A stretch of 64,000 nucleotides of DNA from Clostridiales bacterium (GTDB lineage: Bacteria; Bacillota; Clostridia; Oscillospirales; Acutalibacteraceae). Position 1 is the first letter of the stretch; each line of letters begins with the position of its first letter. Below the pieces are notes generated by a model. The model saw nothing but the letters and a program-made list of their open reading frames with translations, was not told where the DNA came from and made no database searches. The stretch spans positions 1-64,000 of the forward strand of contig JAAWNT010000005.1 in NCBI GenBank assembly GCA_022799115.1, read 5' to 3'. Shown in pieces: positions 1 through 64,000 of the stretch. Both the position numbers and the translations under genes were made by a program.

Positions 1-118
1 ATATCTCCTTTATGTTTATTATTTTTATAGATTATTATATATGATCCTTTAAATCTATGGTTCCTATTCAGAATATTTTCACATGTTTTTCACACTTTTA
101 TCACTTTTTCTGTTTATT

Positions 119-397
119 TTAGTTTTTTATAGAATTATATAATTTAATAACTTCTAGTAAATCAACCATTCCAAGGGAAATACGAACAGAATAAAATACT
201 TCCAGGTATGCTCGTGTCAACAGCGTCGCTTCTCGTATGGCGCAAAGCTCGCATTTGATTGAATGCCTGATAGTTGTAGAGAAAATGAAATCATCAACGA
301 GGGTGTGCGCTTCTTGAATATTCTCCGGTTCCTCGGCAAGATTACATCCATACTTGGAAATACCAAACAAATCCTCTGCTATAATATTGTGATACAA
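119..397 (-). CDS. small hypothetical protein
   Basis: A 92-codon frame read from a TTG. I do not recognise the product. The first half is acidic (LAEEPENIQEAH), there are three cysteines, and the tail is basic. The end, with FYSVRISLG, faintly recalls short clostridial proteins of the DUF6809 type, but this is only an impression. The ribosome site is poor (AGGA two bases before the TTG), and an in-frame TAA not far upstream rules out a much earlier start. It lies downstream of the tRNA-Gly gene on the same strand. It may be a decayed or chance frame. Confidence 0.35.
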   Translation of the reverse strand: MYHNIIAEDLFGISKYGCNLAEEPENIQEAHTLVDDFIFSTTIRHSIKCELCAIREATLLTRAYLEVFYSVRISLGMVDLLEVIKLYNSIKN

Positions 398-480
398 AAT
401 CCTGCGTTTTGCTTCTGTTCCATCGCCGCTTCGATCACCACCCGTTTATGTATTTTTAGCGGCAAAAACAAAAAAAGAAA

Positions 481-520
481 AACCGCATGATAAGACCAAA
501 AATGGCCTAACCATGCGGTT
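481..520 (-). terminator. intrinsic terminator after tRNA-Gly
   Basis: The arms AACCGCATG (481-489) and CATGCGGTT (512-520) are perfect inverted copies. They are flanked by A-rich and T-rich runs on both sides, so the hairpin would work for transcripts in either direction. It sits a few bases after the 3' end of the minus-strand tRNA gene. Confidence 0.7.
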
Positions 521-527
521 TTTCCTA

Positions 528-601
528 TGGAGCGGATGACGGGAATCGAACCCGCGTATCCAGCTTGGGAAGCTGGTGTTCTACCATTGAACTACATCCG
601 C
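528..601 (-). tRNA. tRNA-Gly (anticodon CCC)
   Basis: On the minus strand the acceptor arms are GCGGATG and CATCCGC, followed by discriminator T and an encoded CCA. The T arm carries GGTTCGATTCC. The anticodon stem CCAGC/GCTGG closes a seven-base loop TTCCCAA, giving anticodon CCC. The D arm contains TTCAATGGTAGAA, usual for tRNA-Gly. An intrinsic terminator follows directly. Confidence 0.95.
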
Positions 602-660
602 TTAAATAGCTATTTGATTATAGCATTTGCAAACCGAGATTTCAAGTAATTTTTCATTTT

Positions 661-1173
661 TTACATAAATATCGAGTAAAAATCCTTTTCAATCGTCTCA
701 ACGTTATCACTGATGATTAATAGAACAATCTGCTCTTTGCCCACCACTTTATAACTTTGGAGCTGATCGTATTCCGCCGGGCTTAAATTCTTAAAGCCCT
801 GGGCTTTCGTGGCAACATGCCCCGCTATCACTGTTTTTAACTCTTCAAGCTGATTTTTGTCCTGCAACTCAAAACAGGCGATTTCAAAACTCTTATTGGC
901 GGAAGTGCTCATATAAATCGAAAAGTCCGTAATTATTCCATCCGGCATATCGTAATGCTTAATTAGTTGGTCCTGTTTGATCTCGGTAACATTGGTTATC
1001 TTTAAATCCGAAATAATTTTCTCCGTTACTTCTCTGGGTGTCACGTGATACGTCTTCATATCGATCCCATTTTGATAAAACACCGCCAAATAAATTGCCA
1101 CACTGGCCGCTACCAAGATCATAAAGGCCAGCGTCATTGTGATTAACCATTTCTTCTTGGGTGCGTCGGACAT
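661..1173 (-). CDS. DUF4358 family membrane-anchored protein
   Basis: A 170-residue protein of unknown function. A short positive N-terminus is followed by one hydrophobic segment at about residues 10-32, which suggests a signal anchor with the rest outside the cytoplasm. The extracytoplasmic part and the closing YKVVGKEQIVLLIISDN segment match my memory of the DUF4358 family, common in Clostridia. The ATG has AGAGGTG five bases upstream. It is alone between the thrS terminator and the tRNA gene. The family call is from recall, and no catalytic residues are evident. Confidence 0.75.
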   Translation of the reverse strand: MSDAPKKKWLITMTLAFMILVAASVAIYLAVFYQNGIDMKTYHVTPREVTEKIISDLKITNVTEIKQDQLIKHYDMPDGIITDFSIYMSTSANKSFEIACFELQDKNQLEELKTVIAGHVATKAQGFKNLSPAEYDQLQSYKVVGKEQIVLLIISDNVETIEKDFYSIFM

Positions 1174-1360
1174 GCCAACACCTCTTACACCTAAATTTTA
1201 CAATTTTCGCTTCAATCGCATTCCTAATCAAAGCGCATAGTTTTTTTGCCCATACAATCTCTAATTTAAGATATTAACACATTAAATATGTATATTAATT
1301 CCTATTAAGAATATAATTTTTATTTTATAAAAGAATTTATTGTCAACCGAATATAAAAAG

Positions 1361-1387
1361 CAGGAGCAGGCTTATCGCTTGCTCCTG
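1361..1387 (-). terminator. intrinsic terminator of thrS
   Basis: On the minus strand, CAGGAGCA and TGCTCCTG form an eight-base-pair stem followed by CTTTTTAT. It begins about 10 bases after the thrS stop codon. Confidence 0.8.
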
Positions 1388-1397
1388 TTTTATACCA

Positions 1398-3341
1398 TTA
1401 GTCTCTTACTTTGTCTTTTACCTCTTGTACTGCACGCCCAAGAAACTCCTCCAGAGGCATACTGCCCAAGTCTCCCGCTTTGCGGGATCGCACGGAAACG
1501 GTTCCATTTTCCACTTCTTTGTCTCCGATCACCAGCATATAAGGAATCTTCTCCAGTTGCGCTTCTCGAATCTTATATCCGATTTTCTCATTGCGCATAT
1601 CATTGTTGACCCGCAGTCCTGCCTTGAGCAACTTTTGTTCCACCTCTTTGGCCGCATCGTGCAGGCGTTCGCTGATTGGTAGCACACGAACCTGTTCCGG
1701 CATCAGCCACATGGGCAGAGCTCCCGCATATTTTTCGATCAGCAAAGCCAGGGTACGCTCATAGCAGCCAATGGAAGTTCTATGAATGATATATGGATTT
1801 TTCTTTTGACCGTCCGCATCCACATACTCCATCCCGAACTTCTCGGCCAACATCTGATCGATCTGGATGGTAATAAGGGTATCTTCTTTACCATGTACGT
1901 TTTTGATTTGAATGTCCAGCTTTGGCCCATAAAATGCGGCTTCTCCGATGCCGTCCACATATGGAATCTCCAGGTGATCCAGAATTTTGCGCATGACGCC
2001 CTGGGCCTCGTCCCACTGCTCGGAAGTCCCAATATATTTGTCCCGGTCGCTGGGATCCCACATGGAGAACCGATAACTCACATCCTCATAAAGTCCCAAG
2101 GTTTTTAACATATAAATCGCCAATTCCAGACAGCTCTTAAACTCCTCTTCCAGCTGGTCGGGACGGCACATCAAATGCCCTTCGGAGATGGTAAACTGAC
2201 GCACACGAATCAGTCCGTGCATTTCACCGGACGCTTCGTTGCGGAACAGGGTTGACGTCTCATTATATCGCAGAGGTAGGTCTCGATAAGAACGGGGTTT
2301 GTTAAGATACGCCTGATATTGGAAGGGGCAGGTCATGGGACGCAAAGCGAACACCTCGTCGTCCTTTTCCTCATCGCCCAGCACAAACATGCCGTCCTGA
2401 TAATGATCCCAGTGTCCGGAAAGCTTATACAGATCGCTTTTTGCCATATAGGGAGTCTTCGTAAGCAGCCAACCTCGCTTTTGCTCCTCGTCCTCCACAA
2501 AACGTTGCAGCTGTTGGAGTACCCGAGCGCCGTTGGGCAGCAGAATCGGTAATCCCTGACCGACCAGCTCCGAGGTGGTAAAATAGCCGAGCTTGCGGCC
2601 AAGCACATTGTGATCCCTCTTTTTGGCTTCCTCCAATCTGGTAAGATGCTCCTCCAGCTGAGACGCTTTCGGAAAGGAGATCCCATACACCCTCTGTAGC
2701 ATCTTGTTGTTGGAGTCGGCCCGCCAATACGCGCCGGTACAGTTGGTCAGTTTGACCGCCTTTACCTTGCCGGTGGAAAGCAGATGGGGCCCCGCGCACA
2801 GATCCACAAAATCTCCCTGCCGGTAAAAGGAGATGGTTTCCCCTTTTCCGGAGTGTTCCGCAATCAGCTCTAATTTATAGGTCTGGCCCTCCTGTTCCAT
2901 CAGCTCCCTGGCCTTAGGCGGATCCAATTCAAAGCGATCCAACGGCAGATCCTGCTTGATGATCGCTTTCATCTCCGTCTCAATTTTAGAGAGGTCCTCA
3001 GAGGTAAGGGTTCGGGGCAGATCAAAATCGTAATAAAAACCGTTCTCTACCGCCGGGCCGATGGCGAACACCGCGTCAGGAAACAGATGCTTCACTGCCT
3101 GCGCCATGATATGGGAGGTGGTGTGCCAATATGCTTTCCTTCCTTCGGGATCGTCAAATGTCAGAATATCTAATTGCGCGTCCTGAGTAATCGGAGTGCG
3201 CAAATCCACCATCTTTCCATTCATCCTGCCCGCACAGGCTGCTTTATACAGTCCGGCGCCCAAGGATTTTGCGATTTCCGCCACTGTGACGCCGGATTCA
3301 AACTCCTTGACCACGCCGCCCTTCAGCGTTACATTCACCAT
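1398..3341 (-). CDS. thrS: threonyl-tRNA synthetase
   Basis: Charges tRNA-Thr with threonine in the cytoplasm. The 647-residue product has the full ThrRS layout: an N-terminal TGS domain (about 1-62), the second additional (editing) domain with HTTSH in its HxxxH motif, the class II catalytic core (FRNEASGEMHGL for motif 2, GCYERTLALL for motif 3), and the C-terminal anticodon-binding domain. The frame is open further upstream into the T-box leader. The chosen ATG has AAAGGAG eight bases before it and begins MVNVTLKGG, as expected for a TGS domain. Expression is controlled by the T-box leader just upstream. Confidence 0.98.
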   Translation of the reverse strand: MVNVTLKGGVVKEFESGVTVAEIAKSLGAGLYKAACAGRMNGKMVDLRTPITQDAQLDILTFDDPEGRKAYWHTTSHIMAQAVKHLFPDAVFAIGPAVENGFYYDFDLPRTLTSEDLSKIETEMKAIIKQDLPLDRFELDPPKARELMEQEGQTYKLELIAEHSGKGETISFYRQGDFVDLCAGPHLLSTGKVKAVKLTNCTGAYWRADSNNKMLQRVYGISFPKASQLEEHLTRLEEAKKRDHNVLGRKLGYFTTSELVGQGLPILLPNGARVLQQLQRFVEDEEQKRGWLLTKTPYMAKSDLYKLSGHWDHYQDGMFVLGDEEKDDEVFALRPMTCPFQYQAYLNKPRSYRDLPLRYNETSTLFRNEASGEMHGLIRVRQFTISEGHLMCRPDQLEEEFKSCLELAIYMLKTLGLYEDVSYRFSMWDPSDRDKYIGTSEQWDEAQGVMRKILDHLEIPYVDGIGEAAFYGPKLDIQIKNVHGKEDTLITIQIDQMLAEKFGMEYVDADGQKKNPYIIHRTSIGCYERTLALLIEKYAGALPMWLMPEQVRVLPISERLHDAAKEVEQKLLKAGLRVNNDMRNEKIGYKIREAQLEKIPYMLVIGDKEVENGTVSVRSRKAGDLGSMPLEEFLGRAVQEVKDKVRD

Positions 3342-3370
3342 TACAAACACTCCTTTTTCTAAAAATATAA

Positions 3371-3611
3371 AAATCCCCGCCCCAAAAACGGGGCGAGGAT
3401 CATTCTCGCGGTTCCACCCGGATTCAGCGGACTTAGCCGCCCTTCCTGGTCCTGGTAACGGGGGACTGGTCCGGCGTGCTTCTTTCGTCACGCGCTCCAA
3501 GGCGGTAGCCAGCCCATTCCCTACGCGCGCATTTTCAGCCTATGATGCACACTCTCTGGGTAAGGAGTTCTATGGACCAGCCTCCTTATCAACACATTGT
3601 TCTTTTCTGTT
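3371..3611 (-). promoter_or_regulatory. T-box leader of thrS, threonine specific
   Basis: The conserved T-box GGGTGGAACCGCG lies at 3407-3419 on the minus strand. It is followed by a GC-rich terminator hairpin (about 3376-3397) with a T run. Stem I has the AGAGAG bulge sequence and a GGCTGAAAA distal loop. On the 3' side of stem I the codon ACC (3504-3506, minus strand) lies in the position expected for the specifier and reads threonine. Uncharged tRNA-Thr should stabilise the antiterminator and switch on thrS. The T-box itself is certain; the specifier assignment is by inspection. Confidence 0.93.
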
Positions 3612-3617
3612 TTCATC

Positions 3618-3646
3618 ATCATAGCACTATTGATTTCTAATGTCAA
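3618..3646 (-). promoter_or_regulatory. sigma-A promoter of thrS
   Basis: On the minus strand TTGACA (3641-3646) is separated by 17 bases from TATGAT (3618-3623). The predicted start is near 3611, directly before T-box stem I. Confidence 0.85.
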
Positions 3647-3713
3647 CCACGACAAATCTTCTTGATTCGATGGAAAGCGGCAAAAAGATCCGGGGTCAAA
3701 TTATACAAATTTC

Positions 3714-3743
3714 TTGACAGATCCCCCCACTAAGTAATACAAT
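3714..3743 (+). promoter_or_regulatory. sigma-A promoter of rny
   Basis: TTGACA (3714-3719), 18-base spacer, TACAAT (3738-3743). It faces away from the thrS promoter and gives a leader of over 300 bases before rny. Apart from two short coupled reading frames at its end (4011-4084) I see no known riboswitch in that leader. Confidence 0.7.
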
Positions 3744-4010
3744 AATAAATACGATGCAATGGACGTTTCACTTTTAAAAGCTCCATTGTTTCGGGATTAC
3801 ACATCCCTTTCCTCAATAAAGAAGTGTTATAATCAGTTTGTCTGATTTCTTTAGATAAATCGAAAAGGAAACCTGCTGTCTCTCCGGCGATTTTCGCATG
3901 GGTTAATTTTCGTCGGGAACTCAGCGCTTTTTGGATTGATGGACGGCGCCTACCGTAATAATAACTATAAACGGAATCCCTCGGTCTGCGGCGCCGGAGG
4001 AAAACAACAA

Positions 4011-4046
4011 ATGAATCGCACTTTCCTACGAGGATTTCTTAAATGA
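4011..4046 (+). CDS. short upstream frame 1 before rny (11 codons)
   Basis: An 11-residue frame, [11 protein letters not shown], with a strong GGAGG nine bases before its ATG. Its stop overlaps the start of the next short frame (ATGA). It resembles no known leader peptide. It could be a translated leader that sets ribosome traffic into rny, or chance. Confidence 0.35.
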
Positions 4047-4084
4047 TGGAATCAAAAATGAAATTCAAGGAGGTGCCAATGTAA
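4043..4084 (+). CDS. short upstream frame 2 before rny (13 codons)
   Basis: A 13-residue frame, [13 protein letters not shown]. It begins inside the stop of short frame 1 (ATGA) and ends with TAA sharing its last base with the rny ATG (TAATG). The rny ribosome site AAGGAGG lies inside this frame. The two overlaps suggest translational coupling; expression is unproven. Confidence 0.3.
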
Positions 4085-5637
4085 TGGAAGTATGGTTAGC
4101 TATCTTACTTATTGTCCTGGCCGGCGTCATTTGTGGCGTAATCGCCTTTATCGCGGGCGTTGCACATAGAAAAAAGATTGCAGAAACAGAGATCGGCTCT
4201 GCGGAACAAGAAGCCAAGAGAATCGTTAGCGATGCCATCAAAACTGCAGAGGCCAAGAAAAAGGAAGCTATTTTGGAGGGGAAGGATGAAATCCACCGCC
4301 AAAGAACCGAGGCAGAAAAGGAAATTGCGGACCGGCGCAAGGAAGTTCAACGTCAGGAACGCAGAATCCAGCAAAAAGAAGAAAACTTAGATAAAAAGCT
4401 GGAGCATTTGGAAGCCAAAGAGGAAATCGTCACCCAAAAGAATAAGCAGGCGGAGGAACGTTTAAACGAGGCGGAAGCCGTCAAGCGCAGCCAATTTGAA
4501 GTGTTGGAGCGCATCTCCGGCTTTTCTATGGAGCAGGCCAAGGATTATCTGCTGCAAAACCTAGAGAACGAACTCACCCACGAAAAAGCGGTCAAGATTA
4601 TGGAGATTGAACAGCAAACAAAGGACGAGGCGGACAGCAAAGCCCGCGAGATCATCTCCCTTGCTATTCAACGTTGCGCGGCGGATCATGTTGCGGAGGC
4701 CACCATTTCGGTGGTTCCTCTGCCCAACGACGAGATGAAAGGCCGCATCATCGGCCGGGAAGGCCGTAACATCCGAACCATTGAAACTCTTACCGGCGTG
4801 GACTTGATTATCGACGACACCCCGGAGGCGATCACCTTATCCAGCTTCGACCCGGTACGGCGTGAGATTGCCCGCATCGCTTTGGAGCGGCTCATTTCAG
4901 ATGGACGCATCCATCCCGCGAGAATTGAAGAGATGGTGGAAAAGGCTCGCCGCGAGGTGGACGCCACCATCAAGCAGGAGGGAGAACGCGCCATCATTGA
5001 GGCGGGCGTTAACGGCATTCATCCGGAGCTCGTCAAGCTTTTAGGCCGATTGCGTTACCGCACCAGCTATGGTCAGAATGTGCTCAACCATTCTCTGGAA
5101 GTGGCCTATCTTTCCGGCATCATGGCGTCTGAACTGGGGCTTGATCCCACCATTGCCCGCCGCGCTGGTTTGCTGCATGATATCGGCAAATCTCTGGACC
5201 ACGAAATTGAGGGCTCCCATGTGGATATCGGCGTGGACGTGGCCCGCAAATATAAGGAAAACGAGGCTGTTATACACGCCATCCATGCTCACCACGGGGA
5301 TGTGGAGGCAAAAACCGTCATCGCTTGTATCGTACAGGCGGCTGACGCCATCTCCGCCGCCCGTCCTGGAGCGCGCAGGGAAAACCTGGAGAATTACATC
5401 AAGCGCTTGGAGAAATTGGAGGAAGTCGCTTCCTCTTTTGAAGGGGTGGAACGCTGCTTCGCCATTCAAGCCGGTCGTGAAATCCGCATAATGGTCAAGC
5501 CGGAAATCGTGGGCGATGAACGCATGATCCCCCTGGCCAGGGAAATCTGCAAAAAAATTGAGGACGATTTGGATTATCCCGGACAGATCAAGGTTAATAT
5601 TATCCGGGAAAGCCGTGCCATCGAATACGCAAAATAA
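4084..5637 (+). CDS. rny: ribonuclease Y
   Basis: Membrane-anchored endoribonuclease that starts mRNA decay in Gram-positive bacteria. The 517-residue product, the usual length, has an N-terminal membrane helix (about 4-25) and a long charged coiled coil (about 30-200). A KH domain with [10 protein letters not shown] and a metal-dependent HD domain with HDIGK follow. The C-terminal EYAK ending is typical. AAGGAGG precedes the ATG. The order rny, ymdB-like, spoVS is conserved in many spore formers. An intrinsic terminator follows the stop codon. Confidence 0.98.
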
Positions 5638-5644
5638 AAAAACT

Positions 5645-5680
5645 CAGGGAGCCGATGTCTCATTGGTTCCCTGTTTTTCT
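5645..5680 (+). terminator. intrinsic terminator after rny
   Basis: CAGGGAGCCGATG (5645-5657) pairs with CATTGGTTCCCTG (5661-5673) around a three-base loop, followed by TTTTT. It lies between rny and the ymdB-like gene, so the latter may depend on read-through or its own start. Confidence 0.85.
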
Positions 5681-5709
5681 ATTCATTGACAGGAGGCGTT
5701 TACCGTTTT

Positions 5710-6483
5710 ATGAACATTCTTTGTATTGGGGACGTGGTGGGCAGCAACGGCTGCCGTTTCCTGCGCGCCCACTTGCCTACGTTAAAAAAGCTCAAACAGA
5801 TTGATCTTGTGATTGCAAACGGAGAAAACTCCGCCGACGGAAACGGACTCACTCCCGCCGCCGCCGACTTTCTTTTTCACAGCGGTGTAGACGTCATCAC
5901 CACAGGGAACCACGCCTTTCGCCGACGGGAAAGCTATCCCCTTTACGAGCAGACCGAAACCCTACTGCGCCCCGCCAATTATCCCGAATCCACCACTCCG
6001 GGTCATGGCCTGTGCATGGTAGACATGGGGCGTTTACAGGTTTGCGTCATCAATTTGATGGGCACCGTATATTTAGAAAGTCTTCAAAGTCCCTTTGAAA
6101 CCATGGACCGTCTGCTGGAAAAGGCCAAGGAAGCCCGCATCGTTGTCGTTGATTTCCATGCCGAAGCCACAGGAGAAAAGCGAGCGCTGGGCTATTATCT
6201 AGACGGACGGATTTCTGCTCTTTTTGGCACCCACACCCATGTTCCCACTGCGGATGAAACCATTCTTCCAAAAGGAACCGGCTATATTACCGACGTGGGC
6301 ATGACCGGCGCTATCGAGTCGGTGCTTGGGGTAAAGCCGGAGCTTGCCATAGAAAAAATGAAAACCAAAATGCCTGTACGCTTTGACTTGGCGTCAGGGG
6401 AAAGTAAAATGGACTGCGTCCTTTTTGATATCGACGACAAAACTGGGAAAACCCACTGCGTGGAGCGTCTGCAAATCCGGTGA
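5710..6483 (+). CDS. ymdB: YmdB-like metallophosphoesterase (TIGR00282 family)
   Basis: A 257-residue metal-dependent phosphoesterase of the YmdB family, which hydrolyses 2',3'-cyclic nucleotides and affects late developmental gene expression in Bacillus. Metal-binding motifs visible are IGDVVG at the start, NGENSADG, TTGNHAF, VDFHAEATGEK and GTHTHVPTAD. The ATG at 5710 gives the typical start MNILCIGDVVG. The AGGAGG is 13 bases upstream, which is long, and a TTG at 5686 is in frame but lies before the ribosome site. The gene follows rny and precedes spoVS, the usual neighbourhood. Confidence 0.93.
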   Translation: MNILCIGDVVGSNGCRFLRAHLPTLKKLKQIDLVIANGENSADGNGLTPAAADFLFHSGVDVITTGNHAFRRRESYPLYEQTETLLRPANYPESTTPGHGLCMVDMGRLQVCVINLMGTVYLESLQSPFETMDRLLEKAKEARIVVVDFHAEATGEKRALGYYLDGRISALFGTHTHVPTADETILPKGTGYITDVGMTGAIESVLGVKPELAIEKMKTKMPVRFDLASGESKMDCVLFDIDDKTGKTHCVERLQIR

Positions 6484-6734
6484 TATTATCCGAAAACTTC
6501 TTTTGTTTTTATCATCTATACTAAAAATTGGGAATATCCATATTTATTTCTATAAAAGAATTAAATATCAGCATATATGCTATAAAATAGTAGATGCAGT
6601 AAGATTCTTTATAAACTTTTCTATAAAACTTTCCAACATCATCTCCCCCATACTGCTGACCATACCGGGTGATTTTCACCTAATTGTTTTTGCAATATTT
6701 GCCTTATATTCAAAGATCATCAGGAGAGTTGGCT

Positions 6735-6995
6735 ATGGAAGTTCTAAAAGTTTCTTCAAAATCCGCACCTAATTCTGTTGCAGGCGCAATCGCCGGCGTC
6801 ATTCGCGAATTTGGATGTGTAGAGGTTCAGGCGGTGGGCGCTGGCGCGGCTAACCAGGCAATTAAAGCGGTCGCCGTTGCGCGCGGGTATCTGGCTCCAG
6901 CGGGAGTAGATTTGGTCTGCATCCCAGCGTTTGCCAATGTGGAAATCGATGGAGAAAACCGCACCGCTATTAAACTGATCGTGGAACCTCGTTAG
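6735..6995 (+). CDS. spoVS: stage V sporulation protein S
   Basis: An 86-residue small nucleic-acid-binding (Alba-like) protein needed for progress through sporulation. The sequence begins MEVLKVSSKS and carries the conserved AGAIAGVIRE, QAVGAGAANQAIKA and VDLVCIPAF segments that make this family easy to recognise. AGGAG lies eight bases before the ATG. The 250 bases before it are AT-rich and hold no gene. A sigma-H type promoter would be expected there, but I could not place one with confidence. Its presence is the best evidence in the window for an endospore former. Confidence 0.97.
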   Translation: MEVLKVSSKSAPNSVAGAIAGVIREFGCVEVQAVGAGAANQAIKAVAVARGYLAPAGVDLVCIPAFANVEIDGENRTAIKLIVEPR

Positions 6996-7010
6996 CAGCA
7001 AAAAACCTAG

Positions 7011-7055
7011 GGCGGTACCGTGCAGGGAAAAATTTTCCGCGCCGGTATCGCCTTT
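7011..7055 (+). terminator. hairpin after spoVS, probable terminator
   Basis: GGCGGTACCG (7011-7020) pairs with CGGTATCGCC (7043-7052), and an inner GGAAAA/TTTTCC extends the stem. The run after it (TTTGCCT) is a poor U tract, so termination may be partial. Confidence 0.55.
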
Positions 7056-7245
7056 GCCTGCATGTTATGGAAAATTTCGCGTATTCTTTGGTAATGAGAG
7101 TAAGATGTCCTTTTTGCACGCTTATTTTTGTTCTTGCTTTGCCCATGCAGAGTTGTTCGTAAAATTTTTATAGATCCTTCATACATGCGATAATCGGTGT
7201 ATTTTTAGGTAAAATAAGTAGAAACCCGAATTCCATAGAATTCGT

Positions 7246-7274
7246 TTGAATATCAAAACTTTCTGTGTTATAAT
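7246..7274 (+). promoter_or_regulatory. promoter of fakA-recG
   Basis: TTGAAT (7246-7251), 17-base spacer, TATAAT (7269-7274). The region from 7056 to here is AT-rich and I see no gene or other element in it. Confidence 0.7.
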
Positions 7275-7380
7275 AAATTGGTAGTTTCTGCTTTTTTAAC
7301 ACATATTAAGGAAAATCGGCTTTTGGCGGCCCTTTCTTAAGTTTAGCGGGCTGAAATGCTGACCAAGGGAGTGCTTACAA

Positions 7381-9060
7381 TTGATTAATGGAACCTGTTT
7401 GCGCAATGCGATGATTTCGGGAGCAAACAATATTGCCAAACACAAAACCGAAGTGGACGAACTGAATATTTTCCCGGTGCCGGATGGAGACACTGGAACC
7501 AATATGTCCATGACCATCGCGGCTGCAGCCCGGGAATTGGGCAATTTAGAAAGCGACGCTGTTTCCGAAGTCTCCCAAAAGGCTGCATCCGCCCTGCTGC
7601 GGGGTGCCCGTGGAAACTCCGGCGTTATTCTTTCCCTGCTCTTCCGGGGTTTTTCCAAAGGATTGGAAAATAAAGAGGTCGCCGACGGCGCCTCCTTGGC
7701 TGCCGCTTTGGGCTTAGGCGTAGACGCAGCCTATAAGGCCGTGATGAAACCCACCGAAGGCACAATCCTTACTGTTGCCCGGGTCGCCTATGAAAAAGGA
7801 AAGGCGGCCGCCGCAATCGATAACGATCCTGTCTATGTTTGGGCGGCCATCTGCAAAGGAGCCACCGAAGCGCTGGCCACGACGCCGGAGCTGCTTCCTG
7901 TGCTAAAAAAGGCGGGAGTTGTGGATGCGGGCGGAAAAGGCCTTTGTATTATTTTTGACGGCATGATGTCGGTGTTTAAAGACGGTTATATTATTCCCAG
8001 CGAAGAGGCCGCTCCCCAAAAGCCATCCGCCGTTGAGGGGGACTTCTTCCGTAACGCCGCCGCCGAGTTTGATCAGGATATCACTTTCACCTATTGCACC
8101 GAATTTATTGTGGGACGTGATTCTGAAATCACCACCAGTCCTCTGGAGCTGCGCGCTTATCTGGAAACCATTGGCGACTGCGTGGTTGTGGTAGACGATG
8201 AGGAAATCATAAAGGTCCATGTTCATACTGAAAATCCCGGCAACGCCCTTCAAGAAGGACTTAAATTCGGACAGCTGCTCACTGTTAAGATTGAAAACAT
8301 GAAAGAGCAGCACCGCAAAGCGGCGCAGGCCAACGAACAGGCAAAGGCCTTGGCGCAAGCCGCCAAAGCCGCCGCGCCGGATCCTGTGGAGCCTACTGAG
8401 GAAATCGGTTTTGTGGCGGTGGCGGTAGGGGAAGGACTCAAAACCCTGTTCACCGACTTAGGCTGCTCTCATGTGGTAAGCGGCGGCCAGACCATGAATC
8501 CCAGCACGGAAAACATCATGGCGGCGGTGCTGGCCACTCCTGCAAAGACGGTTTATGTGCTTCCTAATAATAAGAATATCATTCTTGCGGCGGAACAAGT
8601 GATCCCTTTAGTAACCGATCGCAAAGTGGTGGTTATCCCCACCCGTACCATTCCCCAGGGTTTGGCCGCCATGTTGGCCTATGATCCCGATCTTGGCCAA
8701 CCGGAAAACCTATCTCAGATGACACAGGCTTTGCAGAGCGTATCCACTGGCCAAGTCACCTTCGCCGCCCGCGACTCCGAATTCGGCGGGTTCCGCATTC
8801 GGGAGGGCGATATTTTGGGATTGGATAACGGAAAGTTGGTATTTACCGATCGCGATCCCATAAAAGCCGCCATTAAGCTGACCCGCTCCATGTCCAAACG
8901 GGATACCTCTTTCATCACCTTGATCTACGGACAGGACGTGTCGGAAGAACAAGCGGAAGAGGTTCGCAAGACCATTCAAGCCAAAGTGGGCAGCCATGCG
9001 GACGTTACCTTGGTCAACGGCGGTCAGCCCGTCTATTACTTTATTATTTCTGTGGAATAA
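7381..9060 (+). CDS. fakA: FakA/YloV-type DAK2 fatty acid kinase
   Basis: A 559-residue protein of the YloV/FakA family. FakA phosphorylates fatty acids held by a FakB (DegV) partner, which feeds them into phospholipid synthesis. The N-terminal DhaL-like kinase domain (about 1-200) shows NIFPVPDGDTGTNM and LRGARGNSGVILS, both part of the ATP-metal site. The central and C-terminal DUF1949/DegV-like parts follow, with GLDNGKL near the end. The start is TTG with AAGGGAG nine bases upstream; an ATG frame a little earlier ends at once. No FakB gene is visible in this window. recG follows after 11 bases, so the two are probably cotranscribed. Confidence 0.93.
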   Translation: MINGTCLRNAMISGANNIAKHKTEVDELNIFPVPDGDTGTNMSMTIAAAARELGNLESDAVSEVSQKAASALLRGARGNSGVILSLLFRGFSKGLENKEVADGASLAAALGLGVDAAYKAVMKPTEGTILTVARVAYEKGKAAAAIDNDPVYVWAAICKGATEALATTPELLPVLKKAGVVDAGGKGLCIIFDGMMSVFKDGYIIPSEEAAPQKPSAVEGDFFRNAAAEFDQDITFTYCTEFIVGRDSEITTSPLELRAYLETIGDCVVVVDDEEIIKVHVHTENPGNALQEGLKFGQLLTVKIENMKEQHRKAAQANEQAKALAQAAKAAAPDPVEPTEEIGFVAVAVGEGLKTLFTDLGCSHVVSGGQTMNPSTENIMAAVLATPAKTVYVLPNNKNIILAAEQVIPLVTDRKVVVIPTRTIPQGLAAMLAYDPDLGQPENLSQMTQALQSVSTGQVTFAARDSEFGGFRIREGDILGLDNGKLVFTDRDPIKAAIKLTRSMSKRDTSFITLIYGQDVSEEQAEEVRKTIQAKVGSHADVTLVNGGQPVYYFIISVE

Positions 9061-9071
9061 CCGAGGCGTTC

Positions 9072-11117
9072 ATGGCATCGTTATTTGAAATTGAAATTCA
9101 ACAACTCAAAGGCGTCGGCGAAAAGCGCGCTCAGCTCTTTCAAAAGCTGGGCGTGTCTACCGTCGGCGCTTTGCTTCGTTTTTACCCCAGGACCTACGAG
9201 GACTGGAGCCATCCCTGCTCCATTGCAGAGGCCCCTTTTGACAAACCCTGCTGTATTCAGGCCGCGGTGGCCTCTCGTATCTCGGAAACTCGGGTTCGCA
9301 AAGGCATGACCCTTTACAAATTTCGGGTATGCGACGGCCTCTCCGTGATGCACATCACCATTTTCAACAATCGATATGCGCCCAATCTTTTTCAGGAGGG
9401 AAAGGAGTTCTTCTTCTATGGTAAGGTAGGCGGCACCTTTACCCACCGGGAGATGAGCGCTCCTTTGTTTGAGCCCGCTCAGCGCGGTCCGCGGATTCGC
9501 CCTATCTACAGCCAAACCGAAGGGCTCACCAGCCGGCAAATTGAAAATGCGGTGCATCAGGCCTTTGAACGGCTGCCAGACCCCATTCGGGACGACTTGC
9601 CCGCCCCATTGCGGGAACGCTATCATCTGCTGGAGCTGCGCGACGCCTTAAAAGCCATCCATTTCCCCTACGCCCGCGAGGAATTGGAACAAGCCAAACG
9701 CCGTTTTGTATTTGAAGAGCTGCTCATTTTACAGCTGGGACTATTGCGCCTGAAGAGCAGGAGGAAATCGGAAAATCGAATGCGCCTGTCAAACGATGTT
9801 ACCGGGGAATTCTTCTCTTTGCTTCCCTTTTCTCCCACCGGCGCCCAGCGCCGTGCTGTGGGGGAATGCATCCGGGACATGCAAGAAAGTCCCTCCCCCA
9901 TGAACCGGCTGATTCAGGGGGATGTGGGATCGGGCAAAACGGCGGTGGCCTCCGCGCTATGCTATTGCATGGCAAAAAATGGATGGCAGACAGCCTTTAT
10001 GGCTCCAACCGAGATTTTAGCGGCGCAGCATCATCGTTCTCTTGCTTCTCTGCTGGCCTCTTCCGGAATCCGGGTGGAACTGCTCACCGGCTCCACCAGC
10101 GCCGCGGCAAAGCGGGCCCTGGCGGAAGATCTGGCAATGGGCCGTATACACGTAATCATAGGTACGCACGCCTTGCTTTCAGAAGGAGTGCGTTTCGCCT
10201 CTCTTGGCCTGGTGATTACCGACGAGCAGCATCGGTTCGGCGTGGGCCAGCGCGCGGCGCTTGCCGCCAAAGGGGATAATCCTCACCTTTTGGTCATGTC
10301 GGCCACCCCAATTCCCCGTACCTTGGCTCTGATGATCTATGGCGACTTGGACGTGTCGGTATTGGATGAATTGCCTCCTGGACGTCAAACTGTGGACACA
10401 TTCTGGGTGGACAGCGGGAAACGCCAACGGGCCTTTCAGTTCGTAAAGAATCACTTGAATACAGGCAGACAGGCATATATTGTTTGCCCCCTGGTGGAAG
10501 AGGGCGAAGGCAACCTGGCGGCCGCTCAACAGTATTTCGACCAGCTGCAAAAAGAGGACTTTTCCGGCTATTCCGTGGGCCTACTCCATGGCAAGATGAA
10601 AAACCGGGAAAAGGATCAGATAATGGATGACTTTACCAACGGACGGATTCAGCTTTTGGTTTCCACCACCGTGGTGGAAGTGGGCGTGGATGTTCCCAAT
10701 GCTGCGGTCATGCTGATCGAAAACGCGGAGCGGTTTGGTTTGTCCCAGCTTCATCAGCTGCGGGGGCGGGTTGGCCGCGGCAAACATAAGTCTTACTGTG
10801 TTCTGATCTCCGACGCGCAAAACGAGGAGACAAAACGGCGTCTGGGCGCAATGTGCCGCACCAACAACGGCTTTGAGATCGCAGAAGAGGATCTAAAGCT
10901 ACGCGGTCCCGGCGATTTTTTCGGCGCCAGGCAGCACGGACTCCCTGATCTTAAGATAGCCGATATGATGACCGATATGGAAACTCTTCTGATCGCCCAA
11001 GAGGAAGCACGGAAAATCCTAATTATGGACCCTGAATTAACCAAACCGGAGCACCGCGGCCTGCGCGCAGAGATGTTCCGTCTGTTCGGCCAAGTGGGAG
11101 AAGGCGGATTTAACTGA
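9072..11117 (+). CDS. recG: ATP-dependent DNA helicase RecG
   Basis: Branch-migrating helicase that remodels stalled forks and Holliday junctions. The 681-residue product has the N-terminal wedge/OB domain (about 1-230) and then the two RecA-like domains. Motifs seen are GDVGSGKTAVA (Walker A), DEQHRFGV (DEQH box), MSATPIPRTLAL (motif III), STTVVEVGVDVP and QLRGRVGRG (motifs V-VI), and the TRG-type end with LRGPGDFFGARQHG. The ATG has GAGG close upstream and lies 11 bases after the fakA stop codon. A terminator shared with the converging sbcC follows. Confidence 0.98.
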   Translation: MASLFEIEIQQLKGVGEKRAQLFQKLGVSTVGALLRFYPRTYEDWSHPCSIAEAPFDKPCCIQAAVASRISETRVRKGMTLYKFRVCDGLSVMHITIFNNRYAPNLFQEGKEFFFYGKVGGTFTHREMSAPLFEPAQRGPRIRPIYSQTEGLTSRQIENAVHQAFERLPDPIRDDLPAPLRERYHLLELRDALKAIHFPYAREELEQAKRRFVFEELLILQLGLLRLKSRRKSENRMRLSNDVTGEFFSLLPFSPTGAQRRAVGECIRDMQESPSPMNRLIQGDVGSGKTAVASALCYCMAKNGWQTAFMAPTEILAAQHHRSLASLLASSGIRVELLTGSTSAAAKRALAEDLAMGRIHVIIGTHALLSEGVRFASLGLVITDEQHRFGVGQRAALAAKGDNPHLLVMSATPIPRTLALMIYGDLDVSVLDELPPGRQTVDTFWVDSGKRQRAFQFVKNHLNTGRQAYIVCPLVEEGEGNLAAAQQYFDQLQKEDFSGYSVGLLHGKMKNREKDQIMDDFTNGRIQLLVSTTVVEVGVDVPNAAVMLIENAERFGLSQLHQLRGRVGRGKHKSYCVLISDAQNEETKRRLGAMCRTNNGFEIAEEDLKLRGPGDFFGARQHGLPDLKIADMMTDMETLLIAQEEARKILIMDPELTKPEHRGLRAEMFRLFGQVGEGGFN

Positions 11118-11320
11118 CTGCATCCTTGTTTTGCCATCCATTTTTTGTTCCTGTCCTTTAGCAAATGAAGACGTCGCATCATATTCATTTGGTATGTACA
11201 AAAGAAGGCATAGCGTTTTACGCAGAGAGTCCACCGGCTGACCTCTGTGACGGCGCCTGTATGCTTTTTCCGCTTCTTATTCCATTCTGATATGTGAACA
11301 AGACGTTTGATTCCCTATTA

Positions 11321-11364
11321 AAAAACCCGATCGACAGATAATCATTCCGTCGATCGGGTTTTTT
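11321..11364. terminator. bidirectional terminator between recG and sbcC
   Basis: CCCGATCGAC and GTCGATCGGG form a perfect stem flanked by AAAAA on the left and TTTTTT on the right, between two converging genes. The rest of the 11118-11446 gap holds nothing I can identify. Confidence 0.9.
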
Positions 11365-11446
11365 GTAAATTTAGACCGGTGAACCAGCTGTCGTTTATCA
11401 GACTGGATGAACATACCTTTGCCGCTTTCCCTCAAAAAACGAATCT

Positions 11447-14400
11447 TTAAGACAGCACCCGAACGGCGCTCCCTCCGTCTCCACGAGACAACACTTCAAT
11501 TCTGGCCGGCACCAGAGCTTTCAGCTCCTGCACATGGGAGATAATCCCCACCGTTCTTCCAGAACGCTGCACTTCATTGAGCGCCCTCATCGCCGTGTCA
11601 AGGGTTTCCTGATCTAAGGAGCCAAATCCCTCGTCAATAAAGATGGAATCCAGACGAACTCCCCCAGAGTGCCCCTGTACCACATCAGAAAGGCCGAAGG
11701 CCAGCGATAGCGATGCCAAAAACAATTCTCCGCCGGACAAGGTTTCCACTGCCCGCACGCCACCTGAATAGCCGTCAAGAATCTGAAGTTCCAATCCGTT
11801 AAAGCCTCTCCCTCCGCTCTCGTTTTCAGGACGGATCAGCCGATACCGTCCCGAACTGAAGGTTGCGAAATAAAGATTCGCCCGGCTGAGGATATCGTCC
11901 AACATAATCCCCAGCACAAACATACGAATAGGAATCTTCCTCCGGTTTCCTCCGGTGAGCAGCTGCGCCACCCGAGCTGTGCGGGCGTAATGTTCTTCAA
12001 AAGCGGCGCTCTCGGCCTCCTCTTTTAAAAGGACATCGAGAATCTTTTGCATCTGTTCCCATGCCTTTGAGAGTCCTCCCGCCCGCTCAGACGCTTCTCC
12101 TGCCTGTTCTCGCAGACGGGTTAGCTCTTCCCGAAGACTCTGGACATCCTGGCGTTCCATCTTTTGCAGAGATTCCTTTAGCTCGCTGAGCCGGCGGCTC
12201 ACCAATAAAACACGGTCGCGGTGTTCCTGAATTTCCCCTTCGATCCGCTGCATCTCTTGTTCCCCGATCCACTTTTGATCGATGGGAATATCCTGCGAAA
12301 CGTTCAATTTCTCACAACGGTTGGTATAATCCTCAATTCGCGCGGAGAGTTTTTGTTCTTCCTCCATGACCCCCTGGCGTAACGCCAGATACTGCTCCTT
12401 CGCCTGGTCCAGCTCCCTTCTGGTCCTTGTTACTTTCTCTTCCAACCCCTTGATTTTCTCCTGTGCCTGCTTGATGCGCGTTAGGGTGCTGCGATATTGC
12501 TGGTCCAATCCATCCCGATCCTCCAGCCCCTGAGGCAACGTTTCCAGAACCGCCTTTTTGCCCGATTCCAGCTGCGTCAATCGGGTGGCCGCCAATTGAG
12601 CCTGCTCCCGGCACGCCTCTTCCGATTCCTGGGCTTGCTTCTGCTCCTGCCTGCGCTGCTCCAAAAGCTTTTCTGCCCGGGGCAACTGTTCCTGGGCCTT
12701 TCGCGCTTCCCGTACCTGCTCTTGCGCTCGCTCCAGCTCGGCGGTAGCCACAGCTCGGTCGATGCAATAGGCGTCGCAGAGCGCCTGCTGCTCCTCCCTG
12801 GACTTTTGCTTTAATGTGAAAAGAGCGGCCGCAGCAGCCAGCGATTCCGACTTTTGTGAAAGCTCCTGTTCGCCTTGTTTTACTGACTCCCTCAATAATT
12901 TTTGCTGGGTTTCCTCCGGAATCTCCTCCAGTCCATGCGCGGGACGAGGATGCTCCAAAGAACCGCATACCGGGCAGGGCTGCCCCTGTTTGAGCGCAGC
13001 GGCTAATTTGCCGGCGGCATTGCAAGCCAGGGCCCGCTCCAAACGCTCCATCTTTTCCTGCATGGCCGCCAGCTTGACGCGGGCCGCCTGTTGCTCATGC
13101 GCCGCCTTCCGCCATTGACATTGAGCGGATTGCTCTTGTTTTATGCACTGCTCCAAAAGCAGGAAATTGCGGTCCATTTCCTGTAACTTGGAAAGCCTGG
13201 CCATCCCTTCCGGCAACGTTCTGGATTTCTCGGAGATCTCTCGCACGAACGTTTCTCCCGCCTGAACGTTTTTAAACGCCTGTTCCTTTGCTTTCACAAA
13301 GCCAATTCGGTCGGCCTCCAGATCTCCCAGAGCCTTACGCGCCGCGTCGATCTCTCGGTCGTATTGGGCAAGTTTGTCCGCGTTCTTTTTGGCTTCCTCC
13401 AGCAAACCGGCGGATTTGGTAAAAAGCTCCAGATCAGAACGCAATCGTTCCACATCCTGTGCCTGATCCGCCGCTATCTTCTCCTGGTTTTGAGCTTGCT
13501 CCAGCCGCTGTTTTGCCTGGAATAATCGCGCCTGCTTGTCTTTGTACTCCCGCCGGGTTTGAGACAGACTCTGATAATAAGGCAGCAGCTCTTTGATCCG
13601 CCTGCTCTCTTCCCATTGCTGTTGCAGTTCCTTGATTTTGGGTTCCCGTTCCAACAACACAGCTTGCTCCTTCGCAAACCGATCCAATTGCTCAAACTGT
13701 TCCGCTGTCACGCTGGCTTGGGTATACTCCTGATTGACCTGCCGCGCCTGCTGTTCCAGCTGTTCCCATTGCGCTTTGGCTTGTTGGATGCTCTCTCTGG
13801 TCTGCTCCGCCTTCTCCTTAAGCGCTTGGATATCCGCGCAATGCTCCTGGTTTAGCAGCAAGGTCCGATTTTGAAACAGCTGGTCAAGCGCCTGTTTGCT
13901 CTCCTCCGCCATCTTTTGAGCGATTCGAGTAACCCGCTCCCACCGTTCGGTTTGAAACAATGTCTGGAAAATACGGGCCTTTTCGTTGGAGTTGGAAAGC
14001 AAAAGCTTGCGGAAATCCCCCTGGGGCAGCACCACAACCTGTGAGAATTGTTCACAAGTTAATCCCAATAGCTCCTGGGCTTTGTCCCGCACCTTGGACT
14101 CCGCGCCTGAAACCATCAGCTCCCAATCCTGTCCCTTCATCCGCCAACAGGCATGCTCGTCCCTCAATTCGGTCCGCCCGCTTCCCCTCACCGTGTGGAT
14201 CTTAAGGCTTCTGCGAAACCGGTAGCGTTCCTCTCCCAGCCGAAAGGTAAATTCCACCTCGGTGGGAAGCTCTTTTCCCGCCGAGATACTCCGCATATCG
14301 CTCCAAGTGCGCTTCCCCCCTGTCGCCCTGCAATAAAGCGCAAAGCACATCCCGTCCAGTAGCGTGGTCTTTCCTCCCCCTGTGGAACCGGTAATGAGAA

Positions 14401-14488
14401 ACACCTTTCCATTCAGAGCAGAAAAATCCACCGTGGTTTCCGTTAAGTAGCAGCCAAAGGCCTGTACCCTCAATTGTTCCGGTCTCAT
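11447..14488 (-). CDS. sbcC: SbcC (Rad50-like) exonuclease subunit
   Basis: ATPase subunit of the SbcCD nuclease, which processes hairpins and DNA ends. The 1013-residue protein has Walker A in GSTGGGKTTLLDG at about residue 33 and the Q loop. Two very long coiled coils surround a zinc hook CPVCGSLEHPRP near residue 500. The C-terminal half of the ATPase shows the signature LSGGELFLASLSLA and Walker B IFIDEGFGSLD. Its ATG overlaps the sbcD stop codon by four bases (ATGA), so the two are translationally coupled. The coiled-coil part has the Gln/Glu/Lys-rich composition usual for the family. Confidence 0.97.
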   Translation of the reverse strand: MRPEQLRVQAFGCYLTETTVDFSALNGKVFLITGSTGGGKTTLLDGMCFALYCRATGGKRTWSDMRSISAGKELPTEVEFTFRLGEERYRFRRSLKIHTVRGSGRTELRDEHACWRMKGQDWELMVSGAESKVRDKAQELLGLTCEQFSQVVVLPQGDFRKLLLSNSNEKARIFQTLFQTERWERVTRIAQKMAEESKQALDQLFQNRTLLLNQEHCADIQALKEKAEQTRESIQQAKAQWEQLEQQARQVNQEYTQASVTAEQFEQLDRFAKEQAVLLEREPKIKELQQQWEESRRIKELLPYYQSLSQTRREYKDKQARLFQAKQRLEQAQNQEKIAADQAQDVERLRSDLELFTKSAGLLEEAKKNADKLAQYDREIDAARKALGDLEADRIGFVKAKEQAFKNVQAGETFVREISEKSRTLPEGMARLSKLQEMDRNFLLLEQCIKQEQSAQCQWRKAAHEQQAARVKLAAMQEKMERLERALACNAAGKLAAALKQGQPCPVCGSLEHPRPAHGLEEIPEETQQKLLRESVKQGEQELSQKSESLAAAAALFTLKQKSREEQQALCDAYCIDRAVATAELERAQEQVREARKAQEQLPRAEKLLEQRRQEQKQAQESEEACREQAQLAATRLTQLESGKKAVLETLPQGLEDRDGLDQQYRSTLTRIKQAQEKIKGLEEKVTRTRRELDQAKEQYLALRQGVMEEEQKLSARIEDYTNRCEKLNVSQDIPIDQKWIGEQEMQRIEGEIQEHRDRVLLVSRRLSELKESLQKMERQDVQSLREELTRLREQAGEASERAGGLSKAWEQMQKILDVLLKEEAESAAFEEHYARTARVAQLLTGGNRRKIPIRMFVLGIMLDDILSRANLYFATFSSGRYRLIRPENESGGRGFNGLELQILDGYSGGVRAVETLSGGELFLASLSLAFGLSDVVQGHSGGVRLDSIFIDEGFGSLDQETLDTAMRALNEVQRSGRTVGIISHVQELKALVPARIEVLSRGDGGSAVRVLS

Positions 14489-15624
14489 TGCTCCTCCTTC
14501 TGTTCTCGATCGCAGGCTTGCCGAAACACCGTTTCATCCGCGGGGGAGGGGTCCAGCTCACAGATCTGCTGCAAAAACGCATCAAAGATTTCCAGGTCGG
14601 TCTGGCTTTTTCGGGAATGCTGCGCGGCTTGTTCCGTAGAACCAAGCCCTTTCAGGGCCCACTCGCTTCTAAGCCCCATCAAATTGGGGTAATAAACTCT
14701 AAGCTGATCCATGGGAAGATAAACCGGATTCTGATCGGTAAGAATTGCATAAAGATAGTCATCACTTGGCTGCTCTTTTCCCATAGACAGCAAATGAGAG
14801 AAGGATCCCCGGATCTCCCTCATATCCCGCAGTGGCGTCACCGGCAGCAGTCTCTGGGTAATCTTATCGTCTATCTCCACAATGGTCATGGATTTGTGGC
14901 GCCGGGCCTCGTCGAAGGAATATTTCAGAGGCGATCCCGAATACCGGCCCAAACCGCCCGCTCGCTGGGGGGAATGAAGATGTCCCAGCGCCACATAATC
15001 AAAGCCGTCGAACAGCCCCGCTCCCACCTGAGCGCTCCCCCCCACCGAGAGAGGATTTTCTGAATCGCATACCATACTGCCCGCCACAAAACAGTGGGCG
15101 ATCAGGATGTTTACCGCCTCCGGGTCAAGCGCTTGTTTGATTGGCTCAAGCACTGCGGAGTAGGCATCATGAACGCTTTTTATCTCAGCATCCGGATAGA
15201 GCCCACGGGCTTGTTCCAGATCAAAATAAGGCAGCGGATAAAAATGTATCCGCCGCCCATCCTTGTGAAATTTCACCGGGAAAGCCGCCTGTTCCGGACG
15301 GTTGTGAATGGTGATTCCTTGTTTTTTTAGCAAAGAGGCGCCTACCGCCACCCGGTCGGGCCCGTCGTGATTGCCTGTGACGGCAAGAAGCGGAACGCCT
15401 TCCTCGCTCAAAGCGTCGATCACCCGGTCAAACAAACGGATCGCCTCCACCGGCGCAATCTGCCGGTCATAGATATCTCCCGCCAATATTACGCAATCAG
15501 GATGCTCCTGCCTCACCGTAGGCAAAAAGACCTGGTTCACAAAATACTCCTGGTCAGGCAGCAAAGAACGCCCATAGATAGTCTTCCCCAAATGCCAGTC
15601 TGAGGTATGCAGCAAACGGAACAT
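14485..15624 (-). CDS. sbcD: SbcD (Mre11-like) nuclease subunit
   Basis: Metal-dependent nuclease partner of SbcC. The 379-residue product shows all calcineurin-like motifs: SDWHLGK at residues 8-14, AGDIYDR, TGNHDGPDR, a lone metal-site histidine in IAHCF, and GHLHSPQR. Length and layout are normal. The gene overlaps sbcC at its 3' end and lies two bases after the stop of an upstream phosphoesterase gene, so the three form one unit. Confidence 0.97.
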   Translation of the reverse strand: MFRLLHTSDWHLGKTIYGRSLLPDQEYFVNQVFLPTVRQEHPDCVILAGDIYDRQIAPVEAIRLFDRVIDALSEEGVPLLAVTGNHDGPDRVAVGASLLKKQGITIHNRPEQAAFPVKFHKDGRRIHFYPLPYFDLEQARGLYPDAEIKSVHDAYSAVLEPIKQALDPEAVNILIAHCFVAGSMVCDSENPLSVGGSAQVGAGLFDGFDYVALGHLHSPQRAGGLGRYSGSPLKYSFDEARRHKSMTIVEIDDKITQRLLPVTPLRDMREIRGSFSHLLSMGKEQPSDDYLYAILTDQNPVYLPMDQLRVYYPNLMGLRSEWALKGLGSTEQAAQHSRKSQTDLEIFDAFLQQICELDPSPADETVFRQACDREQKEEQ

Positions 15625-15626
15625 AA

Positions 15627-16313
15627 CTATCTTCTCCTGCCCGGCGTGGGTTCGGTGGGTATCACTGCGTTGAACACCGCATAGCTTTTTCCGGTAATTT
15701 TACGGTCCGCGTGCATACAGCCGAAAAACCACTTTTTATATTTAACCTCCTTGGAGAGCTCCTCCAAAAAGGCCTCCAGGGCGCTGACATAATTGCCTTT
15801 GCTGTCCAATGTGTTGCGCACACTGATGGGCGGTTCATGAGTGATGATATAATCAACATCCCTTCCCACCTTGTTCAGATTATCCACCGCAACGCGCATC
15901 TCCTGGATGCTGGGGATTTGCCGGGCCCACCATTTGCCCGCCTCCATCCGAACCTCCCGGTCTGGGCTCTCCCCGCCTCCAAAGGCCAGGATCTTTTTCC
16001 CTTCCAGCTCGTAGATTTCGCCCCGCCGCAAATGATATAGATTTCCGCAGATGTGATGAACTTTCCCTCCGCAGAACTCCATCTCCGGGTATTGATCCAA
16101 CAGATCATAGTTTTCATGGGCGCCGTCCACAAACAGGATCTGGTACTTTTTCTTTCCCAGCTTGTCCAGAATCTTCTGCTCCTGTTCGCCGCCTTCCCAA
16201 ATGAATCCGAAATCACCACATATAATCAGCGTATCGCCTTTTTTCAATTTTTTCAACACGGGATCGTCAAATCTGCGAATGTCCCCATGCGTGTCTCCCG
16301 TTACAAAAATCAA
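15627..16313 (-). CDS. calcineurin-like metallophosphoesterase
   Basis: A 228-residue single-domain phosphoesterase of unknown substrate. Metal-binding motifs are FVTGDTHGD at the N-terminus, CGDFGFIW, DGAHENYD (in place of GNHD), a histidine in ITHEPP, and a C-terminal GCMHADRK. The frame is open to a TTG at 16328, but GGAGG lies eight bases before the TTG at 16313, which also gives the natural start MIFVTGDTHGD, so I use that. It is the first gene of the sbcCD unit. A role in nucleic acid or nucleotide metabolism is only suggested by this placement. Confidence 0.85.
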   Translation of the reverse strand: MIFVTGDTHGDIRRFDDPVLKKLKKGDTLIICGDFGFIWEGGEQEQKILDKLGKKKYQILFVDGAHENYDLLDQYPEMEFCGGKVHHICGNLYHLRRGEIYELEGKKILAFGGGESPDREVRMEAGKWWARQIPSIQEMRVAVDNLNKVGRDVDYIITHEPPISVRNTLDSKGNYVSALEAFLEELSKEVKYKKWFFGCMHADRKITGKSYAVFNAVIPTEPTPGRRR

Positions 16314-16346
16314 GGTGCATGCCTCCAATTATTTCAAAATTTTCAT

Positions 16347-16375
16347 TTGCCTTTGTTTTGAAACTATTGTAGAAT
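16347..16375 (+). promoter_or_regulatory. possible promoter of the D,D-carboxypeptidase gene
   Basis: TTGCCT (16347-16352), 17-base spacer, TAGAAT (16370-16375). An alternative TTGAAA (16358) with TATCAT (16382) would put the transcript start on top of the ribosome site, so I prefer the first. Confidence 0.4.
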
Positions 16376-16410
16376 AAATTATATCATACCATACTGGAGG
16401 CAAAAGTTCT

Positions 16411-17751
16411 ATGAGAAAAAAGTTAATTCTTCTCCTATCCTTCGTAATTCTTATCAGCATGGCCTGCCCCCTCCTTTCCGTGCAGGCGGCTACGTTTCAG
16501 AACGATGTGGAAACTTCCACGAAATCCCTTTACTTATATAATGTGGATTTTGAAACCCCGGTGTATGAGAAGAACGCGCAGGAACGCCGGTCTCCAGCCT
16601 CTACCACAAAAATTATGACCTATATTATTACCATAGAAAACGTGAAGGACCCGGACGACACCTTGGTGACCGTCACCAAAGATGTGGTGGATCAGCTTTT
16701 GGGCACAGGAAGCTCTATGTCCGGCGTTTTGCCGGACGAGCAGCTCACGGTAACCCAGTTGCTGCACTGCCTGATGATTCCTTCCGGCAACGATGCCGCC
16801 ATGGTCCTGGCTAACTACGTGGGCGGCGGCAACATCCAAACTTTTGTCGACAAGATGAATGAAAAGGCCCGGGAACTCGGCTGCGCCAACACCCATTTTA
16901 CCAATCCCCATGGCCTTTATAACGAGGAGCATTATACCACGGCGGAGGATCTTACCAAGATTGCCCGTTACGCTATGGATACCCCTAAATTCATGGAAAT
17001 CACCAGTAAGATGACCTACGAGCTTCCGCCCTCCAACGTGCGTCCCACCCCAAAAATCCTGGAAAACACCAATTCCATGATGCTCTCCAGCAGCGTCTAT
17101 TATTATCAATACGTCAAGGGCATCAAAACCGGCTGGATTGACGAGGCGGGAAAGTGTCTGGTTTCTACCGCCAGTAAAGACGGTTACTCCTACCTGTGCG
17201 TAGCCCTTGGAGGCCTGGATAAGGACGACGAGGGGGAAAAATACGACGGCTCCATGGTGGACACCCGTCGCCTCTATCGGTGGGCTTTTGAAAATCTAGA
17301 GCGTAAATCCATCGTCACCCTTGATAAGATGGTGGCCGAAGTCCCCCTGGAGCTGGCCTGGCAAAAGGACCGGCTTCAGCTATTGCCAAAGGAATCGGTA
17401 CAGGCTCTGCTCCCCAAGGACGTGGAACTGGCCAGCATCACCATCACACCCAACGACGATGTGGTGGAAAGCGTCACCGCTCCCGTTAAACAGGGTACAA
17501 TTCTTGGCACCGCCACCTTAAGCTACGCAAATCAGGTACTGGGCACCGTGGATCTTGTGGCCGCTGAGGATGTCAACCGCAGCGAACTTCTTTATATTTT
17601 AAACGGCGCGAAAAAGATCGTCACTTCCAAGTGGTTTTTATTCTCCGCCGCTCTGCTGGTAGTATTGTTTATTGTTTATCTAATTTTATCCACCATCTAT
17701 ACCAAACGAAACAAACGCCGCCGCAAGGTTAAAAAATACCGCAAGCTGTAA
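16411..17751 (+). CDS. D-alanyl-D-alanine carboxypeptidase (low-mass PBP, DacA/DacF type)
   Basis: Trims the terminal D-Ala from peptidoglycan stem peptides outside the membrane. The 446-residue serine S11 peptidase has a signal peptide with likely cleavage after VQA (about residue 26). The three active-site motifs are S64-T-T-K67, S125-G-N127 and K239-T-G241. A PBP5-like C-terminal beta domain follows, then a C-terminal hydrophobic segment (about 405-428) with a very basic tail, which would hold it at the membrane. Such a transmembrane tail is common in clostridial forms. GGAGG precedes the ATG. A GNAT gene follows in the same direction. Confidence 0.95.
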   Translation: MRKKLILLLSFVILISMACPLLSVQAATFQNDVETSTKSLYLYNVDFETPVYEKNAQERRSPASTTKIMTYIITIENVKDPDDTLVTVTKDVVDQLLGTGSSMSGVLPDEQLTVTQLLHCLMIPSGNDAAMVLANYVGGGNIQTFVDKMNEKARELGCANTHFTNPHGLYNEEHYTTAEDLTKIARYAMDTPKFMEITSKMTYELPPSNVRPTPKILENTNSMMLSSSVYYYQYVKGIKTGWIDEAGKCLVSTASKDGYSYLCVALGGLDKDDEGEKYDGSMVDTRRLYRWAFENLERKSIVTLDKMVAEVPLELAWQKDRLQLLPKESVQALLPKDVELASITITPNDDVVESVTAPVKQGTILGTATLSYANQVLGTVDLVAAEDVNRSELLYILNGAKKIVTSKWFLFSAALLVVLFIVYLILSTIYTKRNKRRRKVKKYRKL

Positions 17752-17798
17752 ATAAACGTCCCGCCCTTGTCCCAATCGAATCAAGGAGGCTTCAACGC

Positions 17799-18296
17799 AT
17801 GGAACAACGAGAAATCAAACCGGTATCCCCGGAGGAAATCAATAAACTTAGCCGTTTGGCGGAGGAAATCTGGACCGAACATTATGCGGGTATCATCAGC
17901 CAAGGACAAATCTCCTATATGGTGGAAAAATTCCAGTCTTCTCACGCCATTCAAGAGCAAATCAGGCAGGGTTATCACTATTTTTGGCTATGCTTAAACG
18001 GGCAGACAGCGGGTTACCTGTCCATCAAGCCGGAGGACGGCTCCCTGTTTCTCAGCAAGATTTATATTCAAAAGGAGTATCGCGGCAAAAAACTGGCGGC
18101 CTGTGCGGTGAATTATCTCACCACGGTATGCCAGCAACAGGGCCTTTCTAACATTTGGCTAACTGTAAATAAGCGCAACAGCGGTTCCATTGCCGCCTAT
18201 GAGCGCTTAGGGTTTCATAAAGTACGGGAACAAACAGCTGATATCGGACAGGGATACGTGATGGACGACTACATTATGGAACTCCCTATTTCCTGA
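17799..18296 (+). CDS. GNAT family N-acetyltransferase
   Basis: A 165-residue acetyl-CoA-dependent transferase of unknown substrate. The acetyl-CoA loop is the segment YIQKEYRGKKLAACAV, and the C-terminal signature is NSGSIAAYERLGF. AAGGAGG lies nine bases before the ATG. It follows the carboxypeptidase gene by about 50 bases and ends before a strong terminator, so the two may be cotranscribed. Confidence 0.9.
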   Translation: MEQREIKPVSPEEINKLSRLAEEIWTEHYAGIISQGQISYMVEKFQSSHAIQEQIRQGYHYFWLCLNGQTAGYLSIKPEDGSLFLSKIYIQKEYRGKKLAACAVNYLTTVCQQQGLSNIWLTVNKRNSGSIAAYERLGFHKVREQTADIGQGYVMDDYIMELPIS

Positions 18297-18352
18297 AATA
18301 AATCTTAACAGGCGGCCTTCTCACGTTGACAATTGCATATTCTTTGTATTAC

Positions 18353-18387
18353 AAAAAGCACCAGGGATCGCTTCCCTGGTGCTTTTT
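18353..18387. terminator. bidirectional terminator
   Basis: AAAAAGCACCAGGGA and TCCCTGGTGCTTTTT form a perfect 15-base-pair stem around TCGCT. It lies between the converging GNAT and VanY-like genes and can serve both. Confidence 0.9.
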
Positions 18388-18412
18388 ACCGTTGACTGCA
18401 AATTTCCTATAA

Positions 18413-19399
18413 TTATGCCCTTTTTGCCGTGACAATAAAGCCGTCCTGATTATTCCCCGAAATGGAATATTCCGTCTGCTTGGGCACCTGAATTTCGGTT
18501 CGTTCTCCCTGTCCTTTCACATAATAGATCTCATATTTCTGGCCTGCATCGTCGGTGACATTCAAATGAGGTTTGTCAAACGGATAGTCTTTTAAAAATT
18601 CAATATACTCTTCCAGGCAAAAGCCATGCTGGTTCATAATATAAGCGTGAGGAATCCCCACATAGCGAAAATGCCACGGCTCATAATCGATTCCAGTAAT
18701 CTCTTCCTTATCCTCAGGAAAGCGAACCACAAACCCGTATTGATAGCAATTTTGGTTGATCCATGCGCATTTTCCTGTGCCAGCGTACTCCATGCTGATC
18801 CCAAGATCTGTATAGATGCTAAAGTCAATTCCATAGCCGCTATGATGTTCGCTGCCGCCCGGTTTGGCCACCCACAAAGCGGCTTCTTCCTCTCCTTTTT
18901 GCTCCACTTCCCTCTGGAACAGAGATTCCTGAAGCTCTTTGGAACGATACCCGCTGGCTACCAGCAGATCTCCAAATCCAGTTGCCTGCCGGAAAGCGCC
19001 CAGCATGGCGTCCAAAGGTTTCATAACAGCTCGATTTACCTTTACATTTCGGTCACTCACCTTGTAATTGCCCTGTTTTTGCTCCAAAACTCCCACCAAA
19101 TCGCCCTCTTCCTTAAACTGACAGAGGTTTTTGTTATTCACCAAAATCAGCGGGCCTTTGTACATGTCTTCCTTTTCTTTGGTGACGGTTTCATATTGTT
19201 TCGTTTCCACAGGAATTGTGGAAACGACCACACCGGATGTATTTTTCTCGGGCCGGGCTGAAGCCGGAGCCGGCTGAAAGTACTCTACAAAAATGTATGA
19301 GCCCACCAGGGCGACTGCTATCGCGAAAATCAACAGCAGTGAGAAGATTACCGAACGCTTTACCCAAATTTTACGCTTGCTTGTCCTATATGTTGCCAT
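18413..19399 (-). CDS. vanY: VanY-like D-Ala-D-Ala carboxypeptidase (M15B)
   Basis: A 328-residue zinc D,D-peptidase. An N-terminal membrane anchor (about 14-38) is followed by a linker and the M15B domain. Zinc ligands are visible in SEHHSGYGIDFS and EPWHFRYVG, with the substrate-site region SGYRSKELQ upstream. The ATG at 19399 has AGGAGG eight bases before it; a TTG one codon earlier is less well placed. It lies on the same strand as, and about 270 bases after, the VanR/VanS-like pair. It could remove the terminal D-Ala from peptidoglycan precursors. No ligase or VanX gene is in the window. Confidence 0.93.
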   Translation of the reverse strand: MATYRTSKRKIWVKRSVIFSLLLIFAIAVALVGSYIFVEYFQPAPASARPEKNTSGVVVSTIPVETKQYETVTKEKEDMYKGPLILVNNKNLCQFKEEGDLVGVLEQKQGNYKVSDRNVKVNRAVMKPLDAMLGAFRQATGFGDLLVASGYRSKELQESLFQREVEQKGEEEAALWVAKPGGSEHHSGYGIDFSIYTDLGISMEYAGTGKCAWINQNCYQYGFVVRFPEDKEEITGIDYEPWHFRYVGIPHAYIMNQHGFCLEEYIEFLKDYPFDKPHLNVTDDAGQKYEIYYVKGQGERTEIQVPKQTEYSISGNNQDGFIVTAKRA

Positions 19400-19673
19400 C
19401 AATCATACCTCCTGTTTACTAGCATACCCAAAGTTTAGCATGGTAATAAAGGAGGCGCTTTACTTTTTTCTGTAAAACTTCTTAACTTTTTCTTACAATC
19501 ACACTTTGATTCGCGCCGCTGTTTTCCTGCTTGTATCTCATGGTTTTTACTCCGGAGGACTTCATTGGACAAAAGAACCGCCCTACAGCCAAGGCTTAAA
19601 GCCGGTCTCTCCTAGCGTCCAAGCGAAACGCATATCCCTTTGCCTCTTTGATTTCGGCAGGATATGGCGTCCC

Positions 19674-20759
19674 TCATATGGGCAGACAGATGGTGAATTC
19701 CGTATATTGGTCGTCGCTTTGCGCCTGTATGGTTCCCCCATGCAGCTCCACGATCTCTTTGGCGATGGCAAGTCCAAGACCGGCGCCCCCAGTCTTGGTG
19801 GAACGAGAATCGTCCAAACGGTAGAACTTTTCAAAGATATTCTGTAATTGATGAGCGGGAATCTTTCTGCCCACATTGCGGAATTTTATCACGGCTTGAC
19901 CTTCTCCCTGCCAAAGCCCCACACGGATCAGACTTCCCTCCTTGCTGTACAGGATAGCGTTGCGCAACAGGTTATCAAACACACGCGCCAGCTTGTCGGC
20001 GTCCCCAAAATAGAACACCTGCTGGGCGGACTCCACCTCACAGCGCAGCCCTTTTTCCGCAAGCTGGGGATAAAACTCCTCTACCAATTGGCGCAGCATC
20101 ATGGAAAGGTTGATCTCTCCTGTTTCCAGTTGAATATTTTGCAGGCTAAACCGAGTAATTTCAAAAAATTCGTTGATTAAGCTTTCCAGTCTTTGCGCTT
20201 TATCTAGGGAGATGCCCACATATTTCTGACGCAACTGCAAAGGTAGATCCTCCTCCTCGCTGAGCAGACTTAAATATCCAATTACCGAGGTCAGCGGCGT
20301 TTTTAAATCATGGGCCAAATACACCACCAGATCATTCTTTCTCTGCTCCGCTTCCCGGGCAGTCTGCTGATTGCGCAGGCTCTCATATTTGATGGAATTG
20401 AGCTTATTTTCAATCTCCGCAAAGTCGGGAGGCAGCGTCACCAGTTTATCATCCTTTTGAAATACCCGGTCAATGGCTTTTACAATCATCAAAATATATT
20501 GGGACATCTTATTGACAGTAAAATAAAGAGAACAAAAGAGCATCAACAAAAGAAAAATAATAAGAATGGTCCACTTATTCTGGATAAAAAAATCGTACAA
20601 CCAAATGTTGGTATGGGAAAGAACCTCGGCCAGCAGATCGTTAAACAGCCCATCCGCCAACAGCAAAAAGATTCCCAGCCCGGCAAAACAGGCGAAAATT
20701 TTCAGAACGATCTCCAGAGTTACCTTGTATCGAAACCGCCGCAGTGTTTTATCCTTCAA
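19674..20759 (-). CDS. vanS: VanS-like sensor histidine kinase
   Basis: A 361-residue membrane sensor kinase. Two membrane helices (about 18-40 and 63-83) enclose only a short outside loop. The phosphoacceptor is H150 in VVYLAHDLKTPLTS, and the ATPase domain has DNLLRNAILYS, KFRNVGRKIP and GGAGLGLAIAKEI. The overall sequence is close to VanS of the short-loop (VanG/VanC) kind. The start is TTG, overlapping the vanR-like gene by 11 bases; no ATG fits better. The ligand is not evident. The 270-base gap to the VanY gene holds AT-rich direct-repeat-like sequence (GTTAAGAAGTTTTACAG) that could be a regulator site. Confidence 0.9.
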   Translation of the reverse strand: MKDKTLRRFRYKVTLEIVLKIFACFAGLGIFLLLADGLFNDLLAEVLSHTNIWLYDFFIQNKWTILIIFLLLMLFCSLYFTVNKMSQYILMIVKAIDRVFQKDDKLVTLPPDFAEIENKLNSIKYESLRNQQTAREAEQRKNDLVVYLAHDLKTPLTSVIGYLSLLSEEEDLPLQLRQKYVGISLDKAQRLESLINEFFEITRFSLQNIQLETGEINLSMMLRQLVEEFYPQLAEKGLRCEVESAQQVFYFGDADKLARVFDNLLRNAILYSKEGSLIRVGLWQGEGQAVIKFRNVGRKIPAHQLQNIFEKFYRLDDSRSTKTGGAGLGLAIAKEIVELHGGTIQAQSDDQYTEFTICLPI

Positions 20760-21435
20760 TTTTATACCCCACTCCCCATACCGTTTTGATAAATTTGGGG
20801 TTGCGAGGCGGCTCTCCCATTTTTTCCCGCAGCCGGCGGATATGTACCATCACGGTGTTGTTGGATTCCAAATACTTCTCGCCCCACACCGATTCAAACA
20901 GTTCTTCGGCGGACAGCACGGTTCCTCTGCGCTCGCACAAAATCCAGAGCAGAGAAAACTCAATGGGGGTCAACGAAAGCTCTTTGCCGTAAAGAGAACA
21001 GGCGTGGGTCTCCCGGTTGATAACCAGTCCGGAAAAATCGATAACCTGGCCCGGGGCCGCCCCAGCGTTATAACGGGTATAGCGCCGGATCTGCGCCTTT
21101 ACCCGGGCCAGTAGCTCCATGGGATGAAACGGCTTGGTGATGTAATCGTCGGCCCCTATAGCCAATCCGGTAATCTTATCAATATCCTCCACCTTAGCGG
21201 TCAGCATAATCACCGGGAAGTTGTGGGTTTCCCGGATTCTTTTGCATAAATCAAAGCCGTTCATACCGGGCAGCATCACATCCAGCAGAGCCAAATCCAA
21301 TTGGTTTTGCTCCACACATTGCAAGGCCTGGGAGGCATCATAACACTTGTATACGGTAAACCCTTCGTTGTTCAGGTAGAGCCCCACCAAATCCGCGATC
21401 TCCTTTTCGTCGTCCACCACTAAGATTGCAGCCAT
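20749..21435 (-). CDS. vanR: VanR-like response regulator (OmpR family)
   Basis: A 228-residue transcription factor. The receiver domain has the acidic pair DD (8-9), phosphoacceptor D52 in LLDVMLPG and K101 in DDYITKPF. The C-terminal winged helix shows LTPIEFSLLWIL and VMVHIRRLREKMG. Similarity to VanR is strong by eye, for example in DKITGLAIGADDYITKPF. AAGGAGG precedes the ATG. The gene starts 12 bases after a DUF1638 gene, probably in one operon. It probably controls itself and the downstream vanY-like gene. Confidence 0.93.
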   Translation of the reverse strand: MAAILVVDDEKEIADLVGLYLNNEGFTVYKCYDASQALQCVEQNQLDLALLDVMLPGMNGFDLCKRIRETHNFPVIMLTAKVEDIDKITGLAIGADDYITKPFHPMELLARVKAQIRRYTRYNAGAAPGQVIDFSGLVINRETHACSLYGKELSLTPIEFSLLWILCERRGTVLSAEELFESVWGEKYLESNNTVMVHIRRLREKMGEPPRNPKFIKTVWGVGYKIEG

Positions 21436-21447
21436 TCCGTTTCCTCC

Positions 21448-22197
21448 TTATGCATGTTCTTCGCTTTTCACTGCTGTGACTTTGCTTTCATCAAAGGATG
21501 CTTCAATCCGGTATCCGGGCGGACACACCAAAAATTCCTCCGGATCCCACTTTCCGGCGAGCAGCCGTTGAAGCATGCCCATATCCCCTTCCAGCCTCTT
21601 CATCTCCCACCCATGATACCGGGCGGTTTCCTCCGTAATTTTCAGGTATTCCTCCTCCCAAGGTCCGGGGAAAGTAATATATCCGCAGTATCGGTACTTA
21701 CCGCTCCATGCCTCATCCTGTTCTTTCAGATACTGGGCGTTGTCCTCTCCATATCGGTCCCGGTATTCCTGATAGGTCTGCTCCAACTGTTCCCTGGTAG
21801 GCAGATAGGCGCTCTCCACCCACCCGTGGTTGAGCCAATAGATACCGTTGTACCGATGGAATAGTTGAAGATATCTTTTTTGAGATCCCAGAAAAACACC
21901 GATGCAGTCGTCGGTTCTGGGCAACACGATGGGGATGCTCTTCGCCTTAATTCCTACTACGCCGTTGGAACACAGCCCATACCCCAACGCGATGGCGTCG
22001 GGGCGGCGCTTGGAAATTCCTTCCTCCACGCGGGATTCCACCTGATCCACAGCTTGCTCCACCATACGCCGGAGCATCTCGGGGGTGTCGTGCAGGCCCT
22101 GAGGCAGCAGGGTCAGTTCAATCACATTTGGGCTTACGGCCGCCAGCGCGTAAAGCTGCCTGCTGAACACCTGGCAGGCAATCACATGAATTCTCAA
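21448..22197 (-). CDS. DUF1638 family protein
   Basis: A 249-residue cytoplasmic protein of the DUF1638 family, function not established; some relatives lie near corrinoid methyltransferase genes. Conserved-looking parts are IALGYGLCSNGV, IPIVLPRTDDCIGVFLGS and the C-terminal EFLVCPPGYRIEASFDE. The track of open codons extends upstream, but AGGAGG lies nine bases before the TTG at 22195-22197, giving the start MRIHVIACQVF, so I use that. A TATAAT-like box lies at 22251-22256 with no good -35. It leads directly into vanR and vanS, an unusual neighbourhood for this family. Confidence 0.8.
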   Translation of the reverse strand: MRIHVIACQVFSRQLYALAAVSPNVIELTLLPQGLHDTPEMLRRMVEQAVDQVESRVEEGISKRRPDAIALGYGLCSNGVVGIKAKSIPIVLPRTDDCIGVFLGSQKRYLQLFHRYNGIYWLNHGWVESAYLPTREQLEQTYQEYRDRYGEDNAQYLKEQDEAWSGKYRYCGYITFPGPWEEEYLKITEETARYHGWEMKRLEGDMGMLQRLLAGKWDPEEFLVCPPGYRIEASFDESKVTAVKSEEHA

Positions 22198-22386
22198 ACG
22201 TTTCACCCTCCTTATGCTCCGGAAACATTGAAACAAACCGTATAAAATTTATTATACCATAGATGATCGCGCTTTCCTATGGGCGGTCCATGTTCCTTCT
22301 TTCGCCAATTTGTGTCAGAGACTCTCCAATAAAAACACCGCTCCAAACTCGTATACAGGTCTGTCATCCCCATGTCATAAATAGAA

Positions 22387-22424
22387 AAAAGACGAAACAT
22401 TCTATGATGAACATTTCGTCTTTT
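22387..22424 (-). terminator. intrinsic terminator of the split transketolase operon
   Basis: AAAAGACGAAA (22387-22397) and TTTCGTCTTTT (22414-22424) form a stem with a T run on the minus-strand side, about 70 bases after the transketolase stop codon. Confidence 0.75.
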
Positions 22425-22491
22425 CTTTATTCGCCTGGAATTTCTTCGCTGAGAATGCGTCGATTTTCCGCGCTTCTTTTCATTGATCTAC

Positions 22492-23421
22492 TTATTTTTT
22501 CAGCGCCAGAACTTCCTTCACAGCGGATACGATGTCCTGGGCGCGCATGCGATAAACCTCTTTCAGATAGTCCATTTTACCCACCTGTCCGAACTGATCC
22601 TGTACGCCCACTGCGCGCAGCGGCACCGGGCATTCCTCCATCAGAACCTCGCACACAGCGGATTTCAAACCGCCGATGACATTGTGATTTTCCGCCGTGA
22701 CCACCGCGCCGGTCTTTTTGGCAGAAGCCACCACCGCCTCGCGGTCGATGGGCTTAATGGTGTGGATGTTGATAATCTCGGCGCTGATTCCCTCGCTTTT
22801 CAGGGTTTCGTTGGCCACCATAGTCTCTTGTGTCATGATGCCAGAGGTAAAAATGGTAACGTCCGTTCCCTCCTGGATGGGGGAAGCTTTGAATAGTTCA
22901 AACTTATAATCCGCCGGGAACACATCGCCGATTACCTTGCGGAACATGCGGATGTACACCACGCCGTGATAGTCAGTGAGAGCAGGCAGAGCCGCCTTGA
23001 ATTGTACGGCATCCACCGGCTCGAAGATCACTACTTCGGGGATGCTGCGCAGCACGCCGATATCCTCCATACTCATGTGAGTTCCGCCGTTGAACTCGGC
23101 GCTGATCCCTGGATCGGAGCCCACAATTTTAACGTTCTGTTTGGCATAGGCGCAGGAAATCGCGATCTGGTCGCAGATTCTGCGGGTGGCGAAGGGAGTG
23201 AACGTGGTGATAAAAGGCACAAAACCGTAACTGCTCATTCCGGCGGCGATCGAAGCCATATTCTGTTCCGCGATTCCCACGTCAAAGGCACGCTCCGGGA
23301 AGAGCTTGCGCAGGTTCATCACGCCGTTGGGTTTTGCCAAGTCCGCATCAATTACCACAATATTTTCATTTTCCGTCATCATTTTTTCCAATTCGGATGA
23401 CAGTACCTGACGCATTTCCAT
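22492..23421 (-). CDS. transketolase, C-terminal subunit
   Basis: The 309-residue second half of a split transketolase: pyrimidine-binding plus C-terminal domains. Transketolase moves two-carbon units in the non-oxidative pentose phosphate route. Seen are VIDADLAKPNG, DVGIAEQNMASIAAGMSSYG (the E of EQN activates thiamine diphosphate) and FATRRICDQIAIS. The ATG shares a base with the stop codon of the N-terminal subunit gene (TAATG), and AGGAGG lies nine bases upstream. Some such pairs act on other sugars, so the exact substrate is inferred. Confidence 0.93.
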   Translation of the reverse strand: MEMRQVLSSELEKMMTENENIVVIDADLAKPNGVMNLRKLFPERAFDVGIAEQNMASIAAGMSSYGFVPFITTFTPFATRRICDQIAISCAYAKQNVKIVGSDPGISAEFNGGTHMSMEDIGVLRSIPEVVIFEPVDAVQFKAALPALTDYHGVVYIRMFRKVIGDVFPADYKFELFKASPIQEGTDVTIFTSGIMTQETMVANETLKSEGISAEIINIHTIKPIDREAVVASAKKTGAVVTAENHNVIGGLKSAVCEVLMEECPVPLRAVGVQDQFGQVGKMDYLKEVYRMRAQDIVSAVKEVLALKK

Positions 23422-24236
23422 TACTGAATCCCTCCTAATTCCGCAAGGCCCGCTTCCATTTGCTCCTTGCTGATCGGCATGCTATGGTTCGCCACGCCCT
23501 CTTTTTCCACAAAAGAAATTCCCTTACCCTTAACGGTGTTGAGAATAATCATTGAGGGTTTGTCGGAACACTTAGCGGAACTGATAGCAGCGTCAATGGC
23601 GCTCACGTCGTTGCCGTCGTCCACCACAATAACGTTCCAGCCAAAAGCGCGCCATTTGTCATCCAGCGGCTCTAAGCCGCAAATCTCCTCAATGGTGCCG
23701 TCGATCTGCATTTTGTTGTAATCGGTAAAAGCAATCACATTATCAAGCTTCTGCTGGGCGGCGAACATAGCGGCTTCCCATATCTGTCCTTCCTGAGATT
23801 CGCCGTCTCCAATAATGGTGTAAATGGTGGCGCCGTCCTTGCGGATCTTGGAGGCTTTGGCGGCCCCCATGGCGCAGGAAAAGCCTTGGCCCAGAGATCC
23901 GGTGGTCATATCCACACCGGGCGTCCGATTCATATCGCAATGACTGGGCAGGTTGGTGGCGGGCTGGTTTAAAGTGAGCAGCCAGCTCTCGTCAAAATAC
24001 CCCTTGGTGCTCAGCATAGCGTATACCGCGGGACCGCTGTGTCCCTTGGAAACGATGAGACGGTCTCTTCCCTCCATTTTGGGATTGCTGGGGTCGATGT
24101 TCATCTGCTTCTCATACAGCACAACCAGCAGCTCCACAATAGAGAGAGAGCCTCCGATATGGCCCACGCCCAGCGTGCCGATTGTTTTGAGCAGCGCTTT
24201 TCTTACTTCTACGCATTTGGCCTGTAAATCCACCAT
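23421..24236 (-). CDS. transketolase, N-terminal subunit
   Basis: The 271-residue thiamine-diphosphate-binding half of the split transketolase. The cofactor motif is GDGESQEGQIWEAAMFA followed by NVIAFTDYNKMQ. The substrate/cofactor histidine segment is GTLGVGHIGGSLS, and VSKGHSGPAVYAML matches the family. AAAGGA lies 13 bases before the ATG, a rather long spacing. It is coupled to the C-terminal subunit gene by TAATG. The long untranslated stretch upstream (to about 24570) is described separately. Confidence 0.93.
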   Translation of the reverse strand: MVDLQAKCVEVRKALLKTIGTLGVGHIGGSLSIVELLVVLYEKQMNIDPSNPKMEGRDRLIVSKGHSGPAVYAMLSTKGYFDESWLLTLNQPATNLPSHCDMNRTPGVDMTTGSLGQGFSCAMGAAKASKIRKDGATIYTIIGDGESQEGQIWEAAMFAAQQKLDNVIAFTDYNKMQIDGTIEEICGLEPLDDKWRAFGWNVIVVDDGNDVSAIDAAISSAKCSDKPSMIILNTVKGKGISFVEKEGVANHSMPISKEQMEAGLAELGGIQ

Positions 24237-24607
24237 AGTTTCAAGATCATCCTTTCTCTCAATAGGCGGGATTTCTTCCCTTTTATCACTCGGACGTTAG
24301 AACGGGGGCGATGCTCCCTCTCAGCCAAAGGCCAAAAGCACAAACGCCCTGCATCTGTAAGATTGTCAAAGCCCATTTCACATAACCAAAAACCGTATCA
24401 TTTCCCGCGCCAGACGGCAGCGCCCCTCGCGGCGCGATTTCCCTTAAAATCTCCGGCTTGTTCCTGGAACGCTCCATATCGGGCGCGGGAATTTGCCTTA
24501 CGCAGGGTTCGGTTCCAAGCTGGTTTATGAGCTTGTCTGCAATCTCTTTTCTACCGTTGCGATTCCAGTTGTTTATTATATCACAACATGTGCGCAAATG
24601 CACGAAA
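24237..24607 (-). other. gene-free stretch upstream of the split transketolase
   Basis: About 370 bases between the transketolase start and the oppA terminator. A TATAAT box is readable on the minus strand around 24574, with no convincing -35, which would give a leader of over 300 bases. A frame of about 120 codons crosses it but has no ribosome site and no recognisable product. No TPP riboswitch is seen. Confidence 0.4.
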
Positions 24608-24610
24608 AAA

Positions 24611-24637
24611 GGGACACTTCCCAATAGAAAGTGTCCC
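24611..24637 (-). terminator. intrinsic terminator of the opp operon
   Basis: On the minus strand GGGACACTT and AAGTGTCCC flank a short loop, followed by TTTTTT (the A run at 24605-24610). It begins about 38 bases after the oppA stop codon. Confidence 0.85.
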
Positions 24638-24674
24638 CAAATAACTGTGAACAACCTGTATTTGAATTGTGGAA

Positions 24675-26330
24675 TTAGTCTGTCATAGAAGCGTACATGA
24701 AGTATTTAAAGCCCAAGGGCGAATCATAAAACCCTTGCAATTTTGGGTTCTTCAGATAAAGGTCCTGCACATAGTACAGCGGGGCTACAGGCATTTCTTC
24801 CATCAGGATATCCTCCGCTTCGTGCATCAGTCGGAATCGCTCCTCCCGGTCGCCGCTTTGCTGAGCCTTCTTTATCAGCTCGTCGTACTTTTGATTCGAC
24901 CACATGGCGTTGTTGTTTCCTGATCCGGACATCCACATATCCAAAAAGGAAATGGGATCATTGTAATCGGCAATCCATCCATGACGGGCAATCTGATAGT
25001 CCCCGTTCTTTCGGGTATCGATAAAGACGTTCCAGTCCTGGGAAGCCGCCTTTACGGTGATCCCCAATTGACTTTTCCACATGTCGATGAGGCTTTCCGC
25101 CACTTCTAAATGAGGGGTGGCGGGGTTGTACATATACTCCACCACCGGGAATCCTTCTCCATTGGGAAACCCTGCCTCGGCCAGCAGCTTCTTGGCCTCC
25201 GCCACATTGCTTTCGTAATCGGTTTCTTTCACCGACCAATAGCCGCCGCCCTCTTCGCGGAACTTTTTAGAGGTATCCGCGTCAAACACGGTATCGGGCA
25301 CAAATCCGTCCGCCGGATTCTCCCCCACCTTAGTAATGCGGTCCACCAGATAATTCCGATCAATGGCCAAAGACAGCGCCTTTCTCACCCTGGGATCGTT
25401 AAACGGCTCCTTTTCGGTCTGAAAGATGATGAAATAGGTTCCCAGCTGACGAGTGGTCTGGAAATCCTCTTTCTCCTTCCACGCCCCGATCTCAGCATTG
25501 GGCATTGAGTCCGCCAGCACGATGTCGCCGTTTTCATAGGCGGTTAAAATGGCGTTGTCGTCCTCCAGCAGCACAAAACGGATCTGCTGGGGCACAAGCT
25601 CGCTCAGGCCATAATAGTGCTGATTTTTTTCCATCACAATGGCCTCGTTGTGCTTCCATTCCACCATTTTATAGGGACCGTTTCCCACATAGGTGGAAGG
25701 ATCGCGGGTCCAGTTATCGTTGCCTTCCACCATGTCTTTACGCACCGGGTAGTAAACGGGAAATGCCAGCAGCTCCTCAAAGTAGGTGCAAACCGACTCC
25801 AGCGTAATCTCCAGCGTACGCTCGTCGATGGCCCTGATTCCCAACTGAGTGAGATCGGTAATGTCGCCGCTGGTAATGGCTGCCGCATTTTTTACCGGCT
25901 CCATCATATAAGCGTACTCGGCGGCGGTATCGGGGTTTACAATCCGCTGCCAGGAATAAACAAAGTCCTCCGCCTTCACGGGCTGCCCGTCCGACCATTT
26001 TGCGTCGGACCGCAAGGTAACGGTATAGCTTAGCTTGTCGTCGCTCAGGGTAATCTTCTCCGCTTGCGCCAGCTGCGGTTTCCCTTCTTTGTCCAGTTTT
26101 GTCAATCCTTCAAAGGTATGCACCAGCATGGTACCTCCGTCCACCGCGGTGTTTAGAGCGGGATCGATGCTGTTTGGCTCCGGACCTACGTTTACCGATA
26201 GAATCTGTCCGGACGCGCTCCCCTGCTGGTTAGAGCCTTCGCCGCCCGGCTGCTTATTCTGCGCGCATCCCGCAAAAGCCAGCGCACAAAGTGCGGCTGC
26301 AAGCAAGAGCGCGATCAGTTTCTTCCTCAT
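24675..26330 (-). CDS. oppA: oligopeptide ABC transporter substrate-binding lipoprotein
   Basis: Extracellular peptide-binding lipoprotein that delivers peptides to OppBCDF. The 551-residue product has a lipobox LAFAGC with Cys at about residue 21, then a Gly/Ser/Gln-rich linker and an SBP_bac_5 domain. Family features include VGPEPNSIDPALNT, LRSDAKWSDGQPVKAEDFV and YVGNGPYKMVEW. It is the last gene of a five-gene unit in the order B, C, D, F, A and ends at a strong terminator. An inverted repeat (26374-26408) lies between oppF and oppA. Confidence 0.96.
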   Translation of the reverse strand: MRKKLIALLLAAALCALAFAGCAQNKQPGGEGSNQQGSASGQILSVNVGPEPNSIDPALNTAVDGGTMLVHTFEGLTKLDKEGKPQLAQAEKITLSDDKLSYTVTLRSDAKWSDGQPVKAEDFVYSWQRIVNPDTAAEYAYMMEPVKNAAAITSGDITDLTQLGIRAIDERTLEITLESVCTYFEELLAFPVYYPVRKDMVEGNDNWTRDPSTYVGNGPYKMVEWKHNEAIVMEKNQHYYGLSELVPQQIRFVLLEDDNAILTAYENGDIVLADSMPNAEIGAWKEKEDFQTTRQLGTYFIIFQTEKEPFNDPRVRKALSLAIDRNYLVDRITKVGENPADGFVPDTVFDADTSKKFREEGGGYWSVKETDYESNVAEAKKLLAEAGFPNGEGFPVVEYMYNPATPHLEVAESLIDMWKSQLGITVKAASQDWNVFIDTRKNGDYQIARHGWIADYNDPISFLDMWMSGSGNNNAMWSNQKYDELIKKAQQSGDREERFRLMHEAEDILMEEMPVAPLYYVQDLYLKNPKLQGFYDSPLGFKYFMYASMTD

Positions 26331-26373
26331 AAAAAACCTCCTGCGTCTATTCTGGGTCGTCTATTTCCAAAAC

Positions 26374-26408
26374 GGTTCCGATTAAGAAACAATTCGTCGG
26401 TCGGAACC
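26374..26408. repeat. inverted repeat between oppF and oppA
   Basis: GGTTCCGA (26374-26381) and TCGGAACC (26401-26408) are perfect inverted copies around a 19-base spacer. On the minus strand GTTTT follows, so it may be a weak terminator or an mRNA-end stabiliser that sets oppA levels apart from the upstream genes. The rest of 26331-26478 holds no gene. Confidence 0.5.
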
Positions 26409-26478
26409 AACTCTTTCTCTATTTCCATGTTCGCGCCGCCGATCCGGCAGCGTAAATCCGGGCGTTCTCCGTTCGGCT

Positions 26479-27447
26479 TTAAAACTCGCCAATGCGGTGA
26501 CACGCGGCGTAGTGTCCCGGCTCATGTTCCTTCCATTCCGGTACCTCTTGGGCGCACATCTCGGTAGCGTAGGGACATCGAGTCCGAAACCGGCAGCCGG
26601 AAGGCGGGTGGAGCGGGCTTGGCACATCCCCCTGTAGCACAATGCGTTTTTTCTTGCGGCTTTCCTGGGGATCGGGAACCGGGATAGCGGAAAGCAACGC
26701 TTGGGTATAGGGATGAATGGGATTGTGATAAAGGGTGTCGCTGTCAGCCAACTCCATCAGTTTGCCCAAATACATCACCCCAATTCGGTCGCTGATGTGT
26801 TTAACGATGGAAAGATCATGGGCAATAAACAGATAGGTAAGCCCCATCCTCTCCTGCAACTCTTCAAACATATTGACCACCTGGGCCTGAATCGATACAT
26901 CAAGCGCGGATACCGGCTCGTCGCAGACAATAAACTGGGGATCCACCGCCAGCGCTCTGGCAATTCCTACCCGCTGGCGCTGACCGCCGGAAAACTCGTG
27001 GGGATACCGGTTGGAGTGCTCGCTGTTGAGTCCCACCGTTTCCAGCAGGGATAAAATCATTTCCTTCCGCTGCTGTTTGTTTTCCGCCAAATGATGGATA
27101 TCAATGGGTTCCCCTATAATGTCCCCCACCGTCATACGGGGATCCAGCGAGGCATACGGGTCCTGAAACACGATCTGCATCTGTTTCCGGTAGGGCAAGA
27201 AATTCCCCTTGGTGACGTCCGTGCCATCGAAAAGAATGTTTCCCCCGGTTGGCTCATGCAGACGAAGGATGGTGCGGCCTATGGTGGTTTTTCCGCATCC
27301 GCTCTCTCCCACCAATCCCAATGTCTCTCCTCGGTTAATGAAAAAACTGACGTCGTCCACCGCCTTGATTTCATTGCTGTGAAAGGCCTTTCCCTTCACT
27401 GGAAAATATTGTTTCAGGTGCTGTACCTCCAGCAGTTTTCGGTTCAT
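26479..27447 (-). CDS. oppF: oligopeptide ABC transporter ATPase OppF
   Basis: ATPase subunit of the peptide importer, 322 residues. Walker A is [15 protein letters not shown], the signature is [15 protein letters not shown], and Walker B is [12 protein letters not shown]. The C-terminal oligopeptide/dipeptide domain has [13 protein letters not shown], with cysteines that in the family can carry an iron-sulfur cluster. The ATG overlaps the oppD stop codon by four bases. Confidence 0.97.
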
Positions 27448-28448
27448 AAGGTTCCCCCTCCCCTTTCAAAAGCTTGCTTTTGCAGCAGCCAGCAGGCGCT
27501 TTGGTGTCCCTCGCCCAATTCCGTGTAGGGCGGCATCTCCCGCAGGCACACCTTCATGGCGTGTTCACAGCGGGCGGCAAACGGGCACCCCTTGGGAGGA
27601 TTTAATAAATCCACCGGGGCTCCCTCAATGGGGATAAGCTTTTCCTTGCGGTCATCGGTAAGCTTTGGGATCGAGCGAAGCAATCCCGACGTATAGGGGT
27701 GCTTGGGATGGTAAAAGATGTCGTCGGTTTTTCCGATCTCAACCACCTTGCCCGCGTACATTACGGCGATGCGGTCGCACACGTCCGACACCACCCCAAG
27801 ATCATGCGTAATCAAAATGATTGACATTCCAATCTTTTTCTTTAGCTCCACCATCAGATCCAAAATCTGCGCCTGGATGGTCACATCCAGCGCGGTAGTA
27901 GGCTCGTCGGCAATCAAGAGCTTGGGCTCGCAGGCCAGCGCCATGGCGATCATTACCCGCTGGCGCATGCCGCCGGAAAACTCGTGAGGATATTGCTTTA
28001 GGCGTTTTTCAGGCTCGTTGACTCCCACCAGCCGCAATAGCTCAATTGCTCGTTCCCTGCGCCGTTTTTTATCTTGATCTGTGTGCAATCTCAGCATCTC
28101 CGACAACTGGCTGCCTATGGTATACACCGGATTTAACGAGGTCATTGGGTCCTGAAAGATAATGCCGACCTCTTTCCCCCGCATCTTTTGAAACTCCTTT
28201 TCCTTCATGGTTTCGATCCGGTGACCGTTAAAACGCACCGATCCTCCCACGATCTTGCCAGGTTCGGCCACGATGCCCATCAGGGTGTAGGCGGACACGC
28301 TCTTTCCGCTGCCAGACTCTCCTACGATACCCAGCACCTCTCCCTCCTGCATTTGATAGGTGACGCCGCTGACAGCCTGCACCTCCCCGGCGGGGGTGAA
28401 AAAGGAAACCTTAAGGTCTTTGATCTCTAAAAGTGTTTTTTCGTTCAT
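27444..28448 (-). CDS. oppD: oligopeptide ABC transporter ATPase OppD
   Basis: Second ATPase subunit, 334 residues. Walker A is [16 protein letters not shown], the signature is [15 protein letters not shown], and Walker B is [12 protein letters not shown]. The C-terminal Cys-containing oligopeptide domain shows [12 protein letters not shown]. The frame is open further upstream, but AGGAGG lies six bases before the ATG at 28448, which gives the normal start [15 protein letters not shown] 131-base gap with no visible gene separates it from oppC. Confidence 0.97.
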
Positions 28449-28579
28449 AACGATCCTCCTATTCCTGTGGCCAACCTGTCTCGGCAATCCAAGCGCGCGG
28501 CGCACGACTGCTACAAACAGTTTTCCCTCTATTATGTCTGAAGGAGAAAGCGCTTTGGAATTTTCCTTTTTGTCCCTTT

Positions 28580-29635
28580 TTACCTTTTTAGCTTGGGATC
28601 AAACGCATCCCGCAGTCCATCCCCCAGCAGATTAAAAGCCAAAATAATCAGACTGATGGCAATCGCTGGCGCAAACAGCCGGAAGGGATAGGATGAAATG
28701 CCTCCAATGGCGTCCGCCGCCAGAGAACCCAGGCTGGGCATGGGAGCAGATACGCCCAGCCCCAAAAAGCTCAAAAAGGACTCCACAAAAATGGCAGCGG
28801 GGATTTGCAGCCCTGTGGTCACAATCAGGGTACCTAAACAATTGGGCAGAATGTGTTTGCGGATGATTCTTGGGTGTGAGGCGCCCAGCGCCCGAGCTGC
28901 GGTGATGTATTCCTGCTCCTTCAAGGACATTACCTGACCTCTTACGATACGGGCCATGCCCACCCAGTAAAGCAAGCTAAACGTGATAAAAATACTCACA
29001 AGCCCCGGCCCGATCATCGCCAGGCTTTTAAACACGCCTCCCGACTCAAATAAATTGTTCAGCGGCTGCTTAAGGGTCACCTGCAATAAAATAATCACTA
29101 AAATCTCCGGCACCGCATAGATGATATCCACAAATCGCATCATCACCATGTCCACCTTACCGCCGAAATATCCCGAGATGGAACCATACAGAGACCCGAT
29201 CACAAGCACTAAGGCGCTGGCAACCAACCCCACCAGCAACGAGATCCTCGAACCCATCATCACCCGGATTGCCACATCCCGGCCATGGGTGTCGGTGCCT
29301 AAGATGTGGGGAAACACGCTTTCCCCAGCGTCGATTCTCGCCTGCTCGCCGGCAGAATACTGCATGGGCCACAAATCCTCGCTTCCGCGAATTTGCTGGT
29401 CATACCGGTAGGGATAAAAGCAAGGCACGACAAATGCAAAAATCATCACTATTAATATCACGAACAGGGAGGTCATGGCCACCTTATTTTTGCGAAAGCG
29501 CCCGAGCGCATCCTTCCAATACGTGACGCTCTCACGCATGGAGCTGTGCTGCCGCTTTTCATCGGCGTCGGCGGGGAGAAAATCGTTGGCGTTGAGCTGT
29601 AAGCGAAACGGATTTTTTTTCGGATTGGATTCCAT
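28580..29635 (-). CDS. oppC: oligopeptide ABC transporter permease OppC
   Basis: Membrane permease, 351 residues. After a cytoplasmic N-terminal tail there are about six membrane segments, starting near residue 55. The inner-membrane loop with the ATPase-contacting EAA motif reads EYITAARALGASHPRIIRKH. HILGTDTHGRDVAIRVMMGS is the OppC N-domain hallmark. It follows oppB by 16 bases. Confidence 0.96.
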   Translation of the reverse strand: MESNPKKNPFRLQLNANDFLPADADEKRQHSSMRESVTYWKDALGRFRKNKVAMTSLFVILIVMIFAFVVPCFYPYRYDQQIRGSEDLWPMQYSAGEQARIDAGESVFPHILGTDTHGRDVAIRVMMGSRISLLVGLVASALVLVIGSLYGSISGYFGGKVDMVMMRFVDIIYAVPEILVIILLQVTLKQPLNNLFESGGVFKSLAMIGPGLVSIFITFSLLYWVGMARIVRGQVMSLKEQEYITAARALGASHPRIIRKHILPNCLGTLIVTTGLQIPAAIFVESFLSFLGLGVSAPMPSLGSLAADAIGGISSYPFRLFAPAIAISLIILAFNLLGDGLRDAFDPKLKR

Positions 29636-29651
29636 GGTTGTTCCCGCCTTT

Positions 29652-30569
29652 CTATTTGAGTTTGATCCGGGGATCCACCAGCTTATAGCCGATGTCCACC
29701 AGCATATTCATAAGCACCAACAAAGCTGCCAAAAAGATACCGACTCCCATAATCATGGGATAGTCCCGCACGTTGATGGCCTTGATAAATTCTCGTCCCA
29801 ACCCAGGGATATTAAAGATTTTTTCCACAACAAAGCTGCCTGTCAGGGTATAAGCCAGCAGCGGGCCGAGATAGGTGATTACCGGCGCCACCGCGTTGCG
29901 CAGGGCATGCTTAAAGAGGATAAAAAAACGTTTGACCCCCTTGGCCCGGGCGGTGCGGATATAGTCCTGGCTGAGAACGTCCAGCATGCTGGAGCGCATC
30001 AGGCGTGTAATATATGCCATGGGATAAAACGCCAGGGTAAAGGCAGGTAGAATATAATGGGCCGGAGTGGACAGCCCCATGGTGGGCAGAACCCCGCCCA
30101 GCCCGGAGATTAAAAAGGTGGCCACCACAAAACCCGGCACTGCAATTCCCAAAGTGGAAACCACCATTAAAACGCTGTCGGCAGCCTTTCCCCGCTTCAA
30201 AGCCGCGATGCATCCCATGGGAATGCCCAACGCCACAGCCAATAGAATCGATAATCCGCCCAGTCTAGCGGATACTGGAAAGGTATCCGCAATGATATCA
30301 TTGATGGGACGTCCTCTCTGTTTCAGCGAAACCCCCAAATCGCCTTGGGCTAGCTTGCTAAGATAATTTCCATACTGTACGATCACCGGCTGATCCAACC
30401 CATATTTTTCATTAAGCGCGGCCTCCACCGCTGGACTTGGCGCTTTCTCCGCCCGAAACGGCCCGCCCGGCACCAGATTCATCAAAAAAAAGGTGATGGT
30501 GGAGATCAGGAATACTGTCAATATTGCGGACAGTACGCGCTTGATCACATATTTGGTCACAGATGCCAC
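29652..30569 (-). CDS. oppB: oligopeptide ABC transporter permease OppB
   Basis: First gene of the peptide importer unit, 305 residues with about six membrane segments. The EAA loop is DYIRTARAKGVKRFFIL, and the N-terminal YVIKRVLSAILTVFLIS and LGVSLKQRGRPI segments are typical of OppB. The upstream region has a clear promoter with a palindrome over its -35 box. Confidence 0.96.
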   Translation of the reverse strand: MASVTKYVIKRVLSAILTVFLISTITFFLMNLVPGGPFRAEKAPSPAVEAALNEKYGLDQPVIVQYGNYLSKLAQGDLGVSLKQRGRPINDIIADTFPVSARLGGLSILLAVALGIPMGCIAALKRGKAADSVLMVVSTLGIAVPGFVVATFLISGLGGVLPTMGLSTPAHYILPAFTLAFYPMAYITRLMRSSMLDVLSQDYIRTARAKGVKRFFILFKHALRNAVAPVITYLGPLLAYTLTGSFVVEKIFNIPGLGREFIKAINVRDYPMIMGVGIFLAALLVLMNMLVDIGYKLVDPRIKLK

Positions 30570-30738
30570 TCCTTTGCTGTTGTTACGAAAAGGCGTTTAA
30601 AACGTCCAACCGATACGCCGCTTTCCGGCGGTCTTCCTTTGGATGAAATCTACGGCCTCATCCGTTTTCAAGCGGCTATTTCCTAAGCTATCTAAAGCCT
30701 TGGAAGCTGCTTATATGTTGCCTTCATACGTCTGTTGC

Positions 30739-30776
30739 ATTATAACATGCATGCAAGTTCCATTCAACAACTTGCA
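30739..30776 (-). promoter_or_regulatory. opp operon promoter with palindromic operator
   Basis: On the minus strand TTGAAT (30762-30767), 17-base spacer, TATAAT (30739-30744). The arms TGCAAGTT (30752-30759) and AACTTGCA (30769-30776) are perfect inverted copies on either side of the -35 box, so a bound repressor would block the promoter. The stretch 30570-30738 holds no gene. Confidence 0.75.
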
Positions 30777-30814
30777 ATATTTACCTACCCAATCTTTGCA
30801 TTTATTTTCGGGCA

Positions 30815-30854
30815 TAAAAAAAGTAGGATATGTAATTAGTTTCACATATCCTAC
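30815..30854 (-). terminator. terminator of deoD-cdd
   Basis: GTAGGATATGT (30823-30833) and ACATATCCTAC (30844-30854) form an 11-base-pair stem. On the minus strand a run of seven T follows. It lies about 150 bases after the cdd stop codon, and nothing else is seen in that gap. Confidence 0.75.
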
Positions 30855-30999
30855 AAACATTATCCGTTTTTAAGAAGAACACTTTTGCTTTTTATTCAAG
30901 CATGTTCCTCAATTCTCCTATTAAACCTGGATTTGTCCAAAATTCTCCTTAAAAATTCCAAAAATTTCTTTGCCATAAACAGACACGTAAAATCTGGAA

Positions 31000-31434
31000 T
31001 CATCCCTCCAGATTTCCAGGACCAAACCCCAAAGGCAACAGCTGTTTTAAATAATACATTGAATATTCCTCTTCTGATTTTGCAAGAATAATTTTAAAAT
31101 TATTCATATCGCAAAATTCTGCCAGCATTTGTCGGCACACTCCGCAGGGAGGACACAGCTTTTTCACCGGAGTCCTGTCTCCTTCTCCTCCCACGATAGC
31201 GATTGCCGCAAATCGAGTACAGCCGTTTGATACCGCACATCCAATCGCGGTGCGTTCGGCGCATTGGGTCACCGAATAGGCGGCGCATTCCACGTTACAA
31301 CCGGTATAGATTTCTCCCTGCTGAGTCAGCAGGGCGGCTCCCACCTGAAACCGGGAGTAGGGCGCGTAAGCCTGTTCTCTTGCCGCAACCGCCGCCCGAA
31401 TTAAGGCTCGAATCTCTATCTTCCGCTCACTCAC
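31000..31434 (-). CDS. cdd: cytidine deaminase
   Basis: Converts cytidine and deoxycytidine to uridine and deoxyuridine in pyrimidine salvage. The 144-residue protein has the zinc motifs CNVECAAYSVTQCAERTAI (catalytic Glu in CAE) and CPPCGVCRQ. The open frame begins far upstream in the deoD gene. The true start is GTG at 31434, overlapping the deoD stop codon (GTGA), with GGAG about eight bases before it. The gene is coupled to deoD, a nucleoside salvage pair. Confidence 0.96.
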   Translation of the reverse strand: MSERKIEIRALIRAAVAAREQAYAPYSRFQVGAALLTQQGEIYTGCNVECAAYSVTQCAERTAIGCAVSNGCTRFAAIAIVGGEGDRTPVKKLCPPCGVCRQMLAEFCDMNNFKIILAKSEEEYSMYYLKQLLPLGFGPGNLEG

Positions 31435-32138
31435 AAGGCAGTCTCCAAAGCGATCTCCATCATCTGGGTAAAGGTCTTTTCTCTCTCTCCTGCCGTGCAC
31501 TGTTCGCCGGTAAGGGGACAATCGGAGATGGTGCAGATGCACAACGCGTTCTTACCTGTCCGGGCCGCAGTATAATAAAGGGCAGCCGATTCCATTTCCA
31601 CCGCCAACACCCCCATCTTTTTCCAGTCAGCTAAACTGTCGGCGTCATCGTAAAAGTTGTCGGAACACAGCACATTGCCCACATAAGGCGTCACCCCTGC
31701 CCTCCGGGCGGCGGCATGTGCTTTTTGAAGCAGGCTAAAACTTGCGGTAGGAGCAAATATCCCAGGCAGCCGGTATTGGGCTGCAAAATTGGAGTTCGTG
31801 CAGCTTCCCATGGCCAGAACAATGTCCCGCAGATGCAGCTCCGGCCCCACCGCCCCCGCCGAGCCGATCCGAATGATATTTTCCACCTCATAAAAATGAA
31901 ACAGCTCGTATGAGTAAATTCCCATGGAAGGCATTCCCATTCCGCTGGCCATCACGGATACCGGCGTTCCCTTATAAGCCCCGGTATAACCCTGTACCCC
32001 GCGGACATTATTGACCAGCCGGGCGTTATCCAGGAAATTTTTTGCAATAAATTGGGCGCGCAAAGGATCTCCGGGCATCAACACAGTGCTTGCAAAGTCG
32101 CCCTTCCGGGCCTCGTTGTGGGGAGTAGGCACACACAT
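31431..32138 (-). CDS. deoD: purine-nucleoside phosphorylase, DeoD type
   Basis: Phosphorolysis of purine (deoxy)nucleosides to base and sugar phosphate. The 235-residue hexameric-type enzyme shows VLMPGDPLRA (phosphate site), GMGMPSMGIYSYEL, RIGSAGAVGP, MESAALY and the catalytic TISDCP segment. AGGAGG lies a few bases before the ATG. Its stop codon overlaps the cdd start. Confidence 0.96.
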   Translation of the reverse strand: MCVPTPHNEARKGDFASTVLMPGDPLRAQFIAKNFLDNARLVNNVRGVQGYTGAYKGTPVSVMASGMGMPSMGIYSYELFHFYEVENIIRIGSAGAVGPELHLRDIVLAMGSCTNSNFAAQYRLPGIFAPTASFSLLQKAHAAARRAGVTPYVGNVLCSDNFYDDADSLADWKKMGVLAVEMESAALYYTAARTGKNALCICTISDCPLTGEQCTAGEREKTFTQMMEIALETAL

Positions 32139-32168
32139 AATTGGTTCCTCCTTTTATGATTTTAACAT

Positions 32169-33554
32169 TCAATTGTTCTTTGTCGGTTCCAGCGTCTTTT
32201 TGTTTTGGAACAATTTTCGATACATCACCGCAAATACGGTCATTGTGGTGCAAGAAGCCAGGAAATCCGCCACTGGTTCCGCAGCGTAGATTCCCCATAG
32301 TCCAAATCCAAAGGCCCTGGTAAACAGATAAACCAAGGGAATCAACAGAACCACCTTGCGCAGCATAGCCATCAACAGGGAGATCTTGGCTTGTCCCACC
32401 GCTACAAAGGTCTGCTGGCAGGCGATTTGCGCACCCATCATAAAGATAGCCGACATAAATACCCGGATCGCGGGCACGGTAGCCTCCATCATCTCCGGCT
32501 TATTATTAAAAATGGAAATAAACGCCTGGGGAAATACCATCATACTCAGCCACACTGTAGTGGAGATGCCCAGAGAGGCGCACAAAAAGATTTTAAACGC
32601 CCGACGCACACGGTCCATCTTTTGCGCGCCGTAATTGTAGCTGATTACCGGCTGGGTTCCCTGAGCCAGTCCCTGCAAAGGCAGCATAAAAATCTGCATG
32701 GCGCTGGAGATGATCGTCATGGCGCCCACCGCGGTATCCCCTCCATAACGCTGTAAGTTTGAATTAAGCACCACGTTGAGGAGACTCTCAGTGGCCTGCA
32801 TGGTAAACGGGGAAACACCCAGCGCCAGCACCGGCAACAGTACCTTCCATTGAATCCGCAGGTTTTTCCAGCGGATTTTAAGCACCGTCTTTTTTCCAAA
32901 CAAAAAGAACAGCACCCAAACCGCCGATACCGCCTGAGAAATCACCGTGGCCAGCGCGGCTCCCTTCACCCCCAGATTCATGCCGAAGATAAAGAGAGGA
33001 TCCAGCGCAATGTTCAGTACCGCGCCGATCACCACCGTCAACATCCCTGTTTTCGCAAATCCCTGGGTATTGATAAAGCTGTTCATGCCCAGGGAGATCT
33101 GTACAAAAATAGTGCCCGTCAAATAGATGGTAAGGTAGTCCATGGCATATTCTATTGTAAACGCACTGGCGCCGAACATCATGAGCAAGGGCCGCTCAAA
33201 GATTAAAAATATCGCGGTCAGCATTACTGATACGCCGATCAGCGCGGCAAAACAATTGCCCAAAATTTTTTCGGCCCCCCTGGTATTGCCCTCCCCCATT
33301 TTAATCGCGGCCAAAGGTGCGCCTCCCATGCCAATTAAAGCGCTGAAAGCGGCGATCAACATAATGATAGGAAACGTCAATCCCAATCCGGTAAGGGCCA
33401 GATGGCCGTTCTCCGGCATATGACCGATATAAGCCCGGTCCACCATATTGTAAAGGGCATTGATCAACTGCGCGGCGATGGCGGGCAAGGACAGTTTCAA
33501 GATCAGCTTTCCCACGCTGTCCCTTCCCAAATCATTTTTCTGCCTGATTTCCAA
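32169..33554 (-). CDS. MATE family multidrug/metabolite exporter
   Basis: A 461-residue membrane protein with about twelve hydrophobic segments and two MatE repeats, probably an Na+ or H+ driven exporter. Typical parts are the N-terminal LPAIAAQLINALYNMVDRAYIG and, in the second half, LPLQGLAQGTQPVISYNYGA. There is no good ATG. AGGAGG lies seven bases before the TTG at 33554, giving MEIRQKNDLGRDSVGKL, so I use that rather than the longer open frame. It lies upstream of deoD on the same strand by 30 bases, so cotranscription is possible. Substrate unknown. Confidence 0.9.
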   Translation of the reverse strand: MEIRQKNDLGRDSVGKLILKLSLPAIAAQLINALYNMVDRAYIGHMPENGHLALTGLGLTFPIIMLIAAFSALIGMGGAPLAAIKMGEGNTRGAEKILGNCFAALIGVSVMLTAIFLIFERPLLMMFGASAFTIEYAMDYLTIYLTGTIFVQISLGMNSFINTQGFAKTGMLTVVIGAVLNIALDPLFIFGMNLGVKGAALATVISQAVSAVWVLFFLFGKKTVLKIRWKNLRIQWKVLLPVLALGVSPFTMQATESLLNVVLNSNLQRYGGDTAVGAMTIISSAMQIFMLPLQGLAQGTQPVISYNYGAQKMDRVRRAFKIFLCASLGISTTVWLSMMVFPQAFISIFNNKPEMMEATVPAIRVFMSAIFMMGAQIACQQTFVAVGQAKISLLMAMLRKVVLLIPLVYLFTRAFGFGLWGIYAAEPVADFLASCTTMTVFAVMYRKLFQNKKTLEPTKNN

Positions 33555-33741
33555 AAAATTACCTCCTGAACTAGTATCTAAATAAAACAGTATGCGGCCA
33601 TGGGCGTCTGGCTGTTGTCTTGCGCCCTCATTTCTAATCAATCGCCCTTCCTTTCCCGATGAAACGAACCCTCACATTCCGCTCCAAAATCGGTTGGAAG
33701 CCAAATCCCACGGCCAAACAAAGGGCTGTAAGCGTGCGGAT

Positions 33742-34401
33742 TTAATATCCCAGCGCTTCTCCCACCAGAATCACATGGATCCGTCCTTTGATCCGCTGCT
33801 GAGCGGTCACCACGTAGTTGGCGCACACCCGGTCTTTCGAGCGGCAGCCCTCTCCCATCTCATCGGATATACAGTGGCCAGCCTTGGCGCAATAGGTGTC
33901 GCAGCCCAACCGAATGGCGTTGGCAGGGGCGGCAATCCGCTTAACGCGCAGAACCGCCTCCTGGATATTACGCACCAGCTTGTTATATCCGGCCACCACA
34001 ATCACCCGTTTCGGACCAAACATCAAAGCGGCCACCCGGTTGCTGTTGCCGTCTACATTGTATAACTCCCCGTTTTCCGTCACCGCGTTGGCGCTGCACA
34101 AATAAGTGTCCGCCCCAAAAGACCGCAGATAAATCTCCTGCCGCTGTTCTGGGGTGATTCCCGGCGCGGCTCGATCCAAAAAGCGGTATTCCCCGCTTTT
34201 CAACGCCTCCATGACCCCGCATTCCTCCAGGGTCATGGAACCGCCGCAGGCCACCGTATCCCCCGGATTCAGAAGCTGTTTGACCTTCTCCACCGCTTGC
34301 TGCCTGGTGGATACAAAGCAGGCGCTCATTTGATTTTGCTCCAGCTTTTGTATGGTGCGGGTAATCTGCATAGTCAGCACCGCCGATCTGTTTTGATCCA
34401 T
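33742..34401 (-). CDS. LUD domain protein (YkgG/LutC-like)
   Basis: A 219-residue protein of the LUD (DUF162) family, related to LutC of lactate oxidation but standing alone without LutA or LutB. Seen are GDTVACGGSMTLEECGV, GADTYLCSANAVTENGEL, VDGNSNRVAALMFGPK and VAGYNKLV. A Cys-rich C-terminal part has GCDTYCAKAGHC and a further GCRSKDRVC, which could bind a metal or Fe-S cluster. The ATG at 34401 has GGAAGG eight bases upstream; the longer open frame is not supported. Its role here is unknown. Confidence 0.85.
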   Translation of the reverse strand: MDQNRSAVLTMQITRTIQKLEQNQMSACFVSTRQQAVEKVKQLLNPGDTVACGGSMTLEECGVMEALKSGEYRFLDRAAPGITPEQRQEIYLRSFGADTYLCSANAVTENGELYNVDGNSNRVAALMFGPKRVIVVAGYNKLVRNIQEAVLRVKRIAAPANAIRLGCDTYCAKAGHCISDEMGEGCRSKDRVCANYVVTAQQRIKGRIHVILVGEALGY

Positions 34402-34792
34402 AAATAAAACCTTCCTTTTCTGTTCTTTTTTGTAATCTGAAAACCGTTTCCTTCTCCGTCCAATGCAACCAGCGCCAAACAAGGCTCTGGCTGTTCCTCT
34501 TCGGAACTCGTTTGCAATATCAAGAAAGAAAAATTTTGTAACAAAATCAAATCCATGCCCTCGAATCGATGAAATCAGAAAAAAGGGCGGCAATGATGTT
34601 AGAGGTATGAATTTGGAAAACCTGTATAACGCCTGTTTTCCGTGAGACACATCCTTTCTTAAAAAAAACAACAAGAAAGTGCCTCGACACACCCATAAAT
34701 AAACGGGTTTTCCAAAACCGAATAAGAGTAGTATACACCAATTTTTCCCTTTTTCCTAGTCCGCAGCAGGCAAGCCGTTCGCCAAAAAACGG
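34402..34792. other. gene-free stretch between LUD and aminopeptidase genes
   Basis: About 390 AT-rich bases between divergent genes. A short inverted repeat GGAAAAC/GTTTTCC lies near 34616-34642. I see no gene, and the LUD promoter cannot be placed with confidence. Confidence 0.4.
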
Positions 34793-34820
34793 TTGACAGT
34801 CGTAGTATTTGAAGTAAGAT
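34793..34820 (+). promoter_or_regulatory. promoter of the M29 aminopeptidase gene
   Basis: TTGACA (34793-34798), 16-base spacer, TAAGAT (34815-34820). Confidence 0.6.
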
Positions 34821-34968
34821 AGGGGTAACGCTCAACCAATTGGCCATACTAAACGTATTCTTTGGGCCATTCCTTCCGGACCGCAGCAAATCAGAATTCA
34901 CAGCCGCATCAAGCCGCACACGATCCCCGGAGGGATACGACCCATAAAACCGGAAAAGGAGGATTCCA

Positions 34969-36201
34969 ATGAACTTTCAGGAAAAAATCAAACAATACGC
35001 CCGTCTGTCGGTTGCAGTAGGTGTCAATGTGCAAAAGAATCAGGAGGTCTTGGTGCAGTGTCCGGTGGAGTGCGCCTATTTTGCCAGGGCTATTGCCGAA
35101 GCCGCTTTTGAAGCCGGCGCCAAAGACGTCATCGTACATTACAGCGACGACAAACTGCAACGCGTTCGGCTGGAACATGCATCCATAGATACCCTCACCG
35201 ATATTCCTCCATGGAAAGCCCAATCCAACAACTTTTACGCCGACCGGGACAGCGTGTATATCATGATCTCCGCTTCCGACCCCAGTGTCTTTGAGGGGAT
35301 CGATCCCAAAAAACTTTCCGCCCAGGTAAAAGCCACGCGTCAGGCCACCAAACCTACGGTAGACGCCCGTATGTCGGGAAAAATGCGCTGGAACATCTGC
35401 GCGGTTCCCTCGCTGGGATGGGCGCAAACGGTGTTTCCGGACTTAGAACCTGAGCAGGCCATACAACGTCTATGGGACGCCATCTTTACCGCTGTGCGGA
35501 TTGGGGATTCCGATCCCGTAGAGCGCTGGAAACAGCATCAAAAAACGCTGGATGCGCGCACCTCCTATCTCAACCGTATGCAGTTTGACGCTCTGCATTA
35601 CAAAAATTCCCTGGGAACCGACCTTACGGTGGGACTGCCGGATAACCATCGTTGGAAGGGCGGCGGCGACTACGGTCCCGCCGGGGTATTTTTTGTTCCC
35701 AACATGCCCACCGAGGAGGTATTTACTCTGCCTCACAAGGACCGGGTTGACGGCGTTGTATACAGCTCCCTTCCGTTAAATTATAACGGCAATGTCATTG
35801 ACAAGTTCTCCCTCACCTTTAAAAAAGGCATCGTGACCGATTATTCCGCTGAAACGGGATACGAGGTGCTCCAGGCTCTGCTGGATACCGACGACGGCGC
35901 AAAGCAATTGGGCGAAGTCGCCCTGATTCCCTATCATTCTCTGATTTCGGATATGAAGATCCTCTTTTATAACACCCTGTTCGACGAAAACGCCTCCTGC
36001 CACCTGGCAATCGGCGATTCCTACACGGATTGCCTGAAAGATCACAAGCAAATGACCGAACAGCAGATGCGGGACGCAGGCGCCAATCATTCCCTGGTCC
36101 ATGTCGATTTTATGATCGGCACTCCGGATCTCACCATCACCGGGATTTCAAAGGACGGCACACAAACACCGTTGTTCCAAAACGGAAATTGGGCGATTTA
36201 A
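34969..36201 (+). CDS. M29 family aminopeptidase (AmpS/PepS type)
   Basis: A 410-residue metal aminopeptidase of the thermophilic aminopeptidase family. The family's metal and catalytic regions are visible: GDYGPAGVFFVPNMPTEEVF, the segment around SAETGYEVL, ENASCHLAIGDSY and NHSLVHVDFMIG. AAAAGGAGG lies about six bases before the ATG. It stands alone, with its own promoter and terminator. It probably releases N-terminal residues from peptides in the cytoplasm, which would fit with the opp importer nearby, though this link is only inference. Confidence 0.95.
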   Translation: MNFQEKIKQYARLSVAVGVNVQKNQEVLVQCPVECAYFARAIAEAAFEAGAKDVIVHYSDDKLQRVRLEHASIDTLTDIPPWKAQSNNFYADRDSVYIMISASDPSVFEGIDPKKLSAQVKATRQATKPTVDARMSGKMRWNICAVPSLGWAQTVFPDLEPEQAIQRLWDAIFTAVRIGDSDPVERWKQHQKTLDARTSYLNRMQFDALHYKNSLGTDLTVGLPDNHRWKGGGDYGPAGVFFVPNMPTEEVFTLPHKDRVDGVVYSSLPLNYNGNVIDKFSLTFKKGIVTDYSAETGYEVLQALLDTDDGAKQLGEVALIPYHSLISDMKILFYNTLFDENASCHLAIGDSYTDCLKDHKQMTEQQMRDAGANHSLVHVDFMIGTPDLTITGISKDGTQTPLFQNGNWAI

Positions 36202-36233
36202 TCTATTATTTTTAACAATGAAATGATATTTTT

Positions 36234-36263
36234 AAGGCTGAATCAATAGATTCGGCCTTTTTT
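36234..36263 (+). terminator. intrinsic terminator after the aminopeptidase gene
   Basis: AAGGCTGAATC (36234-36244) pairs with GATTCGGCCTT (36249-36259), followed by TTTT. Confidence 0.85.
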
Positions 36264-36335
36264 GTATTGATCTTGCATATTTTTTAAGCTAAAATAAGGA
36301 TAGTTCTGTTGTGCATCCTAAAATCGCAGCTGTTT

Positions 36336-36364
36336 TTGACAAGGCTCTGTTTCGTAAATATTCC
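36336..36364 (+). promoter_or_regulatory. possible promoter of the AraC regulator gene
   Basis: TTGACA (36336-36341), 17-base spacer, TATTCC (36359-36364). The -10 is weak. Confidence 0.4.
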
Positions 36365-36420
36365 GTTTCCCACTCTACTGGCCATGATTTATTTTTAATA
36401 AGATGACAGGAGGTCCGTCG

Positions 36421-37305
36421 ATGAAATACAAGCTCACAGCCTTAAACGAAGAACTAGTAATCGATCAGATTGTCACAATCCACTATTTTGAATTTGTGAA
36501 GGACTATCGATTCGAGGGCGAGCGGCACGATTTCTGGGAATTCCTGTATGTCGACAAGGGCGCGATGATCGTAAGCGCCGACGGGCAAGAGCATATTTTA
36601 AACCAAGGAAACATCATTTTTCACAAACCCAACGAATGGCACACCAATATTGCCGATGGCCATGTAGCCCCTAATATCATGGTGGTTTCCTTTGTCTGTT
36701 CCAGTCTCTGCATGCGATTTTTTGAAAATCGCGTGATGCAGATCGGGGACCAGGAAAAAGAGTTTTTGGCCTCTATTCTTCGGGAGGCGCAACAGGCTTT
36801 CTCCGCACCGTTTAACGATCCCTTATCCTCTTGTCTTATCCGAAAGTCTCAACAGACCTTTGCCTGTGAACAAATGATTAAACTGAACCTGGAAATGTTG
36901 CTTATTTACATCATGCGAACTCATACAGTCAAAGCAAAAGCAGTGAAGCTATCCACCTCGGTGCGGGAAAATTCGGAGAGGGATATTTTAAATAAAATCC
37001 TGTTCTTTCTGCAAGAAAACGTTCGGGGAAAAATCAGTTTGGATGATATCTGCGCACACACCATGTTCAGCCGTTCCTATATCCAGCGCCTTTTTAAAAA
37101 TCACTTTGGTACCAGCATCATGGATTATTACAAACGCCTTAAAATCGACGAGGCCAAATCGATGATTCGAGAAGGACGGTACAATTTCACCCAGATTTCC
37201 GAACAGCTTAGCTATGCTTCCATTTACCATTTCTCCCGCCATTTTAAGGAAACCACAGGCATGACCCCCTCGGAATATGCCTCGTCGGTCAAAGTAAAAA
37301 TATAG
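36421..37305 (+). CDS. AraC family transcriptional regulator
   Basis: A 294-residue DNA-binding regulator. The N-terminal cupin-like sensor (about 20-90) has HDFWEFLYVDKGAM and HKPNEWHTN. The C-terminal double helix-turn-helix (about 195-290) has ISLDDICAHTMFSRSYIQRL and the closing signature SIYHFSRHFKETTGMTPSEYA. AGGAGG lies six bases before the ATG at 36421; an ATG 18 bases earlier lies before the ribosome site. The ligand and target genes are unknown. A GNAT gene follows after 14 bases. Confidence 0.93.
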   Translation: MKYKLTALNEELVIDQIVTIHYFEFVKDYRFEGERHDFWEFLYVDKGAMIVSADGQEHILNQGNIIFHKPNEWHTNIADGHVAPNIMVVSFVCSSLCMRFFENRVMQIGDQEKEFLASILREAQQAFSAPFNDPLSSCLIRKSQQTFACEQMIKLNLEMLLIYIMRTHTVKAKAVKLSTSVRENSERDILNKILFFLQENVRGKISLDDICAHTMFSRSYIQRLFKNHFGTSIMDYYKRLKIDEAKSMIREGRYNFTQISEQLSYASIYHFSRHFKETTGMTPSEYASSVKVKI

Positions 37306-37319
37306 GAGTGTTCCACCAT

Positions 37320-37742
37320 ATGTACCATTATCAGCTGACAAAAGGCTGCGGCAATTTTTCCCACTGCCGCTTAATCCGCACCACTGTTTTTGTAGAGGAG
37401 CAGGGCTTTCGCAACGAATTTGACGAAATCGATTCCGTTGCCTGGCATACGGTGGTGTTTGACGGCGATAAGGCCGTAGCTACCGGCAGGGCCTTCCAAA
37501 ATCCCGATGGTTCTTATACCATCGGCCGTATTGCTGTTTTAAAAGAATACCGGGGAAAAGGCGCGGGCTCTGTGGTGGTCCGTTCCCTGGAGGAAAAACT
37601 CCAGGAGCTTCACGCCCCGTCCATACGCCTGTCCGCTCAACTACAGGCCGAGGGATTTTATCAAACCCTTGGGTATCAGCGTGTGGGCGGCGAATATCTC
37701 GACGAGCATTGCCCTCATGTTTCCATGGTGAAAGAGCTGTAA
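37320..37742 (+). CDS. GNAT family N-acetyltransferase
   Basis: A 140-residue acetyltransferase. The start region IRTTVFVEEQGFRNEFDEID is typical of the ElaA/YjcF-like group. The acetyl-CoA loop is VLKEYRGKGAGSVVV, and the end has EGFYQTLGYQRVGGEYLDE. TAGGAG lies 11 bases before the ATG; a GTG four codons earlier is too close to that site. It probably shares a transcript with the AraC gene. Substrate unknown. Confidence 0.92.
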   Translation: MYHYQLTKGCGNFSHCRLIRTTVFVEEQGFRNEFDEIDSVAWHTVVFDGDKAVATGRAFQNPDGSYTIGRIAVLKEYRGKGAGSVVVRSLEEKLQELHAPSIRLSAQLQAEGFYQTLGYQRVGGEYLDEHCPHVSMVKEL

Positions 37743-37868
37743 TGATAAGGCGGACCAGCTCTTTCCAAACGTCTGAAAAACGCGCTTTATTTTTCTCTTT
37801 CAGGAATGTGTTGCTATCTCAAGGCACAAAAATACGGGCCATCGGAATGGCCCGCAAGCGATTTTTAG

Positions 37869-37899
37869 GGACTGCTGCAAAGAAAATTTGCAGCAGTCC
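37869..37899. terminator. terminator between GNAT and tadA
   Basis: GGACTGCTGCAA and TTGCAGCAGTCC form a strong stem with a short loop, followed on the plus strand by TTCTCTTTT. It lies between converging genes. A second small hairpin, GGGCCAT/ATGGCCC, lies just before it (37838-37855). Confidence 0.75.
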
Positions 37900-37918
37900 T
37901 TCTCTTTTATGAACAGCT

Positions 37919-38395
37919 CTACACAGGCTCGTTCGCTGATCTCCTCAATTCCTTTTCCATGCGTTTTTTCTCCCGCAAGGCGGCAAAGAAATCCGTAAGC
38001 GCTTGGGCGCATCGCTCTCCCAATATCCCTTCGACCACCTGCGGGCGGTGATTATAAGGCAGAGAAAACAAGTTTACAACAGACCCGCAGGATCCAGCCT
38101 TAGGGTCCCTGGCTCCATAATACACCTTGGGAATTCTTGAGTTGATAATCGCCCCGGTACACATGGGGCATGGCTCTAACGTAACATAAAGCTCGCATTG
38201 CCACAGCCGCCATCCCCCCAGAGCCTGACAGGCATTGTGGATGGCTTCCAGCTCCGCGTGATAAAGTGCGTTCTTGCCCAGCTCCCTGCGGTTTCGGCCC
38301 GTGGCGATCACCTGACCGTCCTTAACCACAACAGCGCCCACAGGGACCTCTCCCTCCCGGGCCGCCTCCATAGCCAGCTCCAGAGCCGCATCCAT
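37919..38395 (-). CDS. tadA: tRNA-specific adenosine deaminase TadA
   Basis: Deaminates adenosine 34 to inosine in tRNA-Arg(ACG). The 158-residue enzyme has the zinc site H46-A-E48 and P75-C76-P-M-C79, with substrate-contact residues in GRNRRE and the closing FFAALREKKR. Length is normal. The gene begins 17 bases after a CPBP protease gene on the same strand; the ribosome site is weak (AGAAGA). Confidence 0.95.
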   Translation of the reverse strand: MDAALELAMEAAREGEVPVGAVVVKDGQVIATGRNRRELGKNALYHAELEAIHNACQALGGWRLWQCELYVTLEPCPMCTGAIINSRIPKVYYGARDPKAGSCGSVVNLFSLPYNHRPQVVEGILGERCAQALTDFFAALREKKRMEKELRRSANEPV

Positions 38396-38412
38396 AAATT
38401 GTTCTTCTCTGG

Positions 38413-39453
38413 TTATAACAGCATCGCTCCCAACATGGTGATGAAACTCATTATGGCCACCACCACAATAAAAGCGATGACGGCGGGTGAGCCCGCCAGA
38501 ATCCCCAGCCTGCGGGAAAACCTTAGGGAAGATTCCGTCTTGGAAACGGTGAATAACCCTGGATCCCGTTTACAGAGATACAAAAGTCCCACTGCTCCCA
38601 GCGCAAGGAGCAGCAACATCGAAGCATAGGCCAAGATGTTGTAAGCCTCGGGCTGCAGTCCCTCGGAGGCCATCACCAAAAGGCAGGAAAACAGGTTATT
38701 GGCAAAGTGAAGCAAAATACCGGGGAGCATGGATCCTGTATGTACCACAAGATAGCCCAAAATCAAGCCCACAACAAAGGCGAAAGGGATCTGCACCAAA
38801 TTCCCATGTATCAGCCCAAACAGCGCGGCGGAACCCAATACGGCCACCCCGTCTCCGAATTTGCGCAGGCTTCCAAGCACCGCGCCCCGAAAGACAAACT
38901 CTTCCATCAGCGCCGGAACCACGCAGATACACAGCACCAGCATTATCATGGAAAGCGGGCTTCCGTCGTAGGGCGTAGGAGGCGAGTAGCTGGGCACCCC
39001 GATCCATTGCAGGTTTCGGTCCAACATGGAGCCCGCCAGATTTGCAAACATGCAGACTCCCAGGCCCATCGCCACATATCCCAGCGTCTTTTTACCGCCT
39101 ACGCGTGCAAAAGGCAGCATCTGATGGATGCTTGACTGAGATATCCGAATTAACAAGAACCCGGGAAGTATGGCGCTAATGGTGGCGCATACCCCGTACA
39201 TCAAATAGTAGGCTAACGGTTCTATCCCCTGATAAGGATTGCTCACCTGGCTGTAATCCATCAGCCCCCAAGCGGTAATCAACCCCACCAGCAGCATTTG
39301 AATGGCAAACATCAGCCCGTAATAACACAGCACCGTCAGGCCCACCCGGTTTGCCTCCCGGCGCAGGACGCTTTCTTCCTGTATCCGCTTCAGGTATTGA
39401 GGGTCGGGAGTTCTTGCGACGAATTGATATCCAAATTGGTTGGGAGGATACAT
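38413..39453 (-). CDS. CPBP family intramembrane metalloprotease
   Basis: A 346-residue membrane protein with about eight hydrophobic segments. The three CPBP (Abi) motifs are MEEFVFRGAVLG, FGLIHGNLVQ and HFANN, which hold the presumed metal-binding and catalytic Glu and His residues. Family members act on membrane substrates such as processed peptides; the target here is unknown. It leads into tadA on the same strand. Confidence 0.92.
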   Translation of the reverse strand: MYPPNQFGYQFVARTPDPQYLKRIQEESVLRREANRVGLTVLCYYGLMFAIQMLLVGLITAWGLMDYSQVSNPYQGIEPLAYYLMYGVCATISAILPGFLLIRISQSSIHQMLPFARVGGKKTLGYVAMGLGVCMFANLAGSMLDRNLQWIGVPSYSPPTPYDGSPLSMIMLVLCICVVPALMEEFVFRGAVLGSLRKFGDGVAVLGSAALFGLIHGNLVQIPFAFVVGLILGYLVVHTGSMLPGILLHFANNLFSCLLVMASEGLQPEAYNILAYASMLLLLALGAVGLLYLCKRDPGLFTVSKTESSLRFSRRLGILAGSPAVIAFIVVVAIMSFITMLGAMLL

Positions 39454-39775
39454 AAATAATCCCTCATTTCTATTACGTGGTTTTTGTATTGCTTTTCATT
39501 ATAACAACAAAGAAGCCGCAAATCAACCAAAAGCCCCTGCCAAACCAGGCTATTTTCTCTCCATTGGCTCTGTTTGCCGTTTTTACTGTCCATGGGCGTA
39601 CACTGGGGTGTCTCTGCGGCTTCAAATTTGTTGAAAAATGGTCAGAGGATTACACCAGACGCAGATTCGTCGATACTCTCGAGGCGTCACGTCAACGCCT
39701 CTGTCCGAGAATTTCTGTTTTTACCATCCCCATCAAACCGGAGAAAATTCCGGCTGTGCAAATTCCATCTGCTTC
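39454..39775. other. gene-free stretch between CPBP and ApgM genes
   Basis: About 320 bases between divergent genes. Several overlapping plus-strand frames of up to about 110 codons cross it without a ribosome site or recognisable product. I see nothing else. Confidence 0.4.
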
Positions 39776-39804
39776 TTGCGAAACCGCACATCTGGATTTA
39801 TAAT
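39776..39804 (+). promoter_or_regulatory. promoter of the ApgM-type gene
   Basis: TTGCGA (39776-39781), 17-base spacer, TATAAT (39799-39804). Confidence 0.6.
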
Positions 39805-39839
39805 AGGAAAAAACGAATCAAAGAAAGTTGGTTGCCATC

Positions 39840-41057
39840 ATGAAATATGTAGTGTTGTTGTGCGACGGCATGGCGGATTACCCCATTCAGGAGCTGGGTG
39901 ATAAAACCCCTATGGCTGCGGCGGATAAACCCGCCATGAACGCCCTGGCGGCGAAGTCCGAAGTAGGTCTGGTTAAGACCGTGCCCGACGGAATCGCCCC
40001 CGGCAGCGATGTGGCCAATCTATCGGTAATGGGCTATGATCCCGCCGTCTATTATACCGGCCGCTCCCCCCTGGAGGCGGCCAGCATCGGCATTGATTTA
40101 AAGGACGACGACGTCACTCTTCGGTGTAATCTGGTAACCTTGTCCGAAGAGGAACCATACGAGGCCAAAACCATGGTGGACTATTGCGCGGACGACATTT
40201 CCACCGAAGAGGCCCGCATTCTCATTACCTTTATCCAGGAAAAGCTGGGTTCCGAATGCTTTTCCTTCTACCCCGGCGTCAGCTATCGGCATTGTCTGGT
40301 GTGGAATCATGGCAATCCAAAACCTGGAATTCTCACCCCTCCCCACGATATCACCGGCAAAAAGGTCGCCGGACATCTTCCCGAAGGTCCCAACGCCAGC
40401 GTTTTACTGGAAATGATGAAAAAAAGCTATGTCCTACTTAAAAATCATCCTGTAAACCTCCAACGGATCCAGCGCGGCAAACGCCCCGCCAATTCCATCT
40501 GGCTTTGGGGAGAAGGAATGCGGCCGCGTCTTACCGGTTTTCAGGAAAAATTCGGCGTCAAGGGTTCCGTGGTTTCCGCAGTGGATCTAATCAAGGGAAT
40601 CGGACTGTGCGCAAAGATGCATTCCTGCGACGTCGAAGGGGCCACCGGTTACTTGGATACAAACTTTGAGGGTAAGAGAGACGCCGCCCTTGAAGAACTC
40701 AAAAACGGCCAGGATTTTGTCTACATCCATGTGGAAGCGCCGGACGAATGCGGACACCGCAATGAGCTGCAAAATAAAGTCAAAAGCATTGAGGAAATCG
40801 ACCGTCGGATCCTTGCGCCTTTGCTCAAAGAGCTTGCGTCTCTGGACGATTTTTCCGTGATGATTCTGCCCGATCATCCCACTCCCATTTCCACCAGGAC
40901 CCATGCTTCCGATCCTGTTCCCTATCTGATTTACCGAAGCAATCAGGAAATGCAGAGCGGCGTCCATTGCTTTGAAGAAAAAAGCGCCGCCGCAACCGGA
41001 AATCTGATTTTACAGGGCCACACCCTGATAGAGCGCTTCCTCCAAATCAAGAAATAG
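39840..41057 (+). CDS. apgM: ApgM-type phosphoglycerate mutase or homoserine kinase
   Basis: A 405-residue protein of the alkaline phosphatase superfamily, in the archaeal-type 2,3-bisphosphoglycerate-independent mutase branch. Metal ligands are visible in LLCDGMADYP and PGSDVANLSVMGYDP, and near the end in ILPDHPTPISTRTHASDPVP. A subgroup of about 400 residues starting MKYVVLLCDGMAD has been proposed to be an alternative homoserine kinase. The sequence fits that subgroup, so either reaction is possible. The ATG at 39840 is preferred to a TTG four codons earlier. A DUF896 gene follows after 40 bases. Confidence 0.88.
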   Translation: MKYVVLLCDGMADYPIQELGDKTPMAAADKPAMNALAAKSEVGLVKTVPDGIAPGSDVANLSVMGYDPAVYYTGRSPLEAASIGIDLKDDDVTLRCNLVTLSEEEPYEAKTMVDYCADDISTEEARILITFIQEKLGSECFSFYPGVSYRHCLVWNHGNPKPGILTPPHDITGKKVAGHLPEGPNASVLLEMMKKSYVLLKNHPVNLQRIQRGKRPANSIWLWGEGMRPRLTGFQEKFGVKGSVVSAVDLIKGIGLCAKMHSCDVEGATGYLDTNFEGKRDAALEELKNGQDFVYIHVEAPDECGHRNELQNKVKSIEEIDRRILAPLLKELASLDDFSVMILPDHPTPISTRTHASDPVPYLIYRSNQEMQSGVHCFEEKSAAATGNLILQGHTLIERFLQIKK

Positions 41058-41097
41058 GCATTAAACAGGCTAAGACCCCTGGAAAGAAGGAGGCACT

Positions 41098-41310
41098 ATG
41101 ACCAAAGAACAAATTGATCGCATCAACCAATTGGCCCGCAAAGCAAAACAAAGCGGGCTTTCCGTCGAGGAAAAAGAGGAACAGCAGGCCCTGCGCGCTC
41201 AATACATCCAAAGCATCCGGGCCGATTTACGCCAAACTCTGGACCATGTCAGCATTGTGGATGAAACGGGAGCACAGCAAAAACTGAAACGGCGCAAGCC
41301 GCTCAACTGA
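41098..41310 (+). CDS. DUF896 family small protein (YnzC-like)
   Basis: A 70-residue cytoplasmic protein with the family pattern ERINxLARKxKxxGLSxEE, here DRINQLARKAKQSGLSVEEK, and then QYIQSIRADLRQTLDHV. Relatives such as YnzC are under LexA control in Bacillus, function unknown. GAAGGAGG lies five bases before the ATG. It is probably cotranscribed with the ApgM-type gene and ends before a terminator. Confidence 0.93.
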   Translation: MTKEQIDRINQLARKAKQSGLSVEEKEEQQALRAQYIQSIRADLRQTLDHVSIVDETGAQQKLKRRKPLN

Positions 41311-41428
41311 TCCGCCGTCTTGCTACACAAGATCCTTGCCGGACTATAAATTTCCGTCATAGCAATCATAAATGTAATCACAGGCGTAACCGCGCTCTAT
41401 TGTCTTTTTGGAAAAAATAAAAGAATAA

Positions 41429-41476
41429 AGAACCGATCGCCGTGGAGCTATCTCTCCGGGGTGGTCGGTTCTTTTC
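41429..41476 (+). terminator. intrinsic terminator after the DUF896 gene
   Basis: AGAACCGA (41429-41436) and TCGGTTCT (41465-41472) form the base of a longer imperfect hairpin with GTGGAG/CTCTCC inside, followed by TTTCTC. Confidence 0.7.
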
Positions 41477-42003
41477 TCTCCTATCGGACCGCTAAACGTT
41501 TAACCGTTTCCTTAAGAACATCCCAACCATGACAATATGAATCAGCGGCGGGTTACGCCGGTATTAAGGAAACGCCATTGGAGGTTCCTCCACTGTTTTG
41601 TTCCTATCTCGTTAGCATGGATTGATCCGATACCCGCGAAGCTTCCGAGCGTGCGGATCGCACCGCATCGATCAGAACGCCTTCCGCAGATCTTCCCGTC
41701 CCTTCAATGGACGATACAAGATCTCACCGGGTTTGATCCATCCCCTGTCCTTCGGAGGGGAGGCTTTGCCGTTGGTTCATTTGCGTTTATTTTCGTTTTC
41801 CCTTATAATAAAATCTCTATTTTAGCAGTTCCCTTGTAACGACCGGCTATTGTGACAACCGGTTTTCTTCAAAAAGTTTCTCTGGCGGCAAAGGTCAACA
41901 TCAGATGAGATACAAGCCGAAATCCGGCAAAACATTTACGTGTTTCAATTTCGTCTGAGCGCCGCTGGAGCTTAATTCACTACTTTAAGGAAAAGAGGTT
42001 GCT
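41477..42003. other. gene-free stretch before the radical SAM gene
   Basis: About 530 bases with no supported gene. A 100-codon plus-strand frame (41537-41839) has no ribosome site and an unnatural composition. A small hairpin TCCCCT/AGGGGA lies near 41750. The only useful signal is AGGAAAAGAGG just before the next gene. Confidence 0.4.
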
Positions 42004-43704
42004 ATGAAAACCGTTCTGGTTGCGCTGGACTCCCAGTATATTCATCAAAATTTGGCGATCCGCAGCCTTGCGGCCTGCTGTCCGCCGAGCCTGCGCCCCC
42101 TGCTCAGGGAATACAACATCAACCAGCAGCCCTTTTGGATTCTCAAAGATCTGTTGTCTCTACAACCTGATCTAATTGGTTTTTCCTGTTATATCTGGAA
42201 CATTGAATTCATCCTTCATCTGTGCCAGGATCTAAAAAAAGCTCTGCCCTGCGTCCGTATCCTTTTGGGCGGTCCGGAGGTTTCCTTTACTGCCAAACAA
42301 TGGATGGATGCGCACATGGAAATCGACTTTATTCTGTGTGGAGAGGGGGAAGATTCCCTCCCAATGCTGTTGGACGCTTTGGAGCGGAAAGCCTCTCCAG
42401 CAATTCCCGGTGTGATCTATCGAAAAGGCGGAGAACTTTCGGGAGACGATCGATATCAGCTCATTTCCGATCTGGACAGGCTTCCCTCCCCCTATGGAGA
42501 GAACGACACGTTTACGGATGAAGGAAAGATACTCTATTATGAAAGTTCCCGGGGCTGCCCTTTTTCCTGCTCATACTGCTTGTCAGGAGCCATGGGCGGC
42601 GGCGTCCGCGAGCGGTCTCTTCCGCGGGTAAAAGAGGATCTTCGCATGTTTGTCCAACGTCAGGTTCCCATTGTCAAGCTGGTGGACCGCACCTTCAACG
42701 CGCATCCCGCCCGCGCCAAAGAAATTGTGCGCTTTATCAATGAGCTGGGCGGATCCACACGCTTTCATTTAGAGATCGGCGCGGATCTGCTGGACGAAGA
42801 ATTCCTCGCTCTTTTTGCCGCATCCCCCATCGGAACCTTTCAATTAGAGGCCGGCGTTCAATCGTGCAATCCAACAACGCTGGATTCGGTGGTACGTAAG
42901 ACCAACCTGGATCGGTTGGAACACAACGTAAGGACTCTCATAAATTGCGGCAAGGTGCATCTTCATCTGGACTTGATCGCCGGGCTGCCCTATGAGGGGA
43001 TGGAAAGCTTTGCCCACTCCTTCGACCGGGTATACCGTATGGGTCCGCATCAGTTGCAGTTGGGATTTTTAAAGTTGCTCAAAGGCTCATCTTTATGGAA
43101 AAACGCCCAGGAAAACGGCTTGATCTGCCGAGATTATCCCCCTTACGAGGTGCTGTCCACTCCCTGGATGTCATCTTGGGAGCTGCTGCGGCTCAAGGAG
43201 GTGGAAGAGGTTGTGGAACGGTATTATAATACCGGCAGAGCACGGCGGGCCATGGACTATCTGATGAAGACCGTGTTCACCTCCCCTTTTGACGGATATC
43301 GTCGGCTTGCCGATTATTGTTCTCAACATGGATACCTCAGCCGCCCTATGAGCGCCAAAAATCAATACATCGCTTTGGGGGAATTTGCCCGCGATCTTCT
43401 GAATCAAGAGGGATATCTCCATTTTCTCACCCTGCTCAAACTGGACTACCTCTCCTCAGGGACCAAGGGCGCCCTTCCTCCTCTGTTCGAGCAAATCCGC
43501 GCCGACGCCTCCATTCAGGATCTGGTGCGCCGCGCCAAGCTGGAAGGGGTTATCACCAGCGAACAGGCGCGCCGGGCCAAGTTTGATTTGCTGCCCGTCC
43601 ATCCGGAAAGCCTACAGCCGGGGAAAACCTTTGTCATGGTGGAACCGCAGGTACAGGACCCTCTCACCGGGGCTTGCCGGATTACTGTTTGCCTGACGGA
43701 ATGA
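42004..43704 (+). CDS. B12-binding radical SAM protein (DUF4080 type)
   Basis: A 566-residue enzyme with an N-terminal cobalamin-binding-like domain (about 1-140, with IGFSCYIWNIEF and LGGPEVSFTAKQW). A radical SAM core follows with the cluster motif CPFSCSYC at about residue 186. A C-terminal helical region corresponds to DUF4080 as I recall it. The substrate is unknown. Downstream core features such as QLEAGVQSCNPTTL and LDLIAGLPYEGMESF are typical of the B12-binding methylthiotransferase/HemN-like class. AGGAAAAGAGG precedes the ATG. The gene stands alone between gene-free stretches. Confidence 0.9.
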   Translation: MKTVLVALDSQYIHQNLAIRSLAACCPPSLRPLLREYNINQQPFWILKDLLSLQPDLIGFSCYIWNIEFILHLCQDLKKALPCVRILLGGPEVSFTAKQWMDAHMEIDFILCGEGEDSLPMLLDALERKASPAIPGVIYRKGGELSGDDRYQLISDLDRLPSPYGENDTFTDEGKILYYESSRGCPFSCSYCLSGAMGGGVRERSLPRVKEDLRMFVQRQVPIVKLVDRTFNAHPARAKEIVRFINELGGSTRFHLEIGADLLDEEFLALFAASPIGTFQLEAGVQSCNPTTLDSVVRKTNLDRLEHNVRTLINCGKVHLHLDLIAGLPYEGMESFAHSFDRVYRMGPHQLQLGFLKLLKGSSLWKNAQENGLICRDYPPYEVLSTPWMSSWELLRLKEVEEVVERYYNTGRARRAMDYLMKTVFTSPFDGYRRLADYCSQHGYLSRPMSAKNQYIALGEFARDLLNQEGYLHFLTLLKLDYLSSGTKGALPPLFEQIRADASIQDLVRRAKLEGVITSEQARRAKFDLLPVHPESLQPGKTFVMVEPQVQDPLTGACRITVCLTE

Positions 43705-43886
43705 ACGCTGGCTGTAAATCGCTGGCAAATTCCGCCTTTACTCGCCGCAACTCCCATCAGGTCCTGCTTGTAATCCGTTCATCGTATGTAAATCCTTTGT
43801 TGGGTTTCTAGCGAACCGTTTGTTCCCACGAAAGGTTATGTTCAGAACGCCTGCCGCCTTTCTCTTGATAAAAAAACTCAGAATAA

Positions 43887-43926
43887 AAAAACCGTGTTTC
43901 CCCTAGCCCATGGGAAACACGGTTTT
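43887..43926. terminator. terminator of the nitrogen/lysine gene train
   Basis: AAAACCGTGTTTCCC (43889-43903) and GGGAAACACGGTTTT (43912-43926) form a perfect long stem. It lies 17 bases after the dapL stop codon and also faces the radical SAM gene, so it can serve both. The stretch 43705-43886 holds no gene. Confidence 0.9.
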
Positions 43927-43943
43927 CTTGTTTTTTATAGAAA

Positions 43944-45125
43944 TTATTCCACAATCTGTCGGATGCGGCGCATGGCTTCCTTGGTCTTCTCATAATCGCC
44001 AAATGAGGTCAAACGGAAAAATCCTTCCCCATTTTTACCAAACCCCGCGCCGGGGGTACCCACCACGTTGGCCCTGTGAAGCAAATAGTCAAAGTATTCC
44101 CAAGAGGTTCTACCTCCCGGACACTTTAACCAGATATAGGGAGAGTTGGTTCCCCCTGTATACCAAATGCCCAGATCGGATAACGAATCCGCAATGATCT
44201 TCGCGTTGCGCTGATAGTAGGCGATGTTGCTTTTAATCTGCGCCATTCCCTTTCGGCTAAATACTGCCGCCGCGCCCCGTTGTACAATATAGGGAACCCC
44301 GTTAAATTTAGTGGTCTGCCGCCGCAGCCATAGGGGATTAAGAGCCACATTCTGTCGTTTTAACTCTCTGGGGACAATGGTATACCCACACCGCACCCCA
44401 GTAAACCCCGCAGTTTTGGAAAGAGAACAGAACTCAATGGCACACTCTCTGGCCCCTTCCACTTCATAGATACTTCGGGGCAGTCCGCTTTCCTGCACAA
44501 ACGCCTCATAAGCGGCGTCGAAGAGGATGACTGCGCCGCAGTCCTTGGCGTAATCCACCCAATTCCTGAGCTGCTCCTTCCGATACACCGCGCCGGTAGG
44601 GTTATTGGGGGAACAAAGATAAATAAGATCCGCCCGCACACGGGGATCAGGCATGGGCAAAAAACTATTTTCTTGGTTGGCGTTCAGATAGACGATGGAC
44701 CTGCCCGCCATCACGTTGGTATCCACATAGACCGGATACACCGGATCCGGGATGAGCACGGTGTTTTCGGTATCGAATAGATCCAGGATATTGCCCAGAT
44801 CGCTTTTAGCGCCATCGCTCACAAAGATCTCTTCCGGCTGAAGATCAATTTGCCTCTGGGCGTAATACGATACTATGGCAGACTTTAAAAATGGATATCC
44901 CTGCTCCGGGCCATAGCCGTGAAAGGTTTCCTGGTTCCCCATCTCTTCCACCGCACCGTGAATTTCTCTCACTACCGCGTCGCACAGAGGAAGGGTAACG
45001 TCGCCGATTCCCAGACGGATGACCTCCTTGTCAGGATTTCTCTGCTGGAAATCGGCCACTTTTTTTGCGATGGTGGAAAACAGGTAGCTTTCTTCCAATT
45101 TTAAATAATTTTGATTGATTCTCAT
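43944..45125 (-). CDS. dapL: LL-diaminopimelate aminotransferase
   Basis: Transfers an amino group from glutamate to tetrahydrodipicolinate, giving LL-diaminopimelate in one step on the way to meso-DAP and lysine. The 393-residue class I/II aminotransferase shows GIGDVTLPL, the pyridine-ring region DGAKSDLGN, CSPNNPTGAVY, the aspartate region ILFDAAYEAFV, and the PLP lysine in SLSKTAGFTGVRCG. The ATG at 45125 gives the usual start MRINQNYLKLEESYLF, with AAGGA 11-12 bases upstream. It is the last gene of the train. DapF, which acts next, is fused to CarB a few genes upstream. Confidence 0.96.
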   Translation of the reverse strand: MRINQNYLKLEESYLFSTIAKKVADFQQRNPDKEVIRLGIGDVTLPLCDAVVREIHGAVEEMGNQETFHGYGPEQGYPFLKSAIVSYYAQRQIDLQPEEIFVSDGAKSDLGNILDLFDTENTVLIPDPVYPVYVDTNVMAGRSIVYLNANQENSFLPMPDPRVRADLIYLCSPNNPTGAVYRKEQLRNWVDYAKDCGAVILFDAAYEAFVQESGLPRSIYEVEGARECAIEFCSLSKTAGFTGVRCGYTIVPRELKRQNVALNPLWLRRQTTKFNGVPYIVQRGAAAVFSRKGMAQIKSNIAYYQRNAKIIADSLSDLGIWYTGGTNSPYIWLKCPGGRTSWEYFDYLLHRANVVGTPGAGFGKNGEGFFRLTSFGDYEKTKEAMRRIRQIVE

Positions 45126-45235
45126 GATTATGACCATCCTTTCACGCGCAGCGGCACGGTTCCCTTGGATTTGGATGTGGGGTATCCGGCTTCTTAAACC
45201 CACATTTCTTCCCCTGACACCAGGAAATTCCTTTT

Positions 45236-51651
<6,416 letters not shown>

Positions 51652-51733
51652 TCCCTTCACATCCTTTTCCAATTCCATCTTGATTTTTCCATATCGCATA
51701 TAAATTTAAACATGAAAAAGAGCTATTTCCGTA

Positions 51734-52816
51734 CTAAGACCCATGCCTTTGATCCATCAATCGTATAAATTCATCAAACAGGAACATCGTGTCCCGGGGT
51801 CCACAGGACGCCTCCGGGTGGAACTGTACGGAAAAGGCCGGCATATGTAGATAGCGAATCCCCTCGTTTGTTCCGTCGTTGGCATTTACAAAGCTCTCCC
51901 GGGCTGATTTGGGCAGGCTTTCGCGCACGACTGCATATCCGTGGTTCTGGCTGGTAATGAATACGCGTCCGGTTGCCAAATCCTTGACCGGCTGGTTTCC
52001 TCCCCGATGTCCGTACTTGAGCTTTTCGGTAGAGGCTCCCTGAGACAACGCCAATAACTGATGCCCCAAACAGATGCCAAAGGTAGGAAGCCCGCTATCA
52101 CACAGTTTGGAAAGCTCCTCCACAATCCGGGGATTGTCCTGGGGATCACCGGGCCCGTTGCTCAGCATAAGACCGTCGGGCTTATGCCGTAAGATATTCT
52201 GGGCCGTGGCGCTTTGTGGCATACGTATGACCTCGCAATCCCGCTTGACCAGCTCTCGGACAATGTTCTCCTTGGCCCCAAAGTCCCACAGCACCACACG
52301 GCGGCGCTTTCCGGCTCCCTGAATCAGCGGCTCTTCAATGCTCACCGATTCCACCGCCCCGCGGATACTAAAATCGGACAGCTCCTTTTGAATCTGCCGC
52401 ACATCCGGTTTTTGGAACGTAATCCGGGCATTCATCACCCCTTGTTCCCGCAGGATCTTGGTAAGCGCCCGGGTATCGACGCCATATAGCCCCACCACGC
52501 CCTTTTCTTTTAAAAAGGTGTCAAGATCTCCCTCACTGCGAAAGTTAGAGGGGACTTGACACCATTCTCTTACAATATAAGCGGAGAGACGGGGAGCTCT
52601 GTTTTCAAAATCCGCGGGAATCACCCCGTAGTTGCCAATCAGGGGAAAGGTATGCACCACCATTTGTCCATAATAGCTGGGATCGGTCAGCGTCTCCAGG
52701 TAACCGGTCATCGCAGTGGTGAACACCGCCTCTCCCGTCACCTCACGGCGGGCCCCAAAGCTTTTGCCTTCAAACACCTCGCCGTTTTCCAAAATCAAAT
52801 AAATCGCTTGCTCCAT
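51734..52816 (-). CDS. carA: carbamoyl-phosphate synthase small (glutaminase) subunit
   Basis: Releases ammonia from glutamine for CarB, for pyrimidine and arginine synthesis. The 360-residue protein has the CarA N-terminal domain (LILENGEVFEGKSFGA, TGEAVFTTAMTGYLE) and a class I glutaminase domain with FGICLGHQLL (nucleophile Cys), GHRGGNQPVKD and FHPEASCGPRDT. The ATG at 52816 has GGAGG seven bases upstream. It follows the ANTAR regulator gene by 13 bases and precedes carB by about 80. Confidence 0.97.
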   Translation of the reverse strand: MEQAIYLILENGEVFEGKSFGARREVTGEAVFTTAMTGYLETLTDPSYYGQMVVHTFPLIGNYGVIPADFENRAPRLSAYIVREWCQVPSNFRSEGDLDTFLKEKGVVGLYGVDTRALTKILREQGVMNARITFQKPDVRQIQKELSDFSIRGAVESVSIEEPLIQGAGKRRRVVLWDFGAKENIVRELVKRDCEVIRMPQSATAQNILRHKPDGLMLSNGPGDPQDNPRIVEELSKLCDSGLPTFGICLGHQLLALSQGASTEKLKYGHRGGNQPVKDLATGRVFITSQNHGYAVVRESLPKSARESFVNANDGTNEGIRYLHMPAFSVQFHPEASCGPRDTMFLFDEFIRLMDQRHGS

Positions 52817-52829
52817 GACTCTTCCTCCG

Positions 52830-53399
52830 TCAGCCTTCATAGGTTTTTATGATATCCTCCGCGATCTGCCGCCTTGTCAGACGCGTGTCCATCGCTTGTT
52901 TTTCCAAATATCGGTGGGCCTCCTGTTCAGTCAGACGCCGATATTGAATCAAGGCGCATTTTGCCCGGTCCACCAGCTTGATCTCCTCGATCTTTTGCTG
53001 TAGCTTATTATTTTCACTTTTCAAGCCCAGCATACGCTTGCGGGAGGCCGTGGCGATCTTCAGCGTCTGATAAAACACCTGGCGGCTAACTGGCTTTGGT
53101 ACGATAAGCACGCCGTAATCCTCCACTTTTTCTGCAATTTCATCGGCCATCTCCGCTTTAACCAGCACCAATACGCTGGAATCCGAACTTTGGGTGACAG
53201 ACACCGCCAGCTCAAATCCGGATTCATCCCGCAGCGGCGTGTTTATCAGCACCAAGTCATATCCGTCCTGAATCATCGCCCGGCGCGCCTCTCCGCCATT
53301 GCTCACAGCCACCACCCGGTCAAAAGCCCTGGCCTTGAGCAAATCGGTTAAAAAGCTCTTTCCCTGATCCGTGCCCGCTACCACCAAAACGTGGTCCAT
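52830..53399 (-). CDS. ANTAR-domain RNA-binding regulator with degenerate receiver
   Basis: A 189-residue antiterminator-type protein. Residues 1-120 have the receiver fold, but the phosphoacceptor site reads LVLINTPLRD, with N53 where an aspartate is expected. The N-terminal acidic pair is also missing (VVAGTDQ), while the lysine in VPKPV is kept. A coiled-coil linker (about 125-145) leads into a C-terminal ANTAR domain with the pattern RLTEQEAHRYLEKQAMDTR and RQIAEDIIKTY. ANTAR proteins bind hexaloop RNA hairpins and stop terminators from forming. Its gene lies between glnA and carA, as in known clostridial glnA-antiterminator pairs. Predicted targets are the three leaders near 59.9, 60.2 and 63.8 kb. 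Confidence 0.92.
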   Translation of the reverse strand: MDHVLVVAGTDQGKSFLTDLLKARAFDRVVAVSNGGEARRAMIQDGYDLVLINTPLRDESGFELAVSVTQSSDSSVLVLVKAEMADEIAEKVEDYGVLIVPKPVSRQVFYQTLKIATASRKRMLGLKSENNKLQQKIEEIKLVDRAKCALIQYRRLTEQEAHRYLEKQAMDTRLTRRQIAEDIIKTYEG

Positions 53400-53443
53400 A
53401 CTCTCACCAGACTTTCTTTCTGCTTTTTGGAAAGAGGCTGCTT

Positions 53444-54763
53444 TTATATATTTACAAAGTAAAAATCATGATCGAATTGGTCCTGGTTTTCTACCTTTAC
53501 ATAGCGCTCCCACTGCGCCTGTTTTTCTTTGCAATAATTATCCAGCAAACGCTTGGGCACCACAGCCTTGACAAAATCGCTGTCAGCAGCCAGCCGGATC
53601 GCCTCTCCCAAAGTTTTTGGAAGCGTTCGTATGTCCCTGAGCTGTTCCCCGCTTGCCCGGTACAGATCAAAGTCGGAGGGAGGACACAGCGTTGCTCCTC
53701 TCTTGATTCCATCCAGTCCCGCCATCAAAAGCAGGGCAAAGGCAAGATGAGCGTTGCAGGAGGGATCGGGAGAGCGCAGCTCCATCCGGCTGTTTTCTCC
53801 TTCAGATGCTGGAATTCGGATGAGCTGAGAGCGGTTCTGGTGGGACCAAGTGACATATTTAGGAGCCTCAAACTCTCCAAATCTCCGATAGGAGTTGGGC
53901 AGAGGGTTCAAGAAAAGGGTAATTTCCGGAATTCTCTCCAGAATCCCCGCCATGAAGCTCTCCGCTTCCTGAGAATGCTCCGTTCCGGAGGTCTTAAACA
54001 GATTCACCCCGTCTTTAAAAAGGGAAAGATTGATATGCAGGCCGCTCCCGCTTTTGCCCGGCAGAGGTTTGGGTAAAAAGGTGGCATAAAGTCCGTTTCG
54101 GGCCGCGATATTGCGCACCACAGCGCGAAAGGTCACCAGGTTGTCGGCGGCGCTCAAAGCGTCGCTGTATTTAAAGTCAATTTCATTTTGCCCGGGGCCC
54201 TGCTCATGATGAGAGCTCTCCGGCCGGATTCCCATCTGTTCCAGCGAAAGGCAGATCTCCCGCCGCACGTTTTCCCCGCGATCCTTGGGGGCAATGTCGC
54301 AATAGCCCGCATGATCGTGGGGGATATTGGTAGGATAACCTTTTTCATCCGTTTCAAACAGATAAAATTCGCATTCCGAACCGATCTTACATGCATATCC
54401 CATGGATTCCGCCTGTCTTGCGGCGCGTTGCAGCAGGCTGCGGGCATTCCCCTCAAAGGGAGCGCCGTCGGGATACTTGACGTCGCAGAAGAACCGGATC
54501 ACCCGCCCCTGGGACGGACGCCAGGGCATGATGGATAAGGTGGCGGCATCCGGCACCACAAACAGGTCGGATTCGTCCACATGCATGAACCCGCGCACGG
54601 CAGAAGCGTCAAAGGAAATCCCTTTTTCAAACGCACGGGGCAGCTCCCCGGGCAGGATGGATATGTTTTTTTGCGTTCCAAAAATATCGCAAAACACCAG
54701 GCGGATAAACTTGACGTCGTTTTCCTCCACAAAGCGCAGCACTTCAGCGATGGTCTCTTTCAT
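53444..54763 (-). CDS. glnA: glutamine synthetase, type I
   Basis: ATP-dependent synthesis of glutamine from glutamate and ammonia. The 439-residue enzyme has the GSI layout: beta-grasp N-terminus with FIRLVFCDIFGTQKN, metal site GSECEFYLFE, HHEQGPGQNEIDF, GSGLHINLSL, and NSYRRFGEFEAPKYVTW in place of the usual NSYKRL stretch. It lacks the adenylylation insert of GSI-beta, so it is the alpha type, expected to be feedback controlled. The ATG at 54763 has GGGGG about eight bases upstream. The gene lies between the glutamate synthase genes and the ANTAR gene. Confidence 0.96.
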   Translation of the reverse strand: MKETIAEVLRFVEENDVKFIRLVFCDIFGTQKNISILPGELPRAFEKGISFDASAVRGFMHVDESDLFVVPDAATLSIMPWRPSQGRVIRFFCDVKYPDGAPFEGNARSLLQRAARQAESMGYACKIGSECEFYLFETDEKGYPTNIPHDHAGYCDIAPKDRGENVRREICLSLEQMGIRPESSHHEQGPGQNEIDFKYSDALSAADNLVTFRAVVRNIAARNGLYATFLPKPLPGKSGSGLHINLSLFKDGVNLFKTSGTEHSQEAESFMAGILERIPEITLFLNPLPNSYRRFGEFEAPKYVTWSHQNRSQLIRIPASEGENSRMELRSPDPSCNAHLAFALLLMAGLDGIKRGATLCPPSDFDLYRASGEQLRDIRTLPKTLGEAIRLAADSDFVKAVVPKRLLDNYCKEKQAQWERYVKVENQDQFDHDFYFVNI

Positions 54764-54816
54764 GGATTTAGCCCCCATTTCTCTAAAATCAACGTATGAT
54801 TCCCATTATACACCGC

Positions 54817-55539
54817 TTAATTTTGGGTATAAAGCTGTTTATATGGATTTTTTGTGTCAGGTTTGAGCAGATAAAAGGACTTACCGATTACCTGATCGAA
54901 ACTCTCTTGAAACAGGGAACAAAATTCCTGAAGCGGCTGACGGATGGCCGCTAATTCCCGTTCCCCACAGGGATAAGCCACCACCTGGGGCGGCAGATCG
55001 GGAGGCAGTTCCTCGCACCGTAGGTAAATGGCTCCACCGTGCATTCCGGTTCCACAGAAATTGCCTACCGGCACTTTTTGTCCGCAGTGAAGCCCCAGCA
55101 CAATAATCACGCCGCCTGCCTGGTATTCCCCCAAAAAACTGCCGGCGCGGCCGCCCACCACCAGCATGGGGATTTTATCCCGGTAAGCCTTCATATGAAT
55201 ACCAGCCCGGTAGCCTGTGTCTCCTTTTACAAAAATGCGGCCGCCCCGCATGGCGTAACCTGTGGCATCTCCGGCGCTGCCGTGCACCGTAATGGTCCCT
55301 TCGTTCATGGTATCCCCTGTGGCCTCCTGCACATTTCCATATACGGTGATCTCGCTGCCATCCAGATAGGCGCCCAGGGCATTGCCCGGCGTGCCGTGGA
55401 TCTCCAGTTTCTTTCCCTTGGATCCGCTGGCTATATAGCGCTGCCCCAGACAGTTTTCAATTCGAATCCTGCCGTCCTCTGCGCTGCGTAATCGTTGGTT
55501 TAACTCTTGAAAGGGCATTTGACCGGCGTCAATCTTCAT
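54817..55539 (-). CDS. glutamate synthase GXGXG domain protein
   Basis: A 240-residue protein equal to the C-terminal beta-helix (GXGXG) domain of the large glutamate synthase subunit, here a separate gene. It shows the repeated Gly-rich turns of the helix (GTPGNALGAYLDGSEI, GSAGDATGYAMRGG, GDTGYRAGIHMKAY). In full-length GltB this domain links the glutaminase and FMN parts. It overlaps the preceding FAD oxidoreductase gene by 11 bases and precedes glnA by 53. The ATG at 55539 has AGGTGG eight bases upstream. Confidence 0.92.
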   Translation of the reverse strand: MKIDAGQMPFQELNQRLRSAEDGRIRIENCLGQRYIASGSKGKKLEIHGTPGNALGAYLDGSEITVYGNVQEATGDTMNEGTITVHGSAGDATGYAMRGGRIFVKGDTGYRAGIHMKAYRDKIPMLVVGGRAGSFLGEYQAGGVIIVLGLHCGQKVPVGNFCGTGMHGGAIYLRCEELPPDLPPQVVAYPCGERELAAIRQPLQEFCSLFQESFDQVIGKSFYLLKPDTKNPYKQLYTQN

Positions 55540-56767
55540 CCTCAGCACCACCTAACATCTTATTTCGTTCCACCTTTGAAAAGGCCATCAACTGGGGTTT
55601 TTCTCGGATCAAGGCAAAGTCCACCGAACTCAGTGGAGTCCTGTTTCGGATCATAGCGGTATAAATGCCGCAGCGGGACACATCCCCAACCATCATATAT
55701 CCTTTGAGCAGATCGTCCTGCACAAACAGTTTTTTGTAAGCGTCCCCATCCTTGGAAAGCAGGGCTTTCCCCTGGGGAGATCCCGCCGTCGCCACATGCA
55801 ACCCAAAAAATCCAATGGAATTCATGGGGATGGCCCGGTCATACCGGCTGTCTCCTCCCGCCATATTGATTCCGGCGCATTCTCCCTGAAGATAGGCATT
55901 GGGAAGCAGCGCCAGCACCCGGGATTGTCCGGTAGTGATATCCAGGCTTTCGCTGCAATCTCCCGCAGCAAATACGTCGGGCAATGTAGTCGCGCAGCGG
56001 GTATCGGTCATAATTCCTCTGCCCGTCTTTCCTCCGGCTTCCGCGATGAGTTCTATATTGGGAGAAACGCCCACTGCCACCACCAGAATGTCAAAGGGGA
56101 GCCGGGTTCCGCTTTTCAGCGCCGCAGTATTTCCTTCAAACCGCTCCACTCCATCGGAGAGAAGAAAGTCTACGCCCTGTTTTTCAATATGGTCCTGCAT
56201 CCGCTTGGCGGCGTCCACATCCAGAATACTGGAAAGGATGTGGTCCGCCAGATCTACTACCGTGACATTCTGCGCCAGATGGCGGATCCCTTCGGCACAT
56301 TTTAGCCCAATGAGTCCGGCCCCCATGATAAGCACCCGGCTATTAGGCGTAAGAGCGGCCCCAAGCCGCAGCGCATCATCCAGGGACTGGAAAGTAAACC
56401 GTTTTTCCACCTGGCGGATTCCCTCAATGGGCGGGACAAAGGGGCGGGACCCGGTGGCCATCAGAAGCTTCTCATATTCAAGCGTGCGTCCGTCTGAAAG
56501 CAGAGCCTTATGCTCTTCAGGGATAATGCGGCAGACGGAAACCCCTGTGAGCAGTTCGCAGCGGTTTTCCTCGTAAAACCCATCGGGGCGGTACTTCATC
56601 CGCTGCCGGTCGGTTTCTCCCCGCAGTAAATAGGAGATCAGGGGCCGTGAATAGGTATGGTAGGGTTCCTCCGATACCAGGGTAATACTCCCTTCACGGT
56701 CCAGTTGGCGGATTCCCTCCACACAGCCTACCGCTGCGGTGGAATTCCCTATAATCACATAACGCAT
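55529..56767 (-). CDS. FAD/NAD(P)-dependent oxidoreductase of the split glutamate synthase
   Basis: A 412-residue pyridine nucleotide-disulfide type flavoprotein, probably the electron-input subunit. The FAD motif YVIIGNSTAAVGCVEGI lies at the N-terminus, a central NAD(P) motif reads VLIMGAGLIGLKCAEGI, and a second FAD motif reads DVFAAGDCSE. No redox CxxC pair is obvious. GTG at 56776 is in frame, but the ATG at 56767 has better spacing from AGGAG. It lies between the ferredoxin and GXGXG genes. Nitrite reductase-like and rubredoxin reductase-like flavoproteins share the fold, so its role here rests mainly on context. Confidence 0.9.
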   Translation of the reverse strand: MRYVIIGNSTAAVGCVEGIRQLDREGSITLVSEEPYHTYSRPLISYLLRGETDRQRMKYRPDGFYEENRCELLTGVSVCRIIPEEHKALLSDGRTLEYEKLLMATGSRPFVPPIEGIRQVEKRFTFQSLDDALRLGAALTPNSRVLIMGAGLIGLKCAEGIRHLAQNVTVVDLADHILSSILDVDAAKRMQDHIEKQGVDFLLSDGVERFEGNTAALKSGTRLPFDILVVAVGVSPNIELIAEAGGKTGRGIMTDTRCATTLPDVFAAGDCSESLDITTGQSRVLALLPNAYLQGECAGINMAGGDSRYDRAIPMNSIGFFGLHVATAGSPQGKALLSKDGDAYKKLFVQDDLLKGYMMVGDVSRCGIYTAMIRNRTPLSSVDFALIREKPQLMAFSKVERNKMLGGAEDED

Positions 56768-56772
56768 ATGTT

Positions 56773-57204
56773 TCACCTCTCCTCATACACGATGGCCCGG
56801 TTGGGACAGTGAGCCACACAAGCCGGCGAACCGTCGCTGTTTTTCAGGCAAAGTTCGCATTTTTGCACCACCCCGTCCTGGGACGGCATAATCGCCCCGT
56901 AGGGACAACTTAAAATGCAGGTGTAACAACCCACGCACTTTCCCTGATTAACGGCGATCACCCCGTCGTTTAATGTGAGGGCGCCGGTAATGCAGCTTTT
57001 CACACACAGCGGCTCGGCGCAGTGCCGGCAGGATACCGCAAAGCTCACCCCTTCTTTTCCCTCTTCAATCTGGATCCGGGGATGAATGGCGATTCCCTTT
57101 AGGGCCTTGGCCATATCGTCGATCCCGGAATTTGCAAAGGCACAATAATATTCGCAAAGATGGCACCCCAAGCACCAATCCTCATTGACATAGATTCGTT
57201 TCAT
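56773..57204 (-). CDS. four-cluster ferredoxin (HycB/HydN-like)
   Basis: A 143-residue electron carrier with sixteen cysteines arranged for four [4Fe-4S] clusters: CLGCHLCEYYC, CRHCAEPLCVKSC, CVGCYTCILSCP and CELCLKNS...CVAHCP. It would pass electrons between the FAD protein and the FMN synthase subunit. Its stop codon lies at the start of the FAD oxidoreductase gene, and it follows the FMN subunit gene by eight bases. Confidence 0.93.
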   Translation of the reverse strand: MKRIYVNEDWCLGCHLCEYYCAFANSGIDDMAKALKGIAIHPRIQIEEGKEGVSFAVSCRHCAEPLCVKSCITGALTLNDGVIAVNQGKCVGCYTCILSCPYGAIMPSQDGVVQKCELCLKNSDGSPACVAHCPNRAIVYEER

Positions 57205-57212
57205 ATTGTCCC

Positions 57213-58718
57213 CTACTCTCCCGCGTGTTTGATTCCCAGGATTTGCAGCTCTTTTTCATTGAGACCCACTCCCCGCAGCATCAGGCGGTTGCCCCGCAAG
57301 GCTTCAATAGAATTGATCCCCATGCCGCCCATCATCTCCTTAATCTCATGCTCCCAGGCTGTGATCAGATTCACAAGCCGTTCGCTGCCAACGTTGGGGT
57401 TTAACCGCTTGACCAGATCGGGCCGCTGGGTTGCAATCCCCCAATTGCATCTTCCCTGCTGGCAGCTTCGGCACAGGTGGCATCCCAAGGCCAGCAGCGC
57501 GCTGGTGGCAATGTATACTGCGTCCGCTCCCAAAGCGATCGCTTTTACCAAATCGGCGCTGCTGCGAATGCTGCCGCCCACAACAATGGATACGTTTCCC
57601 CGGATTCCCTCTTCTCTGAGCCGTTGGTCCACACTGGCAAGCGCCAACTCGATGGGAATGCCCACATTGTCCCGGATGCGGGTAGGCGCGGCCCCCGTGC
57701 CTCCCCGGAATCCGTCGATGGCGATGATATCCGCGCCGCTGCGGGCGATACCGCTGGCGATGGCGGCCACGTTATGCACCGCCGCCACCTTGACAATAAC
57801 CGGCTTTCTGTAGGCGGTGGCCTCCTTTAAGGAGTAAACCAGCTGGCGCAGATCCTCGATGGAATAAATGTCATGGTGAGGCGCTGGGGAGATGGCGTCG
57901 CTGCCCTCGGGAATCATACGCGTTTTGGAAACCTCCCCCACAATCTTGGCCCCGGGCAGGTGCCCGCCGATCCCCGGCTTGGCCCCCTGACCCATCTTAA
58001 TCTCAATCGCTGCCCCGGTTTCCAAATACTCCTTATGTACGCCAAACCGTCCGGACGCCACCTGGACAATGGTGTTTTTCCCATATTCATAAAAGTCTTC
58101 GTGCAGGCCGCCCTCGCCGGTATTGTAGTATATTCCCAGCTGTTGGGCTGCACGGGCAAGGCTTTCATGGGCGTTGTAACTGATGGACCCATAGCTCATT
58201 GCAGAAAACATCACCGGTACGGAAAGCTCTAAATGAGGTCCTAAATTGTTGATTAAATTCCCCGTTTCATCCCGCTCCACCCGTTCCGGCTTTTTGCCCA
58301 GAGTAACCTTGGTTTCCATGGGTTCCCGCAGAGGATCAATGGGAGGATTGGTTACCTGTGAGGCGTTGATTAGCATCTTATCCCAGTATACCGGGTACTG
58401 CTTAGGGGTGCCCATGGAGGACAACAGCACGCCGCCGCTGCCCGCCTGGCGGTAGATCTCTCCAATGCTATCTGAGGTCCAGTTGGCGTTAGCGCGGAAC
58501 GTGTGATCGCTTTTAACGATCTTCAGCGCTCTGGTAGGGCAAAGCGCTACACAGCGGTGGCAATTGACGCATTTGCTCTCGTCGGCGGTCATTTTTTTCA
58601 AGTCTTCCTCATAGCGGTGGACCTCGTTAGCGCATTGCCTTTCGCATACGCGGCAGGCGATGCAGCGATCCAGGTTGCGAATCACCTCAAATTCCGGATA
58701 CAAAAAATTTACTGGCAT
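57213..58718 (-). CDS. gltB: glutamate synthase FMN-binding subunit (archaeal-type GltB core)
   Basis: A 501-residue protein with an N-terminal two-cluster ferredoxin part (CIACRVCERQC, CVNCHRCVALCP) and the FMN/2-oxoglutarate synthase domain. It catalyses reductive transfer of ammonia to 2-oxoglutarate to give glutamate. Typical are AMSYGSISYNAHESLA, GEGGLHEDFYEYG, GAKPGIGGHLPGAK and GADIIAIDGFRGGTGAAP. The 3Fe-4S motif region is GCHLCRSCQQGRCNWGIATQ. The ATG at 58718 has AAGGAGG eight to nine bases upstream and overlaps the glutaminase gene by ten bases. Glutaminase and GXGXG domains are on separate genes. Confidence 0.95.
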   Translation of the reverse strand: MPVNFLYPEFEVIRNLDRCIACRVCERQCANEVHRYEEDLKKMTADESKCVNCHRCVALCPTRALKIVKSDHTFRANANWTSDSIGEIYRQAGSGGVLLSSMGTPKQYPVYWDKMLINASQVTNPPIDPLREPMETKVTLGKKPERVERDETGNLINNLGPHLELSVPVMFSAMSYGSISYNAHESLARAAQQLGIYYNTGEGGLHEDFYEYGKNTIVQVASGRFGVHKEYLETGAAIEIKMGQGAKPGIGGHLPGAKIVGEVSKTRMIPEGSDAISPAPHHDIYSIEDLRQLVYSLKEATAYRKPVIVKVAAVHNVAAIASGIARSGADIIAIDGFRGGTGAAPTRIRDNVGIPIELALASVDQRLREEGIRGNVSIVVGGSIRSSADLVKAIALGADAVYIATSALLALGCHLCRSCQQGRCNWGIATQRPDLVKRLNPNVGSERLVNLITAWEHEIKEMMGGMGINSIEALRGNRLMLRGVGLNEKELQILGIKHAGE

Positions 58719-59809
58719 CCGTTGACACCTCCTTGGAGCGTAACAATCACCGGTTCCCCGCCTTTTGGGGACCACAGCCGTTCAGGGGTCGGTTCCACAG
58801 CTCGTATGGCGCACTCTTCACTGGCCACATACACCATGTCTCCCTTTTCTCCAACCACCATAGAGCGCAGCTTGAGACGGTCGTTCAGAGCCATCATACC
58901 GCCCTCAAAGCCCAGCAGGATAGAGAATGGACCGGTAATCAGCAGACTGGGAAACGCATTTCGAAGGTAGGTAAGTTTTTCCCTCTCCTGAGGCGGCATC
59001 CGTTCGATGGTGGACCAGAATGGGGCCGCGATGACCGAGGCTACCTCCGTTAGCGTGAGCTTCTGCCTGCGATGCAGGTAATCGATCATATAGGTAATCA
59101 CCTCTGTGTCGGTAAGCAGAGTGCACTGGTACCCGAACATCTCAATGTACCGGCGATTTGCATCGTAAGAAGAAATTTCCCCATTGTGCACAATGGAGTA
59201 GTCCAGCATGGCAAACGGATGAGCGCCGCCCCACCAGCCGGGCGTATTGGTGGGGTATCGGCCATGAGCCGTCCAGCAATATCCGGCATACTCCTGAAGA
59301 CGGTAGAATTCACCCACGTCCTCTGGATATCCCACCGCCTTGAATACCCCCATGTTCTTTCCGCTGGAAAAGATGTAGGCGCCGTCGATCTGGGTATTAA
59401 CCCGGATGACACACCGGGCGGTATATTCTCGTTCATCCAGCTGGCTGTCTTTGAGCTTTGTCGGCAGAGGGCTGACGAAGTAACGCCAAATCAGCGGTTC
59501 ATCGGTGATCTGGGGCAGCTTTTTCACAGGGATTTTAGAAAGATTGATGACGTCAAAATGCCGCTCAATCAATTTTTCGCACCGTTCCTTGGCCTCCACA
59601 TCATTATAAAATATGTGAAACGCATAATAATCCTTATATTCCGGATAAATCCCATAACCGGCGAATCCACCGCCCAGCCCATTGCTGCGGTCATGCATAG
59701 TGGCGATGGACTTTATAATCGTATCTCCCCCCAGACGTTTGCCGCTTTTGGAAAAAATACCGGAAATCGCGCAACCGGAAGGAATTCTGACCTCTCCCTC
59801 TTTTTGCAT
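58709..59809 (-). CDS. class II glutamine amidotransferase subunit of the split glutamate synthase
   Basis: A 366-residue glutaminase, first gene of the train. The nucleophile is expected to be C13 in IPSGCAISGIFS, so the first twelve residues would have to be removed as in other Ntn glutaminases. Family segments are AHGRYPTNTPGWWGGAHPF, IVHNGEISSYDANRRY and LLTDTEVITYMID. It supplies ammonia to the FMN subunit. AAGGAGG lies seven bases before the ATG. Upstream is the hexaloop and terminator leader. Confidence 0.94.
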   Translation of the reverse strand: MQKEGEVRIPSGCAISGIFSKSGKRLGGDTIIKSIATMHDRSNGLGGGFAGYGIYPEYKDYYAFHIFYNDVEAKERCEKLIERHFDVINLSKIPVKKLPQITDEPLIWRYFVSPLPTKLKDSQLDEREYTARCVIRVNTQIDGAYIFSSGKNMGVFKAVGYPEDVGEFYRLQEYAGYCWTAHGRYPTNTPGWWGGAHPFAMLDYSIVHNGEISSYDANRRYIEMFGYQCTLLTDTEVITYMIDYLHRRQKLTLTEVASVIAAPFWSTIERMPPQEREKLTYLRNAFPSLLITGPFSILLGFEGGMMALNDRLKLRSMVVGEKGDMVYVASEECAIRAVEPTPERLWSPKGGEPVIVTLQGGVNGCQ

Positions 59810-59898
59810 ATCCCTGCCTCCTTACTCTCCAATTCATAATAACTCGGCGCTCAAAGAGCCGTCTCGTAACACATAAAAGCGCCGTTTAAGAACCATAA

Positions 59899-59955
59899 TA
59901 AAAAAGACGTTCATAAAAAGACGGAGCCATACGAGTCCGTTCCTTTTATGAACGC
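59899..59955 (-). terminator. leader terminator (attenuator) of the glt gene train
   Basis: On the minus strand, arms at 59936-59955 and 59906-59925 form a 20-position imperfect stem, followed by TTTTTT. It lies between the promoter and the first gene, with no gene ending here on that strand, so it acts as an attenuator. Its 5' arm begins with the GTTCAT that also closes the hexaloop hairpin just upstream. Confidence 0.85.
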
Positions 59956-59965
59956 CTTTGTTCAT
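59948..59965 (-). promoter_or_regulatory. A1/G4 hexaloop hairpin, predicted ANTAR site, glt leader
   Basis: On the minus strand ATGAAC, loop AAAGGC, GTTCAT: a six-base-pair stem with a six-base loop having A at position 1 and G at position 4, the pattern ANTAR domains recognise. It starts about at the predicted transcript start. Its 3' arm is shared with the terminator, so the two structures exclude each other. A second hexaloop, usual in known targets, is not clear. Confidence 0.7.
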
Positions 59966-59970
59966 GTTGT

Positions 59971-60000
59971 ATTATAGAATACTTTCTGGTTGCTTGTCAA
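59971..60000 (-). promoter_or_regulatory. promoter of the glt-gln-car gene train
   Basis: On the minus strand TTGACA (59995-60000), 18-base spacer, TATAAT (59971-59976). The palindrome TGGTTG-ACAAG-CAACCA (59987-60003) overlaps the -35 box and could be a protein site. Confidence 0.85.
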
Positions 60001-60120
60001 CCATTTGCATGATAATTTTTATCTTCCTGCAAAATAAGATTATTCTTCCGTCCGCGTTCGTGCATTTTGATGAATTCATGAGAATTATAAAAAAAATCTT
60101 GCAAAACTTTCAAATAAAGG

Positions 60121-60149
60121 TTGACAATCCACCCACAGCGGGCTATAAT
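60121..60149 (+). promoter_or_regulatory. promoter of asnA-glnN
   Basis: TTGACA (60121-60126), 17-base spacer, TATAAT (60144-60149), a consensus promoter. It is divergent from the glt promoter, about 120 bases away. Confidence 0.9.
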
Positions 60150-60161
60150 GCAAAGCGTAAT

Positions 60162-60175
60162 CAGCAAGGGCGCTG
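60162..60175 (+). promoter_or_regulatory. A1/G4 hexaloop hairpin, predicted ANTAR site, asnA leader
   Basis: CAGC, loop AAGGGC, GCTG: a four-base-pair stem with a hexaloop of the A1/G4 type, close to the predicted transcript start. GGGC-GCTG is also the 5' arm of the terminator that follows, so they are alternatives. Confidence 0.65.
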
Positions 60176-60205
60176 TAGGTGAGAACCTACGGCGCCTTTT
60201 CTTTT
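60168..60205 (+). terminator. leader terminator (attenuator) of asnA-glnN
   Basis: GGCGCTGTAGGT pairs with ACCTACGGCGCC around a GAGA loop, followed by TTTTCTTTT. It lies between the promoter and asnA, so it must be overcome for expression. Confidence 0.88.
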
Positions 60206-60247
60206 GCAATGAAACGCGGCGAAAGCCCAAGAAAGGATGTTGTGATT

Positions 60248-61261
60248 ATGAGCAAGACCATCATTCCAAAAGACTATCAACCTTCCATAGGATTGGGGTT
60301 ATCGGAAACTCAGGCCGCTATCAGTAAAATTAAAAACTGCTTTGCAAATCAACTTCGAGGCGCTTTGTGTCTGGCAAGGGTATCGGCTCCGCTGTTTGTG
60401 GATCCTTCCACCGGACTTAACGACGATCTAAACGGCGTGGAGCGGGCGGTGAGCTTTGACATCAAGGAAACCGGAACCACCGCTCAGGTAGTGCATTCCC
60501 TGGCCAAATGGAAACGCATGGCGCTGCATGAATATGAATTTCAGCCTCACACAGGCTTATACACCGATATGAACGCCATCCGGCGGGACGAAAGCTTAGA
60601 CAACCTGCATTCCATTTATGTGGATCAATGGGATTGGGAAACCGTCATCCATCCCGAGGACCGCACCGTCGTCTATTTAAAGAATACCGTCAACCGCATC
60701 GTAGACGCTATTTGGAGAACTCTGGAATGTATCAAAACGGAATACCCGCAAATTCACGTTTCCCTCTCCAAAAACGTCAGCTTTGTCACCACCCAGGAGT
60801 TGGAGGATCAATACCCCAGCCTTTCTCCAAAGGAACGTGAAAACGAATACCTCAAAGAGCACAAAACCGCCTTTGTCATGCAGATCGGCGACACGCTGCA
60901 CTCAGGCCAAAGGCACGACGGCCGCGCCCCCGATTATGACGACTGGAGTTTAAACGGCGATATCGTCTTCTGGAACGAGGTGTTAGGCTGCGCTTTCGAG
61001 GTTTCCTCTATGGGGATCCGGGTGGACGCGAAGGCTCTTGCTGCGCAACTCAAAAAGGCCGGCTGTGAGGATCGTACTCGGCTTCCCTTCCACCAAATGG
61101 TGGCAAACGGCGTTCTTCCGCTCACCATGGGCGGCGGAATCGGCCAGTCCCGGCTATGTATGCTGCTGCTGGGTAAAGCGCACATTGGCGAGGTGCAAGC
61201 CTCCATCTGGGATTCGGACACCAGAGAAATCTGCCAGTCAGCCGGAATCCGTTTATTATAA
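60248..61261 (+). CDS. asnA: aspartate-ammonia ligase
   Basis: Makes asparagine from aspartate, ammonia and ATP. The 337-residue class II aaRS-like enzyme begins MSKTIIPKDYQPSIGL and has NDDLNGVERAVSF, LHSIYVDQWDWE, GRAPDYDDW, FEVSSMGIRVD and GGGIGQSRLCMLLL, all characteristic. The frame extends upstream through the leader; the ATG at 60248 has AAAGGA about ten bases before it. The type III glutamine synthetase gene follows by 48 bases, probably in the same transcript. Confidence 0.96.
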   Translation: MSKTIIPKDYQPSIGLGLSETQAAISKIKNCFANQLRGALCLARVSAPLFVDPSTGLNDDLNGVERAVSFDIKETGTTAQVVHSLAKWKRMALHEYEFQPHTGLYTDMNAIRRDESLDNLHSIYVDQWDWETVIHPEDRTVVYLKNTVNRIVDAIWRTLECIKTEYPQIHVSLSKNVSFVTTQELEDQYPSLSPKERENEYLKEHKTAFVMQIGDTLHSGQRHDGRAPDYDDWSLNGDIVFWNEVLGCAFEVSSMGIRVDAKALAAQLKKAGCEDRTRLPFHQMVANGVLPLTMGGGIGQSRLCMLLLGKAHIGEVQASIWDSDTREICQSAGIRLL

Positions 61262-61309
61262 GGACCATAGGAAACAAATGAGCAGAATACAAAAACTGGG
61301 GGTCATGTT

Positions 61310-63412
61310 ATGAGCTTAAAAAGCAATATGGTTCCGAATTTATTCGGAAGTATGGTTTTTAACGATCAAGTCATGCGGGAGCGCCTACCCAAAGAAACCT
61401 ACCGGGCGCTAAAAAAGACCATTGAAAATGGCAAAAGCCTGGATAAAACCATTGCGCATGTGGTGGCCAACGCCATGAAGGACTGGGCCGTAGAGAAGGG
61501 AGTCACCCATTTCACCCACTGGTTCCAACCCATGACCGGGATCACCGCCGAAAAGCACGACAGTTTTATCTCTCCCACCGGAGACGGCGGTATCATCATG
61601 GAGTTTTCCGGCAAAGAACTGGTCAAGGGCGAACCCGACGCCTCCAGCTTTCCCTCGGGAGGATTGCGCGCCACCTTTGAGGCCAGGGGGTATACCGCCT
61701 GGGATCCCTCCTCCTACGCGTTTATCAAGGACGACACCCTATGCATTCCCACCGTGTTTTGCTCTTACAGCGGAGAGGCGCTGGATAAAAAGACCCCTTT
61801 GCTGCGCTCTATGGAGGCCATTAACAAGCAAGCGCTTCGTATTTTGAAGCTGTTCGGCAATGAGGAAGTCAAACGGGTCACCACCACAGTGGGCCCGGAA
61901 CAGGAGTATTTCCTCATTGACCGCAAATTGTACGAACAAAGGGAAGATCTGGTGCTGTGCGGCCGCACTCTATTCGGTGCAAAGCCTCCCAAGGGACAGG
62001 AACTGGAGGATCATTATTTTGGCGCCATTAAGCCTCGAGTATCCGCCTATATGAAGGAATTGGATCAAGAGCTTTGGAAACTGGGGGTGCTGGCCAAGAC
62101 CAAACACAATGAAGTTGCCCCCGCCCAGCACGAGCTTGCCCCTATCTTTACCAATACCAACCTGGCCACTGACCATAATCAGCTCACAATGGAGATGATG
62201 AAAAAGGTGGCCAAGCGTCATGGTTTGGCCTGTCTTCTTCATGAAAAGCCCTTTGAAGGAGTCAACGGAAGCGGTAAGCACAACAACTGGTCCATATCTA
62301 CCGATACGGGTGTAAACCTGCTGGAGCCTGGGGAATCCCCCAGTGAAAACGCTCAATTTCTGTTGTTTCTATCCGCCGTCATCAAGGCGGTGGATGAATA
62401 CCAGGATCTTCTGCGCATCTCGGTGGCCAGCGCCGCCAACGATCACCGGCTTGGCGCTAACGAAGCTCCTCCCGCCATTGTCTCCATGTTCTTAGGAGAC
62501 GAGCTTACCGGCATTCTGGAGGCCATCGAAAACGACGTGGAATACAATCAAAGAAACAAAGAGGAGATGAGGGTCGGCGTACATATTCTTCCCCGTTTTC
62601 CCAAGGATACCACAGACCGCAACCGCACCTCTCCGTTCGCCTTTACCGGCAACAAATTTGAGTTCCGGATGCTGGGTTCTAAATTCTCCATCGCAGGACC
62701 CAATATTATTCTCAATACCATTGTAGCGGAGGAGCTTTCTCAGTTTGCCGACCAACTGGAACAGTCCCAGGATTTTCAACAGGATCTACACGACTTAATT
62801 CGCGGTACCATCGCCCGGCATAAGAGAATCATCTTTAACGGCAACAATTACTCCAACGAATGGGTAGAAGAAGCAAAGACGCGCGGGCTCTTAAATCTTA
62901 AAACCACGGCGGACGCGCTCCCTCATTTTATCCATCAAAAGAACATCGACCTGTTCACCAAACACAAAATATTTACCTCAGCCGAAATGTACTCCCGGTA
63001 TGAGATTCAGCTGGAGGACTATTGCAAATCCTTGAATATCGAAGCCCTCACTATGATTGATATGGTGAATAAGGACATTCTTCCGGCGGTCAACCGCTAT
63101 TTAAATGATCTAACCGTTACGGCGCTCAATAAGAAATCGCTTTGTACTTCTATTGATTGCAGCATGGAGCAATCTCTGATCCGCGAACTGTCTACTCTGT
63201 CCGCAGATTTATTCCAAAAAATCCGGGAACTTGCCCAAGCAATCCGTGCGGGAAAAGAGGATCCCCAGGTCTTGGAGCAGGCTCATTATTACCGCGATGT
63301 GATCCTTCCGCTGATGGATCAGGTCCGCCAGCCCGCAGATCAGTTGGAATCTCTCACCGGAGACGGGTACTGGCCCTACCCCACCTACCGGGAGCTGCTG
63401 TTCCTGGTGTAA
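61310..63412 (+). CDS. glnN: glutamine synthetase, type III
   Basis: A second, structurally distinct ATP-dependent glutamine synthetase, 700 residues, dodecameric in the family. Type III motifs are visible: [62 protein letters not shown] and [21 protein letters not shown] lies about eight bases before the ATG. It follows asnA by 48 bases. Ammonium-using enzymes from two GS families within 10 kb are both behind predicted ANTAR-controlled terminators. Confidence 0.97.
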
Positions 63413-63822
63413 TCACCGCTTTTGATTATTCCCTTTTCTTAATCGGATACGGTCTGCGTGCCGCCTGATTTCTTTTGCGGCGTATGGTCCCGATTAAGAT
63501 TGCCGCGATTAACCGTTTCGGAAATGCGTTTAATGGATGCGGATGTATCCCTTTTCTCTCTCCTTTTCAGGCCCAATCTCTTCTTTGAGACGACATCCCC
63601 CTAGTTCCTTTTGCAACACTTCTTTCCTGCAACCCGCAGAAGGCTTTAACAGCAGCTCTCCAAGAGGGCGACCTTACAGTTTGCGTTCAGCAAGCGCTTT
63701 CCTCTCCCGTATCCATCCCCTCCAACTGGCGAAACCGTCAGGTTCCGTCCTCGTAGATCCGGAACGGGATTCATTTGCGGCGTTCTTATCGGTCCATCCC
63801 GATCGGCGCGTTGATCGTTCCC
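63413..63822. other. gene-free stretch between glnN and amt
   Basis: About 410 bases without a supported gene. It holds an inverted repeat (63438-63498). A TATAAA box at 63823-63828 lies at its right end with only a weak -35 (GATCGG-like at the right distance), so amt may have its own weak promoter or be partly read from glnN. Confidence 0.45.
63438..63498. repeat. long-spaced inverted repeat
   Basis: CTTAATCGG (63438-63446) and CCGATTAAG (63490-63498) are perfect inverted copies, with a further GCCGCC/GCGGC pairing inside, so the whole can fold as a large hairpin after glnN. There is no T run after it. Confidence 0.5.
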
Positions 63823-63833
63823 TATAAAAAACT

Positions 63834-63879
63834 ACACAAAGGCGTGTGTTTTGCTTGAAACAAAACACACGCCTTTGTG
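63834..63879 (+). promoter_or_regulatory. amt leader: A1/G4 hexaloop hairpin overlapping a 19-bp hairpin
   Basis: ACAC, loop AAAGGC, GTGT (63834-63847) forms a small hairpin with the same loop as the glt leader. The same bases are the 5' arm of a perfect 19-base-pair hairpin (63835-63853 with 63861-63879, loop CTTGAAA). That hairpin ends 3 bases before AGGAGG. It has only a short T run (CCTTTGTG), so it may be a weak terminator or may hinder ribosome loading. Confidence 0.6.
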
Positions 63880-63895
63880 CTGAGGAGGTAATAAC

Positions 63896-64000
63896 ATGTC
63901 AGGAATTTATTCTTCGGTCAATACCATTTGGGTCCTATTGGGGGCCGCTCTGGTATTCTTTATGCAGGCCGGCTTCGCTATGGTAGAAACCGGCTTCACA
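63896..64000 (+). CDS. amt: ammonium transporter (AmtB type), 5' part, cut by window edge
   Basis: The first 35 codons of an ammonium channel gene. The segment starts [19 protein letters not shown] and goes on into the first membrane helix with [13 protein letters not shown], a hallmark of Amt proteins. AGGAGG lies nine bases before the ATG. It follows asnA and glnN, so ammonium uptake and assimilation are together. The rest of the gene, and any glnB-type partner, lies outside the window. Confidence 0.93.

Follow-up and report, generated by a model that had tools for sequence, protein, structure and literature searches.

A candidate ANTAR-type transcription attenuator with a single hexaloop hairpin in the leader of a clostridial glutamate synthase operon

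The minus strand of the window (the whole 64,000-nucleotide stretch of DNA that was analyzed) carries a gene train of 15.9 kb, which runs from 59809 to 43944 with short gaps. The train opens with the glutamate synthase (glt) genes and includes genes for a glutamine synthetase and an ANTAR protein, as follows.

58709–59809, minus strand: glutamate synthase, class-II glutamine amidotransferase part; the operon starts with this gene (Pfam PF00310)
57213–58775, minus strand: synthase domain of glutamate synthase with a ferredoxin part (Pfam PF01645)
56773–57204, minus strand: 4Fe-4S protein
55529–56776, minus strand: NAD(P)-linked oxidoreductase
54817–55551, minus strand: GXGXG domain
53444–54778, minus strand: glnA, encoding a type I glutamine synthetase and followed directly by the ANTAR gene (Pfam PF00120/PF03951)
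52830–53399, minus strand: ANTAR regulator with an apparent pseudo-receiver (PF03861, E 1.3e-17)

The upstream neighbor, asnA, is transcribed divergently, and the leaders of the two operons contain the following elements.

59987–60003, minus strand: palindrome TGGTTG-ACAAG-CAACCA with exact 6-bp arms over the −35 box, probably due to chance
59971–60000, minus strand: glt promoter TTGACA-18-TATAAT, with the −35 box TTGACA at 60000–59995 and the −10 box TATAAT at 59976–59971 (12 of 12 consensus matches)
59948–59965, minus strand: hexaloop hairpin AUGAAC[AAAGGC]GUUCAU with a 6-bp stem, a candidate P2-like ANTAR antiterminator
59900–59959, minus strand: intrinsic terminator of 19 pairs with the U-tract TTTTTT at 59905–59900
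60121–60205, plus strand: divergent asnA-glnN leader, with a promoter at 60121–60149, the hairpin CAGC[AAGGGC]GCUG at 60162–60175, and a terminator at 60166–60199

A sequence-only reading of this region had described a consensus promoter followed within about ten bases by a hexaloop hairpin and then by a terminator with TTTTTT, and our analysis confirmed this order. The gap between the −10 box and the hairpin is 5 nt, and the loop begins 11 nt after the −10 box. Transcription typically starts 6 to 8 nt after a −10 box, and the hairpin is predicted to lie at or within a few nucleotides of the RNA 5′ end. A promoter scan of the 6-kb region found no overall excess of promoter-like sites (6 compared with 5.6 expected), and the only two with 12 of 12 matches were the glt promoter and the divergent asnA promoter. 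The same reading held that the end of an upstream gene does not explain the terminator, and this was borne out, because asnA runs in the opposite direction.

We next consider how the leader folds. The minimum free energy of the 77-nt glt leader was −32.3 kcal/mol, compared with a shuffle mean of −12.2 (z −7.3), and 0 of 200 dinucleotide shuffles matched it. The 5′ arm of the terminator is composed of the loop and the 3′ arm of the hexaloop hairpin, and forcing the leader into the hexaloop conformer raised its energy to −16.2 kcal/mol, a penalty of ∼16 kcal/mol. These values indicate that the hairpin and the terminator are mutually exclusive and that the hairpin needs help to win over the terminator. 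The only Rfam match above the gathering score in the whole window was one tRNA, and the glt leader gave weak sub-threshold matches; a known riboswitch was rejected on this basis as the identity of the leader.

The loop AAAGGC has A at position 1, G at position 4, and a C-G closing pair, which is the signature of ANTAR targets, and it is flanked by AC and GU. In described ANTAR targets, the hexaloops have A1 and G4, the two closing pairs are conserved in the eut genes, and the second of the two hairpins, P2, overlaps the terminator (PMC3369931). Walshe et al. (2022) reduced the definition of the minimal target to a single hexaloop and called for a further search for such sites (PMC8934654). The glt hairpin falls within this minimal definition, which asks for an A1/G4 hexaloop with 3 or more stem pairs.

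To define the distribution of this leader, 60 relatives were searched with the first glt protein, which gave 23 strong matches (judged from E-values; one partial). A hairpin follows a promoter upstream of the glt homologue in 17 of the 23; the loops of two relatives deviate, with G at position 1 in L004 and AATGAA in L007. A wider motif scan of the window and L003–L060 yielded 53 stems, 44 with a terminator, of which 36 also had a promoter. In 32 of these 36 leaders, the distance from the −10 box to the start of the loop was 11–17 nt, and in the other 4 it was 25–29 nt. We then applied a strict test, which required a promoter, a hexaloop 11–17 nt after the −10 box (A1 and G4 being imposed by the search design), and a shared terminator. 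Of 80 homologous genes in named records, 46 had this arrangement in their upstream region and 34 failed the test; 0 of 800 shuffles contained it.

A P1 hairpin with a short linker, the hallmark of dual-hexaloop leaders, was not found in the glt leader. With transcription starting at the typical distance from the −10 box, P1 cannot fit, because only 5 bases separate that box from the hairpin. A second A1/G4 hexaloop further down the leader was rejected as a P1 substitute, since such loops occurred in the bodies of 8 of the 46 leaders compared with 4.3 expected, which is near chance, and only that of L131 looks genuine. In L131, upstream of the first glt gene, the second hexaloop (AATGGT) is nested in the terminator apex, possibly a dual arrangement of another kind. 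Tandem hexaloop-terminator units were observed before asnA in L010, L011, L014, L015, L017, L018, and L021; the second hairpins of these leaders have no good promoter of their own, and the 5′-terminal position is therefore not an absolute rule.

As a positive control, the same kind of scan was applied to 20 loci in the phylum that encode EutV-like proteins, and leaders of the P1-linker-P2-terminator type were detected at three (L227, L231, and L235). The next gene is glnA in L227 and L235, and the loops of the dual leaders include AATGGC and AAAGGC, as in the single-hexaloop set. By eye, no P1 was seen in L232, in L233, or in the second leader of L235, which precede glutamate-synthase-like genes or the ANTAR gene itself. 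Thus, single-hairpin leaders may also occur together with ordinary receivers.

In an alignment of 32 leaders of glt and asnA-type genes, the stems differ between genes while the loop and its closing pair are retained. Leaders entered this alignment only if they had the loop motif and a stem of at least 4 bp (the four inner pairs), so the kinds of pairs, and not pairing itself, constitute the independent evidence. We counted 41 double-change cells at 4 of the 6 stem pairs, and covariation was 0.626 compared with at most 0.160 in slid controls.

The ANTAR gene of the glt operon (52830–53399) encodes the sole ANTAR domain detected in the 2.4-Mb genome. This C-terminal domain scored 63.8 bits against PF03861 (cut-off 27.3) and matched 1s8n, 6wsh, and 1qo0. 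The EutV residues that contact the hexaloop were taken from a published structure (PMC8934654) and compared by alignment. They are mostly preserved in the window's protein: K143, K149, E160, M172, and R175 are identical and K147 and N173 are replaced by R and D, but I, E, and T stand in place of R142, R168, and R177. Tyr-164 of EutV is replaced by His, as in AmiR.

The phospho-acceptor of the receiver (EutV Asp-54) is absent from the window's protein, which has Asn in this column; reading the column by eye in 29 aligned ANTAR proteins, including that of the window, gave 23 N, 2 D, and 4 other residues. Because Asn replaces Asp-54, the domain appears to be a pseudo-receiver, and without a phospho-acceptor the protein is probably switched by a partner. 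In both its pseudo-receiver and its His at the Tyr-164 position, the protein resembles AmiR (PDB 1qo0). AmiR, however, is controlled by AmiC, whereas no AmiC-like partner was identified here and the gene neighbor is a glutamine synthetase. GlnA lies upstream on the same strand at 24 of 30 ANTAR loci (window included). That this usual neighbor, the type I glutamine synthetase, is the switching partner is a guess that we regard as somewhat doubtful.

To examine whether leader and protein occur together, a model of the promoter and hairpin was searched in 295 genomes of the order. The leader matched in 139 of them at E ≤ 0.001, and an ANTAR domain was present in 168; 123 genomes had both, 16 the leader only, 45 ANTAR only, and 111 neither (p about 9e-27, not corrected for kinship). 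At E ≤ 1e-4, the corresponding counts were 101, 6, 67, and 121. The 45 ANTAR-only genomes had no model match; the model is strict, and it missed the glt leader of Acetivibrio mesophilus (L132). A class-level search at E ≤ 1e-4 matched 47 of 245 genomes, some of them in the window's own order.

From the sequence, 8 of the 16 leader-only genomes were judged to have real leaders. The matches in G058, G277, G188, G212, G150, G262, G240, and G283 were judged false and were kept in the contingency table; one of the two in G212 precedes glutamate dehydrogenase, but its loop is degenerate. An ANTAR profile search of the eight convincing genomes found only a truncated receiver fragment of an ANTAR protein, in G319. 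In G315, G132, G146, G041, and G052, convincing leaders were observed, and neither the family search nor the profile search detected an ANTAR protein. G315 (100% complete) has leaders of GS and amtB, G132 of purA, and G146 of purC.

In the window's own genome, the model gave 37 ranked matches, of which ranks 1 to 5 and L242 were inspected. Ranks 1, 2, 4, and 5 precede asnA-glnN, glt, and two glutamate dehydrogenase genes; the last two (E 0.026 and 0.053) were called gdh (gdhA) from their sequence. L238 and L242 were weak, had no hexaloop, and were dropped. A pattern search of this genome returned 31 matches compared with 19 in a backward control and is therefore mostly noise; the gdhA leader on C36 was seen both in this search and by the model. 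For 20 further matches across the order, the downstream genes were compared with the window's proteins by BLAST, which identified GSIII (4), PyrG (2), AmtB-PII (3), and CarA/CarB (3); the remaining 8 had no BLAST match to these proteins. From their sequence features, we take genes in this remainder to encode PurA (4), glutamate dehydrogenase, PurF, and an ATP-grasp protein, and one to be phage terminase-like and probably not a target. One of the four purA genes is followed by guaA, and in two the gene start lies >900 nt downstream. We propose that the leaders before asnA-glnN, amtB-PII, and two gdhA genes here, and those before purA, purF, pyrG, carAB, and GS in relatives, belong to one regulon.

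Taken together, these data make it probable that the glt leader acts as a transcription attenuator of the ANTAR type, with a single hexaloop hairpin, for the ANTAR protein of the same operon. The sequences show its architecture, the mutual exclusion of the two structures, the covariation of the stems, and the co-occurrence with the protein. From these we infer protein binding, the direction of the signal, and antitermination in the cell, which would proceed as follows. RNA polymerase would start at or next to the hairpin, which would consequently emerge from the exit channel before any other structure. While the ANTAR protein is inactive, probably in nitrogen or glutamine excess, the downstream arm would capture the 3′ half of the hairpin and the terminator would form, leaving a short RNA of ∼60 nt. 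The active protein, probably in nitrogen limitation, would bind the C[AANGGY]G loop, hold the hairpin, and block the terminator, so that the 16-kb operon, including glnA and the protein's own gene, would be transcribed. It is thus plausible that the short RNA appears in ammonium excess and read-through in limitation.

The leader shares with the targets of EutV, NasR, and AmiR the A1/G4 hexaloop, the C-G closing pair, the overlap with the 5′ arm of the terminator, and the nitrogen genes downstream (PMC3369931, PMC8934654). Their targets are dual-hexaloop RNAs, whereas this leader has a single hairpin, at or beside the predicted start site, and lacks both P1 and the linker. Two hairpins are needed in the EutV and NasR systems; deletion of P1 abolishes eutP induction (PMC3369931), and NasR binding is about 12-fold weaker when P2 is the only hairpin. 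At any one time, however, the EutV dimer touches a single hexaloop, and P1 was proposed to be a recruitment hairpin (PMC8934654). The need for two hairpins is thus a puzzle: in the crystal structure the dimer sits on one hexaloop, while in the genetics P1 is obligatory. P1 recruitment may be dispensable at an RNA 5′ end, because a hairpin there is the first to emerge and does so close to the polymerase. In nearly all of this large natural set of candidate P1-less attenuators, the hairpin lies at or close to the first base of the RNA, and the set makes the recruitment-hairpin model directly testable. In the open-access literature, we found no report of P1-less single-hairpin ANTAR attenuators or of this regulon; single-hexaloop sites have been proposed before, and attenuators of this kind are new as far as that literature shows.

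The sequence-only reading had suggested that the 16-kb train is under control of both initiation and elongation. Attenuation directly after the promoter is well supported by an architecture shared across many families, the covarying stems, and the ANTAR gene in the operon, but the initiation part, which relied on the palindrome, did not hold. Dual control by a DNA-binding repressor on the palindrome together with attenuation would fit its exact 6-bp arms and its span over the −35 box at 60003–59987, where the reading had placed it. However, an inverted repeat of at least 6 bp covers the −35 box in 5 of 57 leaders (window included) with sequences unrelated to one another, the glt palindrome is absent from the other 56 and is therefore regarded as chance, and TTGACAA is partly palindromic by itself. 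For want of conservation among the 57 leaders, the palindrome was rejected as an operator, and dual control is the least probable alternative that we considered. As a hidden P1 it was likewise rejected, since its loop has 5 bases rather than 6, it lies within the promoter, and relatives do not share it. A classical dual-hexaloop leader, with an unseen P1 transcribed from an upstream promoter, would accord with the two hairpins of the EutV and NasR systems and with a second promoter-like site at 60113–60084 (11 of 12 matches). We consider it improbable, because 32 of 36 leaders have a near-consensus promoter at a constant spacing in front of the hairpin, this palindrome is the nearest upstream hairpin, and second A1/G4 hexaloops are near chance in number, L131 being a good dual case.

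An unregulated terminator that insulates or damps the promoter, e.g. against divergent transcription, would fit the high stability of the structure and its place between a divergent gene pair. It would not explain why a conserved hexaloop arm copies the 3′ arm of the terminator, why the stems covary, or why the same arrangement precedes unlinked nitrogen and nucleotide genes, and we consider it very unlikely, only marginally ahead of dual control. The strongest of the alternatives, though still unlikely, accepts the hairpin-terminator switch and assigns the hexaloop to another factor, an RNA-binding protein or a metabolite. It would account for convincing leaders without an ANTAR match, such as those of G315, G132, and G146. 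The strong co-occurrence of leader and ANTAR domain, the identity of the loops with those of dual ANTAR leaders before glnA, the ANTAR gene inside the regulated operon, and the lack of an Rfam family above the gathering score all favor the ANTAR protein as the reader of the loop.

A broader interpretation, which we judge to be evenly balanced, is that, in this order and related ones among the Clostridia, P1-less ANTAR attenuators at the very 5′ end of the RNA govern a regulon of nitrogen and nucleotide genes (GOGAT, GS, asnA, gdh, amtB-PII, purA, purF, pyrG, and carAB). The transcription start would replace the recruitment hairpin, and the pseudo-receiver would be switched by a protein partner, perhaps the neighboring glutamine synthetase, rather than by phosphorylation. 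If so, Clostridia would gain a broad nitrogen-control circuit acting by antitermination, and the position of the ANTAR gene next to glnA in GOGAT clusters, including that of C. thermocellum, in which amino acid secretion limits ethanol yield, would be explained. ANTAR targets predicted earlier include glutamate synthase genes of Desulfotomaculum (PMC3369931). In C. thermocellum, Clo1313_2030 to 2036 form a GS-GOGAT cluster with an ANTAR gene (Clo1313_2030), as here, and its product was proposed to be an ammonia-responsive antiterminator; the same work mentions NitR, the ANTAR protein of solvent-forming Clostridium, and its passages on the two proteins describe no RNA target (PMC4676874).

A further leader with an ANTAR-type loop was found at the end of the window.

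63833–63877, plus strand: leader of the amtB-PII fusion gene, with UACAC[AAAGGC]GUGUG at 63833–63848 and a long stem to 63877

Its U-tail is weak and it lies near the Shine-Dalgarno sequence, so that a terminator and control of the ribosome site are both possible. The amtB-PII gene itself, just downstream of glnN, extends from window position 63896 onward (L061:997-2697) and encodes an ammonium transporter fused at its C terminus to a PII domain (matches to TIGR00836 and to PII). Within the minus-strand train, carB and dapF occupy one open frame of 1362 aa (47611–51699), with the CPSase large subunit reaching approximately residue 1065 and DapF beginning at 1087, which represents either a fusion or a lost stop.
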